A stretch of DNA of 50,783 nt from Lentisphaeria bacterium (lineage in GTDB: Bacteria; Verrucomicrobiota; Lentisphaeria; Victivallales; Victivallaceae), in assembly GCA_017466125.1 (NCBI GenBank), contig JAFTUS010000080.1:1-50783 (forward strand), written 5' to 3'. The translations under genes were made by a program, and so were the position numbers. How positions within the stretch are numbered: the first letter of the stretch is position 1; the number at the start of each line of letters is the position of its first letter. Under the pieces are notes generated by a model. It saw only the letters and a program-made list of their open reading frames with translations, did not search any database and was not told the DNA's origin. Of the stretch, positions 1 through 50,783 are shown piece after piece.

Positions 1-1
1 G

Positions 2-73
2 TTTTTATTTGAAGATGCCGATAAGCAAACCTATCTTGAAAAACATATCCGCAAACGGAGCATTGATATCTAA
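2..73 (+). CDS. C-terminal end of an unidentified protein (5' end outside window)
   Basis: An open frame runs from the window edge to a TAA at 71-73 and encodes about 23 residues ending in RKRSIDI. It is charged (Glu, Asp, Lys, Arg rich), as cytosolic protein tails often are. Its stop codon lies inside the first copy of the 42-bp repeat at 70-111, so the next gene's control region starts right at the end of this gene. Too little is visible to name a family. It could also be a chance open frame, since no start is in view. Confidence 0.4.
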   Translation, partial: FLFEDADKQTYLEKHIRKRSIDI

Positions 74-111
74 TAGAGAAAATCAGCAAAACTTGCAAAA
101 ATCTCTAATAG
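70..111 (+). repeat. 42-bp direct repeat, copy 1 (upstream of the ATPase promoter)
   Basis: This copy matches 144-185 at 40 of 42 positions. Each copy starts and ends with CTAATAG, carries the near-inverted pair CTAATAGAGA / TCTCTAATAG at its ends, and has the small palindrome GCAA-AAC-TTGC in the middle. Copy 1 ends 5 bp before the -35 hexamer at 117-122. Binding of a dimeric regulator is inferred from symmetry and position, not shown. Confidence 0.75.
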
Positions 112-116
112 AATGC

Positions 117-145
117 TTGACAAATAGCGTTCAATGGTGTATTCT
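117..145 (+). promoter_or_regulatory. Sigma-70-type promoter of the DUF4143 ATPase gene
   Basis: A perfect -35 hexamer TTGACA (117-122) is followed, after exactly 17 bp, by TATTCT (140-145). Transcription would start near 152, inside repeat copy 2, which begins at 144 on the -10 element. The promoter is therefore flanked on one side and overlapped on the other by the same 42-bp motif, which fits repression. Confidence 0.6.
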
Positions 146-185
146 AATAGAGAAAACAAGCAAAACTTGCAAAAATCTCTAATAG
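144..185 (+). repeat. 42-bp direct repeat, copy 2 (over the -10, start site and leader)
   Basis: This is the second copy of the repeat at 70-111, starting 74 bp after the first. It overlaps the last two bases of the -10 element, covers the predicted start site, and its final TAG runs into the AGGAG ribosome-binding site (184-188). The copy would be present in the mRNA leader, where the near-inverted ends could also fold. The 74-bp spacing is about seven helical turns, so both copies would lie on nearly the same DNA face. Confidence 0.75.
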
Positions 186-196
186 GAGCGGTGTTT

Positions 197-1447
197 ATGG
201 AAATACAACGGCAATTTTACCTTGATGAACTGCTCCGCAAGCAGGGTAACGGTTTTGTCAAAATCATTACCGGGCTGCGGCGGTGCGGAAAATCTTACCT
301 TTTGCGTACCATTTTCAAAAATCATCTGCTCGCCAATGGCATTGCTCCGGAAGAGATCGTGGAAATGGCGTTTGATGAACGCGACAACAAAAAGTTCCGC
401 GATCCCGATGTTTTTTATAAATTTGCCAAAGAGAGGCTCGCCCAACAGCCGAAAACTATTTTTCTGCTTGATGAGATCCAGCTGCTTGGTGACTTCGAGT
501 CCGTCCTCAACGGTTTGCTTGGAAAGAATGCCGAAATTTACGCTACCGGCAGCAATGCGAAATTCCTTTCCAAAGACATCATAACCGAGTTCCGGGGGCG
601 CGGTGATGAGATCCACATGACTCCGCTGACTTTTGCCGAGTATTTTTCCATTTTCAACGATGATAAAATCAGCCGGTTTCAGGAATATATGCTCTACGGC
701 GGTCTGCCATTGGTGGCATTGGCAGTTTCTCCGGAAGATAAAATCGCCATTCTCAATGCCCTTTATACCGAAACTTATCTGCGGGATATTGTGGGCAGAA
801 ACAAGATCCGAAAAGTTGCGGAACTGGAAAAGTTGCTGGACATCCTTGCTTCAACCATCGGCAGTCTGGTCAATCCGGAAAAATTACGCAAAACTTTTCA
901 CAGTGTCAAGAATTCCAAAATAAACGCTTCCACTCTTACCAAGTATATTGCGTATCTGGAAGATGCCTATTTGCTTGAAGCTGCCCGGCGTTATGACATC
1001 AGGGGTAAAGCATATATCGAAACTCCGCAGAAATATTATTATTCTGATTTGGGGTTACGCAATGCCCGGTTGAATTTCCGTCAGCTGGAAGAAACTCACA
1101 GTATGGAAAACATCATCTACAACGAGCTTCGCCACCGCAAATTCAATGTGGATATCGGTCAAGTTACCGTTAATGAAAAGAACACTGCCGGAACTTACAG
1201 CCGCAAACAGCTTGAAGTTGATTTTGTTGCCAATAAAGGTTCAAAACGCTACTACATCCAATCTGCCTATATGATTCCGGATGCGGAAAAACGCCAACAG
1301 GAGATCCGGTCACTTTTGAAGATCGACGATTCTTTCAAAAAGATCGTTATCACCTCCCACGCTCCGGCTCCGCTGTATGACGACAACGGCATATTGACCA
1401 TGAGCATTTACGATTTTCTGCTGAATCCGGACAGTCTGGAGTTGTGA
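197..1447 (+). CDS. AAA-type ATPase with DUF4143-like C-terminal domain
   Basis: A 416-residue protein of the widespread 'AAA_14 plus DUF4143' ATPase family, whose cellular role is poorly defined. The Walker A site is G-LRRCGKS at residues 26-33 and the Walker B is FLLDEIQ around residues 89-95 (D92, E93). The C-terminal third, from about residue 270, has the YYYSDLGLRNA and basic/hydrophobic pattern of DUF4143. The protein is soluble with no signal peptide. The ATG at 197 was chosen over the in-frame one at 134 because AGGAG (184-188) sits 8 bp upstream and because 134 would precede the predicted start of transcription. The gene stands alone under its own promoter bracketed by 42-bp repeats. 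Such ATPases often occur as isolated, laterally moving genes; that is family knowledge, not visible here. Confidence 0.85.
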   Translation: MEIQRQFYLDELLRKQGNGFVKIITGLRRCGKSYLLRTIFKNHLLANGIAPEEIVEMAFDERDNKKFRDPDVFYKFAKERLAQQPKTIFLLDEIQLLGDFESVLNGLLGKNAEIYATGSNAKFLSKDIITEFRGRGDEIHMTPLTFAEYFSIFNDDKISRFQEYMLYGGLPLVALAVSPEDKIAILNALYTETYLRDIVGRNKIRKVAELEKLLDILASTIGSLVNPEKLRKTFHSVKNSKINASTLTKYIAYLEDAYLLEAARRYDIRGKAYIETPQKYYYSDLGLRNARLNFRQLEETHSMENIIYNELRHRKFNVDIGQVTVNEKNTAGTYSRKQLEVDFVANKGSKRYYIQSAYMIPDAEKRQQEIRSLLKIDDSFKKIVITSHAPAPLYDDNGILTMSIYDFLLNPDSLEL

Positions 1448-1733
1448 TGCAAGCAAAAATAAAACAGCTTTTTTCAATGTTATTTCTTGCTCTGGCAGTG
1501 AGTGTGACTGCGTGGTTTTGCAGCCGAACAATTCTTTGGGCGGCGTGGAGCGGCTTTTGTTTTATCCGCGTTTTTGTCGGACCCGTCAGACTTGTCTGAC
1601 AGGTCCGACGCCAAACACGCATGGGTTGATGAAGTTGAGAGAATGTCCCGGAAGCATCATTACACCATCACCACTGATAATATAACTGGTGATGGAGTAA
1701 ATTTCAAATTGGGAAACTGTCGGTTTGAAAAAA
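1448..1733. other. Gene-poor spacer downstream of the ATPase gene
   Basis: No convincing gene lies here. A 50-codon frame starts at the ATG overlapping the ATPase stop (1447) and ends at 1599 inside a hairpin. Its first 25 residues are hydrophobic like a signal peptide (MLFLALAVSVTAWFC), so a small secreted peptide or decayed gene is possible, but the rest looks random. Another frame (1574-1759) merely reads through the 9-bp-period repeat. The stretch is probably the debris of a longer gene or mobile element. Confidence 0.4.
1576..1611. repeat. Four 9-bp units GTCNGACNN forming a near-perfect hairpin
   Basis: The sequence reads as four consecutive 9-mers: GTCGGACCC, GTCAGACTT, GTCTGACAG, GTCCGACGC. 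Positions 1576-1591 and 1594-1609 form a 16-bp stem with one mismatch and a TT loop. No T-run follows on the plus strand, so it is not a classical terminator. The 9-bp periodicity matches the tandem arrays at 16102-16135 and 16248-16301, although the unit differs. Confidence 0.7.
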
Positions 1734-2012
1734 TTGGCTGTGTACTAAACATAGACTGATAAAAAAATCCGCGCGCAGCGCGCACCCCGCCCCGGGTCGT
1801 ACCCGGACGTGATCCAGCGGCGGAACGCTGGTCGCCGCCTTAAAATGGCGGCGAAAGTACAAGCGCAGCGTTGATATTGCCTCACATGAGGCAATACTAC
1901 TCGCCGGGAGCGATGCCTCGAAAAAAGAGCGTAGCGTATTTTATCGGGGCGTTGAGCGGACGAAGCATTCCGAGCCCCTGTAAAAATCAGTCAACCTTTC
2001 GTACACAGCCAA
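1734..2012 (+). repeat. Structured repeat element, complete copy (copy A), with inverted-repeat ends
   Basis: Positions 1746-1886 match 50643-50783 at 138 of 141 positions in the same orientation. The shared part is GC-rich and folds as a row of short hairpins: 1771-1783 (GCGCG/CGCGC), 1792-1806 (CCGGGT/ACCCGG), 1814-1831 (CCAGCG/CGCTGG), 1833-1853 (CGCCGCC/GGCGGCG) and 1876-1895 (ATTGCCTCA/TGAGGCAAT). A GGGGC/GCCCC pair closes 1946-1978. The outer ends 1734-1760 and 1986-2012 are inverted repeats matching at 23 of 27 positions, including TTGGCTGTGTAC/GTACACAGCCAA. It carries no plausible gene. It could be a non-autonomous mobile element (MITE or REP-like) or a structured RNA; the two ideas are not exclusive. 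Confidence 0.75.
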
Positions 2013-2053
2013 AAAATTTTAATGAGCAGGTCGGATGCCGGACTTCCGTAGGT

Positions 2054-3229
2054 TCAGGCAAAATTGCGGAACGATTTGATCCGGTGCAGGGTGATCAGAT
2101 TGGTGTCGTGCGGATTTTTTCCGTTTTCGTCCCCGGAACGGCTTGCGACCAGCAGATCTTCTCCGTCGATCAGCAAAGAGGCGTAATGGCGGGAGGCCGT
2201 GAGGCAGTCCCCCGCTGCGACCATGCCCGCTGAACACCAGTCGAAAAGGTCACGGGAATAGAAAAGTTCCAACTGCCGCCGTTCCATGCCGACTCCGGGA
2301 TAACGCTTCGGATTTTTAAGGAAATTGGAACTCTCGTTGCGGGAGGCGATCAGCCAGTAAAGGCGCGATACTTCATCGTAAACAATGTGGAACTTCATAC
2401 AGCCGCCGGGGAAAGGAATGTAGAGCAGCGGGAAATCGTTCATCTTCAGAAGTTCCAGTTTCAGCGAACCGTCATCTGCCTCTGTCCCCTTGAGGACTGC
2501 CGCAATGTTGCCGTTGTCAACATCAACGGCGCAACGGCTGAAAAGCAGCACCGTCCTGTCCTGCGGATCGTAAAAACGGTGGTCGGGATCGTAAATGCGC
2601 ACCACATTGGATTCCAGCCAGACTCCCGGAGTGAAGCAGAAGAGATTTTTTTCGTGCGGAATATCCTCTTTGAATTTCATGCAGTTGGAAAAGGTCCAGG
2701 AGGCCCGTTTCGTGAGATCCGCCGTGAGGTCGGCACTCATCAGAACCGGGTCGCCGCCCGCCCAGCCTTTGTCTCTCAGCGGGGCGTGTTCCATGGTCAG
2801 ATAGATCCTGCCGCGTCTGAAATCCATGGAGCAGGGGGCCTGATGCCAGAAATATTCATCGTCCAGCACGGCGGGTTCGCTCCAGCTTTCGCCGTTGTCG
2901 GTACTTTGAGAAATCAGCAGTCTGCCGCTGTGACCGATCAGCCAGAGGGAGTCGCCGCCTTTGAATACGCGGGCGTGGAGCATCGGAAGTCTGGCCGTTT
3001 CGCGCCAGTTTTCTCCGCGGTCATCGGAAACAAAGATCCGGCACTGGTTGCCGTTGAAATCTCCGCTGTCGCTTTTGGGGCCGGAAACGGCAGAAAGTCC
3101 CGGCCCGGAAATATCAAAACTCAAAATAAGCCTGTTGTCAAACCCTTCTGCCAGAAACGGAGAATAACAGTAGAGGTTCTGCGGGTCAGGTGACTTCCAC
3201 AGAATTTTTTCAGAAGCAATAAAATTCAT
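2054..3229 (-). CDS. Sialidase-like BNR-repeat protein (cytosolic)
   Basis: A 391-residue protein with the Asp-box signature (S-x-D-x-G-x-x-W) of six-bladed propeller sialidases: SDDRGENW at residues 68-75 and STDNGESW at 109-116, with weaker copies after. No signal peptide is present, so it would act in the cytoplasm or be exported by an unknown route. The family includes exo-alpha-sialidases (GH33), but many Asp-box proteins act on other substrates. The Arg triad of true sialidases was not located with certainty, so the substrate remains open. The ATG at 3229 has GAAAGGG about 9 bp upstream and a good promoter at 3259-3287. The gene is the last of the minus-strand run and stands apart from the second sialidase-like gene at 20138. 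Confidence 0.75.
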   Translation of the reverse strand: MNFIASEKILWKSPDPQNLYCYSPFLAEGFDNRLILSFDISGPGLSAVSGPKSDSGDFNGNQCRIFVSDDRGENWRETARLPMLHARVFKGGDSLWLIGHSGRLLISQSTDNGESWSEPAVLDDEYFWHQAPCSMDFRRGRIYLTMEHAPLRDKGWAGGDPVLMSADLTADLTKRASWTFSNCMKFKEDIPHEKNLFCFTPGVWLESNVVRIYDPDHRFYDPQDRTVLLFSRCAVDVDNGNIAAVLKGTEADDGSLKLELLKMNDFPLLYIPFPGGCMKFHIVYDEVSRLYWLIASRNESSNFLKNPKRYPGVGMERRQLELFYSRDLFDWCSAGMVAAGDCLTASRHYASLLIDGEDLLVASRSGDENGKNPHDTNLITLHRIKSFRNFA

Positions 3230-3258
3230 AAAACAGTACCCTTTCTTGTGTATTTGAA

Positions 3259-3287
3259 AATATACTTTCGGATATTGAGCTTTGCAA
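3259..3287 (-). promoter_or_regulatory. Promoter of the sialidase-like gene
   Basis: On the minus strand TTGCAA (3282-3287) and TATATT (3259-3264) are separated by 17 bp. Transcription would begin near 3252, giving a leader of about 23 nt before the ATG at 3229. This makes the gene independent of pflA upstream. Confidence 0.55.
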
Positions 3288-3354
3288 ACATTGAATGCGT
3301 AAAATTTTCTGACAAATCATAAAAAAACAAGACAAGCGCGGGGCGTTTATCCGT

Positions 3355-4083
3355 CTAACGATCCTGATTTTTTCTGAATGAGTCAAAAATCTGCTGTGCT
3401 TTTTCCACTTCAGCGGCGGTCGGTTCGGGCGTTTCTGCGAGCGGGTCGGGAATATTCAGTTTTTCCCATTTGAAAGATGCCATTTTGTGGAAGGGCAGCA
3501 GATCGATCCTCTGGATGCACTTGTACGGACGGAGAAAATCGGCGAGGGCTTGCAATTTTTTCTCATCCAGCGTCCAGCCCGGAACGAGAACGTGCCGTAT
3601 CCAGACCGGTTTGCCCGTTTTTTCGCAGTATTCCAGCGTTGCGAGTTCATTGGTATTGTCCATTCCCGTCAACTCTCTGCACTCTGTTCTGTCGAGGGCT
3701 TTGATGTCAAGCAGAAGCAGATCCGCCGCATCAATGACCGGACGGCTCTGCTCCAACGGCAGAGACCCCGCTGTATCCAGTGCCGTATGAAACCCCCGTT
3801 CCCGGCAAGCGTTCAAAAGAGCTTGCGCAAAACGGGGCTGCATCAGGGGTTCTCCGCCGGAGAGGGTCACGCCGCCGGTGCGGAGAAAATTACGGCAGGA
3901 GTCCACTTGTGCAACGATCTCACGGACCGTGATTTCCCGTCCTCCCCCGACACTCCAGGTGTCGGGATTGTGACAATATTTGCACCGTAGCGGACACCCC
4001 TGAAAAAAGATGACGAAACGGATCCCGGGACCGTCAAGGGTCCCGAAACTTTCAAAGGAGTGGATCCGTCCCCGCGTTTCCAT
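3355..4083 (-). CDS. pflA: Pyruvate formate-lyase activating enzyme (radical SAM)
   Basis: This 242-residue enzyme reduces S-adenosylmethionine to form a glycyl radical on pyruvate formate-lyase. The radical-SAM cluster motif C-x3-C-x2-C is at C30, C34 and C37 (GCPLRCKYCHNP), followed by the TLSGGEPLMQ SAM-binding stretch near residue 75. The length is typical of PflA (about 245). Its ATG overlaps the TGA of pflB (TGATG), which implies translational coupling, so activase and substrate are made together. It is cytosolic and oxygen sensitive, and with pflB it marks a strictly anaerobic or facultative fermentative life. Confidence 0.95.
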   Translation of the reverse strand: METRGRIHSFESFGTLDGPGIRFVIFFQGCPLRCKYCHNPDTWSVGGGREITVREIVAQVDSCRNFLRTGGVTLSGGEPLMQPRFAQALLNACRERGFHTALDTAGSLPLEQSRPVIDAADLLLLDIKALDRTECRELTGMDNTNELATLEYCEKTGKPVWIRHVLVPGWTLDEKKLQALADFLRPYKCIQRIDLLPFHKMASFKWEKLNIPDPLAETPEPTAAEVEKAQQIFDSFRKNQDR

Positions 4084-6305
4084 CAGAACTTCTTATGGAA
4101 GGTGCGGTTCACCACATCCATCTGCTGTTCACGGGTCAGTTTGATGAAGTTCACCGCATAACCGGAAACACGGATGGTCAACTGCGGATATTTTTCGGGA
4201 TGTTCCATGGCATCCAGCAATGTTTCGCGCACCAGTACGTTCACGTTGAGGTGATGACCGTTGTCGAGGAAATATCCGTCCAGCAGAGCAACCAGATTAC
4301 TGACCTTTTCGCCGTCATTCTTACCCAGCGTATCGGGGATGATGCTGAACGTGTAACTGATGCCGTCTTCCGCATAATCGTAGGGAAGTTTGGAAACCGA
4401 TTTGAGCGATGCCACAGCCCCATTGACATCTCTGCCGTGCATGGGGTTTGCTCCGGGAGCAAACGGCATTCCGGCTTTGCGGCCGTCGGGCGTGGAGGTC
4501 GTTTTCTTGCCGTACATGACATTGGAGGTGATCGTCAGAATGGACATCGTCGGCTTGGACTTGCGGTAGGCGTAATGGCTGGCAAGTTTCTTCTCGAAAC
4601 TCTTGACGATCTCCACGGCGATCTGATCGACCCGGTCATCGTTGTTGCCGAATTTCGGGAAATCGCCTTCGGTGATGAAATCCACCGCCAGACCGACTTC
4701 ATTGAGAACCGGACGTACTTTGGCATACTTGATCGCAGAAAGCGAGTCCGCCAGCACTGAAAGTCCGGCGATACCGCCAGCCATGGTGCGGACGATGTGT
4801 TCGTCGTGCAGAGCCATTTCGATGCGTTCATAGCAATATTTGTCGTGCATGTAGTGGATGATGTTGAGCGTGTCGATATAGAGTTTCGACAGCCAGTCCG
4901 TGACTTCGTCGAAGTTGCGCATGACCTCATCGTAATTGAGGTATTCGCCCTCCTGCGCCAGAATACGGATGGCGGGGCCGACCTGTTCATTATTGCACTT
5001 CACATCCTGCCCGCCGTTGATGGCGTAGAGCAGGGCTTTGGCAAGGTTGCAGCGGGCACCGAAGAACTGCATCTGTTTGCCGATGCGCATGGCAGAGACA
5101 CAGCAGGCAATGCCGTAATCGTCGCCGAATTTGACCCGCATGAGGTTATCGTTTTCGTACTGGATCGACGAAGTCTTCACCGAAATCATGGCACAGAACT
5201 TTTTGAAGTTTTCGGGCAAATTCGGACTCCACAGCACCGTCAGGTTCGGTTCGGGAGCGGGCCCGAGGTTGACCAGCGTATGCAGAAAACGGTAACTCAT
5301 CTTTGTGACCATGTGACGGCCGTCAACGCTCATGCCGCCGATGGATTCCGTGACCCAGGTGGGGTCGCCGCTGAACAATTCATCGTAAGCGGGGGTGCGC
5401 AAAAAGCGCACGATACGCAGTTTCATGATGAAGTGATCGACGAACTCCTGAATTTCACTTTCCGTATATTTTCCGGAGGCAAGATCCCGTTCGGCGTAGC
5501 AGTCGAGGAAGGTGGAAACACGCCCGATGGACATGGCGGCACCGTTCTGCTCTTTCACTGCGGCAAGGTAGGCAAAATAGAGCCACTGGATCGCCTCTTT
5601 GGTGTCTTCTGCGGGACGGGAGATGTCGAACCCGTATTTTGCCGCCATCTCTTTGAGTTCGGCAAGAGCCTTGATCTGCTCGGAGACCTCTTCCCGGCGG
5701 CGGATATGATCGGAATCCATCACGTCGATGATCATATCACGTTTGGCGGCTTTCTTCTGCTCGATCAGGTAGTCCACACCATAGAGAGCGACGCGGCGGT
5801 AGTCGCCGATGATACGGCCGCGCCCGTAGGCGTCGGGCAGCCCGGTCATGATCCCGGCGTGACGTGCTTTTTTCATTTCGTCGGTATAGCAGTCAAAAAC
5901 GCCGTCATTGTGGGTTTTGCGGTACTTGAACACATGTTCCACCGTGGGGTCCATGGTTTTTCCGTAGGCTTCCAGTTCGGTATAGATCAGACGGATGCCG
6001 CCGAAAGGCATGATCGCGCGTTTCAGCGGTTCATCGGTCTGCAAACCGACGATCGTTTCCAGATCCTTATCGATGTATCCCGCCTCATGGGAGGTGATCG
6101 TGGAGATCGTTTTTTCATCGATGTCGTACACGCCCTTGCGTTCACGCTCCAATTTCATGCGTTCGCAAAGCATCTGCCACAGTTTTACCGTACTTTCTGC
6201 GGGAGATGCAAGGAAACTTTCATCTCCGTCGTACGGAGTGTAATTTTTCTGAATGAAATCCCGGGTGTTGATTTCGAGATTCCATATACCTTTGTTGAAT
6301 TCCAT
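4083..6305 (-). CDS. pflB: Formate C-acetyltransferase (pyruvate formate-lyase)
   Basis: This enzyme cleaves pyruvate with CoA to acetyl-CoA and formate by a glycyl-radical mechanism. Counting from the ATG at 6305 (740 residues), the catalytic Cys pair is C401-C402 (ACCVSAM) and the radical glycine is G715 in RVSGYAVNF, both fully canonical. A TTG start at 6323 is possible, but AGGAAG lies 6 bp before the ATG at 6305, which decides the start. The gene is first in a two-gene operon with pflA and has its own promoter at 6427-6455. An inverted repeat at 6398-6417 lies just at the predicted start of transcription. No formate channel gene (focA) is adjacent. Confidence 0.97.
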
Positions 6306-6397
6306 TTTCTTCTTCCTTCGCAATCCAATCTAAGTTATTCAACTGACGACTATTAGAACACTGCCGGCTGTTGCGGCAAGTGATTATTTTTTCAAAA

Positions 6398-6417
6398 AAC
6401 CACAATATCTTGTGATT
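6398..6417. promoter_or_regulatory. Operator-like inverted repeat at the pflB transcription start
   Basis: The plus strand reads AACCACAA-TATC-TTGTGATT, an 8+8 inverted repeat with one mismatch. It begins about 3 bp downstream of the predicted start site of pflB, where a repressor would block initiation. The half-site TTGTG resembles those of Rex, but the halves point the other way round, so it is not a standard Rex, FNR or CRP box. Between it and the ATG lies a small TGCCG/CGGCA hairpin (6362-6378). The rest of the 355-bp gap 6306-6660 holds only the promoter and the lysS terminator. Confidence 0.45.
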
Positions 6418-6426
6418 ACACTCTTT

Positions 6427-6455
6427 AATATACACTCTATATTGTCATTATTCAA
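6427..6455 (-). promoter_or_regulatory. Promoter of pflB-pflA
   Basis: On the minus strand TTGAAT (6450-6455) and TATATT (6427-6432) are 17 bp apart in an AT-rich setting. Transcription would start near 6420, giving a leader of about 115 nt. A TTGACT overlapping the -35 region is an alternative, but its spacing to a -10 is poor. Confidence 0.5.
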
Positions 6456-6603
6456 GTCAAAAAAGAGGAAGAATATAAAAAATAATCAAGAATTATTCCT
6501 GATTTTACAACTTCCAGGTATAGCGGATATCAGATATTTTCTTTTCTGTGCCATAGTACATGCAGAATGAATAACAGAAGGGAGAATATGAAAAAAACGG
6601 CAG

Positions 6604-6636
6604 AAAAAAATCCACGGCTTTTGAAACCGTGGATTT
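6604..6636 (-). terminator. Rho-independent terminator of lysS
   Basis: Positions 6608-6617 and 6627-6636 (AAATCCACGG/CCGTGGATTT) form a 10-bp stem with a 9-nt loop. On the minus strand it is followed by a run of seven T (complement of A6604-6610). It lies 25 bp after the lysS stop. Confidence 0.85.
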
Positions 6637-6660
6637 TGGCTTGCAAATCCGTTCAGGTAC

Positions 6661-8172
6661 TTACTTCTTTATGCGCATCTGCGGGAAAAGAATGACGTCA
6701 CGGATGGAGTCCGCTCCGGTGAGCAGCATCACCAGACGGTCGATGCCCATACCCATACCGCCGGTGGGCGGCATGCCGTATTCCAGCGCATTGAGGAAGT
6801 CTTCGTCCACCGCCTGTGCGGGGTCTTTTCCGGAAAGCGTCACCTGATCCATCAGACGCTGACGCTGGTCGATGGGGTCGTTGAGTTCGGTGTATCCGGG
6901 GGAGATCTCCTGTCCGTTGATTTCCAGTTCGTACACATCGACCAGAGTGGGATCATCTTCGCACTTGCGGGCGAGCGGAACCAGTTCCATAGGCAGACGG
7001 GTGACGAAAGTGGGTTCGATCAGGGTATCTTCCACCAGTTTTTCATAGATTTCGTGGGTCAGTTCCAGATCGGTCCAGTCCGCCATGACGGGTGCGCCGA
7101 GTTCTTTGGCGCGTTTGAACTTCTCTTCGCGGGAGAGGTCGAACCAGTCATCACCGGCAGCCTCTTTGACCAGATCCTTATAAGCGGCGCGCCGCCAGGG
7201 TTTGCCGAGGTCGATATCGCGGCCGCCGACATGGATGACCATGGAGCCGTTGATCTTCATGGCGAGGGTTTTGATCATATCTTCGACCAGTTCCATCATG
7301 CTTTCGCAGTTGCCGTAAGCCTGATAGAGTTCGATGGCGGTGAATTCGGGATTGTGTTTGCGGTCCATGCCTTCGTTGCGGAAGTTGCGGTTGACCTCGT
7401 AAACCTTTTCAAAGCCGCCCACCAGCAGTTTTTTCAGGGAAAGTTCAGTGGCGATACGCAGATAAACATCGGTATTGAGGGCGTTGAGATGGGTCTTGAA
7501 AGGCGTTGCCGCTGCGCCGCCGGGGATGCTCTGGAGCATGGGCGTTTCCACTTCCATATATCCCTTTTCATCGAGGTAGTTGCGCAGTTCTTTGAGGATG
7601 AGCGAACGGGTCATCAGGACGCGTTTGCTCTCATCATTCATGATAAGATCGAGGTAACGCTGACGGTAACGCTGTTCCACATCGACGAGGCCGTGGAATT
7701 TTTCAGGCAGCGGGCGGAGGGATTTGGAAAGCAGCGTCAATTCACGGACACGGATGGAGAGTTCCCCCATGCGGGTCACGAAAGTCGGCCCGGAAATACC
7801 GACGATATCGCCGATGTCGATTTTCTTGAACACGGCAAACTGTTCATCGCCGATTTCGCTTTTGCCGACAAAAAGCTGGATTTTTCCGGAACTGTCTTTG
7901 ATGTCGGCGAAAATGGATTTGCCCATGCCGCGTTTGCCCATGATGCGTCCGGCGATGGTGACTTCAGGACCATATTCGCCCTCTGCTTCGGGGGCCTTGA
8001 ATTCGGCGCGGACTTCTGCGATGGGTTTCACATTGGGGAAAGCGTTGCCGTAGGGTTTGATCCCGGCGGCGGCAAAATCGTTCATTTTGGCGATGCGCAT
8101 GGCAACGAGTTGGTTCATTTCCTGCTCAGTGACTTCCGGTGCAGGCACGGCGGCATTTTGTTCTTCGCTCAT
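6661..8172 (-). CDS. lysS: Lysyl-tRNA synthetase, class II
   Basis: A 503-residue cytosolic enzyme that charges tRNA-Lys. The N-terminal half (about 60-180) is the OB-fold anticodon-binding domain, with GRIMGKRGMGKSIFADIKD typical of LysS. The catalytic core shows class II motif 2 (RNFRNEGMDRKHNPEFT) and motif 3 (GGMGMGIDRLVMLLT). The ATG at 8172 was chosen because GGAG lies about 8 bp upstream; an in-frame ATG at 8226 would precede the start of transcription. The gene is monocistronic, with a promoter at 8215-8243 and a strong terminator at 6604-6636. Confidence 0.97.
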   Translation of the reverse strand: MSEEQNAAVPAPEVTEQEMNQLVAMRIAKMNDFAAAGIKPYGNAFPNVKPIAEVRAEFKAPEAEGEYGPEVTIAGRIMGKRGMGKSIFADIKDSSGKIQLFVGKSEIGDEQFAVFKKIDIGDIVGISGPTFVTRMGELSIRVRELTLLSKSLRPLPEKFHGLVDVEQRYRQRYLDLIMNDESKRVLMTRSLILKELRNYLDEKGYMEVETPMLQSIPGGAAATPFKTHLNALNTDVYLRIATELSLKKLLVGGFEKVYEVNRNFRNEGMDRKHNPEFTAIELYQAYGNCESMMELVEDMIKTLAMKINGSMVIHVGGRDIDLGKPWRRAAYKDLVKEAAGDDWFDLSREEKFKRAKELGAPVMADWTDLELTHEIYEKLVEDTLIEPTFVTRLPMELVPLARKCEDDPTLVDVYELEINGQEISPGYTELNDPIDQRQRLMDQVTLSGKDPAQAVDEDFLNALEYGMPPTGGMGMGIDRLVMLLTGADSIRDVILFPQMRIKK

Positions 8173-8214
8173 AAAAATCTCCATGTAAAGGGATAAATAC
8201 AATAACATTTGTAT

Positions 8215-8243
8215 AATATAGCACAATAAGGCTCCTGTTTCAA
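8215..8243 (-). promoter_or_regulatory. Promoter of lysS
   Basis: On the minus strand TTGAAA (8238-8243) and TATATT (8215-8220) are separated by 17 bp. Transcription would start about 35 nt upstream of the ATG at 8172. The -35 overlaps one arm of the inverted repeat at 8232-8277. Confidence 0.6.
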
Positions 8244-8277
8244 GCGTAAACTGAATTTTACCCCTGAGAAACAGGAG
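8232..8277. terminator. Inverted repeat between the protease operon and lysS
   Basis: CTCCTGTTTC (8232-8241) and GAAACAGGAG (8268-8277) are a perfect 10-bp inverted repeat with a 26-nt loop. It lies 30 bp after the protease gene stop, so it may end the operon transcript, but no T-run follows. Because one arm overlaps the lysS -35, it could instead be an operator. Confidence 0.35.
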
Positions 8278-8306
8278 TTCGACGGTATTCCGCAGCTTTT
8301 GTCAAT

Positions 8307-9209
8307 TCAGTTTTTGCCGAAAGCCATGATACTTCCGGCAAACGGCCCCTTCTTGCAGAATGCGACCCAACGCCACTCTTTCTGCGGGTTGCAGAAGCCT
8401 GCCGCCGCCCACTCTTTCCCCGTCAGGATGAGAGAGGCGTTTTTGCTTTTTTCCTGCCAGCGTTTGGCGGTGTAAGGTATCAGGCGGTACATCCGCTCCC
8501 CGTAGGGGGTCAGACCGAGCCAGACGGCGATGCGGACCACTTCTTCCAGGGTCTCGCGGTGTTTTTCTGCCAGTTTGACGCCGGGAGAGGAGTTTTCCAG
8601 CGGCAGTTGCTTCAGAAGCAGTGCCGCACGGTCACGGGCAGTTGCCTCTTCGTCGCTTTCTGAAAGTTTCCGCAGTGCGCTTAAAATCCCGTACAGTTGG
8701 GCGTAACGCACGTTCCAGCTGCGGAACTCTTTTATGGGGATGCGTTTCCCCGCAACGGGTTTATCCACTCTTGCGGCGAGCGTATAAATCTCATTATCCT
8801 GTATTTTGCGGCCGATCACCACGCCGTAGACCTCTCCGGCAGCGTTGAAAAGCGGTTTCCCCGAGTCCCCGCGGACGGTGTTCAGTCCGCGCAGAACAAT
8901 GCTTTTGCCGTCACTATTGACAATACTTCCCTGCGGCAGTTCTCCGGGCGGGAAGACCAATTTTGCCGCATGTCCGGCAGTTTCGCCGCTTTGCAGACAG
9001 ATCAGATCTCTTTCCGTATCGGCGATGACCCATTCGGGTTCACCGTTTTCGCAGTGCCACGTACTGTCCTGAAACAGCAAGTGTGCCGCCGTGACGATCC
9101 CCTGCGGTGTGAATACGCCCCAGCCCGCAAGCTGTTCCCCCTCGATGCGGATGCTGTCCGCTCCCGTCAGGAACAGCGGAAAAAGAAGAAAAAACAGTGC
9201 TTTTTTCAT
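8307..9209 (-). CDS. Secreted trypsin-like serine protease
   Basis: A 300-residue protein with a cleavable signal peptide (MKKALFFLLFPLFLTGA). The chymotrypsin-fold catalytic triad can be read as H43 in VTAAHLL, D68 in TERDLICL and S116 in VRGDSGKPL. The GDSGxP sequence is the classical active-site motif. The C-terminal half (from about 165) has no recognisable domain; no PDZ domain is visible, so it is not a standard DegP. It would act in the periplasm or outside the cell. Its ATG overlaps the TGA of the glycosyltransferase gene (ATGA), making it the last gene of the envelope operon. Substrate unknown. Confidence 0.75.
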   Translation of the reverse strand: MKKALFFLLFPLFLTGADSIRIEGEQLAGWGVFTPQGIVTAAHLLFQDSTWHCENGEPEWVIADTERDLICLQSGETAGHAAKLVFPPGELPQGSIVNSDGKSIVLRGLNTVRGDSGKPLFNAAGEVYGVVIGRKIQDNEIYTLAARVDKPVAGKRIPIKEFRSWNVRYAQLYGILSALRKLSESDEEATARDRAALLLKQLPLENSSPGVKLAEKHRETLEEVVRIAVWLGLTPYGERMYRLIPYTAKRWQEKSKNASLILTGKEWAAAGFCNPQKEWRWVAFCKKGPFAGSIMAFGKN

Positions 9210-10306
9210 TTCAGCACCTCCCGGATCTCCCTGAAATAGGCGGCGATGGTCCGTTTGCGGTCGAAATGCGTTTCAATATACTTTCTGCCGCAGTCGCCCA
9301 TCGCTTTTTTCGCTTCCTGCGGCAGGGCGATGAACCGTTCAAAGGCCTCCTGCAATGCGGCGGCGGAACGGGCGGGAAAGAGAAAGCCGGATTTTTCGGG
9401 AATGACCGTCTCCCGGCAGCCGGGAACATCACTGCACAGCAGCGGACGGCCGTAGGCGGCTCCTTCCAGCAGGACATTGCTCATGCCCTCATGGTAACTG
9501 GGCAGAACCACGCAGTGGACGGTCTTCATCAGTTCTTCCACTCCGGCGTTATTGAGAAATCCGTGATAGCGGATGATCCCTTTTTCCGCCGCCTCATGCA
9601 GCATGTCGCCGTATTCGCCCTCTTCGGTGAAACCGGCATAGTGAAATTCACAGTCGGGATATTTTTTCAACGTCTCTTCTGCGGCTGTGATGTATTCTGC
9701 CACGCCTTTTTCCTTTGAGGCGCGCGCCTCCATAAGAAAACGGATCTTCTCTGTTCCGGGGTAGGGCAGTTGCGGACGTTTTTCCAGATTTACGCCCGAA
9801 CCGGGAATACGGCTGCTGCGGCAGGAAAACATCTTCTGCCGTTGAAATTCCGCAAGGCTCTCATCGTTCTGAAAGAAGATGCAGTTTGCGTTGCGGAGTC
9901 CGGCTTTCAACATTCTGCGGATGACCTTGTTTACTGCCGTATCGTTGTAGAAAACCGTTCCCATTCCGGTCACGCTTGCCAGAAACGGCACGCGCAGAAG
10001 CCCGGCGGCGATGCCGCCGTAGGTGTTGGGTTTTATGGTGAAACTCATTACCACATCGGGTTTCCACTTGCAAATCAGACGGATGTACTCCCCGAAAAGA
10101 CGCAGTTCCGCAAGCGGATTCATACCGTGACGGTTGAGCGGGGCGGGGATCACGGTACAGCCGATGCGTTCAAATTCCGGATTGAGCGGGTCTTCCGGAA
10201 TGGAGAGGATGACTTCAAACCCCTGTGCTTTGAGTTCTTCGAGAAACTCAAAACTGAAGTTGTAAAAAGCCTTTGAAATGCTTGCCAGAAGTAAGATCCG
10301 CGGCAT
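9206..10306 (-). CDS. Glycosyltransferase, family 4 (GT-B fold)
   Basis: A 366-residue glycosyltransferase. The N-terminal half carries the acceptor-domain pattern (GGIAAGLLRVPFLASVTGMG), and the C-terminal half has the EX7E donor-site motif (HEGMSNVLLEG) and the ...YGRPLLCSDVPGCRETV stretch of GT4 enzymes. It resembles transferases that add N-acetylhexosamine or other hexoses to lipid carriers in O-antigen or capsule synthesis; the actual sugar cannot be told. The start MPRILLLAS at 10306 was chosen because it lies one base after the deacetylase stop; the longer frame to 10399 has an unusual Arg/Ser-rich N-terminus. It overlaps the protease gene by 4 bp. Confidence 0.85.
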   Translation of the reverse strand: MPRILLLASISKAFYNFSFEFLEELKAQGFEVILSIPEDPLNPEFERIGCTVIPAPLNRHGMNPLAELRLFGEYIRLICKWKPDVVMSFTIKPNTYGGIAAGLLRVPFLASVTGMGTVFYNDTAVNKVIRRMLKAGLRNANCIFFQNDESLAEFQRQKMFSCRSSRIPGSGVNLEKRPQLPYPGTEKIRFLMEARASKEKGVAEYITAAEETLKKYPDCEFHYAGFTEEGEYGDMLHEAAEKGIIRYHGFLNNAGVEELMKTVHCVVLPSYHEGMSNVLLEGAAYGRPLLCSDVPGCRETVIPEKSGFLFPARSAAALQEAFERFIALPQEAKKAMGDCGRKYIETHFDRKRTIAAYFREIREVLK

Positions 10307-10307
10307 A

Positions 10308-12260
10308 TCAGAACTCCGGACGGCTGAGGGTGTAGACCGGGCTGTTGAGACGCTCCGAGAAGAGGCGCAAGCCGATCGTCCGTTGCGGTTGCGTGACATC
10401 CCGTTCCACCAGCAGCAGGCGGTTTTTGCCCTGCTGTGCAGTGATGCGCATTTTATTTTGCGGTTCGTTGAGCAGAATGCCGTTCAGATAGACGGAACTT
10501 GCTTTGAAGTTGTGTTCCAGCACCAGTTCTTCGGTGCGGGGCAATGTGAAATCCAGAGCCGACACCCGGAGACCTTTGCCCTGACCGCAGAATATCTTTG
10601 CGGCATCTCTTGTTTTACGGTCACGGGGACCGATGACTGCGGCGTGGTCGTGAAAATCTTTTGCGGGGGTAGTGAATTGCCACTTCTCATATCCGGCAGT
10701 TCCGAAATGCTGAAGTTTTCCGTTGGGGCTGGAGAGGCGTATCAGAAGATCGGGCTGTGCCTTTTCAACGGCGAAAGGTCCGGCGGAAACGATGCTTTTG
10801 CCGAGTACGGTCTTGGGGGTTTCTCCGGCAAGGACCGTGTCGGAGTAGAGGCGGTACGCTTTGCCCTCCATTTCAAAATCGCACTGGGCGAGAATGACGG
10901 AGTTGCCGCTCTGATAGCCGTCTCCGTTATTCTCTTTGCCGGGGTCAAACCGCCATGTTCTGGAAAATTCATCTTCCAGTTTATTCAGTTTTGCGGAGAG
11001 AATTCCCGTTTCCCACCGCAGCGGCAGCCGCAGAGTAATGCGGATATTTTTCAATTCAGCATCGGCGAGATTGCTCAGGCGGCAGAGGACGCGTCTGGTG
11101 TTTTTTTCATAGTGGACGGCGAATTCCAGTCCGGGGAATTTTGCAGAGTGTCCGATGCCTTTTGCGGGAACGGCGTTTTTCGGATTGTGGACGTAATCAA
11201 TGAGTTCCGGCATTTTGTAAGCGGCATTGTGCGGCAGTTTGCAGATGTCGTTTTTATCGACATTGACCGTTTTGCCGTTCATGGTCACTTTGACGGGGCG
11301 GAGCGTGAAGTGCAGAGAAAGCGGCATTGCCACACCCAGTTCATCCGGGGCGATCCGGCGGACGGTGAAATTGACCTTGTTGCCGAACACCTGTCCTTTG
11401 CTCACCGGGCAGTGGAGGTATTCGTAGCGGTAGGCGGCGTATTCATTGACGGTGCAGAACCACCAGTTATTTTTGCGGATCTTCTTGAAACAGCGTTCCA
11501 GAACGGCGAACCCCTCCGCTTTCTGCCACGCATGAGTGCCGAGGGTGATAAGGGGGGGATTGCCCGCTTTTTTGGTATTTACGACTGCACGGGAAAGATT
11601 GTTGAAAAAGAGTTCTTCCGTCGGGTTGCGGTCGTTGGCGGAGAAATAGCACGTTGCAAGGAACTGCCGGGGATTTTTACATTCGTAACTTTTGTTTATG
11701 CCGATCCACGGTTCGGGGGTGCAGAAAAATCCGGCGCGGAGAACTGCATCGCGGATCTGTCCCGGAATACGTCCGTCGATGCCGTTTGAAGAGTTGCAGT
11801 AAGGCAGTACAAAACAGTTGACGGTGGTGTTGAGTTTGCTCTCCAGCAGCGGACGGATCAGCATGACCTGCGAGGAGATATTCGCCGGATGCCGGGAGGA
11901 GAGAATGGGGTGATGCATCGAGTGGGCTCCCACGCTGTTGCCGTCGGCGAGCAGTTTGCTGCCGTACTCTTTGTAATACCTGTCGGATGCGGACGTCAGG
12001 AAAAACGTTCCTTTGATGCCGCTTTTTTTCAGCGTAGCGGACATGTTGACGTTGTTGGTGTTGGAGTCATCCCAGCGGGAGGTGAAAGCCAATTCCTCCC
12101 CGTTGGGCATTTTTGAAATTTCCGCCGTTGCACGCCGTGCCTCATCGGGGGTGGCAAATTCAGCGGTCACCTCCTGTGTGTACTCACGGAAGTTCATGGG
12201 GTTTTCTGCAAAAACAGCAAATCCGCAGAAGAACAGTAAAAGTGAAAGATAACGGTACAT
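10308..12260 (-). CDS. Exported polysaccharide deacetylase-like protein (CE4/NodB) with C-terminal beta domain
   Basis: A 650-residue protein with a signal peptide (ends FAVFA, about residue 18). The NodB motifs are readable: D64-D65 in SRWDDS stand in for the TFDDG motif, and H113-SMH-H117-P is the HSxxHP metal-binding motif. The family removes acetyl groups from N-acetylglucosamine polymers or peptidoglycan. Residues about 300-650 form a beta-rich region without an obvious family. AAGGAG lies 6 bp before the ATG. It is followed by the glycosyltransferase gene after one base, which suggests it modifies or trims a surface polysaccharide, perhaps the one built by its neighbour. Confidence 0.75.
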   Translation of the reverse strand: MYRYLSLLLFFCGFAVFAENPMNFREYTQEVTAEFATPDEARRATAEISKMPNGEELAFTSRWDDSNTNNVNMSATLKKSGIKGTFFLTSASDRYYKEYGSKLLADGNSVGAHSMHHPILSSRHPANISSQVMLIRPLLESKLNTTVNCFVLPYCNSSNGIDGRIPGQIRDAVLRAGFFCTPEPWIGINKSYECKNPRQFLATCYFSANDRNPTEELFFNNLSRAVVNTKKAGNPPLITLGTHAWQKAEGFAVLERCFKKIRKNNWWFCTVNEYAAYRYEYLHCPVSKGQVFGNKVNFTVRRIAPDELGVAMPLSLHFTLRPVKVTMNGKTVNVDKNDICKLPHNAAYKMPELIDYVHNPKNAVPAKGIGHSAKFPGLEFAVHYEKNTRRVLCRLSNLADAELKNIRITLRLPLRWETGILSAKLNKLEDEFSRTWRFDPGKENNGDGYQSGNSVILAQCDFEMEGKAYRLYSDTVLAGETPKTVLGKSIVSAGPFAVEKAQPDLLIRLSSPNGKLQHFGTAGYEKWQFTTPAKDFHDHAAVIGPRDRKTRDAAKIFCGQGKGLRVSALDFTLPRTEELVLEHNFKASSVYLNGILLNEPQNKMRITAQQGKNRLLLVERDVTQPQRTIGLRLFSERLNSPVYTLSRPEF

Positions 12261-12282
12261 GTCGAACTCCTTTATGTAACAT

Positions 12283-12957
12283 TTATTTTAAGACTCTGAT
12301 TGCATGTTCAGCCCCCGCCGGATTGCGGAAAACGCTGGTTCCGGCAACGAAAACACCGGCTCCCGCCGCACGGCACAGAGGGGCGGTCTCTGCATCGATA
12401 CCGCCGTCAACTTCGATGTGCATGGGGAGTTGTCTGCGTTGGCACTCTTCGCGGATCAGCCGGATTTTCGGGAGTTGATCCGCCATGAATTTCTGACCGC
12501 CAAAGCCCGGTTCGACCGTCATGACCAGCACGAGATCGATTTGATCCAGCCAGGGAAAGACCGCCTCTGCCGGAGTGCCGGGTTTGAGGGAGATCCCGAC
12601 CGTACAGCCGGTTTTGCGGATCGCGGAAATGACTTCACCGACAGGGTCATCGCACTCCAGATGAAACGTGATGTGGTCGCTCCCGGCTTTGGCAAATTGA
12701 GGGGCATAGACCACGGGGTGCGAGATCATCAGATGTGTATCGAAAAGCAGACCGCTCTTACTGCGGAGGGCTTTCACAACGGCAGGGCCGAAAGAGATAT
12801 TCGGCACCATGTGACCATCCATAATGTCCAGATGAAGCAGATCGGCTCCGGCTTTTTCGACCCGTGCCACATCATCGCCGAGGGCGCAGAAGTCCGCCGC
12901 AAGCAGCGATGGGGAGATCAGTACGGTGTCGTATGGCATGTCGCATATACTTTTCAT
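12283..12957 (-). CDS. rpe: Ribulose-phosphate 3-epimerase
   Basis: A 224-residue TIM-barrel enzyme interconverting ribulose-5-phosphate and xylulose-5-phosphate in the pentose phosphate pathway. Typical blocks are present: SPSLLAADF near the N-terminus, LHLDIMDGHMVPNISFGP with the metal-binding His/Asp, MTVEPGFGGQKF and the C-terminal EVDGGID. GAGG lies 7 bp before the ATG at 12957. It sits 8 bp after the acyltransferase gene and 22 bp before the deacetylase gene, an odd place for a central-metabolism gene. The transketolase gene that would use its product is far away at 34227. Confidence 0.95.
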   Translation of the reverse strand: MKSICDMPYDTVLISPSLLAADFCALGDDVARVEKAGADLLHLDIMDGHMVPNISFGPAVVKALRSKSGLLFDTHLMISHPVVYAPQFAKAGSDHITFHLECDDPVGEVISAIRKTGCTVGISLKPGTPAEAVFPWLDQIDLVLVMTVEPGFGGQKFMADQLPKIRLIREECQRRQLPMHIEVDGGIDAETAPLCRAAGAGVFVAGTSVFRNPAGAEHAIRVLK

Positions 12958-12965
12958 TATTTACC

Positions 12966-15227
12966 TCAATTCAGTTTATCTGCCAGTTCTTTTAATGCTT
13001 TCAAATCCAGTTTCCCGGAGCCGAGGTGCGGGATTTTGTCGATTTTGACAAAATCATCGCTTTTGGGTATCCAGAGATTGGGGAGTTTTTCGGCGCGCAT
13101 GGCGGCGATGAGTTCCTGTACGTCAAGGTCGTCGGCAGTGTAGAAAACCACCAGTCTTTCGCCCCGTTTATCGTCCGGTCTGCCGGAAACAGCCACATCC
13201 CGCTCCGTGCTGTTGCGGATGCGGGCGATACACTCTTCGATAGACTCATGCGGAACCATTTCTCCGCCGATTTTGCTGAAACGGCTGGCGCGGCCGGTGA
13301 TGTAGATGTAACCGTGTTCATCGATCATGCCGATATCGCCGGTGTCGTAGTATCCGAACTGGAGGACTTTTGCCGTCTGTTCGGGGTCGTTGAGATAACC
13401 TTTCATCACAAGTCCTCCCTTTACCTGCAAACGGCCGGGCTGATTTTCCTGAAGTTCCAGCCCCGTCTCCTGATCGATGACCCGCACGTGGACGCCCGGC
13501 AGCGGCGTGCCGATACTGCCGGGGTGATCGGCGTGAAGACCCAGTTTGAAAATGGAGTTGCTCAAATTGAGGCTGACCACGGGGGAGAGTTCGGTACAGC
13601 CGTAAGCCTCCACGATCTCCCTGCCGGTGAACTGCCGGTATTTTTCGGTCAACTGCGGGCGGAGTTTCTCTGCTCCTGTGATAGTAAGACGCAGCGTTTT
13701 GAATTGTTCGGGCTTCGCCTTGCGGATGTAACTGGCGAGGAAGGTCGGCGTGGAGGCGAGAATGGTGATCTTGTATTTTTCAATGGCATTGACGATCAAC
13801 TGCGCCTCCAGCGGATTTTTGGCAAAGACCACCGGACTGCCGGAGTGGATGGGGAAGGCAAAGGTCATAAACAGTCCGAATGAGTGGAAAATCGGCAGAT
13901 TTCCGCAGATCCGGTCGTCCGGACGCCAGTCCAGTACCCGCCACAGCGAGAAGATGTCGCTGTTGATGTTGCGGTGGCGGAGCATGACCGCCTTGGGAAC
14001 TCCGGTCGAACCGGAGGAGAAGAGCAGTACCGCTTCACGCTGAACGTTGTACGCTGAAAGCGGCGAGACCGTCCGGGCGAGCGTATGACGGGGGAGCAGT
14101 ACGGTTTGCAGCAATACTTTGAATTTCAAAAATCGGGAAACGGCGATGTCTTCCAGAAAGAGCATTTCCGGGATGATCTCCCAGTTCATTTTTTCGATGA
14201 AGGCACGGCTGGTGACGATGCGGTTTACGCCCGCCCGCTTTGCGGCGGCAATGGCGACTTTTTCCCCTGCGGTGAAGTTCAGCACGGCGGGCGTATGGTC
14301 GCTGAAAAGAATACTCAACAGCACCTTGACCAGTTCAATGCTGTTGGGCAGACAAACGCCGATATAACCGGAGTTTCCGCAATCCTGTTTGCGGAGCAGT
14401 TCTGCCAGTTCCAGACTTTTGCGCAGCAGTTTGAAGTTGGTAATGCCCCCGCCGTCGGCATCGATGAAGATGGTGCGGCACGGCAGCAGTTTTGCCCAGA
14501 GCAGAAAACGGGTGTGCAGCGGAACTTCCCGCGGTTGAGGACTCATTTCCGCCTCTGCCCCCAGTTCGGAGATCTTCTGGCGCAGTTGGAAAGGGGTCAG
14601 AGTCGGTGCAACCGGCTTGCCGACCCGGATATTGTAGTCGATCGGAATTTTGCGGGGGCGTTTGAAATGAAATGTTCCGTCGGCAAATGTGAGCATGCGC
14701 CCCATGAGGATACCGATGCGCACCGGCACGACCGTAACCTGACACCCCGCCGGGATGAAGGGGCGGAAGTCGCCGCGGAAACGGAGCAGTCCGCCGCTGC
14801 CGGAGATGCCTCCTTCGGGCAGCAGACAGAGGATTTCGCCTTTGCGCAGTTCATTCTGACAGTGTTCCAGAAATGCCTGCATCGCCTTGGTTTGACGGGG
14901 GGGCGGCACGACCATCAGCCCCAGACCGCGGAGCAGACGGCGGAACGGCAGAACGTTGAAAACTTTTTCATTCATCATGAAGCGCAGCGGGCGGCGGCTG
15001 GCAGCCTGAAGCAGCAGCAGATCAAAGAGAGAAACATGGTTGGAGATCAGCAGAACCGGTCCGGTCTGCGGGATATTTTCCTGTCCTGTGATCTTGATGC
15101 GCATAAGGGTATGGCGCATGACCCAGACGATCAGTTTCAAAACCTGTTCCGGCCGCCGGTAGAGGTGGAGGCTCAACAGCAGAAAAAACGCACTTGCGGC
15201 GACGATGAACAGTTGCAGATTTGTCAT
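12966..15227 (-). CDS. Bifunctional acyltransferase / acyl-ACP synthetase (Aas-like)
   Basis: A 753-residue membrane-associated fusion. After an N-terminal membrane segment (residues 5-22), residues about 40-230 are a PlsC-type 1-acyltransferase with the NHx4D motif (N63, H64, D69). From about 255 it is an AMP-forming acyl-CoA/ACP synthetase with the P-loop (SSGSTGVPKA), the EAYGCTELSP motif and the YDTGDIG and GR(A)SRFSKIGGE hinge motifs. In Aas this pair re-acylates lysophospholipids. The second PlsC block reads PEGGIS instead of PEGTRS. Start at 15227 chosen because it lies 4 bp after the MBL gene's TGA; the frame extends to 15293. Named by analogy to Aas; domain order is the same. Confidence 0.85.
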   Translation of the reverse strand: MTNLQLFIVAASAFFLLLSLHLYRRPEQVLKLIVWVMRHTLMRIKITGQENIPQTGPVLLISNHVSLFDLLLLQAASRRPLRFMMNEKVFNVLPFRRLLRGLGLMVVPPPRQTKAMQAFLEHCQNELRKGEILCLLPEGGISGSGGLLRFRGDFRPFIPAGCQVTVVPVRIGILMGRMLTFADGTFHFKRPRKIPIDYNIRVGKPVAPTLTPFQLRQKISELGAEAEMSPQPREVPLHTRFLLWAKLLPCRTIFIDADGGGITNFKLLRKSLELAELLRKQDCGNSGYIGVCLPNSIELVKVLLSILFSDHTPAVLNFTAGEKVAIAAAKRAGVNRIVTSRAFIEKMNWEIIPEMLFLEDIAVSRFLKFKVLLQTVLLPRHTLARTVSPLSAYNVQREAVLLFSSGSTGVPKAVMLRHRNINSDIFSLWRVLDWRPDDRICGNLPIFHSFGLFMTFAFPIHSGSPVVFAKNPLEAQLIVNAIEKYKITILASTPTFLASYIRKAKPEQFKTLRLTITGAEKLRPQLTEKYRQFTGREIVEAYGCTELSPVVSLNLSNSIFKLGLHADHPGSIGTPLPGVHVRVIDQETGLELQENQPGRLQVKGGLVMKGYLNDPEQTAKVLQFGYYDTGDIGMIDEHGYIYITGRASRFSKIGGEMVPHESIEECIARIRNSTERDVAVSGRPDDKRGERLVVFYTADDLDVQELIAAMRAEKLPNLWIPKSDDFVKIDKIPHLGSGKLDLKALKELADKLN

Positions 15228-15231
15228 AATG

Positions 15232-15846
15232 TCAATCCAGTTCCCTGAGTTTCTGCCGGAACTCTTCAAGATCGGCACAGTTGAGAAAAACATTCTGCTT
15301 TTTTTCTTCTCCCAGCGTGCGGCACGGAACGTCGCCGTAGTCGTGGCCGGAGTAGATCATAAGCGTATCCGCCAATGGCAGGATCTTGCGGTTCAGTGAC
15401 GCAAACATCTCTTTGGAGCGGCAGAACCCGATACAGCCGATGAAAAGGACGTCTCCCGTAAAAAGGGCGGAGTCGTCACTCAAGCGGAAACAGACGGAAT
15501 CCCTGCTGTGACCGGGGGTGAAAAGAACTTCGATAAAACCGTCACCGAAGGGCAGTTTTTCGCCGTCGCGCAGCCGTTTCTGACCGGATTCCGGATGGTT
15601 GGGGTGGGCGATGATCTGTGCCGGAAAATCTGCGATGATCTCACCCAAAGCCTGCGAGTGGTCCAAATGTCCGTGGGTCAGCAGAATGTATTTGAGCGTA
15701 CAAACGCCGCACTCCGCCAGAGCCTTGCGGATGATCTCCGCATCTCCGGTGGGGTCCACCAGAGCGGCATCGCCGGAACCTGTGACAAGATATGAAAAAT
15801 TGCTGTCAAAACCGCCGACAGCAAGTTGTTTTACAATAAAAGACAT
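15232..15846 (-). CDS. MBL-fold hydrolase (glyoxalase II-like)
   Basis: A 204-residue zinc hydrolase with the signature THGHLDH (H58, H60, D62, H63) and the later metal ligands in FTPGHS and IYSGHDYG. Its length matches short GloB-type thioesterases that act on glutathione thiolesters or similar metabolites. It is cytosolic. The ATG at 15846 has GGAG 6 bp upstream. It is the first gene of the operon running to 8307, with a promoter at 15874-15902. Its link to the envelope genes that follow is unknown. Confidence 0.85.
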   Translation of the reverse strand: MSFIVKQLAVGGFDSNFSYLVTGSGDAALVDPTGDAEIIRKALAECGVCTLKYILLTHGHLDHSQALGEIIADFPAQIIAHPNHPESGQKRLRDGEKLPFGDGFIEVLFTPGHSRDSVCFRLSDDSALFTGDVLFIGCIGFCRSKEMFASLNRKILPLADTLMIYSGHDYGDVPCRTLGEEKKQNVFLNCADLEEFRQKLRELD

Positions 15847-15873
15847 ACTCGCTCCTGAAATTGTCCGTCTATA

Positions 15874-15902
15874 AAGATAACACCATTTTCTGTTTTTTTC
15901 AA
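15874..15902 (-). promoter_or_regulatory. Promoter of the six-gene envelope operon
   Basis: On the minus strand TTGAAA (15897-15902) and TATCTT (15874-15879) are 17 bp apart, about 30 bp before the MBL gene. All six genes to 8307 follow with gaps of -4 to 22 bp, so this is likely the main promoter of the unit. Confidence 0.5.
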
Positions 15903-16045
15903 TAAAAAAGCGCAGATATGCCACGATTTTTTACGGTAATCCCCCAAAAGCAGATGATGGCGGGTAGTGACGGCGACGTTGCTGCATCCTCCTTCGCCAA
16001 AGGCTTCGGAGGACAAGCCAGAGGGGGCGGGGCGCACCCAAAAAC

Positions 16046-16157
16046 AGATGATGGCGTGGGTACCTGTCGGCAGTACGGGGGACTTTGGCTGCGGCTGGCG
16101 AATAAGCCCTATAAGCCCTATAAGCCCTATAAGCCAAGAGCCTCTTGGTGCGGCGAG
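16046..16157 (+). repeat. Repeat cassette 1: left module, (ATAAGCCCT)x3.8, right module
   Basis: The left module is 16046-16100 and the tandem array 16102-16135 (three full ATAAGCCCT units plus seven bases). The right module is 16135-16157, ending in GGTGCGGCGAG. The left module agrees with that of cassette 2 at 31 of its first 34 and all of its last 18 bases. The right modules agree at 20 of 23. The array unit is wholly different from that of cassette 2. Confidence 0.75.
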
Positions 16158-16185
16158 CAGAGGGGCTTGGTGTCGGCTTTTGGCG

Positions 16186-16321
16186 CAGATTACGGCGTGG
16201 GCACCTGTCGGCAGTACGGTTGCCTTTGGCTGCGGCTGGCGGAGAGGATGGACAGGATGGACAAAATGGACACAATGGACACAATGGACACAATGGACAA
16301 AGAGACCCTTGGTGCGGCGAG
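16186..16321 (+). repeat. Repeat cassette 2: left module, six 9-bp ATGGACANN units, right module
   Basis: The left module is 16186-16241 and the array 16248-16301: ATGGACAGG, ATGGACAAA, three ATGGACACA, ATGGACAAA. The right module is 16299-16321. It has the same order and orientation as cassette 1, immediately after it (28 bp apart). The ATGGAC units also occur in reverse at 16373-16409; 16257-16272 and 16391-16406 are a perfect 16-bp inverted pair. Confidence 0.75.
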
Positions 16322-16478
16322 AAACGTTGACCGGCAATACAGAAGCCTCATCTTGCCACACCAGTCACCCCCGTCCATAAAGTCCATCATTGTCCATTTT
16401 GTCCATCTTTTCGCTGTCGCAGCCAAACGCCCCCAAACAACCTCCCCGCTGATCGACCAAGGCGCCGCCGCACGTCTC

Positions 16479-17933
16479 TTATTCAAAAACGTTTAATTCA
16501 AATGGCGCAGCGGGGATGCCTCGCTGATTGCTCAGGTTGTGAATGGCGATGCAGTCGTATGCGAAGCGGATCTTTACCGGTTCGGGTACGGCTTTGCACT
16601 CTATTGTAAGCGTGTCCCCCTTGATCGTTCCCGATGCCGGATGGAATATCCCGTCTGCTCCGGCTGCCTCCAGATGTGAAACGGGTTTTCCGTCAATGGT
16701 TTTCAGCGGTTGAGCATTGAAAAATTTCACCACTACCGTTTTCCCCCGGCGTTTTGCTGTCTTTGCCATGGGCGTCAGAACATCTGCGTTTCCGAGCCCG
16801 TATTCCCGGTAAAGGACGAGGTCGGCAAGCCGCAGGGCGAGCGGTTCTTTGCTCATGGGGTGGACGGATTTCACATCTCCGCAGTCGGTGGTGGAAATAA
16901 GGTCACTGTGCGGATCGCTCTGATCCCATTTCTGCTGAGCCATCCAGATTTGCGGAACTTTATCATTGGGGCTGTCGTTATTGTACTCCCACGGCGGGAT
17001 CATGACTGAATAGATCGGTAGTTTGGGGTTGCGGAACCCCCTGCGCATGGTATAGGTAAAGGCTTTGAGTTTGGGGAGATAGGTAATTCCGTCACGGTAA
17101 TTTTCCTCCCCCTGATACCAGAGGATACCGCGGATGTTGAAGGGCAGAATGGGCGTTATCATACCGTTGTAGATCGCCAGCGGATAACGCTGTTTTTCCC
17201 TCATTAGTTCTTCATCTTTTTTCGTCAGAAAGTTTTTGCAGGAGTTTCTGAAATTACGGCGGACTGCCACTGGCATATTTTTGATTTTGTCGAAGGAGTC
17301 CGGGGCGCAGAAAGCCTCAATGCGCCCGCCGCCGACAGCAATGCTGATCAAACCGACGGGAATTCCTGTTTTCTGAAGGATCGTCAGACCGGTGATGAAG
17401 CCGACCGCACTGAACTGCTGTGCGTTTTTCATATTTGATACGCGCCACGTTGCCGGCGGAGTTTTGGGGTTGTTCGGTTTGTGGTAGAACTGCGGTTTCC
17501 GGTTCCAGGCGTAACGGATATCGAAGACCCGGAGATTGGGTTGATCGATTTGGGAGAGGTATTTTTTCTTTTCCGTAATGCCGTCGATATACCACTGCAT
17601 GTTGGACTGTCCGGCGCAGAGCCAGACATCGCCGACCAGAATATTTTTGAGTTCCTTGCTGAACCGGCCGCATTGGACAACCATTTCCGCCGCTTCTGCG
17701 GATGCTTGAAATGCGGGAAGTTTTACAAGAAAATTCCCTTTTTTATTCACGATGCCTTCGGCTTTTTGGTTTTTGAAAGTTACGGTCACTTTATCACCGG
17801 GGTTGCCTTTGCCCCAGATACGGATCTCCTGATCGCGCTGAATGACCATATTATCGCTGAATACTCCCGGCAGCTGCAGTGCGTGCAGAAGTCCGGTTGT
17901 CATTACCAGAAATAAAATACTGCTGAATTTCAT
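16479..17933 (-). CDS. Exported sialate O-acetylesterase-like SGNH hydrolase
   Basis: A 484-residue protein with a signal peptide (to about LLHA, residue 18). The SGNH catalytic serine is S110 in CAGQSNMQW, the block typical of SASA-family 9-O-acetylesterases, and SVHPMSKEPLALRLA near residue 360 supplies the Asp/His of block V. The N-terminal 95 residues form a beta-sandwich seen in this family (DNMVIQRDQEIRIWGKG). It would remove O-acetyl groups from sialic acids so that sialidases can act. GAGG lies 6 bp before the ATG, and the gene starts 8 bp after the GH50-like gene; it is last in the five-gene glycan operon. Confidence 0.85.
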   Translation of the reverse strand: MKFSSILFLVMTTGLLHALQLPGVFSDNMVIQRDQEIRIWGKGNPGDKVTVTFKNQKAEGIVNKKGNFLVKLPAFQASAEAAEMVVQCGRFSKELKNILVGDVWLCAGQSNMQWYIDGITEKKKYLSQIDQPNLRVFDIRYAWNRKPQFYHKPNNPKTPPATWRVSNMKNAQQFSAVGFITGLTILQKTGIPVGLISIAVGGGRIEAFCAPDSFDKIKNMPVAVRRNFRNSCKNFLTKKDEELMREKQRYPLAIYNGMITPILPFNIRGILWYQGEENYRDGITYLPKLKAFTYTMRRGFRNPKLPIYSVMIPPWEYNNDSPNDKVPQIWMAQQKWDQSDPHSDLISTTDCGDVKSVHPMSKEPLALRLADLVLYREYGLGNADVLTPMAKTAKRRGKTVVVKFFNAQPLKTIDGKPVSHLEAAGADGIFHPASGTIKGDTLTIECKAVPEPVKIRFAYDCIAIHNLSNQRGIPAAPFELNVFE

Positions 17934-17941
17934 ATTTCACC

Positions 17942-20122
17942 TCATTTCAAATTGCCGACAGCCCAATAATCACGGCGCATATAACTGTCTTTTGTTCCAT
18001 TGTAAACGAGCCGCTCCCGGACTTTGCCGTATTCTCCGGCGGTAACGGTCACGTCGAAACGGATGCGCTTTTCTTTTGCCGGGTCGATTTTGACCACTTT
18101 CCACGGAACGGCGATCTCCGTTTCAAAGCCGCTGCCGTCTTTTGCCGGACGGGAGAATACCGCCGGGGCAAACTCCGAGCGTATTTTTTTACCCATGAAA
18201 CGCCATTCAAACGCCGGTTTTTTATTTTTGCTGATCCGCACGAGCAGATGACGGTCATCCGGAAGCATACGGCCGGGGATGCGGCTGTTGCCGCCCAGCA
18301 TGATCTCCACGCAGTCGTCCCGGTTGACGGGTTTTGTTCCATTGTTGGAGCAGGGAGTCCTGTCGGGCATACGCACATAGACGTAGAAGTTGTTATCATC
18401 CCACCCGAAACGGAGATGACCCCATTTGTTTTTGGTGAACGTTCCGGTCAATACGGATGTATGGAGGGGTTCGCGTGATTTTGCACCGTACTTTTCCGGA
18501 TCGCAATCCAGTTTGTGATCGGAAATCTTTTTCACTTCCACATTGCGCCAGCCTTCGATCATCCGTTTGTAACGGTAGGGGGCAATGGCTTTCTTTTTGC
18601 CTTCGATGATGCTGTATACGTTATTGTTGGCGATATAAGCGGCTTCGAGCAGTTCTTTGAAGGGACGGTCGCAGATGTTGAATAATCCGGTATTGAACCG
18701 TTCGCCCCGGTCGTTTGTCCAGCCGCGTCCGGTATTGGACTCATCGATCAGGCAGAACCACTGCGCCCCGATCACGTGAGGCGTTGCGGCGGCATTTTCG
18801 ATGTAGCGGCGGTAGTTGATCGCACGGGTTTTCTGATCTTTCACGTCACGGACGCCGAAAAGTCCCTGTTCGCGGCTGCCGAAGTTCCATTCCGAAAGCA
18901 TGACCGGTTTGCCGCTGACTTTGACCAAATGGGTGACTTCTGCGGGCAGATAGCCGTCGCAATAGTAGTTGGCACTGAACGCATCCACGTATTTGCCCAT
19001 GGCGGCGATGACCACGTCATAGCGGATCATGCCCGGCAGAATACGTTCTCCGAGATAAAGATGATCGGGATCAACCTTTTTGAGTGCCGCAGACAACTGC
19101 CTGTACAAGGCATCGAAGAAGTGCGCTTCAAAGGCGGCGGCATCCGCTTTTGCCTCTTTGGTCTGCCGTTTGAGGACGGCGGTGTGAAGGTCTTCAAAAC
19201 GTCCGAAACTGCCGTGCCAGTTCTTATTGAAGCGGGCGATGTCGTTTTTGTACCGTTTTTTCATAAAAGCGGCAAACTCTTTTTTGGCGGGAATTGGTTC
19301 TCTTTTTTCCAGCAAAGCACGCATAAGTTTCGGATATTCCACCTCATTTTCGGTGTAATAACCGATCAGTGCCGGATTTTTCAGAAAAGGCTTGGTTCGT
19401 CTGGCAAAAACCTTTTCCAGCAATCCGGCAGTATCGGGTGCAAAAGGATCAACGAACCGCTCCGTGACCAGTGTGAATTTCTCCTGTTTCCAGTAGTGTT
19501 CCAGACACTTGGTAAAGGCAAATCCCAGTTTGTCGTTGCCGGGGAATATTTGCGTAAATTCACCGTATCCGTTAAAACCGGTACGGCGGAGACGCTCCAC
19601 GATCGTTTTCTGCCATTCCGTTTCGTTGTAAGAACCATGTTTACGGATCCAGTTGGCGATGTAGAATGAGGCGCAGTGTCCCCAGCGGGCGGGCTTGAAT
19701 ACCGGATCTTTCACGGTCGGCAGCCACTCGTAGGTGCTTTCGCGTTTGAAAACAAAAGTGAACTCATTCCCCGGCATACTGGAACAGACGCCCAGATGAA
19801 AATGCAGATTTCCTTCCGGATCGACCAGAACGATACGGTTTCTCAACGCTTTGACTTTTTCCAGATGGAAGAAACCGGTTGCTTTCAGACCGTATTTCTC
19901 TTTTGAACCGGGAATACTGCCCCAGAAGGTGCGTTTTTCCGGTTTGAATTTGCCGTAGAACTCCTTGTCCGCCTGAACATCGGCTTTCAAATCGGCATCG
20001 GATTTCACCTTGCCGGGGAAATCCATATCGGCAAACTGTCCGTAACGGTCGATGAAAAAATCTGCACTGCTTGCGGCAGCACACGCCAACCCGAAAAGAG
20101 CGGCAATATAAATTTTTCTCAT
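17942..20122 (-). CDS. Exported GH50 (agarase)-like glycoside hydrolase with C-terminal CBM9-like domain, paralogue 2
   Basis: A 726-residue secreted protein (signal peptide to about residue 19). Residues about 20-500 resemble GH50 agarase-type clan-A hydrolases: VLVDPEGNLHFHLGV, the EWLP block, GYYTENEVEYP and MLSEWNFG; the glutamates in the last two are the likely acid/base and nucleophile. Residues about 530-726 look like a CBM9-like sugar-binding domain (DDNNFYVYVRM, DDCVEIMLGG, FETEIAVPWK). The ATG at 20122 is preferred because GAGG lies 8 bp upstream; a GTG at 20131 would sit inside that site. It is a close paralogue of 21337-23514. The true substrate is unlikely to be agar in this operon; a beta-galactoside or related glycan is a guess. 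Confidence 0.7.
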   Translation of the reverse strand: MRKIYIAALFGLACAAASSADFFIDRYGQFADMDFPGKVKSDADLKADVQADKEFYGKFKPEKRTFWGSIPGSKEKYGLKATGFFHLEKVKALRNRIVLVDPEGNLHFHLGVCSSMPGNEFTFVFKRESTYEWLPTVKDPVFKPARWGHCASFYIANWIRKHGSYNETEWQKTIVERLRRTGFNGYGEFTQIFPGNDKLGFAFTKCLEHYWKQEKFTLVTERFVDPFAPDTAGLLEKVFARRTKPFLKNPALIGYYTENEVEYPKLMRALLEKREPIPAKKEFAAFMKKRYKNDIARFNKNWHGSFGRFEDLHTAVLKRQTKEAKADAAAFEAHFFDALYRQLSAALKKVDPDHLYLGERILPGMIRYDVVIAAMGKYVDAFSANYYCDGYLPAEVTHLVKVSGKPVMLSEWNFGSREQGLFGVRDVKDQKTRAINYRRYIENAAATPHVIGAQWFCLIDESNTGRGWTNDRGERFNTGLFNICDRPFKELLEAAYIANNNVYSIIEGKKKAIAPYRYKRMIEGWRNVEVKKISDHKLDCDPEKYGAKSREPLHTSVLTGTFTKNKWGHLRFGWDDNNFYVYVRMPDRTPCSNNGTKPVNRDDCVEIMLGGNSRIPGRMLPDDRHLLVRISKNKKPAFEWRFMGKKIRSEFAPAVFSRPAKDGSGFETEIAVPWKVVKIDPAKEKRIRFDVTVTAGEYGKVRERLVYNGTKDSYMRRDYWAVGNLK

Positions 20123-20137
20123 AACAAACACCTCTTC

Positions 20138-21316
20138 TTATTTTGCGGAAAATATTACTTTGGGGCAAATAGGTCCGCCGGCATCAATATCCGCTACCGA
20201 GAACCGGGCATACATCAATTCACCTTCTTTGCGTTTCCAATCGTATAACAGATGGATCGTTCCATCTTGCGTAATGGTGCAATCCGGATAAGAGACATCG
20301 CACCTTCCATCGATCAAAACTCCGTCCGACCATGTTTTGCCTTCATCTTCCGAAAGAAAAACGGTCAAATTTTCCCGCCCGGTAGTCCAATCCCGATCGG
20401 GTTTCCACGTCTTTATGGTCTCTTCACACGGAACATTCCGGATCAGCATCAACCGGCCATCCGGCAGCCAATCCAAACATGTGCGCGACGTGGGATGCGG
20501 AAATTCCGCCGGGACACATTTTGACCACGTTTTACCCAAATCATCTGAAGTCATCCACGCCAGACCTTTTTCATTGCGTAAAAGCATGACCAGAGAACCG
20601 TCTCTGCGCTGAATGATACGCGGTTCATCACATTCCGGATAATCAGCCTCGGCAGTACCCTGATACTCCCACGTTTTGCCCTGATCTGCGGAAATATAGA
20701 AGTTTGCGCCATAGGGGGCACTTAATTTTCCTTTCCAGATGGAACATTTATTCTGGCAGTTTTCTGCGCCCTCTGCCAGCAGGATATACTCTTTTTTCCA
20801 GATGGATATTTCCAACAGCCAACGGCCATCGGCAAGAATGATCGGCTTATCCAGCAAAGAGCCGTCGGCAATCCGTTCCGGCGTGCTGAATTCTGGGTTT
20901 TCAGCATCGGGATTTTCGCACACAGCGTGCCACGCTCCCATGCGCCCATCCATACATCCAAGCCGCTGGCAGTAGAAAACATGCAGTTTCCCGTCAGGAG
21001 CGCAAAAGAGGTTTCCCTCGATAATGCAAGTATGCAATCCCCCCGGGGTCATAGGACCGTGCAGAAGGAATTGCGGCGATTTGAAACTTTCTCCGTTATC
21101 ATCGCTGTAAGAGAAAAGCAGAAATGCTTTTTCACTGTCGCCGCCGCCCGCCCACATGATCCACAAGCGGCCGCCCAGTGTACGGGCGATGCCGCCGGAA
21201 CTCATGATGAATTTTGAGTTTTCCGGCAAACATTCCGGCTCATCGAAAGGACGGATCTTCTGCGGGATCAACATCAGATGGGCTTCTGCCATAATTCTTT
21301 TTTCGACTTCTGTCAT
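20138..21316 (-). CDS. Sialidase-like BNR-repeat protein (operon copy)
   Basis: A 392-residue propeller protein with four clear Asp boxes (SYSDDNGESF, SADQGKTW, TSDDLGKTW, SEDEGKTW). It starts with a short polar region and has no signal peptide, unlike its operon neighbours. It resembles GH33-type 'sialidase family' proteins common in glycan-degrading anaerobes. The ATG at 21316 has GAGGAG 10 bp upstream. It lies between the two GH50-like genes, 20 bp and 15 bp from them, and two genes before the sialate O-acetylesterase gene, a context that supports action on sialic acid. Its sequence is only distantly like the first sialidase-like gene at 2054. Confidence 0.8.
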   Translation of the reverse strand: MTEVEKRIMAEAHLMLIPQKIRPFDEPECLPENSKFIMSSGGIARTLGGRLWIMWAGGGDSEKAFLLFSYSDDNGESFKSPQFLLHGPMTPGGLHTCIIEGNLFCAPDGKLHVFYCQRLGCMDGRMGAWHAVCENPDAENPEFSTPERIADGSLLDKPIILADGRWLLEISIWKKEYILLAEGAENCQNKCSIWKGKLSAPYGANFYISADQGKTWEYQGTAEADYPECDEPRIIQRRDGSLVMLLRNEKGLAWMTSDDLGKTWSKCVPAEFPHPTSRTCLDWLPDGRLMLIRNVPCEETIKTWKPDRDWTTGRENLTVFLSEDEGKTWSDGVLIDGRCDVSYPDCTITQDGTIHLLYDWKRKEGELMYARFSVADIDAGGPICPKVIFSAK

Positions 21317-21336
21317 AAATTACACGCTCCTCTTTT

Positions 21337-23514
21337 TCAATCCTCCAAAACCACAGTGCCCCAGTAATCGCGGCAGCAGTAATTTTCTTCCAATCCGTTC
21401 CAAACCAGTTTGTCGCCCCGTTCGTCGATACGTTTGGTGCTGAGGACGACCGCTGTATCAAAGCGGAACTTCAGACCGGTTTTCGGGGTGATGCCCAGTT
21501 CTTTCCACGGTACGGCGACTTCCATGCTCCAACTTTTCCGGTCGGAGGCGATTTTACAGAACCTTTTGGGGGTAAGAGCTTTTTTGAGATTGCCGCCGTT
21601 GACGCTCCAGAGATATTCCGGTTCGGTATACTGATTGGCACGGATCAGCAGTTGGCGGTCGCCCGGCTGCATCCTGCCGGTGGTCGTGAGGTCGGCACCG
21701 AAGAACATTTCAACGCCGTCTCCCAGACAGACGTGCCGTTTGTGATCGTTGGTTGCCGGGGTGTCATCGGGAACGGTGTAGAGAATGTAGAAATAATCGT
21801 TATCCCATCCGCAGATGATATCGGCCGTGTTGACATTTTTTCCCTCCACGGAACGGTCGATCACCGTACCGGGGCGGCCGGGATATTTGGCGCGGTCACC
21901 ATCGACTTTGCTGTTGGGTTTGACCTTCCCGATGGGCAGGATGCGTTTTTCCGCCTTTACGGCTTTGCGCAGTGTAAGAGCGGCGGGTTTGACCTTGCCT
22001 TCGATCACATCGTAGGTGTTGTTGTTGGCAATGGAAACGTGTTTGAGAAAATCTTTGTAAGGACGGTCACATACGTTGACGATGCCGAGATTGAAACGTT
22101 CGCCGTCGAAGTTCTCCCATCCTCTGCCGGTATTGGACTCATCGAGCAGTGCGAAATACTGGTGACCGATCACATAGGGGGAGGCGGCGGCATTTTCGGC
22201 ATAACGGCGGTAGGCTTTGCCCCGTTCATCCTGATTTTCCACATTTTTGACACCGTAAAGCCCCTGCGTATTGGCCCCGTAACTCCACTCCGAAAGCAGC
22301 AGCGGACGTTTGCAGATGTTGTAAATGCGCTCCATATCCTCGTGCGAAAACTCATCAGCATAGTAATTGATACTGAAAATATCGCAGTATTTGCCCATGG
22401 CTTTCATCACTGCGGAGTTGTGCGTCTGCCCCATAAGGAAACGTTCTCCGAGAAAGAGATGTCCCGGGGAGAGTTTGTTGAGGGTATTTCTGACCAGTTT
22501 GTAGTAAGTTTCAAAGAAAAGTTCTTCAAAGGCGGCGGCATCCCGGTTTGCGGCGGGTGTGTTGGCTTTGAGTTCAGCAGTGACGATTTCATTGAAACTT
22601 TGAAATGCACTGTTCCAGTTTTTATTGAAAGCGGCGATATTGTTTTTGTACCGTTCTTTCATAAAACCGGCAAGATGCTGTTTGACCTTCATGGGTTTGG
22701 TACAGCGGAAAATATCGGAGATGACCGTGGTGTAAAACGTTTCGTTTTCGGTGTAGTAGCCGATGACCTCCGGTTTGCCTTTGTAGCGTTTGGTCGTTCT
22801 CTCAAATGCCTTTTCCAGCAGGGGAATGTTGTATTCGTCGAAGGGGTCGATGAACTTTTCATTGACTTTGCGGAAGGGCTGAAGCCGCTGAAAACGCTCG
22901 ATACAGGGCGTGACGGCAAAGCCGTACTTGAGATTATCCCCGAAAATGGAGGTGAAAGCGGCGTGGGAGTTGAAGCCCAGTTGACGGCAGCGTTCCAGCA
23001 TGACCCCCTGCCACTGCGCCCGGTCGAAAGAACCGAATTTGCGGATCCAGTTGGCGATGTAGAACGAGGCGGTCACTCCCAAACGGGCGGGTTTGAATTT
23101 GCCCTGTTCTGCGGGAAGCCATTCATAGATCTGTTCCCTGCCGGTCACGCGGGTGAACTCATTTCCCGGCTGGGTGCTGCACATGCCGATATGGAAATAG
23201 AGGTTTCCTTCGGGATCGACCAGCATTTCCCGGTTGTTGAGGGCTTTGATTTTTTCCAGATGGAAAAAGCCGGTCGCTTTCAGACCGTATTTCTCTTTTG
23301 AACCGGGCAGTCCGCCCCAAAAGGTGCGTTCCGGACGTTTGAATGACGCATAGTAAACTTTATCCGCCTCAATATCCGCTTTGAGTTGGGCATCATCGGT
23401 GACTTTTCCGGGAAAATCCAGTTTTTTGAATTGCCCGTAACGGTCGATGATGACTTCTGCGGCACTCAGTGAAACTGCTGCAAAAACAGTCAGAAACAAA
23501 AATGATTTTCTCAT
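21337..23514 (-). CDS. Exported GH50 (agarase)-like glycoside hydrolase with C-terminal CBM9-like domain, paralogue 1
   Basis: A 725-residue secreted protein (signal peptide MRKSFLFLTVFAAVSLSAA). Same layout as paralogue 2: IDRYGQFKKLDFPGKV after the signal, MLVDPEGNLYFHIG, GREQIYEWLP, GYYTENETFY and LLSEWSYGAN with the two candidate catalytic glutamates, then a CBM9-like domain from about 530. The start at 23514 is fixed by AGGAGG 6 bp upstream. The open frame continues to 23850 within the mannosidase gene, but that part is an Arg/Gln-rich shadow. It lies 11 bp after the mannosidase stop. Confidence 0.7.
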   Translation of the reverse strand: MRKSFLFLTVFAAVSLSAAEVIIDRYGQFKKLDFPGKVTDDAQLKADIEADKVYYASFKRPERTFWGGLPGSKEKYGLKATGFFHLEKIKALNNREMLVDPEGNLYFHIGMCSTQPGNEFTRVTGREQIYEWLPAEQGKFKPARLGVTASFYIANWIRKFGSFDRAQWQGVMLERCRQLGFNSHAAFTSIFGDNLKYGFAVTPCIERFQRLQPFRKVNEKFIDPFDEYNIPLLEKAFERTTKRYKGKPEVIGYYTENETFYTTVISDIFRCTKPMKVKQHLAGFMKERYKNNIAAFNKNWNSAFQSFNEIVTAELKANTPAANRDAAAFEELFFETYYKLVRNTLNKLSPGHLFLGERFLMGQTHNSAVMKAMGKYCDIFSINYYADEFSHEDMERIYNICKRPLLLSEWSYGANTQGLYGVKNVENQDERGKAYRRYAENAAASPYVIGHQYFALLDESNTGRGWENFDGERFNLGIVNVCDRPYKDFLKHVSIANNNTYDVIEGKVKPAALTLRKAVKAEKRILPIGKVKPNSKVDGDRAKYPGRPGTVIDRSVEGKNVNTADIICGWDNDYFYILYTVPDDTPATNDHKRHVCLGDGVEMFFGADLTTTGRMQPGDRQLLIRANQYTEPEYLWSVNGGNLKKALTPKRFCKIASDRKSWSMEVAVPWKELGITPKTGLKFRFDTAVVLSTKRIDERGDKLVWNGLEENYCCRDYWGTVVLED

Positions 23515-23525
23515 GAAAAACCTCC

Positions 23526-26500
23526 TCAGTCCAGCAGTCTGAAACTGCGTATTTGATAGGGTTTGATCGTGAACGTGAATGTGTCGCCGGACATCTCTGC
23601 CGGAGCGATGTCCTCTTCCACCGAGTTGCACTCGATGACCCTGTTGAAGGGCAGGGCGGTTTTGACAGAGACTTTGCCTCTGCCGCCGTTGGCTTCGTAG
23701 AAACGGAGGATACGGCCTCTGCCGTCTTCGGCGGCCTTGAGCGTCTGGAGGACGCACCCCGCATGACCGGAGAGTTCCATAAAGGAGACCAATTCCGATA
23801 CAGCCTCTTCTTCCAGAGCCGATACCGTACAGGGCGTATTGTATTCCCACGCCCTGCGGACGACCTCTCCCTGTGTCCAGTTTCCGGCGTGCGGCAGCAG
23901 TGCGCAGGCTGTTTCGTGGAAACCGATATCCGCCACGGGGTCGGGGTGGATCGTGCCGCGCAGAAGGGTCATACGGATCATATTGCCCCGCGCATCACAG
24001 CCGTAACGGGAGTCATTCAGCACAGCCGCGCCGTAACCGTCTTCGGAGAGATCCGCCCAGCGTTGGAGGGGGATCTCAAACTTCTGCTGATCCAATACGG
24101 TATTGGTGTGGGTGGGCCGCTCCAATGCGCCGAACTGCACTTCACAGGTGGAGCGGGTCGTACGTACATCGATGGGGAACGCCAGTTTCAAAACCGTATT
24201 GCGTTCCTGCCAATCGATTGCCATATTGAAATCCAGACGGGAAGAATTGGCATACAGGATGATATCCTGCGTGAATTTGCTCCGGTTGCGGGTGCGTTCG
24301 ATGCGGATGACACCTCTGACCGGGCCGTTCTCTCTGACGGAAATTTTCACATCACGATCGAAAGGATAGCGGCGTTTGGTGGCGGTGTCGTGGATGTTCC
24401 AGGCATCTTCGTCTTCGGGACCGTCCTGAAAGAGCTGCAGTTCCCCGGCGAATGTGCCTTCCGGCAGCAGTTCTCTGGCATTGCATTTGTCGTATATGCG
24501 GGAGACTTCGCCGTTGGCGGAAAGTTCCACCAGCAAAGAAGCGTTTTCCATTTTCCGTGCGGAAATATCCATGACTGCCGGTGCCGCCGCAGTTGTGCGG
24601 AGTTTGAAATCCGCATAACCGGCAGGCGGGATCGCCGCTCCCGCAAAGACGATGCGGGCGCGTTTGCCGTCATCTTCCAGAATTTGGACGGGATAGCGGT
24701 TGCCCTGACTGTCGAGGGCCTCCAATGCGGAAGTTCCGGGGGAAGCAATATCGGCAAAGACGGGGTCGTGCCGTTCCCATGAGAGGGTGTTGAATACCCG
24801 CAGTGCAGAGCCTTTGCCGCCGTTGAGGGCGCGGAGCGCGGCATCGATGCGGGAGCGTGCCGTATGTTTCACCTCTTCGTAATCGGCGAGACAACGGGGG
24901 TAGATCTCCGTGATGCTGCTGCCGGGGAGAATGTCGTGGAACTGGTTGAGCAGCATGGTTTTCCATGCATTTTCCAAAGGCGGCAGTTCACAACTTGACC
25001 TGACTTTTGCCATTTCTCCGAGGATCTCCGCATCGCGGAGCAGAGTTTCACTGATGCGGTTGGCTTTTTTGACTTCAGAATGGGTGGTGTAAGTTCCGCG
25101 GTGGGTCTGCAAATAAAGTTCACCGTCCCAGACGGGCAGAGCCGGGGCTTTCTCTTCCACCCGGTGAAAGAACCCTTCTACCGTATCCACGCGGAAACCG
25201 GGCAGACCGGGGACGTGTTTTTTGGCACGTTCGACCATTTCCATCATCTCTTCGGTGACACCGCCGCCGCCGTCGCCGTATCCGAAAGGATAGAGCAGTT
25301 CATCGTAGAGGGCCTTCTGCTCATAATTTTTCCATGCGGGGTAGAGTTGTCCCGGTTCGAGAAAACCGTTGTAGAAGTTGGGCAGTTTGGCGATGTGCGA
25401 AAGAATTTCAGAGCCGTCCAGCCCCTTCCATGAAAAAAGATGATAGGGGAACGGTTCTTTTGCCTGCCAGTGCAGTTTATTAGTGCTGAAATAGCGGATG
25501 CCGCAACTGACGAGAATTTCCGGCAGAGAGGCGGGATAACCGAAAACATCCGGCAGCCAGCAGAGTTCGGGGCGGGTGTTGAACTCTTTGCGGTAAAATT
25601 CCAGACCGTAAAGCACCTGACGGATCAGGGATTCGCCGTTGGGGACGTTGCAATCGGGTTCGACCCACATGGCTCCGGTATTTTCCCAGCGGCCGCTTCT
25701 GACGTGTTTGCGGATCTCTTCAAAAAGTTCGGGATAGTGTTCCTGCGTGTAGGCATAGAGCTGCGCCTGACTGCAGGAAAAATGATAGTCCGGAAAATGC
25801 TCCATGTAACGGCAGGCGGTGGAAAAGGTGCGGCTGCACTTGCGTACCGTCTCTTTGAGCGGCCAGAGCCATGCGGTGTCGATATGGGTATGGCCCGCAC
25901 CGCAGAGGGTGCCGGATTCGGGATCGGGGGCGATTTGCGCCACCTCTTCTCTGAATTTCTTCAACGCAGCGGCGGCTTCCCGGGAGAGTTCTTCACGCGG
26001 CAGGGCCATATCGATCCCGAGCATGGCTGTTTCGAGGGCCTGCTGGAGTTTTTTGCGGCGGCGTTCATCTTCGATGACGCACGTTGTCTGCCAGATGAAC
26101 ATGGCATCGTACCAGAAATTTTCCACATTGCGGTCGATGCGGAGCAGGGATGCGCCGCGGAATTGACCGAAACCGTAGCGGGCGCGTTCGGGTTCAAAGA
26201 GGGCGCGGGGTTCGGAGTTGAATTCCAACAGCAGTTCCATTTTTCCGGTGCGGGGCAGAAAGATGCGGGGGTGGTTTACATCCACGCCGCAGAAAACATC
26301 GCCGTCGATCCGGAGCATCCCTTCCATATCGCAGAAATCAAAAGCCAGATAACTCTCTTCGCAATTCACGGTTGCCGGAATTTCGATCTCTGCTTTCAGA
26401 AAAACCGTTTTTTTCGGGGGAAATGATGCGGGGAACGTCACTGTCTGCCAGTTGCCGTCATACGTGTAGTCGCCGGGGGCGTTGTAAACGGCAGTGCGCA

Positions 26501-26585
26501 CGGTCCAGTTGCCGAGCGGTACGGATTCTGCTTCGCTCAAATTACGTAACAGGGAAAGTTTTTTCTCAATAATGCGGTCATCCAT
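23526..26585 (-). CDS. Alpha-mannosidase, GH38
   Basis: A 1019-residue zinc-dependent exo-alpha-mannosidase. The GH38 domain is marked by AGHTHIDTAWLWP (His and Asp zinc ligands, near residue 233) and by CWLPDVFGYP with the nucleophile Asp (near 350). After a helical middle region (QFHDILPGSSI, near 545) the C-terminal beta-domains extend to the end. No signal peptide, so it probably works in the cytoplasm on imported mannosides. It is the first gene of the five-gene glycan operon. Its ribosome-binding site is weak (AGAAATCAG), and a poor TACAAT -10 follows the terminator of the upstream pseudopilin gene, so the operon promoter is not clear. Confidence 0.95.
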   Translation of the reverse strand: MDDRIIEKKLSLLRNLSEAESVPLGNWTVRTAVYNAPGDYTYDGNWQTVTFPASFPPKKTVFLKAEIEIPATVNCEESYLAFDFCDMEGMLRIDGDVFCGVDVNHPRIFLPRTGKMELLLEFNSEPRALFEPERARYGFGQFRGASLLRIDRNVENFWYDAMFIWQTTCVIEDERRRKKLQQALETAMLGIDMALPREELSREAAAALKKFREEVAQIAPDPESGTLCGAGHTHIDTAWLWPLKETVRKCSRTFSTACRYMEHFPDYHFSCSQAQLYAYTQEHYPELFEEIRKHVRSGRWENTGAMWVEPDCNVPNGESLIRQVLYGLEFYRKEFNTRPELCWLPDVFGYPASLPEILVSCGIRYFSTNKLHWQAKEPFPYHLFSWKGLDGSEILSHIAKLPNFYNGFLEPGQLYPAWKNYEQKALYDELLYPFGYGDGGGGVTEEMMEMVERAKKHVPGLPGFRVDTVEGFFHRVEEKAPALPVWDGELYLQTHRGTYTTHSEVKKANRISETLLRDAEILGEMAKVRSSCELPPLENAWKTMLLNQFHDILPGSSITEIYPRCLADYEEVKHTARSRIDAALRALNGGKGSALRVFNTLSWERHDPVFADIASPGTSALEALDSQGNRYPVQILEDDGKRARIVFAGAAIPPAGYADFKLRTTAAAPAVMDISARKMENASLLVELSANGEVSRIYDKCNARELLPEGTFAGELQLFQDGPEDEDAWNIHDTATKRRYPFDRDVKISVRENGPVRGVIRIERTRNRSKFTQDIILYANSSRLDFNMAIDWQERNTVLKLAFPIDVRTTRSTCEVQFGALERPTHTNTVLDQQKFEIPLQRWADLSEDGYGAAVLNDSRYGCDARGNMIRMTLLRGTIHPDPVADIGFHETACALLPHAGNWTQGEVVRRAWEYNTPCTVSALEEEAVSELVSFMELSGHAGCVLQTLKAAEDGRGRILRFYEANGGRGKVSVKTALPFNRVIECNSVEEDIAPAEMSGDTFTFTIKPYQIRSFRLLD

Positions 26586-26634
26586 TTTCTGATTTCTGCT
26601 TTTTGTTATAGATTGTAGTACAAAACAGGCTTGT

Positions 26635-26670
26635 AAAAAACTGCGGCGGAGTGTATCTGCACCGCAGTTT
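26635..26670 (-). terminator. Rho-independent terminator of the pseudopilin gene
   Basis: AAACTGCGG (26638-26646) and CCGCAGTTT (26662-26670) form a 9-bp stem. On the minus strand it runs into six T (complement of A26635-26640). It lies 11 bp after the pseudopilin stop and separates it from the mannosidase operon. Confidence 0.8.
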
Positions 26671-26681
26671 CAATTCGGAAA

Positions 26682-27479
26682 TTACTGAAATTCTTTGGAG
26701 ATCTTATCGGTGTAAACGTTACCGGGCTCCACTCCGTGCGTGCTGGTGTTGAAGATGTAATAATCGCGGGAGGGCAATGCCACGTTGTCAATATGACCGG
26801 CAAGAGTAAAGCCTTTTACATCTTCCCACTTGGCAGAACCGTCACCGGAGAGGACATTGCCGCCTTCACCGCCGTGAGCGGTTCTGCTTTTATAAGTATC
26901 GGAGGCATCCGTTTCAGCGATGATATCAAAAGCGATGGCTTTCGGACCTTTCGCCCCGGCGGCAAGTTTGGTCATGCGGACATTTTGTCCGAGACAGGTA
27001 TGAATATTTTTGCCGTCATTGGCGTTATGACCGATGGCAAAGACGTAACCGGCGCGTTCATTATTGGAAGTCTGGTTTGAGGTCGCATTTTGCGTCGGGC
27101 AGGTATAGACATGTTTGCCGTTGGTAACATTTTTCCCGCTGATATAACCGATGCCGCTGTACTGGATCATCAGGAAGGCAAAGGGTTGCGGATTTGCGCC
27201 GTACCATTCATAATTGAGAGACTGGTTGCCGTAAACGCCGGCAGGACCGTGCGGCAGCATATCATTGTAATCATCGGCATATTGAGCAAAGGCAAGGCCG
27301 ACCTGTTTCAGATTGGCGAGGCAGGAACTCTTGCGGGCGGCGGCGCGTGCCTTATTCAAAGCGGGCAAAAGCATACCGGCAAGGATGGCGATGATGGCGA
27401 TGACGACCAACAGTTCAATGAGGGTGAAATGTCGCATAATATCAATTATGTTATGCTGTTTGAGGTTGTTTTTCTTCAT
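26682..27479 (-). CDS. Pseudopilin-like protein with type IV prepilin N-terminus (DUF1559-like)
   Basis: A 265-residue protein with the class III signal region [18 protein letters not shown] at residues 18-35, followed by [23 protein letters not shown], the usual start of DUF1559-type pseudopilins abundant in Lentisphaerae and Planctomycetes. The residue before the Phe is His, not the Gly expected by most prepilin peptidases. Near the C-terminus, [17 protein letters not shown] is the family's second signature. It would sit in the inner membrane and periplasm as part of a type II secretion-like filament or as a surface protein; its exact role is unknown. It is monocistronic, with a consensus promoter about 213 bp upstream and its own terminator. 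Confidence 0.85.
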
Positions 27480-27535
27480 AATTTCCGTTCTCCTTTTGTT
27501 ATTATTTAGTTTTTGAGGGTAAATTTTTTACTTTG

Positions 27536-27563
27536 ACTTCACATAATTGATATTATGCGAAGT
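27536..27563 (-). promoter_or_regulatory. Hairpin in the pseudopilin mRNA leader
   Basis: Minus-strand ACTTCGCATAAT and ATTATGTGAAGT pair over 12 positions (11 Watson-Crick and one G-U) around the loop ATCA. It lies about 60 nt before the pseudopilin ATG, within a 205-nt leader, and is not followed by a T-run. It could stabilise the message or bind a regulator. The rest of the gap 27480-27847 holds the promoter and the terminator of the CE15 gene. Confidence 0.5.
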
Positions 27564-27691
27564 TACGGCATATATGGTTCAAAGTTTTCGTCTCAGTACG
27601 CTGTCTTGTCGGGATAACGTGACTGTTTTTCTGAAATCTCCTTTCTGTCTCAAATTTGTTAAAAAACGGCTTGAAAAACGTCTTTTCTTGT

Positions 27692-27720
27692 ATTATACCA
27701 TAAGACAAGGCGAATGTCAA
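27692..27720 (-). promoter_or_regulatory. Perfect consensus promoter of the pseudopilin gene
   Basis: On the minus strand TTGACA (27715-27720) and TATAAT (27692-27697) are both exact consensus hexamers, separated by the ideal 17 bp, with GG just before the -10. This is the strongest promoter seen in the window. The predicted start near 27685 leaves a leader of about 205 nt. Confidence 0.85.
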
Positions 27721-27783
27721 GTGTTTTTTTGAAAAATTTGCCGATTTTTTATTTTCCTCCGACAAAAGTGCGGATTTGCCTTT

Positions 27784-27838
27784 AAAACGATCCCCCCTCA
27801 AATTCTGCGATATATCGGGGTGCGGAGTTTGAGGAGGG
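27784..27838 (-). terminator. Terminator after the CE15-like gene
   Basis: Positions 27792-27805 and 27825-27838 form a 14-bp stem with two G-U type positions, and a 19-nt loop that contains the palindrome CGATATATCG. On the minus strand it is followed by a short TCGTTTT. It lies 10 bp after the esterase stop and would end the ruvB-dinG-esterase transcript. Confidence 0.65.
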
Positions 27839-27847
27839 TGTGCCGTT

Positions 27848-29029
27848 TCAGGAGTTTGCTTTGATGAACTCTGTCACCATTTTCCAGTCCGTTGCGGTCA
27901 CAGCGTGTTTCCCTGTGCGCAGATAGTAGCCGAGGGCTTTGCCGAAAGCCGGAGTTTCCGGCAGCGGGAACTCCGGTGTGCCGTTGAAGCCGAGACCGTA
28001 GAGTTTCCAGACATCATCGGCTGCCGCCGTTGAGAGAAATTCACCGTAGGGGTCCGCCCAGAGATCCTCCGTTGCGCTGGCGACCAGCAGCGGACGGGGG
28101 GCGGTGAGTGCCAGCAGAGCGTTCTGGTCGAACGGAAGTTCTGCCGGTTTTTCTGCATAGAGATCCAGTTTTTTCTGAAACCACCAGGGGAAAGCGTGCG
28201 TGATGACGTGTAGCGTTTCACCGAAATTGCGGCGAGACGGGGCGGCTCCGCAGCAGCCGGAGTCGTTGCTCACGCATCCGGCGAATTTCTCATCGTTCGC
28301 CGATGCCCACAGTGCGGTTTTGCCGAGGCGGGAGTGGCCGTGTACCCAGATGCGTTTTTCGTCGATCAGCGGATCGGCGGCGAGGATCTCACGCAGACGG
28401 ATACAGCCCCACGCCCAGGCGGAAATCGCAGTCAGACTGCGGTTTTCCTCCGTCAGTTCCTCCGGAGAGTGAAAAAGGGAATAAACACTTTCTCTGCGTC
28501 CGTCTCTGCCATCAAAAAAGAGATCGTCTCTTGCCGCCGTTGCCATGGAAAAGCCGCGGGCGATCATCTCTTTGAAACACCAGCGTTCCCGTTGGACACC
28601 CCGTTCCAGCGCATGCTCTTTCAGTTTTGCGGGGTCATTTTCAAAAACATCCGGATCATCGGTCGTTGCCGGGTTGCCGGGGAAGTTCAATCCGACGATC
28701 GCAGGGCAGGGGGCGGAGAGATTTTTCGGAATGTACCAGAGCATGTCGAAAAAAAATCTTTTGCCGTCATTTTCCAGATGGATGCGGATCTCACGGCGGA
28801 TCGCTGTACCGTCAAGCGCGTCCGTGCGTTCACGGCGGAGTTCAAGGGTGATTTTCTGCGGCGGCGGCGGGATCTCGCCAAACATGAAGTCGGCGAATGT
28901 CTGACGGAGTTCACGGCGGCGGCTCTCCCACATTGCCGCAGAAGAGATGCGTTTGCCGTCGGGCAGTACAAGCGGGGAGGGCAGTTCTGTACCGCCTGCG
29001 TGAGCTTCAAGATAGTTGACGTAAGACAT
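27848..29029 (-). CDS. CE15-like (glucuronoyl esterase family) alpha/beta hydrolase
   Basis: A 393-residue alpha/beta hydrolase. The nucleophile elbow is VHGHSRLGKTALW (near residue 233), matching the G-x-S-R-x-G-K motif of CE15. It is followed by SNDSGCCGAA, HAFPWWF, and LTAPRPLLVASATEDLWADPYGE, with the acidic residue, and a late GKHAVTATDW with the likely catalytic His. CE15 enzymes split esters between glucuronic acid and lignin alcohols; gut and marine members may act on other uronate esters. No signal peptide is seen, which is unusual for CE15. GGAG lies 8 bp before the ATG, and the gene begins 11 bp after dinG. Confidence 0.75.
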   Translation of the reverse strand: MSYVNYLEAHAGGTELPSPLVLPDGKRISSAAMWESRRRELRQTFADFMFGEIPPPPQKITLELRRERTDALDGTAIRREIRIHLENDGKRFFFDMLWYIPKNLSAPCPAIVGLNFPGNPATTDDPDVFENDPAKLKEHALERGVQRERWCFKEMIARGFSMATAARDDLFFDGRDGRRESVYSLFHSPEELTEENRSLTAISAWAWGCIRLREILAADPLIDEKRIWVHGHSRLGKTALWASANDEKFAGCVSNDSGCCGAAPSRRNFGETLHVITHAFPWWFQKKLDLYAEKPAELPFDQNALLALTAPRPLLVASATEDLWADPYGEFLSTAAADDVWKLYGLGFNGTPEFPLPETPAFGKALGYYLRTGKHAVTATDWKMVTEFIKANS

Positions 29030-29040
29030 GGTGAATTCTC

Positions 29041-31125
29041 CTATATAAATTCGATCGGATATGGTATTGAGTCCAAAAACATTTTGCCGTACCGCTTGGT
29101 GATGACACGGCGGTCGAGCAGTACGATAATGCCGCTGTCGGTACGGCTGCGGATCAGACGCCCCGCGCCCTGACGGAATTTCAGAACGGCTTCGGGCAGA
29201 TCATATTCAAAAAACGGACTGCCGCCGCGGTTGCGGATGCGTTCCTCCCGCGCCGCGATCAGCGGGTGTCCGGGGGAGGCGAAGGGCAGTTTGGTGATGA
29301 TAACGTTGCTCAACGCTTCACCGGGAACGTCCACGCCCGTCCAGAAACTGTCCGTCCCCATCAGAACGGAGTTGGTGTCCGCAATGAACTCCTTTATCAG
29401 CATCGAACGGGTCAGGGCCTCTCCCTGAATGAGCATCTGCCAGTTGTTGAGCATACAGGGCGTCCGCAATGCCAGTGCCGCCCCCCGCAGCATCTTGTAA
29501 CTGGTGAAAAGCACAAACGCCTTGCCGTCGGTCATGCGGAGAAAACGGGGGATCTCCCGGTTGACCGCCTCCTGATACTCCTCCGCCATGGACGGGTCGG
29601 GCATGATGCGGGGAATGAGAAGTTTTGCCTGATTTTTGCTGAAAGGGGAGTCCAGCAGCAGGGTCGAACCGTTGCAGAAGCCCGTTCTGCCGCAGAAGTA
29701 ATCAAAACGGTTGCTGACGGTCAGCGTGGCACTGCACAGAATGACCGGAAAATCCTGATTGAAAAGAACTTCAGAAAGGATCTCCGCCACGTTCAGCGGC
29801 GAGGCGTGGAGCCGCACGCCTCCGCGTTCACTTTCGGCATAGTAAACCGCATCGGGAATGGTCTGATTGGTAAATTGGTCGATGCCGTTGACATACTCCA
29901 TACAGTTGGAGAGCTGGGCTTCAAATTCCGTTTTCAGCCCCGCTTCTTCGATATCCTCCACATATTTGGAAAGTTCAAAATAGAGCGTTTGCAGTTTTCT
30001 GCTCAATGTGTCGGGGAAACGCTGCGGTTCACGGATGATGACGGCGGTCTCTTCGCGGCGGCTGATATACTCTTCGTAGTTTGCGAAAAAACCGTACGCT
30101 TCACCTCTTGTGTCGGAGACCAACGCCCGCAGTTCCATGGCATTTTCGCCCTGACGCATCAGGAGCCCGCGGGCATTTTCCTGATTGAAGAGGCGGTTCA
30201 GCGTGCCGACGATCCCCGCCCGTGACAGGTGAAGTCCGAGATATTCGGCGGCGTTGTTTTCCAGCGTATGCGCCTCATCAATGAGGACTGCCCCGTAATT
30301 GGGCAGCAGTGCCCCCGCAGAATCATTGCAGCAGCGCATGGCAAGGTCGGTGAAAAAAAGTGCGTGGTTCGCCACGACGATATCCGCCGTCTCCCACTCC
30401 TGTCGTGCTTTGTAGTAAAAGCAGTTGCGGAAAAACGGACACTTCGGCCCCATGCAGTTGTGCGCTTCGCATGCTACCAGATCCCACGTTGCGGGGTCTA
30501 CTTTGAATTCGAGCGAATCCCGGTTGCCGTCATCGGTTTTGTCGATCCAGTGTGAGAGCCGCTGAACTTCCAGAGCCATTTCCGGCGAGGGCAGCAAGGC
30601 ATCTTTCTGGTCGGCACTCAACAGGGAATAGCGTCTGCGGCAGAGATAGTTGCGCCGTCCTTTGGCAAGTGCCGCTTTGAAGTCGATCCCCGTGAGTTTG
30701 CGCAGAAGCGGAATATCTTTGTGGACCAACTGCTCCTGCAATGTGATGGTTTCGGTCGAAACGATCGCCGGACGTGAAGCGATTTTGGAACGGAAGATCA
30801 GCGGTATCAGATAGGCGAAACTCTTGCCGACGCCGGTCGGAGCCTCAATGCAGAGATTTTGTCCCAGCGCAAGTGCATCGGCGATCGCTCCGGACATCCG
30901 GAGCTGCTGGGGGCGGAATTCATAGGGACGCCCTCCCTGCTGTGCCGCCTCTTTCAGCGGGCCGCCGGGGGCGAAAAAGGCTTCGCAGTCGGGGCGGAGG
31001 GAACGTTCCTGATGATTGTCATAATCCTCTGCGGCAAGGTCGGCATCCGGTTCAAAAGCCATTTCCAGTTCTTCGATGTTGAAACTGGTTCCGGCATCAT
31101 CTTCGGGGAGAAAGTCATCGATCAT
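29041..31125 (-). CDS. dinG: DinG-type ATP-dependent DNA helicase (XPD/Rad3 superfamily)
   Basis: A 694-residue superfamily 2 helicase. Motif I is EAPTGVGKSFAYLIP, motif II is IDEAHTLENN (DEAH), and the C-terminal half has motif VI as RQGAGRLIRS. A Cys set around CEAHNCMGPKCPFFRNC, with an earlier Cys near 170, fits the 4Fe-4S cluster of DinG/XPD helicases. It acts 5'-3' on forked or R-loop DNA in replication repair. An acidic N-terminal tail (residues 1-40) is extra. GAGG lies 8 bp before the ATG, which is 3 bp after the AlbA_2 gene stop. Part of the ruvB-to-esterase operon. Confidence 0.9.
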   Translation of the reverse strand: MIDDFLPEDDAGTSFNIEELEMAFEPDADLAAEDYDNHQERSLRPDCEAFFAPGGPLKEAAQQGGRPYEFRPQQLRMSGAIADALALGQNLCIEAPTGVGKSFAYLIPLIFRSKIASRPAIVSTETITLQEQLVHKDIPLLRKLTGIDFKAALAKGRRNYLCRRRYSLLSADQKDALLPSPEMALEVQRLSHWIDKTDDGNRDSLEFKVDPATWDLVACEAHNCMGPKCPFFRNCFYYKARQEWETADIVVANHALFFTDLAMRCCNDSAGALLPNYGAVLIDEAHTLENNAAEYLGLHLSRAGIVGTLNRLFNQENARGLLMRQGENAMELRALVSDTRGEAYGFFANYEEYISRREETAVIIREPQRFPDTLSRKLQTLYFELSKYVEDIEEAGLKTEFEAQLSNCMEYVNGIDQFTNQTIPDAVYYAESERGGVRLHASPLNVAEILSEVLFNQDFPVILCSATLTVSNRFDYFCGRTGFCNGSTLLLDSPFSKNQAKLLIPRIMPDPSMAEEYQEAVNREIPRFLRMTDGKAFVLFTSYKMLRGAALALRTPCMLNNWQMLIQGEALTRSMLIKEFIADTNSVLMGTDSFWTGVDVPGEALSNVIITKLPFASPGHPLIAAREERIRNRGGSPFFEYDLPEAVLKFRQGAGRLIRSRTDSGIIVLLDRRVITKRYGKMFLDSIPYPIEFI

Positions 31126-31128
31126 GAG

Positions 31129-32355
31129 CTATACCTCAAGGGCACGGCTGATCTGTGCCGGAAGTTTTTGCAGAAGTTCTGCCGGAACATTGAAACGTTC
31201 AAAAAATTCCGTAAGCAGTTTTAGGGTGTGTTTCTCCGGGGCGGCGGCAAGGTCGGCGGCACTGCGCTGGAAAGAGACCTTTATTTCCGGGATATGACAG
31301 CGGAAACCATCCAGTGTCCACTCTTCTGTTCCGGAACAGGAAAGTTCAAGGGTCAGCAAGTTGTCTGCCAGACCGAGTTCCGTATAATATCCGCCGAGAA
31401 ATGCGGTCATGCGGGCGGAAAAGTTGACGATCTGCTCCATATTCAGATTGCGTTCCCCGTCGGAGAATGTGCAGAGAAAGTGGAACAGCCCGCTCTTGAA
31501 GAATTGGCACATCTTCTGCCGTTCTTCCGGCAGGGAGCGCAGCGCGACGTTGGTGAAATAGGCTTCTGAAATATCTCCGGCAGAGAGAAAATCCTCCGCT
31601 GTGTTCCCCGTGTTCCAGACCCGTTCCACCGCATTGCGGATCTCTGTAAGCGTGAAGCGTTCTGCATCGAAACTCTGCGGGATGACTGCAAATTCCGCTT
31701 GAATGGAGGGTTGTTCCGGCATCTGACGGCGGCGGTTGAAAAAGAGCCGCGCCGTTTCCATGACGGCGGCGAACTCCCCCGCTCCTGCGGCGGGGTCATT
31801 GGCGGTGCGGGTTTCATAAAGAATTCCCCGGAGCATCCGTCCCAACGCTTCCCGCTGGTTGCGCAAGGCGCGCTGGATGATGCTCTGCATTTCGATCGCA
31901 CGGTAGGCGATGCGGCTGGAGGCATCGGGGGTACGGATGTAAAATGCGCCCTGCTGAAGTTCGTTATCCACGTTCTGACTGCACACGTGCGGCAGATGCT
32001 TGAATGGACGTATCATAAAAATCGCATAGCGTTTGCCGTCGATTTCGGGGCGTTCGATGGTGAAATCAATGGGCGGGTCCACATAGCGGTTGATAAATGC
32101 TCCGACCGTCGAGGGGTCGAAAGAGTGGACTTCTTCATCCGAAAGCCCCTGATAATCGGAGGGATGCCCCGACTGATCCTCGCCGACACCGATAACGACA
32201 CTGCCGCCTTTGGTGTTTGCCATGGCAAGGCAGTGGCGGATGATTTTTGCGCGGGCAGGGCGGGACATCAGATTCCAGTTCATGGCAGACTTGTAATCCA
32301 GCACTTCGGATTCCACGCCCCGTTTGACCAATTCTTCCAATGCCCCGTGATCCAT
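31129..32355 (-). CDS. AlbA_2 (Schlafen-like) putative DNA-binding protein
   Basis: A 408-residue protein. Residues about 8-150 match the AlbA_2 / Schlafen core: SEVLDYKSAMNW, then NTKGGSVVIGVGED and a later beta region (GAFYIRTPDASSRIA). This fold occurs in transcription regulators, ATPases and, in eukaryotes and some phage-defence proteins, tRNA or RNA endonucleases. Residues about 170-408 form a separate region without a recognised family. Its start overlaps the stop of the zinc-ribbon gene by one base (TAATG), and dinG follows after 3 bp, so it is very likely co-translated with DNA-repair genes. Confidence 0.75.
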   Translation of the reverse strand: MDHGALEELVKRGVESEVLDYKSAMNWNLMSRPARAKIIRHCLAMANTKGGSVVIGVGEDQSGHPSDYQGLSDEEVHSFDPSTVGAFINRYVDPPIDFTIERPEIDGKRYAIFMIRPFKHLPHVCSQNVDNELQQGAFYIRTPDASSRIAYRAIEMQSIIQRALRNQREALGRMLRGILYETRTANDPAAGAGEFAAVMETARLFFNRRRQMPEQPSIQAEFAVIPQSFDAERFTLTEIRNAVERVWNTGNTAEDFLSAGDISEAYFTNVALRSLPEERQKMCQFFKSGLFHFLCTFSDGERNLNMEQIVNFSARMTAFLGGYYTELGLADNLLTLELSCSGTEEWTLDGFRCHIPEIKVSFQRSAADLAAAPEKHTLKLLTEFFERFNVPAELLQKLPAQISRALEV

Positions 32356-33071
32356 TATTCCGCCTCTTCCGGGTTGTAAACGATATGCTGACAGTTATCG
32401 CACTGGGTGACGGCTCCGCGTGCCATGTCGGTCATGGTCTGGGGAGTTACCCGCATGTGGCAGCCGCCGCAGATGCCGCCGGTGACAGGTACGACAGGGG
32501 CGGCGGAACTTTTGCCTTTTTTCAACTGTTCGTAGAGACGGAGCAGATTTTGTTCGACTCCGGCGGCAAGTCCGGGACGTTTTGCCTGAAGAGCGGCGAT
32601 CTCCTGCTTGAGATCGGTTGCCAGTGTGCCGAGTTCGTCGAACTCCTGCTTCAGATCTTTGAGGGCGGCTTCGCTTGACGATTTCACTTTGCGGTAGTTC
32701 TTTTTGCCCTCTTCAAAGAGTTCCAGATTTTCGATGACTTTGCTTTCAAGGTCGCTGATCTTCTGTTTGTTGAGGGCGATGGTGGAGAGCATCGCCTGAT
32801 ATTCGGTATTTTTCTTCACCATAGCGGATTGCTGTTCCAGTTTTTTGCTCTCTTCCTGAAGTGCGGCGATCTCGGATTCGGCGGCTTTGGCGGCGCGTTC
32901 AAATTTCCGGGCATCTTCGGCGGCCTGATTGACGGCGGCGATGGTTTTATCCCGTTCCGCTTTCAGATTGAGCATCTCTTTGGGGAGGATTTCAAGACGG
33001 GTTTCGTAACCCTGTATTTTCAGGTCGGCATCCTGAAGGGCGAGCAGATTTTCGATCCATTTTGCCTGCAT
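32355..33071 (-). CDS. Coiled-coil protein with C-terminal C4-type zinc ribbon (CT398-like)
   Basis: A 238-residue protein. Residues about 10-175 are a long Lys/Glu/Ala-rich coiled-coil hairpin. The C-terminal 45 residues hold a four-Cys zinc ribbon (ICGGCHMRV ... TQCDNCQHIVY). The architecture is that of the widespread zf-RING_7 / CT398 family; one member in Chlamydia was linked to RNA polymerase sigma-54 or secretion control. It is cytosolic. GGAG lies before the ATG, 15 bp after ruvB. The family's general function is not settled. Confidence 0.85.
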   Translation of the reverse strand: MQAKWIENLLALQDADLKIQGYETRLEILPKEMLNLKAERDKTIAAVNQAAEDARKFERAAKAAESEIAALQEESKKLEQQSAMVKKNTEYQAMLSTIALNKQKISDLESKVIENLELFEEGKKNYRKVKSSSEAALKDLKQEFDELGTLATDLKQEIAALQAKRPGLAAGVEQNLLRLYEQLKKGKSSAAPVVPVTGGICGGCHMRVTPQTMTDMARGAVTQCDNCQHIVYNPEEAE

Positions 33072-33086
33072 GATATTTCTCCGTGG

Positions 33087-34103
33087 TTAAAAAAGTTCCT
33101 GTTGACTGTTCAGGGGGCGCAAGCCCAGTTTTTCCCATGCTTTGGGGGTGGCGACACGTCCTTTTGAGGTGCGCACGAGATAGCCCCGCTGGATAAGGAA
33201 GGGTTCGTACACGTCTTCGATGGAGGACTCCTCTTCGCCGACGGAAACGGCGATGTTCTTCAATCCGACCGGACCGCCGTGGAAGTTGACCACGATGACT
33301 TCGAGGATGCGCAAGTCCATTTCGTCCAGTCCGTCGGGAGCGATTTGCAGCATTTCCAGAGCATCGGCGGCGACTTGTCCCGTAATGACGGAGTCGGCTT
33401 TGATCTGCGCATAGTCGCGGGCGCGGCGGAGCAGATTGTTGGCGATACGCGGAGTTCCCCGGCAGCGGGAGGCGATCTCTCTGGCTCCGTCATCTTCCAG
33501 TTCCACATCGAGGATGCCTGCGGAACGTTTCAGGATGCGGCAGAGACTCTCCACATCGTAGTAGTCCAGACGGATGTTCAGCCCGAAGCGGCTGCGCAGC
33601 GGCGAGGAGATCATTCCCTGCCGGGTGGTCGCACCCACCAGCGTGAAGCGGGGAATGGTCAGCCGCACGGAACGTGCGCCCGCACCCTGTTCGAGCATGA
33701 TGTCGATAAAGAAATCCTCCATGGCACTGTAAAGATACTCTTCCACCGAGGTATTCAGACGGTGGATCTCATCGATGAACAGCACATCGCCGGGTTCAAG
33801 GGCGGTGAGGAGTCCGGCGAGGTCGCCGGGTTTTTCGATGGCGGGGCCGCTGGAACTTTTCAGATTGGTTCCTCTTTCGTTGGCGATGATGTATGCCAGT
33901 GTGGTCTTGCCCAGTCCCGGAGGTCCGCAGAGCAGAATGTGATCCAGTGCCTCATCGCGGGCTTTGGCGGCACGGACAAAGAGTTCCAGCTGCTCTTTGA
34001 CTTTATCCTGACCCGGAAAATCGGCAAATTTCGGAGGTCTTAAACTGGTCTCTTTGACCGGATCGCGCCGGTTCAATGTCGATGTTATGAAACGCTCTGT
34101 CAT
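33087..34103 (-). CDS. ruvB: Holliday junction branch migration ATPase RuvB
   Basis: A 338-residue hexameric motor that drives branch migration with RuvA. Walker A is [10 protein letters not shown] (G60-T68), Walker B is LFIDEIHRL, and sensor and C-terminal winged-helix blocks ([32 protein letters not shown]) are present. The ATG at 34103 was chosen because the protein then begins [10 protein letters not shown] as usual for RuvB; the frame extends to 34310, past the promoter. Its ribosome-binding site is weak and A-rich. First gene of the operon ending with the CE15-like gene. ruvA and ruvC are not in the window. Confidence 0.97.
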
Positions 34104-34164
34104 TTTTTTTGCTTTTCTGACTTGTTTTTTTCCTGTTTTGGTGTTACTTTTTATCACGTGTACT

Positions 34165-34193
34165 AAAATAGCGCACATTCCGGTAAATTCCAA
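34165..34193 (-). promoter_or_regulatory. Promoter of the ruvB operon (overlapping the divergent tkt control region)
   Basis: On the minus strand TTGGAA (34188-34193) and TATTTT (34165-34170) are 17 bp apart. The start would lie near 34158, some 55 bp before the ruvB ATG. The same bases include TAAAAT on the plus strand (34164-34169), a possible but poorly supported -10 for the transketolase gene, so the divergent promoters may compete. Confidence 0.5.
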
Positions 34194-34226
34194 ATCATTT
34201 TCAGGAAAAAAGAAAGGATTTTTGAT

Positions 34227-36314
34227 ATGGATATCGAAAAAGTCAAGTTGGCAGCAGATACTGTCCGTGTACTTTCTGCTGAAGGAGTGCAGAAAGCCAA
34301 GTCCGGTCACCCCGGTATGCCCATGGGGTGCGCCGATTTCGCATTCACCCTCTGGTACAAGTATATGCGGTACAATCCGAAGAACCCGTCATGGATCGGA
34401 CGTGACCGCTTTGTGCTGTCCGCCGGACACGGCTCCATGCTGGAATACTCCCTGCTGCACCTCTTCGGGTACGGTTTGAGCATGGATGAACTCAAAAACT
34501 TCCGCCAGTGGGGCAGCAAAACCCCCGGACACCCGGAATTCGGTCATACCGCAGGCGTGGACGTGACCACCGGTCCCCTCGGCAGCGGATTTGCCACCGC
34601 CGTCGGTATGGCGATCGCTGAACGCGCTTTCGCCGCCAATACCGGACTGGACAAGGCCGGGCTCATGCCCAACAAGATTTTCGTCATCTCCGGCGACGGC
34701 TGTATGATGGAGGGAACCTCCAGTGAAGCGGCGTCCCTCGCCGGACACCTGAAACTGGACGAACTGGTGGTCTTCTATGACGACAACAGCATCACCATCG
34801 AAGGCGGTACCAACCTCGCATTCAGCGAAGATGTCGCCGCCCGTTTCGCCGCCTACAACTGGCGCGTTCTTAAAATCGCCGATGCCAACGATGTTGCCCA
34901 GTGCGATGCCGCTCTGGCGGAAGCCGTCAAAAGCGACGGCCGCCCGACCCTCATCATCGGCAAAACCAAAATCGGTTTCGGCGCACCCACCAAGGAGGGC
35001 AAGGCAAACTCCCACGGCGAACCCCTCGGCGAAGAGGAACTTGCCGGTCTGCGCAAAAATCTGGGCTTTGAGGGCGAAGCCTTCACCGTCCCCGCCGCTG
35101 TGAGCGAAATTTGCAACGCCCGTGTGGAAGAACTGGTCAAAGCCGCCGCTCAGTGGGAGGCGGATTATCAGGCGTTCCTCGATGCCGATGCCGACCGTGC
35201 CGCCAAAGTGCTTTCCTACGTGAACCGCACCGTTCCGGAAGATATCGAAGCGCAGCTGCTCGCCGTTGCTCCGGTGGATAAACCCATTGCCAGCCGTGCC
35301 AGCAGCGGTGCGGTGCTTCAGAAGGCGTCTGAACTCGTTCCCGCATTGCTGGGCGGTTCTGCCGACCTCTCCCCCTCCAACAAGAGCGACATCAAAAACG
35401 GCGGCGATTTCACCGCTGAAAACTGGACGGGACGCAACCTCCACTTCGGTATCCGCGAACTGGGTATGGGTATGGCGGGCAACGGTATGGCTCTTACCGG
35501 GCTGACCATTCCTTATACGGCGACCTTCTTTGTTTTCTCCGATTACATGAAACCTGCCATCCGTCTTGCCGCACTGCAGAAACTGCATCAGATCTACATT
35601 TTCACCCACGACAGTTTCTATGTCGGTGAGGACGGCCCCACCCACCAGCCGATCGAACAGCTTGCCATGCTCCGTTCCATTCCCGGTTTGACCGTGATCC
35701 GCCCCGCCGAAGCGCACGAAGTCGCCCAGGCCTGGGCAGCGGCACTCAAGGCGGACGGCCCTGTGGCTCTGCTGCTCACCCGTCAGGATTTGAAGCCCTA
35801 TCCCGCAGAAGTTGCGGCAAACTGCGATGTCTCCAAGGGTGCCTTTGTTGTGAGCGATGATGAGGATTTCCAACTCATCCTTATTGCCACGGGTTCCGAA
35901 GTCAATCTGGCTCTGGAAACGGCAGAACTGCTCCGCAAAGAGGGACATATCGGCGTGCGTGTGGTCTCCATGCCGTCACAGGAACTCTTCCTCGCCCAGA
36001 GTGACGAATATCAGGAAGAGGTTCTGCCCTCCTGGTGTCCTTTCCGCGTTACCATCGAGGCGGGAACCACCATGGGCTGGCACCGTTTCGCCGGAAGCGA
36101 CGGCCTGACCATCGGTCTGGATCATTTCGGCGCATCCGCCCCGTACAAGAAACTTGCCGAAGAGTTCGGCTTCACGCCTGCGGGCATTCTTCAGCAGATC
36201 GAGGAGTATTACTCCTGTGATGACGATGATGATTGCGGATGCGGTTGCGATTGCGGCTGTGAAGACGATCACTGCGACTGCGACGGAGAGTGTGACTGCC
36301 ATGACCACAAGTAA
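34227..36314 (+). CDS. tkt: Transketolase with a Cys/Asp/His-rich C-terminal tail
   Basis: A 695-residue thiamine-diphosphate enzyme moving two-carbon units in the pentose phosphate pathway. The N-terminal domain shows [10 protein letters not shown], the catalytic-region GHPEFGHT and the ThDP motif [13 protein letters not shown]. The middle domain has [15 protein letters not shown], and the C-terminal domain [10 protein letters not shown]. The normal fold ends near [17 protein letters not shown]. Residues 663-695 (36213-36311) are then an added tail of 10 Cys, 12 Asp, 2 Glu, 3 His, 4 Gly, one Ser and one Lys, with repeated CxC spacing. This is not found in ordinary transketolases and looks like a metal-binding segment. 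AAAGGA lies 8 bp before the ATG. The frame is uninterrupted, so the tail is genuine unless there is an assembly error. Confidence 0.95.
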
Positions 36315-36336
36315 GAAAAAAGGAAAGGATACTCCG

Positions 36337-36531
36337 GTGAAAAAGAAAAACTGGATCATCCTCGGGATCGTTCTTGTAATCGGTATTCTGCTCGGTATCG
36401 GCGGCGTCTGGCTCTACGAAGAGAATAAAGATGAAGTCGAAGAGATCGAAGATAAGACCGAAGAGGTCGGAGACCGCCTCAGCACCTGGGGCAAGGATGT
36501 CTCCAAGAGTACCAAAAAACTCTTCAAATAA
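36337..36531 (+). CDS. Small single-span membrane protein with charged tail
   Basis: A 64-residue protein read from the GTG at 36337, with AAAGGA about 7 bp upstream. It consists of a basic start (KKKNW), one hydrophobic helix (about residues 6-27, with GIGG), and a 35-residue highly charged amphipathic tail rich in Glu then Lys. An ATG at 36301 in the same frame, overlapping tkt by 14 bp, would add 12 basic residues and is possible. It is clearly co-transcribed with tkt (22 bp gap) and followed by a terminator. No family recognised; such proteins may anchor or modulate a neighbour's product at the membrane. Confidence 0.6.
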   Translation: MKKKNWIILGIVLVIGILLGIGGVWLYEENKDEVEEIEDKTEEVGDRLSTWGKDVSKSTKKLFK

Positions 36532-36545
36532 TTGAGCGAATGAGA

Positions 36546-36575
36546 ACTCCCCCGTGAGAGCGGGGGAGTCCTTTA
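36546..36575 (+). terminator. Terminator after tkt and the small membrane protein gene
   Basis: ACTCCCCCG (36546-36554) and CGGGGGAGT (36561-36569) form a 9-bp GC-rich stem with the loop TGAGAG, followed by the weak T-rich CCTTTAT. It lies 15 bp after the small gene. Its 3' arm (GGGGGAG) is also the only purine-rich stretch before the sulfatase ATG at 36583. Confidence 0.65.
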
Positions 36576-36582
36576 TCCTGAA

Positions 36583-38292
36583 ATGCGCAAATTTTGTATC
36601 ATCACAACAGCCGTGACTTTGATATTTACGGCTTATTCCATGCTGAAACCGGGGATGTTCGGTCAGGAGCAGTTTTTACTGCTTCCGGCAGGGGTGTTTT
36701 GCGGAACGGCACTGTGGCTTTCGTGGCGTTGTTTCCGCTGGAGCGGTCAGTTGCTCTATTTCGGCTTTATCCCTCTGATGCTCTGGGCGGAAAACAGTAA
36801 TTTTATCGACCTTTACAAATGCTATGCCGCAAGGCAGTGTTTGCTTTTTACCGGATACATGCTGATTTTCTGGGGGATCGACTTTCTGCTGCGTTCAGAA
36901 AAAATGAACCGTTGGAGGGCGGTGATCTGTGCATTGCTGCCGTTGATTTTATATGCTCCGGCGATCGCGATCCTCTTCCGGAATAAAATCGACCGGTCGC
37001 ATGTGAGTTTTGAATCCATCAAAGCGATCTATCAGACCGATTTGGCAGAGGCGGCGGATTTTGCTCTCGGGCAATCGCATGCGGTATGGCTTCTGCCCTT
37101 TATTGTGATCTGGCTTGCCGGAGTGAGTTTCTGGAATTGCCGTACCGCAAAAAAGCGGGAATTGAAAGAGTGGCAGACGGTATTGTGCGTACTTGGCAGT
37201 ATTCTGTTCGGAGCCGGAATTGCAGAACTCTCCTTTTCACAGACGGAATGTTATTCGTTGAGCAGCGGACTTGTCGTGCGCAGTTTTGAATATTTTGACG
37301 AGATCGACCGTTATTCCGCCGACCGCGAAAAAAGAGTGACTGCGGCACGCCGTCTGAAACAGGGCAGGGGAGAAAAAGGCATTTTTGTACTGATTTTAGG
37401 CGAAAGCCACAACAAACACTACTTTTCCAGTTACGGATACAAACTGCCGACCACCCCGAATTTGGATAAGTTCCGTCAGGACAGCGATTTCATCTTTTTT
37501 GAAAATGCCTACTCCAATCACTGTCAGACCGTGCCGACGTTGAGTTATCTGTTGACCAACCGCAATCAGTACGAACCGGAAACTCCGGCTGTGACTCTGC
37601 TGGATATGGCACGGGCAATGAATGTAAAAAGTCTCTGGCTCTCCAACCAGTTTCCGTGGGGTGAATTTGATACGCCGGTCGCTGCGATAGCCAATGGGGC
37701 GGATAAGGTGCATTTTCTCAACACCGGCAGTGATTTTCTGCTGAAACAAACCCGTTATGATACTGAATTGGTCACATTGCTTCCGGAGATGATGGACTTT
37801 GATAACGGTCTGGTGATCCTGCACATGATGGGCAGTCACCGCCACTATCCGAACCGTTACCCCGCCGGGTATCTGGAGGGACAGCCGTTTTCAGAATATG
37901 AAAAAAGTGTTCATTACAGCGATAAGGCTCTGGGGGAGATGATGGCTCTTTTCCGCAAGGATAAGAGAGTGAAAGCGGTCGTTTTTCTTTCGGATCACAG
38001 TCATATTCCGGCAGATAAGCGGGGACACAATGCCGACCAGTACACGCAAGAGATGGCTGAGATCCCCATGTTCGTCTATCTCTCCACGGAATACCGCAGA
38101 AAAAACAGCGAACTTGCCGCACAGCTGAAGAAAAACAGAACCGCCGTCTTTACCAATGATCTGACGTTTGAACTGATGCTCGGTCTCTGGGGCATCGCCC
38201 CGGTATCGGAGTGGAACATCCTTCAGAAAAATTATTCACTCAACTACTCCAACGCCCGCACGCTCTGGGGAACCAAAAGACTTGTACCCTGA
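36583..38292 (+). CDS. Inner-membrane phosphoethanolamine-transferase-like sulfatase (EptA-like)
   Basis: A 569-residue protein. The N-terminal 215 residues contain about five to six membrane helices, and the remainder is a periplasmic alkaline-phosphatase-fold domain. Typical motifs are LILGESHNKHYFSSYGY, the nucleophile-region CQTVPTLSYLL with the conserved Thr, LHMMGSHRHY and FLSDHSH with metal ligands. Family members transfer phosphoethanolamine from phosphatidylethanolamine to lipid A, core or other surface glycans. The exact acceptor cannot be told. The ATG is preceded by a terminator arm rather than a clean ribosome-binding site. It ends 10 bp from the convergent kinase-like gene. Confidence 0.85.
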   Translation: MRKFCIITTAVTLIFTAYSMLKPGMFGQEQFLLLPAGVFCGTALWLSWRCFRWSGQLLYFGFIPLMLWAENSNFIDLYKCYAARQCLLFTGYMLIFWGIDFLLRSEKMNRWRAVICALLPLILYAPAIAILFRNKIDRSHVSFESIKAIYQTDLAEAADFALGQSHAVWLLPFIVIWLAGVSFWNCRTAKKRELKEWQTVLCVLGSILFGAGIAELSFSQTECYSLSSGLVVRSFEYFDEIDRYSADREKRVTAARRLKQGRGEKGIFVLILGESHNKHYFSSYGYKLPTTPNLDKFRQDSDFIFFENAYSNHCQTVPTLSYLLTNRNQYEPETPAVTLLDMARAMNVKSLWLSNQFPWGEFDTPVAAIANGADKVHFLNTGSDFLLKQTRYDTELVTLLPEMMDFDNGLVILHMMGSHRHYPNRYPAGYLEGQPFSEYEKSVHYSDKALGEMMALFRKDKRVKAVVFLSDHSHIPADKRGHNADQYTQEMAEIPMFVYLSTEYRRKNSELAAQLKKNRTAVFTNDLTFELMLGLWGIAPVSEWNILQKNYSLNYSNARTLWGTKRLVP

Positions 38293-38302
38293 AAATCCGT
38301 TG

Positions 38303-39130
38303 TTATTTGAGTCTTGACAGGGTCGTACCGTAGTGACCTCTGATACAGCGTTCGACGCTCCGGCTCAGTTCACCGGCGGAAAAATAATGCCGTTCAGCAC
38401 AGGAAAGGTAGTATTCGATATAGGGTCTCCGTTCCTGTTCAGAGAACGGGAAAAAACGGAAGAAATTGGCGAGATCCATAATAATTCCCGGTTTCATCCG
38501 GTAGAAGAACGGTTTGTAATGGCTGGTTGCCACATCGATCCAGGTGAGTTCCAAGCCCTTTTCTCCGCTGCGGAAGAGGAAGTTTGCCGGAGTCGCTCCC
38601 CGGTGAAGGATACGTCTGTCGTGGAGCAGGGCGAGATTTTCCAGATTTTTGCGGATATATTCATCGCGCAGCAGCGGATCGAAATCGGGTTTCCCGGGAT
38701 GGGTAAGTTCATTGCCCTGTTTGAAGCCTTCCGCAAACTCAGAGATCAGAAATCCGCCTTTGAGCAGAAAGTTTTTCCGGGTATCTCCGGCTGCCAGAAG
38801 TTTTGCCATGGGCAAGCCCAGTTGGGCAAAATACTGAAAATACCATGCTTCGTTGGCGAAGGGGGAACGGCGGTGAAAATATTGGTATCCCCGTTTGACA
38901 ACAGGTGTTGTCTTGTAGATGATTTTGCGTCCGGCGGAGGTCGTCAGCAAAAGGACGTATTTATTGCGGGTTTGCCAAATTATTTCACCCGGACCATCCA
39001 AACTGAAGTTTCGGGGATCTTTGCGGAGTTCTTCAAATTCTTCCGCAAAATCAGCAGAGATCCACAGCCAGGGATCTTTCTGCGAAAACATGGATTTTTT
39101 CAATACGGTACTGATCGTTTTTTTAATCAT
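38303..39130 (-). CDS. Lipopolysaccharide kinase (WaaP/Kdo kinase)-like protein, possibly inactive
   Basis: A 275-residue protein kinase-fold protein of the WaaP/KdkA type. The ATP-binding Lys is likely K73 (KIIYKTT) with E94 as partner, and the metal Asp is D199 (WIDVATSHY). The catalytic loop, however, reads LHRGATPANF (H176 to N183), so the position where kinases carry Asp is G178 (codon 38597-38599). The true-kinase pattern is H-x-D-x4-N. Without this Asp, catalysis would be impaired unless another residue substitutes. The ATG at 39130 lies 4 bp after the mutL stop; the longer frame to 39325 overlaps mutL. No signal or membrane helix. Last gene of the four-gene unit. Confidence 0.75.
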   Translation of the reverse strand: MIKKTISTVLKKSMFSQKDPWLWISADFAEEFEELRKDPRNFSLDGPGEIIWQTRNKYVLLLTTSAGRKIIYKTTPVVKRGYQYFHRRSPFANEAWYFQYFAQLGLPMAKLLAAGDTRKNFLLKGGFLISEFAEGFKQGNELTHPGKPDFDPLLRDEYIRKNLENLALLHDRRILHRGATPANFLFRSGEKGLELTWIDVATSHYKPFFYRMKPGIIMDLANFFRFFPFSEQERRPYIEYYLSCAERHYFSAGELSRSVERCIRGHYGTTLSRLK

Positions 39131-39134
39131 GATT

Positions 39135-41045
39135 TTATCTGCGTCCGAAACGTTTTTCGATTTCATTGTAATTGATATTGATGAGGGTCGGGCGGCCGTG
39201 GGGACAGAGTGTGCCCTGCTGACATTCGCCCAACTGCCGCAGCAACTCCGCCGCACCCTCGGGGGGGAGCGTTTCATGCGCCTTGATCGCAGAACGGCAT
39301 GCCGCACGTGCAACGTATGCACCATCCACTGGGATTTTGTTTTCGGAGTTTTCCAGCAGTTCCTGAAGCATATCCGGAAAGACCTCCGACAGCGGGCGGC
39401 TGACTTTCAGATCCAGCGGCAGAGCGTTGATCATCAGCGACGTATTGCCCATCGGTTCAACATCGAAGCCCAGTTTTTCAAAAATATGGCGGTACTTGAG
39501 CATCAGCCCCATGTGGGAACGGGGCAGTTCCACCATTTGCGGGAGCAGAAGCGGCTGTGCCGCCGCCCCTTTCTGCGCCTGTTCCAGAAGTTTTTCAAAC
39601 ATAATGCGTTCATGGGCGGCATGCTGGTCGATCATAATAAGCCCCTGCGGGCCTGCCGCGAGGATGTAGGTGTTATCCAAAATGCCGAGGATCTCCGTCG
39701 GCCAGCCGCCGGTATAGGGGGCGGCTTTGAAGTTGAAACGCTCCGAAAAATCGACTTCGGGAACTTCCTCTTTTTCCGTTTCCGGCTCTGTTTCTGCAAC
39801 CGGAGGTTCCTCCTGTGCAATAGCGTATGCCGGATCTCCGGGTGGAAGTTCTTCCGGCGGTTCGGGCGGTGTGAAGACCGGTTCCGGGACCGTCTTTGGC
39901 AGCGTTGCATTGCGGATGACCGGTGTCAGTTCAAATTCGCCCTGTTCGGTATCCTTCGGCGTGTAATGAACCTGCATGGTGTCGAGGATCTTATCCAGCG
40001 GGACACGCCCGGTAATGGGTAGAGACGGTTCCCGCAAAGCGGCGGGTGAACTCTCTCTGCTCCGCTTCAACGCATTGTTCACCGCCGCTGTAACAGCACG
40101 GCTGACCGAATAATCGTATTTGAAACGCACCTCCCGTTTGGCGGGGTGAACGTTTACGTCCACATCTTCCGGAGGCATTTCAATAAAGAGGATCGCCGGG
40201 GCGTAACGTCCCGCATCGGTCAGTGTGGCGTAACCCTCTTTCAGCCCGCGGTAAATGGCGGGGGCCTCAATGGGGCGGCGGTTGACGAATGTCCGCTGTT
40301 CGTGACGGGAGTTGCGTGTGAACCCCGGAGCGGCGATAAACCCGGTGATGTGCATGTTGTTTTCCACATGATCGACCGGCCACATATTTTCGGCGAACTG
40401 TTTGCCGAAAAATTCCCGGATGCGTGCCGCCGGGGTGGAGGCTCCGGGGGAGTTGAAAGCCTGTCTGCCGTCCAGCCGCAGTTCAAAGCCGACCTCCCAG
40501 CGGGGGAGAGCCATGGCAATGACCATCTCTTCGATGTGGTGGGATTCGGTTGCCGGGGAGCGGAGAAATTTTCTTCTTGCGGGCGTGTTGTAAAAAAGAT
40601 CCCGCACCAGCATGGTCGTGCCGATCGCTCCGGCGGCGGGGGTTGAGCCGAGAAACTTTCCGCCTTCGACTTTTACGGAAACGCCTTCGGGGGAATCGGC
40701 GGTGCGGGTCGTTACGGTAAAGCGGCTGACCGAGGCGATGGAGGGCAGTGCTTCGCCGCGGAACCCCAGTGTAGTGATGTGGTCGATCTCCTTTTCGGTG
40801 AAAAGTTTACTGGTACCGTGCGGTTCCAGACAGAGCAGAGCATCATCGGCATCCATGCCGCTGCCGTCATCGCTGACACAGATCAGGCGGCTGCCGGCGC
40901 GTTCGATCTCAATACGGATGCGTTTTGCTCCGGCATCAATGGCATTTTCGACGAGTTCTTTTACCACGGAGGCGGGGCGTTCGATGACTTCACCGGCGGC
41001 GATGCGGTTGCTCAACTGCTCCGGCATGACTTTGATTTTGCTCAT
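39135..41045 (-). CDS. mutL: DNA mismatch repair protein MutL (endonuclease type)
   Basis: A 636-residue GHKL ATPase. N-terminal motifs: ELVENAIDAGA (motif I), SDDGSGM (II) and GFRGEALPSIAS (III). After a Pro/Glu-rich linker (about residues 340-430) the C-terminal domain has DQHAAHERIMFE, a full DQHAx2Ex4E nuclease motif, plus ACR and CPHGRP near the end, so it should nick DNA. This is the MutL type of organisms that do not use MutH. The ATG at 41045 has GGAGG 6 bp upstream and overlaps the TPR gene stop (ATGA); an upstream ATG at 41117 is not used. Confidence 0.97.
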   Translation of the reverse strand: MSKIKVMPEQLSNRIAAGEVIERPASVVKELVENAIDAGAKRIRIEIERAGSRLICVSDDGSGMDADDALLCLEPHGTSKLFTEKEIDHITTLGFRGEALPSIASVSRFTVTTRTADSPEGVSVKVEGGKFLGSTPAAGAIGTTMLVRDLFYNTPARRKFLRSPATESHHIEEMVIAMALPRWEVGFELRLDGRQAFNSPGASTPAARIREFFGKQFAENMWPVDHVENNMHITGFIAAPGFTRNSRHEQRTFVNRRPIEAPAIYRGLKEGYATLTDAGRYAPAILFIEMPPEDVDVNVHPAKREVRFKYDYSVSRAVTAAVNNALKRSRESSPAALREPSLPITGRVPLDKILDTMQVHYTPKDTEQGEFELTPVIRNATLPKTVPEPVFTPPEPPEELPPGDPAYAIAQEEPPVAETEPETEKEEVPEVDFSERFNFKAAPYTGGWPTEILGILDNTYILAAGPQGLIMIDQHAAHERIMFEKLLEQAQKGAAAQPLLLPQMVELPRSHMGLMLKYRHIFEKLGFDVEPMGNTSLMINALPLDLKVSRPLSEVFPDMLQELLENSENKIPVDGAYVARAACRSAIKAHETLPPEGAAELLRQLGECQQGTLCPHGRPTLININYNEIEKRFGRR

Positions 41046-41656
41046 TTTGCACCTCCGGAAACCGGGCGGGGCTGGGCGTTGCTCAGCATGTACGGCATTG
41101 AATTGACCGCTCCGCACTGGATGAGAAAGTTGGAACTGTAACGGTATTTCTGCGCCAGTTCAAAATTACCGGCGGCTGAAAATGCAAGGCTCAGATTTGA
41201 ATGGATCAGCGGCATATCCGGAGCGAGTTCAAGAGCCTGTTTCAGAAAGCCGATGCCTTTTTGCAGTTCGCCTTTGCGGATCAGGATCTCTCCCAGATTA
41301 TTGTACAGCCGGGCATTGGCAGGATAGATTTTCAGCAGTTTTCTGCAAATGCGTTCCGCCTGGTCAAGCTGATCGAGGCAATAGCAGGAGACGCTCATCA
41401 TCAGCAGGGCCTGCGTATTGTGCGGCACATCCGCCAGCAGACGGCGGAGAACGCCCGCCGCATTGTGATAACGCCCCTGCCGTATGGAATTTTCCGCTTC
41501 CTTTATCACATGGTCGATCATCTCCTGCGACGGGGCGAAACTGTGTTGTACAGAAAGGGCTTCCGAACCGTAAAATGAAACCAGCAGTGCCGTTGCAAGC
41601 ACGATCAATGCAAGCGAAATATAAAGCGGAAGAGCCTTTTTCTGTTGAGGGTTCAT
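41042..41656 (-). CDS. Membrane-anchored TPR protein
   Basis: A 204-residue protein with one N-terminal membrane helix (about residues 10-30) and then about four TPR units (residues 45-195; ...QGRYHNAAGVLRRLLADVP, LDQLDQAERICRKLL, and similar). TPR proteins bind other proteins. The stretch ending FLIQCGAVNSMPY after the last helix pair is not TPR-like. Its gene overlaps both the transporter gene (stop/start ATGA at 41653-41656) and mutL (41042-41045). No more specific role can be seen. Confidence 0.8.
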   Translation of the reverse strand: MNPQQKKALPLYISLALIVLATALLVSFYGSEALSVQHSFAPSQEMIDHVIKEAENSIRQGRYHNAAGVLRRLLADVPHNTQALLMMSVSCYCLDQLDQAERICRKLLKIYPANARLYNNLGEILIRKGELQKGIGFLKQALELAPDMPLIHSNLSLAFSAAGNFELAQKYRYSSNFLIQCGAVNSMPYMLSNAQPRPVSGGAK

Positions 41657-42639
41657 TGCGCACCTCCGGTGAAATGACAGGCGGTGAAGTGACCGTCTCT
41701 GCCCTGAAGTTCAGGCTTTTCGAGACGGCAGCGTTCCTGAAGAGCGGCTGTTTTCCCGCCGCAGAGCAGACAGCGGCCGCAGAAACGGCATCCGGCGGGG
41801 AACTCCTCCGGAGTCGGCACATGCCCCGGAATGTTGGCAAGGCGTTCCACCGGGTTGCCGAGACGGGGGACCGCCTCCAGCAAAGCCCGTGTGTACGGGT
41901 GCTGCGGATGAGCGAACAACTCTTTTGCGGAGGCGTATTCCACGATCCTTCCGGCGTACATCATCGCTACATTGTCTGCCAGCGATGCAACGATGCCGAG
42001 GTTGTGCGTAATGAGGATAACGCCCATGTTTTTCTCTTTGCGCAGATGGTCGATCAATTCCAGTATTTGCGCCTGGATCGTCACATCGAGGGCAGTTGTC
42101 GGTTCATCGGCGATCAGGAGTTTCGGGTTTCCGGCGAGAGCCATGGCGATCATTACGCGCTGCTGCATGCCGCCGGACATTTCGTGCGGATAGGCGGAAA
42201 TGCGGCTTTCCGGGGCAGGGATGCCCACTGCACCGAGCAGTTGGATGATCTCCCTTTTCCGGTCACGTATCTCCGGACGGTGCAGACGCAGAACTTCTGC
42301 GATCTGGTCGCCGACCCGGAATACCGGATTCAGTGAAACAGAGGGTTCCTGAAAGATGTAGCCGATCCCGCCGCCGCGGATGCGGCGCATTTCCCGCGGC
42401 GGCAGAGCCGTCAGTTCCCGTCCTTCAAAACGGATGCTGTCAGCCGTAACGACAGCGGGCGGAGCGGGGAGAAGTGCAGTCAGTGCCATGCAGCTGATGC
42501 TTTTGCCGCATCCGGATTCGCCCACCAGCGAGAGGATCTCCCCCGGTTCGACCGAAAAAGAGACCCCGTCCACCACCTTCGGAGCATCCGGGGCGGCGGA
42601 GAAAGCGATTTTCAGATTTTCAACTTGCAAAAGCGGCAT
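41653..42639 (-). CDS. Peptide/nickel-type ABC transporter ATP-binding protein (OppD/DppD-like)
   Basis: A 328-residue ATPase with Walker A GESGCGKS, ABC signature MSGGMQQRVMIAMAL, Walker B LLIADEPTTALD and H-loop ITHN. The C-terminal 60 residues carry the oligo_HPY extension with the Cys set CRFCGRCLLC ... C ... C that in DppD-type ATPases can hold a 4Fe-4S cluster. OppD-type ATPases work with a second ATPase, two permeases and a binding protein; none are in the window. GAGAG lies 5 bp before the ATG at 42639; the frame continues upstream to 42699 across a promoter. Confidence 0.9.
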   Translation of the reverse strand: MPLLQVENLKIAFSAAPDAPKVVDGVSFSVEPGEILSLVGESGCGKSISCMALTALLPAPPAVVTADSIRFEGRELTALPPREMRRIRGGGIGYIFQEPSVSLNPVFRVGDQIAEVLRLHRPEIRDRKREIIQLLGAVGIPAPESRISAYPHEMSGGMQQRVMIAMALAGNPKLLIADEPTTALDVTIQAQILELIDHLRKEKNMGVILITHNLGIVASLADNVAMMYAGRIVEYASAKELFAHPQHPYTRALLEAVPRLGNPVERLANIPGHVPTPEEFPAGCRFCGRCLLCGGKTAALQERCRLEKPELQGRDGHFTACHFTGGAQ

Positions 42640-42670
42640 AAAAACTCTCAAATTTTGTTTCACAATGATA

Positions 42671-42700
42671 AATATACTCCAAAAACTGAAATATTCCACA
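42671..42700 (-). promoter_or_regulatory. Possible promoter of the ABC-TPR-mutL-kinase unit
   Basis: On the minus strand TATATT (42671-42676) is preceded by TGTGGA (42695-42700) with 18 bp spacing; TTGTGG one base further is an alternative at 19 bp. Only the -10 is good. It is divergent from the fabB promoter. Confidence 0.35.
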
Positions 42701-42719
42701 AGATTTCATGGAAAAGATG

Positions 42720-42748
42720 TTGGAAAAACGCAAAAGAAGAGGTATATT
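42720..42748 (+). promoter_or_regulatory. Promoter of the fabB-nahK-dnaE operon
   Basis: TTGGAA (42720-42725) and TATATT (42743-42748) are 17 bp apart. The start near 42755 gives a leader of about 35 nt before the fabB ATG, where AAGGG provides a ribosome-binding site. The -35 is the same TTGGAA as at ruvB. Confidence 0.6.
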
Positions 42749-42790
42749 ACATCTTGTCAGAATGTAAAACATCAATAAGGGACATTACCC

Positions 42791-44020
42791 ATGAATAAAG
42801 TTTTTATCACAGGACGGGGGCTTGTTACCCCGATCGGTGTCGGACTTCAGGAGAATGAAGAGTCGCTCCGCTCCGGGCGCAGCGGCATCGTTGCCGTGCC
42901 GGAATTTGTGGAACACCGTCTGGACAGTCAGGTCGGCGGTATGGTCCGGGAAGATCTGTCCAGTCCGCTGCTCGACCGCAGAGCGTTGCGTTTCTGCCCG
43001 CCCGTCGGACTGATGAGCGTGATCGCCGCTCAGGAGGCGTTTGCCGAAGCGGGGATCCCCGCAGAAGAGGTGCGCAATCACCGTATCGCTGTTGTCGGCG
43101 GCGTCGCCGGGGGAAATTACCGCGAACTGTACGAGTTTGCCAATGCGTACGTTTCCAAAGGATACAAGAGCAGAGCGGTCAGCCCCTACGGAGTACCCCG
43201 GGTTATGCCGAGTTCTGCGGTGAGCAACCTCTCTCTGGTATTCGGTATGCGCGGAGAGTCTTACGATATTTCAGCGGCTTGCGCCAGCAGTGCGCTGGCG
43301 GTCATCATCGGAGCCCGGTTGATCCGCTCCGGTCAGTACGATATGGTGCTTGCGGGGGGCGCGGAGCAGTTGGACTGGGTTCAGGCGATCGGTTTCTGCG
43401 CCTGCCGCGCACTGTCCACAAAATACAATGAAACGCCGTCCCGTGCCAGCCGTCCTTTCGACCGTGACCGTGACGGTTTTGTATTGGCGGGCGGCGGGGC
43501 CTATGTGCTGCTGGAATCCGAAAAAAGCGTTCAGGCGCGCGGAGTCCGTCCGATCAGCATGGTCTCCGGGCTCGGTGCAAACAGCAACGCCGTCGATATG
43601 GTCGTGCCGGATGCCGCCGCTACCGCCGCTGTGATGGCGGAGGCGATCGCCGATGCGGGGCTGAAAGCCGCTGATATCGGTTACGTCAATACCCACGGAA
43701 CCAGTACCCCCGTAGGTGATCCGATCGAAATGGAGGCGATCCGTCAGGTGCTGGGCGAAAAAGTGATGATCAACAGTACCAAATCCCAGACCGGCCACAT
43801 GGTCGGTGCCACGGGTGCGGCAGAGATCATCTTTACTTCCATGATGCTGGAAAAGAATTTTATTTCTCCCTCCATCAATCTGGATAATCCCGATGATGAA
43901 TTTGCATGGGCGGATCTTGTGCGGGAGTGCCGTGAAGGAACAAGTGTCCGTCATGCTGTTTCAAACAGTTTTGCATTCGGCGGTTCCAACGCCGCAGTTG
44001 TGATCAGTGATTGTAAGTAA
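42791..44020 (+). CDS. fabB: 3-oxoacyl-ACP synthase (KAS I/FabB-like)
   Basis: A 409-residue condensing enzyme that extends acyl-ACP with malonyl-ACP in fatty acid synthesis. The thiolase-fold Cys-His-His triad is readable: C164 in SAACASSA, H302 in NTHGTSTPVGD and H336 in KSQTGHMVGA. The blocks LSTKYNETPSRASRPFDRDRDGF and PSINLDNPDDE resemble FabB more than FabF, so KAS I is preferred, though KAS II cannot be ruled out. It is cytosolic and first in an operon with a sugar kinase and dnaE; no other fatty acid genes are nearby. Confidence 0.9.
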   Translation: MNKVFITGRGLVTPIGVGLQENEESLRSGRSGIVAVPEFVEHRLDSQVGGMVREDLSSPLLDRRALRFCPPVGLMSVIAAQEAFAEAGIPAEEVRNHRIAVVGGVAGGNYRELYEFANAYVSKGYKSRAVSPYGVPRVMPSSAVSNLSLVFGMRGESYDISAACASSALAVIIGARLIRSGQYDMVLAGGAEQLDWVQAIGFCACRALSTKYNETPSRASRPFDRDRDGFVLAGGGAYVLLESEKSVQARGVRPISMVSGLGANSNAVDMVVPDAAATAAVMAEAIADAGLKAADIGYVNTHGTSTPVGDPIEMEAIRQVLGEKVMINSTKSQTGHMVGATGAAEIIFTSMMLEKNFISPSINLDNPDDEFAWADLVRECREGTSVRHAVSNSFAFGGSNAAVVISDCK

Positions 44021-44041
44021 TTGAAAATGAAGGATAGCAGT

Positions 44042-45136
44042 ATGCCGAAAGTTCAGGATAAGTTGCGTAGTTTGATGCAGAAATTCAATGTGTACGGCGA
44101 TTTTCTTGTGGGTGTGCCGTTCGGTAACGGTCACGTCAACGATACTTTCCGCATAACGTACGATCAGGGCGGAGTGCGCCTTAACTACGTTCTTCAGCGC
44201 ATCAACAAAGAGGTCTTCAAGGAACCCGAAAAGGTCATGGAGAATATCGACCGGGTAACGGCGCACATCCTCAAAAAGATCCGTGCGGCAAAAATGGAGA
44301 CCCGTAAACGTACCGTCCGGCTTCTGCGTACTCCCGATGATAAACCTTATGCCGTCGATGATGACGGCAATTACTGGCGTGTCTATATTTTTGTGGAACG
44401 CGCCCGTGCGTACGACGTGCTGGAAACTCCGGAACAGGCATTCGGTATTGCCAAGGCATTCGGTGAGTTCCAGCAGCAGTTGACCGACATCCCCGGCGGC
44501 AGACTTCATGAGACCATTCCTGATTTTCACAACACGCCGCAGCGTATTCAGCAGTTGAAAGATGCCATTGCCCGCGATCCGCTCGGACGTGCCGGAGAGG
44601 TGCAGAAAGAGATCGATTTTGTTCTCGAAAGGGAGGAAGAGGCGGGTATCCTTGTCCGTCTCAACGCCTCCGGAGACATCCCGGAACGCATCACTCACAA
44701 CGACACCAAGAGCAACAATATTCTGATCGATGACCTTTCCGGGGAAGGTATCTGCGTGATCGACCTCGATACTGTCATGCCCGGTCTGTCGCTGTACGAC
44801 TTCGGCGACATGGTGCGCACCTGTACCAGCCCTGCGGAAGAGGACGAGTTGGATCTGCGCAAAGTTTACATGCGCTTTGAGATGTACGATGCCCTCTTTG
44901 CCGGGTTCTGCGAAGCCGCCGGAAGTTTCATGACTCCCGCCGAAAAAGAACATCTCGCAACCAGCGGCAAGATCATTACGCTTGAGATCGGAACCCGTTT
45001 TCTTGCGGACTATATCAACGGGGATACCTACTTCAAGATCAAGCGTCCCCAGCACAATCTGGAACGCTGCCGCGCGCAGTTCCAGCTGGTGCGCTCCATA
45101 GAATCCCAGATGAACGATATGATGAAACTGCTTTAA
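44042..45136 (+). CDS. nahK: N-acetylhexosamine 1-kinase-like phosphotransferase (NahK-like)
   Basis: A 364-residue phosphotransferase of the aminoglycoside kinase-like superfamily. It follows bifidobacterial NahK in order of blocks: PFGNGHVNDTF, YVLQRINKEVF, WRVYIFVE, HNDTKSNNILID (catalytic loop with Asp), IDLDTVMPG (metal site), LYDFGDMVR and GTRFLADYINGDTYF. NahK makes GlcNAc-1-P or GalNAc-1-P from free sugars of host glycans. AAGGA lies 7 bp before the ATG at 44042; the frame opens earlier with a TTG at 44021 directly after the fabB stop. No lacto-N-biose phosphorylase or UDP-hexose genes are close by, so activity on N-acetylhexosamines is inferred from similarity only. Confidence 0.8.
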   Translation: MPKVQDKLRSLMQKFNVYGDFLVGVPFGNGHVNDTFRITYDQGGVRLNYVLQRINKEVFKEPEKVMENIDRVTAHILKKIRAAKMETRKRTVRLLRTPDDKPYAVDDDGNYWRVYIFVERARAYDVLETPEQAFGIAKAFGEFQQQLTDIPGGRLHETIPDFHNTPQRIQQLKDAIARDPLGRAGEVQKEIDFVLEREEEAGILVRLNASGDIPERITHNDTKSNNILIDDLSGEGICVIDLDTVMPGLSLYDFGDMVRTCTSPAEEDELDLRKVYMRFEMYDALFAGFCEAAGSFMTPAEKEHLATSGKIITLEIGTRFLADYINGDTYFKIKRPQHNLERCRAQFQLVRSIESQMNDMMKLL

Positions 45137-45154
45137 CTTCAGGAATTTTGACCT

Positions 45155-48100
45155 ATGCCCTCTGATTTTGTCCACTTGCATTTGCACACCCATTACAGTA
45201 TGCTTGACGGAGCCTGTACCGCAAAAGGTCTGGTGAAACTGGCAGAAGAATACGATATGAATGCCATCGCCATCACCGACCACGGTTACATGGGGGGCGT
45301 GGAGGAGTTTCACAGTACGTTATCCAAGGCGGGCATGAACCCCATTATCGGCGTGGAGGCTTATCTTGCGCCCGGAGACCGCCGGGATTTTGACGGGACG
45401 AAGATGTTCAACAAGGGCGGTTTCCACCTGATACTGCTCTGCGAAAACGAGACCGGGTACAAGAGTCTCTGCAAGATGATGTCCGCCGCCAACAAAGAGG
45501 GTTTTTATTACAAACCCCGTATCGACAAGGAACTGCTGACGCAGTACAACGAAGGATTGATCTGCACCAGTGCCTGTATCGGCGGGGAGATTTCCCAGTA
45601 TTATCTGCAAGGCAATGTTCAGCGGGCGGAGCAGGCTCTCAAAGAGTATCTGGATCTTTTCGGGCGCGACCGCTTCTTCCTCGAACTCATGGATCACGGT
45701 ATGGAGGAAGAGCGCAAGTGCAACCGTTATCTGATCGAAATGGCAAAAAAGTACGATTTGAATTTGATCGCCACCAACGACGTTCACTATATGCGCAAAG
45801 AGGATGCCGAGGCGCACGAGATCATGCTCTGCATCCAGACCGGTGCGAAACTGGCGGAAGATCACTTCAAGTTCCCCGCTCCTGAATTTTACTTCAAGAG
45901 CGAAGCCGAGATGAAGGAACTTTTCAAAGAGGTTCCCGAAGCGATCACCAATACCCGGCTGATCGCCGACCGCTGCAGTATGAAGTTCCACTATGTGCCG
46001 GAAGTCAACCACTATCCGAAGTTCTTTATGCCGGACGGCAGACTGTCCGAAAAAAGCGATTTGCGCGAAGTCTGCTTTGACAATATGGAATACCGCTACG
46101 GTTTCGACCCGCGGAAACTGAAAGAACTCACCCCGGAACAGCAGGCGATCATCGACCGCATGGATTACGAACTCGGCGTGATCGAAAAAACCGGTTTCAT
46201 CAGTTACTTTTTCGTGGTGTCGGATTTTATCCGTCACGCCAAAAGTCAGGGCATCCCGGTCGGTCCGGGGCGCGGTTCGGGTGCAGGTTCTCTTGTTGCC
46301 TACCTGACGCTGATCACCGACATCGACCCGCTGCGTTTCGGCTTGTTCTTTGAACGCTTCCTCAACCCGGAGCGTGTCAGCCCCCCCGACTTCGATATCG
46401 ACTTCTGCGAAAAGCGGCGGAGTGAAGTGATCGAATACGTCCGGCAGAAGTACGGTTTCGACAGCGTTGCGCAGATTTGTACTTATGGTCAGTTGAAGGC
46501 GAAAGCGGTGATCAAAGACGTTGCCCGTGTACTTGGTTTTGATTTTGAATTCGGCAACCGTCTCTCCAAAATGATCCCCGAAGACCCCAAGATGACACTG
46601 GCAAAAGCGGTGGAGGAAAACAAAGACCTTGCCGCTGTACTTGAGACCGACGAATCGATCAAACGGGTGTGGAAATATGCCACCGTTCTGGAAGGATTGA
46701 ACCGGCAGCCCGGCATCCACGCCGCCGGGGTCATCATCGGCGACCAGCGGCTGGATAACCTTGTGCCGCTCTCCCGCAGTGCCTCCGACAGTATGGTCGT
46801 GCCGTTCCCCGCCGCCCCCTGCGAAGCACAGGGATTGCTGAAAATGGACTTCCTCGGGCTGAAAACACTGACCATTATCCGCAATGCGCAGGATATGATC
46901 AAAAAAGATTTCGGCGTCGATATCGACATGATGAAAATTCCGCTGGATGACAAACAGACGTTTGAAATGCTTCAGCGCGGCGAAAGTGTGGCGGTGTTTC
47001 AGTTGGAATCCGGCGGTATGCAGAACCTCTGCCGCTCTTTCGGCGTGGAAACGTTGGAACACATCATCGCTCTGCTGGCGATCTACCGCCCCGGTCCGAT
47101 GCAGTTTATCCCCGAATTCATCCGCCGGAAAAAAGGCGAAGAAGAGATCATCTACGACCATCCGCTTATGGAGGCGTGTTTGAAAGAGACCTACGGCATC
47201 ATGCTCTATCAGGAACAGATCATGCAGGTCGTTCAGGTGCTTGCCGGGTTTACGCTGGGCGGTGCCGATATTCTCCGCCGTGCCATCGGCAAGAAGAAGG
47301 TCGATGTTCTGGCGCAGCAGAAAGAGAAGTTCTTCAAGGGGTGCAAAGAGACCAATAACATCGACGAAGCCCTTGCCGACCAGATTTGGGAAAAGATCAA
47401 GTTGTTCGCCGGATACGGTTTCAACAAATCCCACTCTGCGGCATACGGCTTTGTCTGTTATCAGACGGCATACCTCAAAGCACATTATCCGGTGCAGTTT
47501 ATGGCGGCGATCCTCAACGGTGAAATCGAATCCGCCGACCGTATCGCTTTTATGATCAATACCTGCAAGGAGATGGGGCTGAAAGTCCTGCCTCCGGATG
47601 TGAACTCTTCCGACATCCGTTTCTCCACCGACAACGGCAACATCCGTTTCGGGCTCGGTGCCATCAAAGGCGTGGGCGAAGTTGCCGCAAGCCAGATCAT
47701 CGAAAGCCGTCAGAAAGACGGTCCCTTTGAGTCCTTCCTCGACTTCTGCGAACGGTGCGGCAGTGCGGTCAACTCCCGTATGCTGGAGCATCTGACCCGT
47801 GCCGGAGCATTTGATGCGCTGGGGTTGCGCCGCTCGCAGATCCTTGCCATCGCTGAACCGATGATGGCGTTTGCCGCAGAAAGTGCCAGAGACAAGGCAA
47901 GCGGTCAGGGGTCGCTTTTCGATATGCTCGATGAGTCTGCCTGTGAAGGCTGCTCCGTGCCGATCCCGGATATTCCGGAATTCGATCAGGAAGAGATCCT
48001 CAAGAGCGAAAAGGAACTGCTGGGCTTCTACGTGACGGGCCATCCGCTGGACCCTTACGCTGAACTGGTGAAAAACTTTTCCTCCTGTCCTTTGCGCGAT

Positions 48101-48709
48101 TTGGGTACTCTGCCCGATAACAGCCGGGTGCGGCTGACCGGTATGGTGAATACGTTTACGACCAAATTCAGCAAGAACTCCGGCAAACAGTTCGGTATTC
48201 TGTTGTTGGAAGATCTGGATGCCTCCATTGAATGTATGATTTATGAACGTGCGCTCAATGAATTGATGAAAGAAAATATTCCCATGGTGCCGGGAACTCC
48301 GCTGCTGCTGGAAGCCTCCGTAAGCAAACGGGACGAGAATGAACTTCCCCGTGTCATCATCGACAAGGTGATGCTGCTGGAAGAGGCGGCGGGCGATTTG
48401 ACCCATGAACTGCATCTGCATTTTTACGCCGAAAATTACGACAGCGCACTGCTGCGCAAGGTCGCGGACCTCTGCTTTGCCGTACCCGGCAAAACCAATG
48501 TGGTGATCTGCTTTGTCGGCAAGGATGACTCCGTAACCTTTATCGAGGGCAGGGGGCGTCAGATCACTGTGACGCCGCAGTTGTTGAAGAGTCTGGATGA
48601 ACTGATCGGCAAAGAACACTACCGTCTGCGCGCCATCCCCTACAATCCGCCCCCGAAACGGGTGTGGAACAAAGAAAAAGCCCCTGCCGCTGAAGAAGAG
48701 AAAAAATAA
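45155..48709 (+). CDS. dnaE: DNA polymerase III alpha subunit
   Basis: A 1184-residue replicative polymerase. The N-terminal PHP domain starts with HLHLHTHYSMLDGA and keeps its His residues, as in DnaE1-type proteins. The palm has PDFDIDF with the catalytic Asp residues, GPGRGSGAGSLVAY and YQEQIMQV ... FNKSHSAAYG. After the HhH region (about residues 830-900), an OB-fold (VRLTGMVNTFTTKF) and a C-terminal tau-binding-like region complete the usual DnaE layout. The length is typical. AGGA lies 10 bp before the ATG. It follows nahK by 18 bp, and the transporter gene begins directly after its stop. Confidence 0.98.
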   Translation: MPSDFVHLHLHTHYSMLDGACTAKGLVKLAEEYDMNAIAITDHGYMGGVEEFHSTLSKAGMNPIIGVEAYLAPGDRRDFDGTKMFNKGGFHLILLCENETGYKSLCKMMSAANKEGFYYKPRIDKELLTQYNEGLICTSACIGGEISQYYLQGNVQRAEQALKEYLDLFGRDRFFLELMDHGMEEERKCNRYLIEMAKKYDLNLIATNDVHYMRKEDAEAHEIMLCIQTGAKLAEDHFKFPAPEFYFKSEAEMKELFKEVPEAITNTRLIADRCSMKFHYVPEVNHYPKFFMPDGRLSEKSDLREVCFDNMEYRYGFDPRKLKELTPEQQAIIDRMDYELGVIEKTGFISYFFVVSDFIRHAKSQGIPVGPGRGSGAGSLVAYLTLITDIDPLRFGLFFERFLNPERVSPPDFDIDFCEKRRSEVIEYVRQKYGFDSVAQICTYGQLKAKAVIKDVARVLGFDFEFGNRLSKMIPEDPKMTLAKAVEENKDLAAVLETDESIKRVWKYATVLEGLNRQPGIHAAGVIIGDQRLDNLVPLSRSASDSMVVPFPAAPCEAQGLLKMDFLGLKTLTIIRNAQDMIKKDFGVDIDMMKIPLDDKQTFEMLQRGESVAVFQLESGGMQNLCRSFGVETLEHIIALLAIYRPGPMQFIPEFIRRKKGEEEIIYDHPLMEACLKETYGIMLYQEQIMQVVQVLAGFTLGGADILRRAIGKKKVDVLAQQKEKFFKGCKETNNIDEALADQIWEKIKLFAGYGFNKSHSAAYGFVCYQTAYLKAHYPVQFMAAILNGEIESADRIAFMINTCKEMGLKVLPPDVNSSDIRFSTDNGNIRFGLGAIKGVGEVAASQIIESRQKDGPFESFLDFCERCGSAVNSRMLEHLTRAGAFDALGLRRSQILAIAEPMMAFAAESARDKASGQGSLFDMLDESACEGCSVPIPDIPEFDQEEILKSEKELLGFYVTGHPLDPYAELVKNFSSCPLRDLGTLPDNSRVRLTGMVNTFTTKFSKNSGKQFGILLLEDLDASIECMIYERALNELMKENIPMVPGTPLLLEASVSKRDENELPRVIIDKVMLLEEAAGDLTHELHLHFYAENYDSALLRKVADLCFAVPGKTNVVICFVGKDDSVTFIEGRGRQITVTPQLLKSLDELIGKEHYRLRAIPYNPPPKRVWNKEKAPAAEEEKK

Positions 48710-49597
48710 ATGTTGGATGCGATTTTTTCCGGTTGGGCGGTGCCGATTTTGCTTTCGGCACTGGGGCTGGGGTTTTACGATGTCTGCAAGAAAGATGCGG
48801 TGCGTGACAATTCGGTAATGCCGGTTTTGTTTTTTGCAACGTTATCGGGTTCACTGTTCTTTATCCTTCTGACACTGTGCGGGGGGAATTTTCGTGAAAT
48901 CGCCGCCTGTTCTGCGGCGACATGGTGGAGACTGCTGGGAAAATCGGCACTGGTCGGTTCCAGTTGGGTCTGTGTTTATTACGCCATGCGTGATTTGCCG
49001 ATATCGATCGCCGCTCCGGTGCGTGCAAGTTCTCCCGTCTGGACACTGATCGGCGGAATTCTGCTTTTCGGGGAGATCCCGACTCTGATACAGGCGGCTG
49101 GAATGGTGCTGATTTTTGCCGGATATTACTTTTTTGCCGTGTTCGGAAAAACGGAAGGCTTTTCGCTGAAACATCACGGTATGTATCTTATTTTACTCGG
49201 AACTCTGCTCGGAGCATCCTCGGCTCTTTACGACCGCTATCTGCTGGGGGTGTTGAATATTCCGCGTGCGACGGTACAGTTCTGGTTTTCGGTGGATCTG
49301 GTCTTTCTGCTTGGGATAAGCTGGCTCATCCGCCGCTGTATCGGCACAAAGGGTCGTCCTTTTGTTTGGCGGTGGAGCATCGTTGCGACCGGAATTCTGC
49401 TGATTATAGCGGATGCCCTCTACTTTTATGCGGCAAGCAAGCCCGAAGCGCAAATTTCGATCCTCTCTCTGATGCGCCGCAGTAATTGCATTGTAAGTTT
49501 CACTCTCGGAGTATGGGTTTTCAAGGACCGCAACATCAAGCGCAAAGCCTTTGCGCTCGCGCTTATTCTTGCGGGCGTTGCTGTGCTGGTATTATAA
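48710..49597 (+). CDS. EamA/DMT-family transporter
   Basis: A 295-residue inner-membrane protein with about ten hydrophobic helices and two EamA repeats. The first repeat ends in ISIAAPVRASSPVWTLIGGILLFGEIPT and the second in ISILSLMRRSNCIVSFTLGVWVFKDRN, the characteristic helix-conserved pattern of drug/metabolite exporters. Substrate unknown. Its ATG follows the dnaE TAA with no gap, so it is probably translated by re-initiation; the ribosome-binding site is the GAAGAAGAG at the end of dnaE. Confidence 0.9.
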   Translation: MLDAIFSGWAVPILLSALGLGFYDVCKKDAVRDNSVMPVLFFATLSGSLFFILLTLCGGNFREIAACSAATWWRLLGKSALVGSSWVCVYYAMRDLPISIAAPVRASSPVWTLIGGILLFGEIPTLIQAAGMVLIFAGYYFFAVFGKTEGFSLKHHGMYLILLGTLLGASSALYDRYLLGVLNIPRATVQFWFSVDLVFLLGISWLIRRCIGTKGRPFVWRWSIVATGILLIIADALYFYAASKPEAQISILSLMRRSNCIVSFTLGVWVFKDRNIKRKAFALALILAGVAVLVL

Positions 49598-49610
49598 CGT
49601 TTTACTGCGG

Positions 49611-49652
49611 ATAACTGCGTTCGTTACTTGTATTTCTGCGGGAAGCAGTTAT
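49611..49652. promoter_or_regulatory. Inverted repeat upstream of the LacI-family gene
   Basis: ATAACTGC (49611-49618) and GCAGTTAT (49645-49652) are a perfect 8-bp inverted pair with 26 nt between. Such a site before a LacI-type gene fits autoregulation, though LacI-family operators usually have halves side by side. The promoter itself is uncertain; TTGCGG-18-TATAAC upstream in the transporter's end is a candidate. Confidence 0.35.
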
Positions 49653-49674
49653 ATTTCTAAAAAGGAGAAATATT

Positions 49675-50640
49675 ATGAACATTCAGGAAATCGCCAAACT
49701 TGCCGGTGTTTCTCCGGCTACGGTGTCACGGGTTTTCAGCCATCACCCCGGCATCAGTGAAGACGTCCGCAACAAGGTTTTTGACATTGCCCGCAGTCAC
49801 AATTATCATCCCCGTTTTTCCCAGAAACAGAAAAATGTGGTCATTATTACGCCCTACAATTCCGAATTTCCGGCACAGAGTTGCGTGGATATGATTTTAA
49901 TGGCTCTGATGCAGAAACTTCCGCAGCAGGGGTTCCGTCTGGAGATCCTGCCGCTGAACAATATTGAACGGCTTGAAAGCATCCAGTTTTGCGGAGCAGT
50001 CGCCATCGGCGGGGAGTTGTCGGATTTTCCCGGCTGGGCGGAGCGTTTCCCTGTTCCGCTGGTGATCGTTGACCGTCCGCCGTGGAACAGAAGGGTCGAA
50101 AATGTCTGTTTTGTCCGCTCTGATGAAGAACAGGGAATGGAATTGGCGATAAAACATCTTGTTCAGCACGGTTGCCGCAAGATCGGCTGTATCATTCACG
50201 GTACGCCGGAGCGGGGCAATGCCAAACTGCGGCACGATGCGGTGACGGCGGCTTTGAAACAGCACGGACTTCCGGTCGATCCGCTGTTGATCTGTTATTC
50301 CGGTGACGGTTCTGAAAAGTATGTGGAGTTGATCGGCAAGTTGCTCAAACGGGGCGTGGATGCCCTTTTCTGCCCCGGGGGAAATGCGGGGATCTCCGGC
50401 GTATATGCCCTTTCGCTCTTCAACCGGAAAATTCCGGATGATATTTCTCTTATTGCTTCGGAGCAAACGTTTTACTCCCGTTTTGCCGTTCCTCCGCAAA
50501 CGACGATTTCCCCTGATTACAGCGGCATGGCGGAGGCGGTCGGAAAGGTGCTGACGGACTGGCTGGACAATGCTCCCCTGACGCCTGTTATCACCTTGCC
50601 CTACCGCCTGATCGAGCGCGAAAGCGTATCTGAAAAATAA
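49675..50640 (+). CDS. LacI-family transcriptional regulator
   Basis: A 321-residue regulator. Residues 2-47 are the LacI helix-turn-helix (IQEIAKLAGVSPATVSRVFS), followed by a hinge and a periplasmic-binding-protein-like ligand domain (DMILMALMQKL, EQGMELAIKHLVQHGCRKIGCI, DALFCPGG, DDISLIASE). It is about 15-20 residues shorter than typical LacI regulators, mainly because the hinge region is short. A sugar or sugar phosphate is the likely effector. GGAG lies 8 bp before the ATG. No transport or catabolic gene is next to it within the window; folded repeat copy B begins 2 bp after its stop. Confidence 0.92.
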   Translation: MNIQEIAKLAGVSPATVSRVFSHHPGISEDVRNKVFDIARSHNYHPRFSQKQKNVVIITPYNSEFPAQSCVDMILMALMQKLPQQGFRLEILPLNNIERLESIQFCGAVAIGGELSDFPGWAERFPVPLVIVDRPPWNRRVENVCFVRSDEEQGMELAIKHLVQHGCRKIGCIIHGTPERGNAKLRHDAVTAALKQHGLPVDPLLICYSGDGSEKYVELIGKLLKRGVDALFCPGGNAGISGVYALSLFNRKIPDDISLIASEQTFYSRFAVPPQTTISPDYSGMAEAVGKVLTDWLDNAPLTPVITLPYRLIERESVSEK

Positions 50641-50642
50641 AA

Positions 50643-50783
50643 TAAACATAGACTGATAAAAAAATCCGCGCGCAGCGCGTACCCCGCCCCGGGTCGTACC
50701 CGGACGTGATCCAGCGGCGGAACGCTGGTCGCCGCCTTAAAATGGCGGCGAAAGTACAAGCGCAGCGTCGATATTGCCTCGCA
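50643..50783 (+). repeat. Structured repeat element, copy B (runs off the window end)
   Basis: It matches 1746-1886 at 138 of 141 positions. The differences are T for C at 50680, C for T at 50769 and A/G at 50781. The first keeps hairpin 1 paired through a G-U. The copy begins 2 bp after the LacI-family stop codon and lacks the TTGGCTGTGTAC flank of copy A, so the boundary of the shared core is near TAAACATAGACTGAT. The other end is outside the window. Confidence 0.8.

Follow-up and report, generated by a model that had tools for sequence, protein, structure and literature searches.

Unrelated 9-bp tandem arrays within a common frame in a palindromic, intergenic mosaic repeat of a Lentisphaeria bacterium

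Two adjoining copies of an intergenic repeat were found in a 50,783-nucleotide stretch of a Lentisphaeria genome (referred to as the window), in which a conserved frame encloses a tandem array of 9-bp units and the units of the two copies are unrelated. The repeat belongs to a multi-copy family in which a few array words recur, the variants of the left frame combine freely with these words, and a palindrome is formed around the cassette that carries the class B word; it was absent from the congeners examined. We consider it probable that the element is a mosaic repeat of the BIME/NIME type, in which dispersed copies trade the contents of the array slot through ectopic recombination and slippage changes the number of units.

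The two cassettes lie 141 bp apart, and the frame recurs with this 141-bp step. The left frame of copy 1 (16046-16100, + strand) is of variant v1, with GGGACTTT ahead of GGCTGCGGC, and that of copy 2 (16187-16241, + strand) is of variant v2, with TTGCCTTT ahead of GGCTGCGGC; the two are identical at 49 of 55 positions, as counted on the sequence. The right frames (16136-16157 and 16300-16321, both + strand) contain the same core, CTTGGTGCGGCGAG, at 16144-16157 and 16308-16321. Between the left and right frames, Tandem Repeats Finder detected 3.8 copies of ATAAGCCCT with a 100% match at 16102-16135 (array A, + strand, four ATAAGCC words with CT spacers) and 5.8 copies of ATGGACANN with a 93% match at 16248-16299 (array B, + strand, six ATGGACA words with 2-nt spacers), and it found no other arrays in the 50.8-kb window. 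These results bear out the preliminary description of this DNA, which had reported a set of modules occurring twice in the same order with unrelated array units. The linker between the cassettes (16158-16186, + strand) consists of a tail starting with CAGAGG followed by TTGGCGC, and it is also repeated in the genome.

Further modules lie on both sides of the cassettes, among them a palindrome and a complementary arm that the preliminary description had missed. Upstream are a truncated REP-like, GTAG-tagged palindrome (GGTAGTGACGGCGACGTTGCTGC, 15963-15985, + strand), of which 10 copies occur among the loci of this genome, and a repeated module (CTTCGCCAAAGGCTTCGGAGGACAAGCC, 15992-16019, + strand) that precedes other cassettes as well. 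Downstream, the second cassette was found to be the left arm of a long palindrome, which starts at about 16224, inside left frame copy 2, and ends at about 16427. Its center (16322-16363, + strand) has a tail of the AAACGT type and ends in the right-frame complement CTTGCCACACCAG, and the complementary arm (16364-16427) contains four reversed ATGGAC words (16373-16407, - strand) and is closed by the left-frame complement GCTGTCGCAGCCAAA (16413-16427, - strand). The predicted RNA fold of 16222-16432 had an energy of -104.7 kcal/mol (z = -10). By contrast, a separate hairpin of the A cassette was considered and rejected (z = +1.2), and this cassette by itself is not palindromic.

The element occupies the gap between two genes that both lie on the - strand, one encoding a hydrolase of the metallo-beta-lactamase fold on the left (Pfam Lactamase_B, 15232-15846, with the start ATG placed at 15846 by our own reading) and the other encoding a SASA-type carbohydrate esterase on the right (16479-17933). 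The open reading frames over the arrays had no Pfam match, and a coding role for the arrays was rejected on this basis; the locus lies between genes. Other copies seem to sit among tandem, convergent and divergent genes, as judged from a partly confirmed reading of the open reading frames. No intrinsic terminator was found on the element, there was no Rfam match to the locus, and promoter-like matches on the + strand, which are matches to the consensus only, fall on the array itself. CsrA-type GGA sites are an unlikely candidate, since GGA is missing from class A and the words that contain it are located in stems. For the most part the element is probably passive DNA, acting at most through hairpins between genes.

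Searches of the genome with either cassette returned about 30 matches, with E-values down to 2e-42 outside the locus, indicating that the likeness of the cassettes is not due to chance. For the left core TTGGCTGCGRCNGRCGRA there were 27 mismatch-free matches, and for the right core CYTTGGTGCGGCRAG about 40 when one mismatch was permitted; the reversed-pattern controls, counted with the largest number of mismatches allowed, gave totals of 10 and 2. The assembly is fragmented (224 contigs, 3.83 Mb, estimated contamination of 5.97%), and many copies are located at contig ends, as is the case for repeats that break assemblies. The order of adjoining cassettes was read from this assembly, with many copies ending contigs, and short-repeat assembly could have produced some chimeric joins between copies. 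At least 26 frames were complete, and these formed the base for counting the content of the slot.

Word A (ATAAGCCCT) was found in 15 of the 26 complete frames, word C (TCGGACANG) in 8 and word B (ATGGACANN) in 3. A fourth word, AACGGACNN, accompanied the right module, with a different left flank, at L092 and L094. The number of units per array ranged from two to six, with A arrays mostly containing four words (11 of 15), C arrays mostly four or five (one array has three) and B arrays four, five or six. Class A arrays were confined to frames, save for two non-canonical matches. Three variants of the left frame were distinguished, and eight of the nine possible combinations of variant and word were observed, the missing one being v1 with B: words A, B and C were present in 5, 0 and 2 frames of variant v1, in 3, 2 and 5 frames of v2, and in 7, 1 and 1 frames of v3. 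The left variant was not associated with the word (p = 0.21, permutation over 26 frames), a lack of association that is weak evidence at n = 26 with only three B frames, and the G/A site in GGCTGCGRC gave p = 0.29 against the word. The right tail was linked to the word (p = 0.0002), with B always followed by AAACGT and A mostly by CAGAGG. The free combination of left variants and words suggests that arrays and left frames have been reshuffled, and the link between tail and word suggests that array and tail often travel jointly, which would place the left boundary of the exchange within the left frame.

The preliminary description had proposed that arrays are replaced within a fixed frame, and it had recognized that modules occurring nowhere else, or the same unit at other loci with simple mutation as the source of the difference, would refute this. 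The genome-wide search for the modules, in which the units between them were collected, gave neither refutation and supports replacement, as the modules are widespread and the three words recur across left variants that are not linked to the word. An alternative is that the cassettes arose by plain duplication and that the word then changed in place by concerted mutation, without exchange. Words B and C have GGACA and the junction sequences in common, so interconversion between these two is possible, but word A contains neither and nonetheless recurs in 15 frames, which represent each of the three left variants. The repeated origin of the same word in the same frame is unlikely, and we regard this alternative as highly improbable. 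The fixed flanks around variable content would also suit a diversity-generating retroelement or an array of integron cassettes, but both are scarcely credible. The locus is non-coding, a few recurring words (three in the frames) take the place of open-ended variants, and the differences involve whole words and are not limited to adenines. Array and tail tend to travel together, as expected of gene conversion between repeats, the cassettes of about 141 bp, units included, carry no recognizable gene, and no reverse transcriptase was found among the window genes examined. The corresponding suggestions of the preliminary description, a diversity-generating system and a cassette in the integron sense, are therefore not supported.

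Our best reading is that ectopic gene conversion combined with slippage is the simplest mechanism. The element would be built from dispersed modules, namely the GTAG palindrome, the frame, the array and the complementary arm, and the conserved frames on either side of the array would act as homology arms. Ectopic gene conversion, either between distant loci or between adjoining copies, would bring an array into another frame, the transferred array would often take part of its right tail along, and slippage within the array would alter the number of units. Through array exchange and slippage, a few words would circulate among the frames, and adjoining cassettes could thus hold unrelated words. 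Homologous recombination is the likely route of the exchange, and a site-specific enzyme may be an alternative one. The exchange of words is deduced from the combinations within a single genome, and it covers the circulation of the words, not the first entry of word A into the frame.

The palindromes in other parts of the genome contained states that exchange predicts. On contig C26 an A word lies opposite a B arm, on C141 and C162 a C word lies opposite a B arm, and on C178 the left array has been lost and the frame and the right arm have been kept. As a rule, the same word is found in both arms of a palindrome, yet their spacers differ; in none of the three genomes tested did the arm-to-arm spacer match exceed chance. 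Copying of one arm onto the other was therefore rejected as the cause of the equal words, and the arms were not simply copied onto each other. Diverged hairpins contained mostly B-like words (L198, L199 and L200), and two others contained mixed (L201) and C-like (L203) words. These diverged hairpins are probably older, and word B appears to be the oldest word.

The REP-like GTAG palindrome GGTAGTGACGGCGACGTTGCTGCCGTCACC, with the constant loop GACGTTGCTGC, was observed in the window (15963-15985) and at L039, L043, L045-L048, L057 and L092. The copy at L092 has a compensated stem (GTGGCGC...GCGCCAC). Elsewhere the palindrome ends in CCGTCACC, which closes the stem, and the 3' half is swapped for another module in several copies, including the window copy, which runs into another module instead. 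At about positions 690-1010 of L094, a module of about 117 bp (AAAAATCCTCCCTTTTTCTGGGAGG...GGCGGCAGCAACGTCGCCGCCC) occurs three times in tandem and contains the GACGTTGCTGC core.

The element resembles bacterial interspersed mosaic elements and REPs (BIME/REP sequences) in being intergenic, palindromic, species-specific and clustered and in forming a mosaic of modules that include a GTAG-tagged palindrome (PMC2817692, PMC3733652), and the imperfect-palindrome mosaic typical of these sequences is present, with a z of -10 for the palindrome and with the modules arranged as mosaics at more than 25 loci. It could be a mobile element of the REP/RAYT type, whose palindromes are copied and built into mosaics by a Y1 transposase. 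The GTAG-tagged palindrome adjoins the cassettes, the genome contains one Y1 transposase gene above the Pfam cut-off, and palindromic, intergenic and species-specific repeats are also what BIMEs are (PMC2817692). However, descriptions of RAYT genes place their own REPs on either side of them, in inverted orientation, and the 2.2-kb locus of the single Y1 gene contains neither frame modules nor copies of the GTAG palindrome, nor any other module. The tag typical of BIME/REP elements (GTAG or CGTC) is present in the neighboring module but absent from the array-bearing frame, and the copies have no common ends. Mobilization of this type is accordingly improbable. REPs also differ in being palindromes of 20-40 bp without an internal tandem array, whereas the frame here holds an exchanged 9-bp array. 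The Y1 gene, the only one in the genome by Pfam, is located at C152:355-681 (L134), and a GAATGGCACCATTTATTT-like sequence unrelated to the frame is found nearby three times.

Exchange by ectopic recombination has a parallel in the neisserial intergenic mosaic elements (NIMEs), arrays between genes in which the short repeat dRS3 alternates with varying RS repeats and in which the conserved repeats are proposed to recombine with one another (PMC3898611). The likeness lies in a conserved short repeat combined with varying repeat sequences between genes (PMC3898611), but dRS3 is a 20-bp inverted repeat, ATTCCC(N8)GGGAAT, with RS repeats of 30-160 bp, whereas the words described here are 9-bp tandem units of unrelated sequence, and dRS3 was absent from the frame sequences read. 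The element lacks defining features of both BIMEs and NIMEs and is therefore assigned to neither, though it appears to work alike. The STAR elements of staphylococci are also interspersed, intergenic direct repeats with spacers whose loci expand and contract, but the sequence of a STAR locus is reported to be stable and locus-specific, whereas the same words occur here at many loci (PMC3532100). The TAACTGA repeats of Beggiatoaceae likewise form many short intergenic tandem arrays of two to six copies of one word, but they consist of a single 7-bp word, lie mostly just upstream of start codons and are described without a frame or palindrome (PMC4679880). No description of the present element was found in the open-licence literature searched.

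We examined related genomes for the frame. The frame modules were absent from all 8 congeners and all 32 other relatives examined, and one of the relatives searched (G016) matched only through ATGGACA-like stretches. Exact-pattern matches in named genomes (13) and viral contigs (2), sets that may omit the records of this genome, were scattered singles in unrelated organisms; they were rejected as copies because they are few enough to be due to chance. The burst of frame copies looks specific to this species. No usable empty site was found through the hydrolase orthologue in the 8 congeners, where a ROK kinase gene lies ahead of it. The ROK kinase gene of the present genome is located on another contig (C12:40631-41587, L195), with no cassette adjoining. 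Since the SASA esterase gene adjoins the element and the ROK kinase gene is on another contig, the gene order has broken at or near this intergenic region.

The format of the array was found more widely. When GGAC was required four times with a period of 9 bp and the other five bases of each unit were left free, 55 of 137 genomes of the order matched, and a part of these is background, since the control also scored in other genomes. Many matches with empty controls were obtained in G062 (24 + 21), G051 (14 + 20) and G046 (14 + 14). In G062, a distant genome of another family, the frame CGCGATT[G/T] ... GCGCG is unrelated to the one described here and encloses AC-GGAC words in 13 arrays and TC-GGAC words in 4 arrays with both frame sides; GT-GGAC words were found in one array with the right side only. 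One G062 locus (L147) carries AC words in one arm and GT words in the other, and other G062 elements hold still other 9-bp units in the right slot, such as CTCCGTTTT in L233. Four units were the mode in both G062 (22 of 29 arrays) and G051 (20 of 23 arrays), counts in which only the scarcity of longer arrays is unbiased, the loci having been fetched for containing at least four units.

In G051, the two bases before GGAC, which were free in the search, were 97-100% identical within arrays, and the three spacer bases were no more alike within arrays than by chance (0.24 versus 0.32). Spacers were alike within arrays in the present genome (0.69 versus 0.38 by chance, p = 0.001) and in G084 (0.56 versus 0.28 by chance, p = 0.001), which fits recent slippage. 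The ATGGACNNN arrays of G051 (L155-L164 and L238-L244) have exact words and unrelated spacers, even less alike than chance. They often form short inverted pairs whose loop measures about 10 nt, and the first spacer base was never C in 65 units. At L157, L159 and L163 of G051, GGAC arrays are adjoined by other stretches with a 9-bp period, for example CTTCGTGCTCTTCGTGCCCTTCGTGG, indicating that the 9-bp format extends to words other than those with GGAC.

These observations also bear on a functional reading of the slot, in which the arrays would be binding sites for proteins or RNAs that make about four contacts at 9-nt intervals, different factors would read different words, and selection would hold the words while the spacers drift and recombination may still move them. 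In the present genome, G062 and G051, unrelated words agree in their 9-bp period and in forming arrays of about four units, the bases before GGAC in G051 are nearly constant next to spacers no more alike than by chance, and the arms usually carry the same word despite their unmatched spacers. On the other hand, the spacers of the present genome are alike within arrays, as slippage alone would give, an array can vanish while the frame stays (C178), and the loci were fetched by a pattern that demands GGAC four times. We regard this reading as unlikely, and exchange by ectopic recombination with slippage is preferred.

A frame with an exchangeable 9-bp array may be a general, undescribed habit of this bacterial order. 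A tentative extension is an order-wide class of palindromes with a 9-bp slot of about four units in each arm, in which the frame would be genome-specific, the word would be interchangeable between loci and arms, and the word but not the spacer would be constrained, as though each word were recognized by a different factor and all of these factors had a 9-nt step in common. Most intergenic repeat families described consist of one sequence per family, whereas here the frame is fixed and its content is exchanged, and a member of another family of the order follows this rule with sequences unrelated to these. This raises the question of why the 9-bp format of about four units persists while the word changes, and the family constitutes a natural system for measuring gene conversion among short dispersed repeats.
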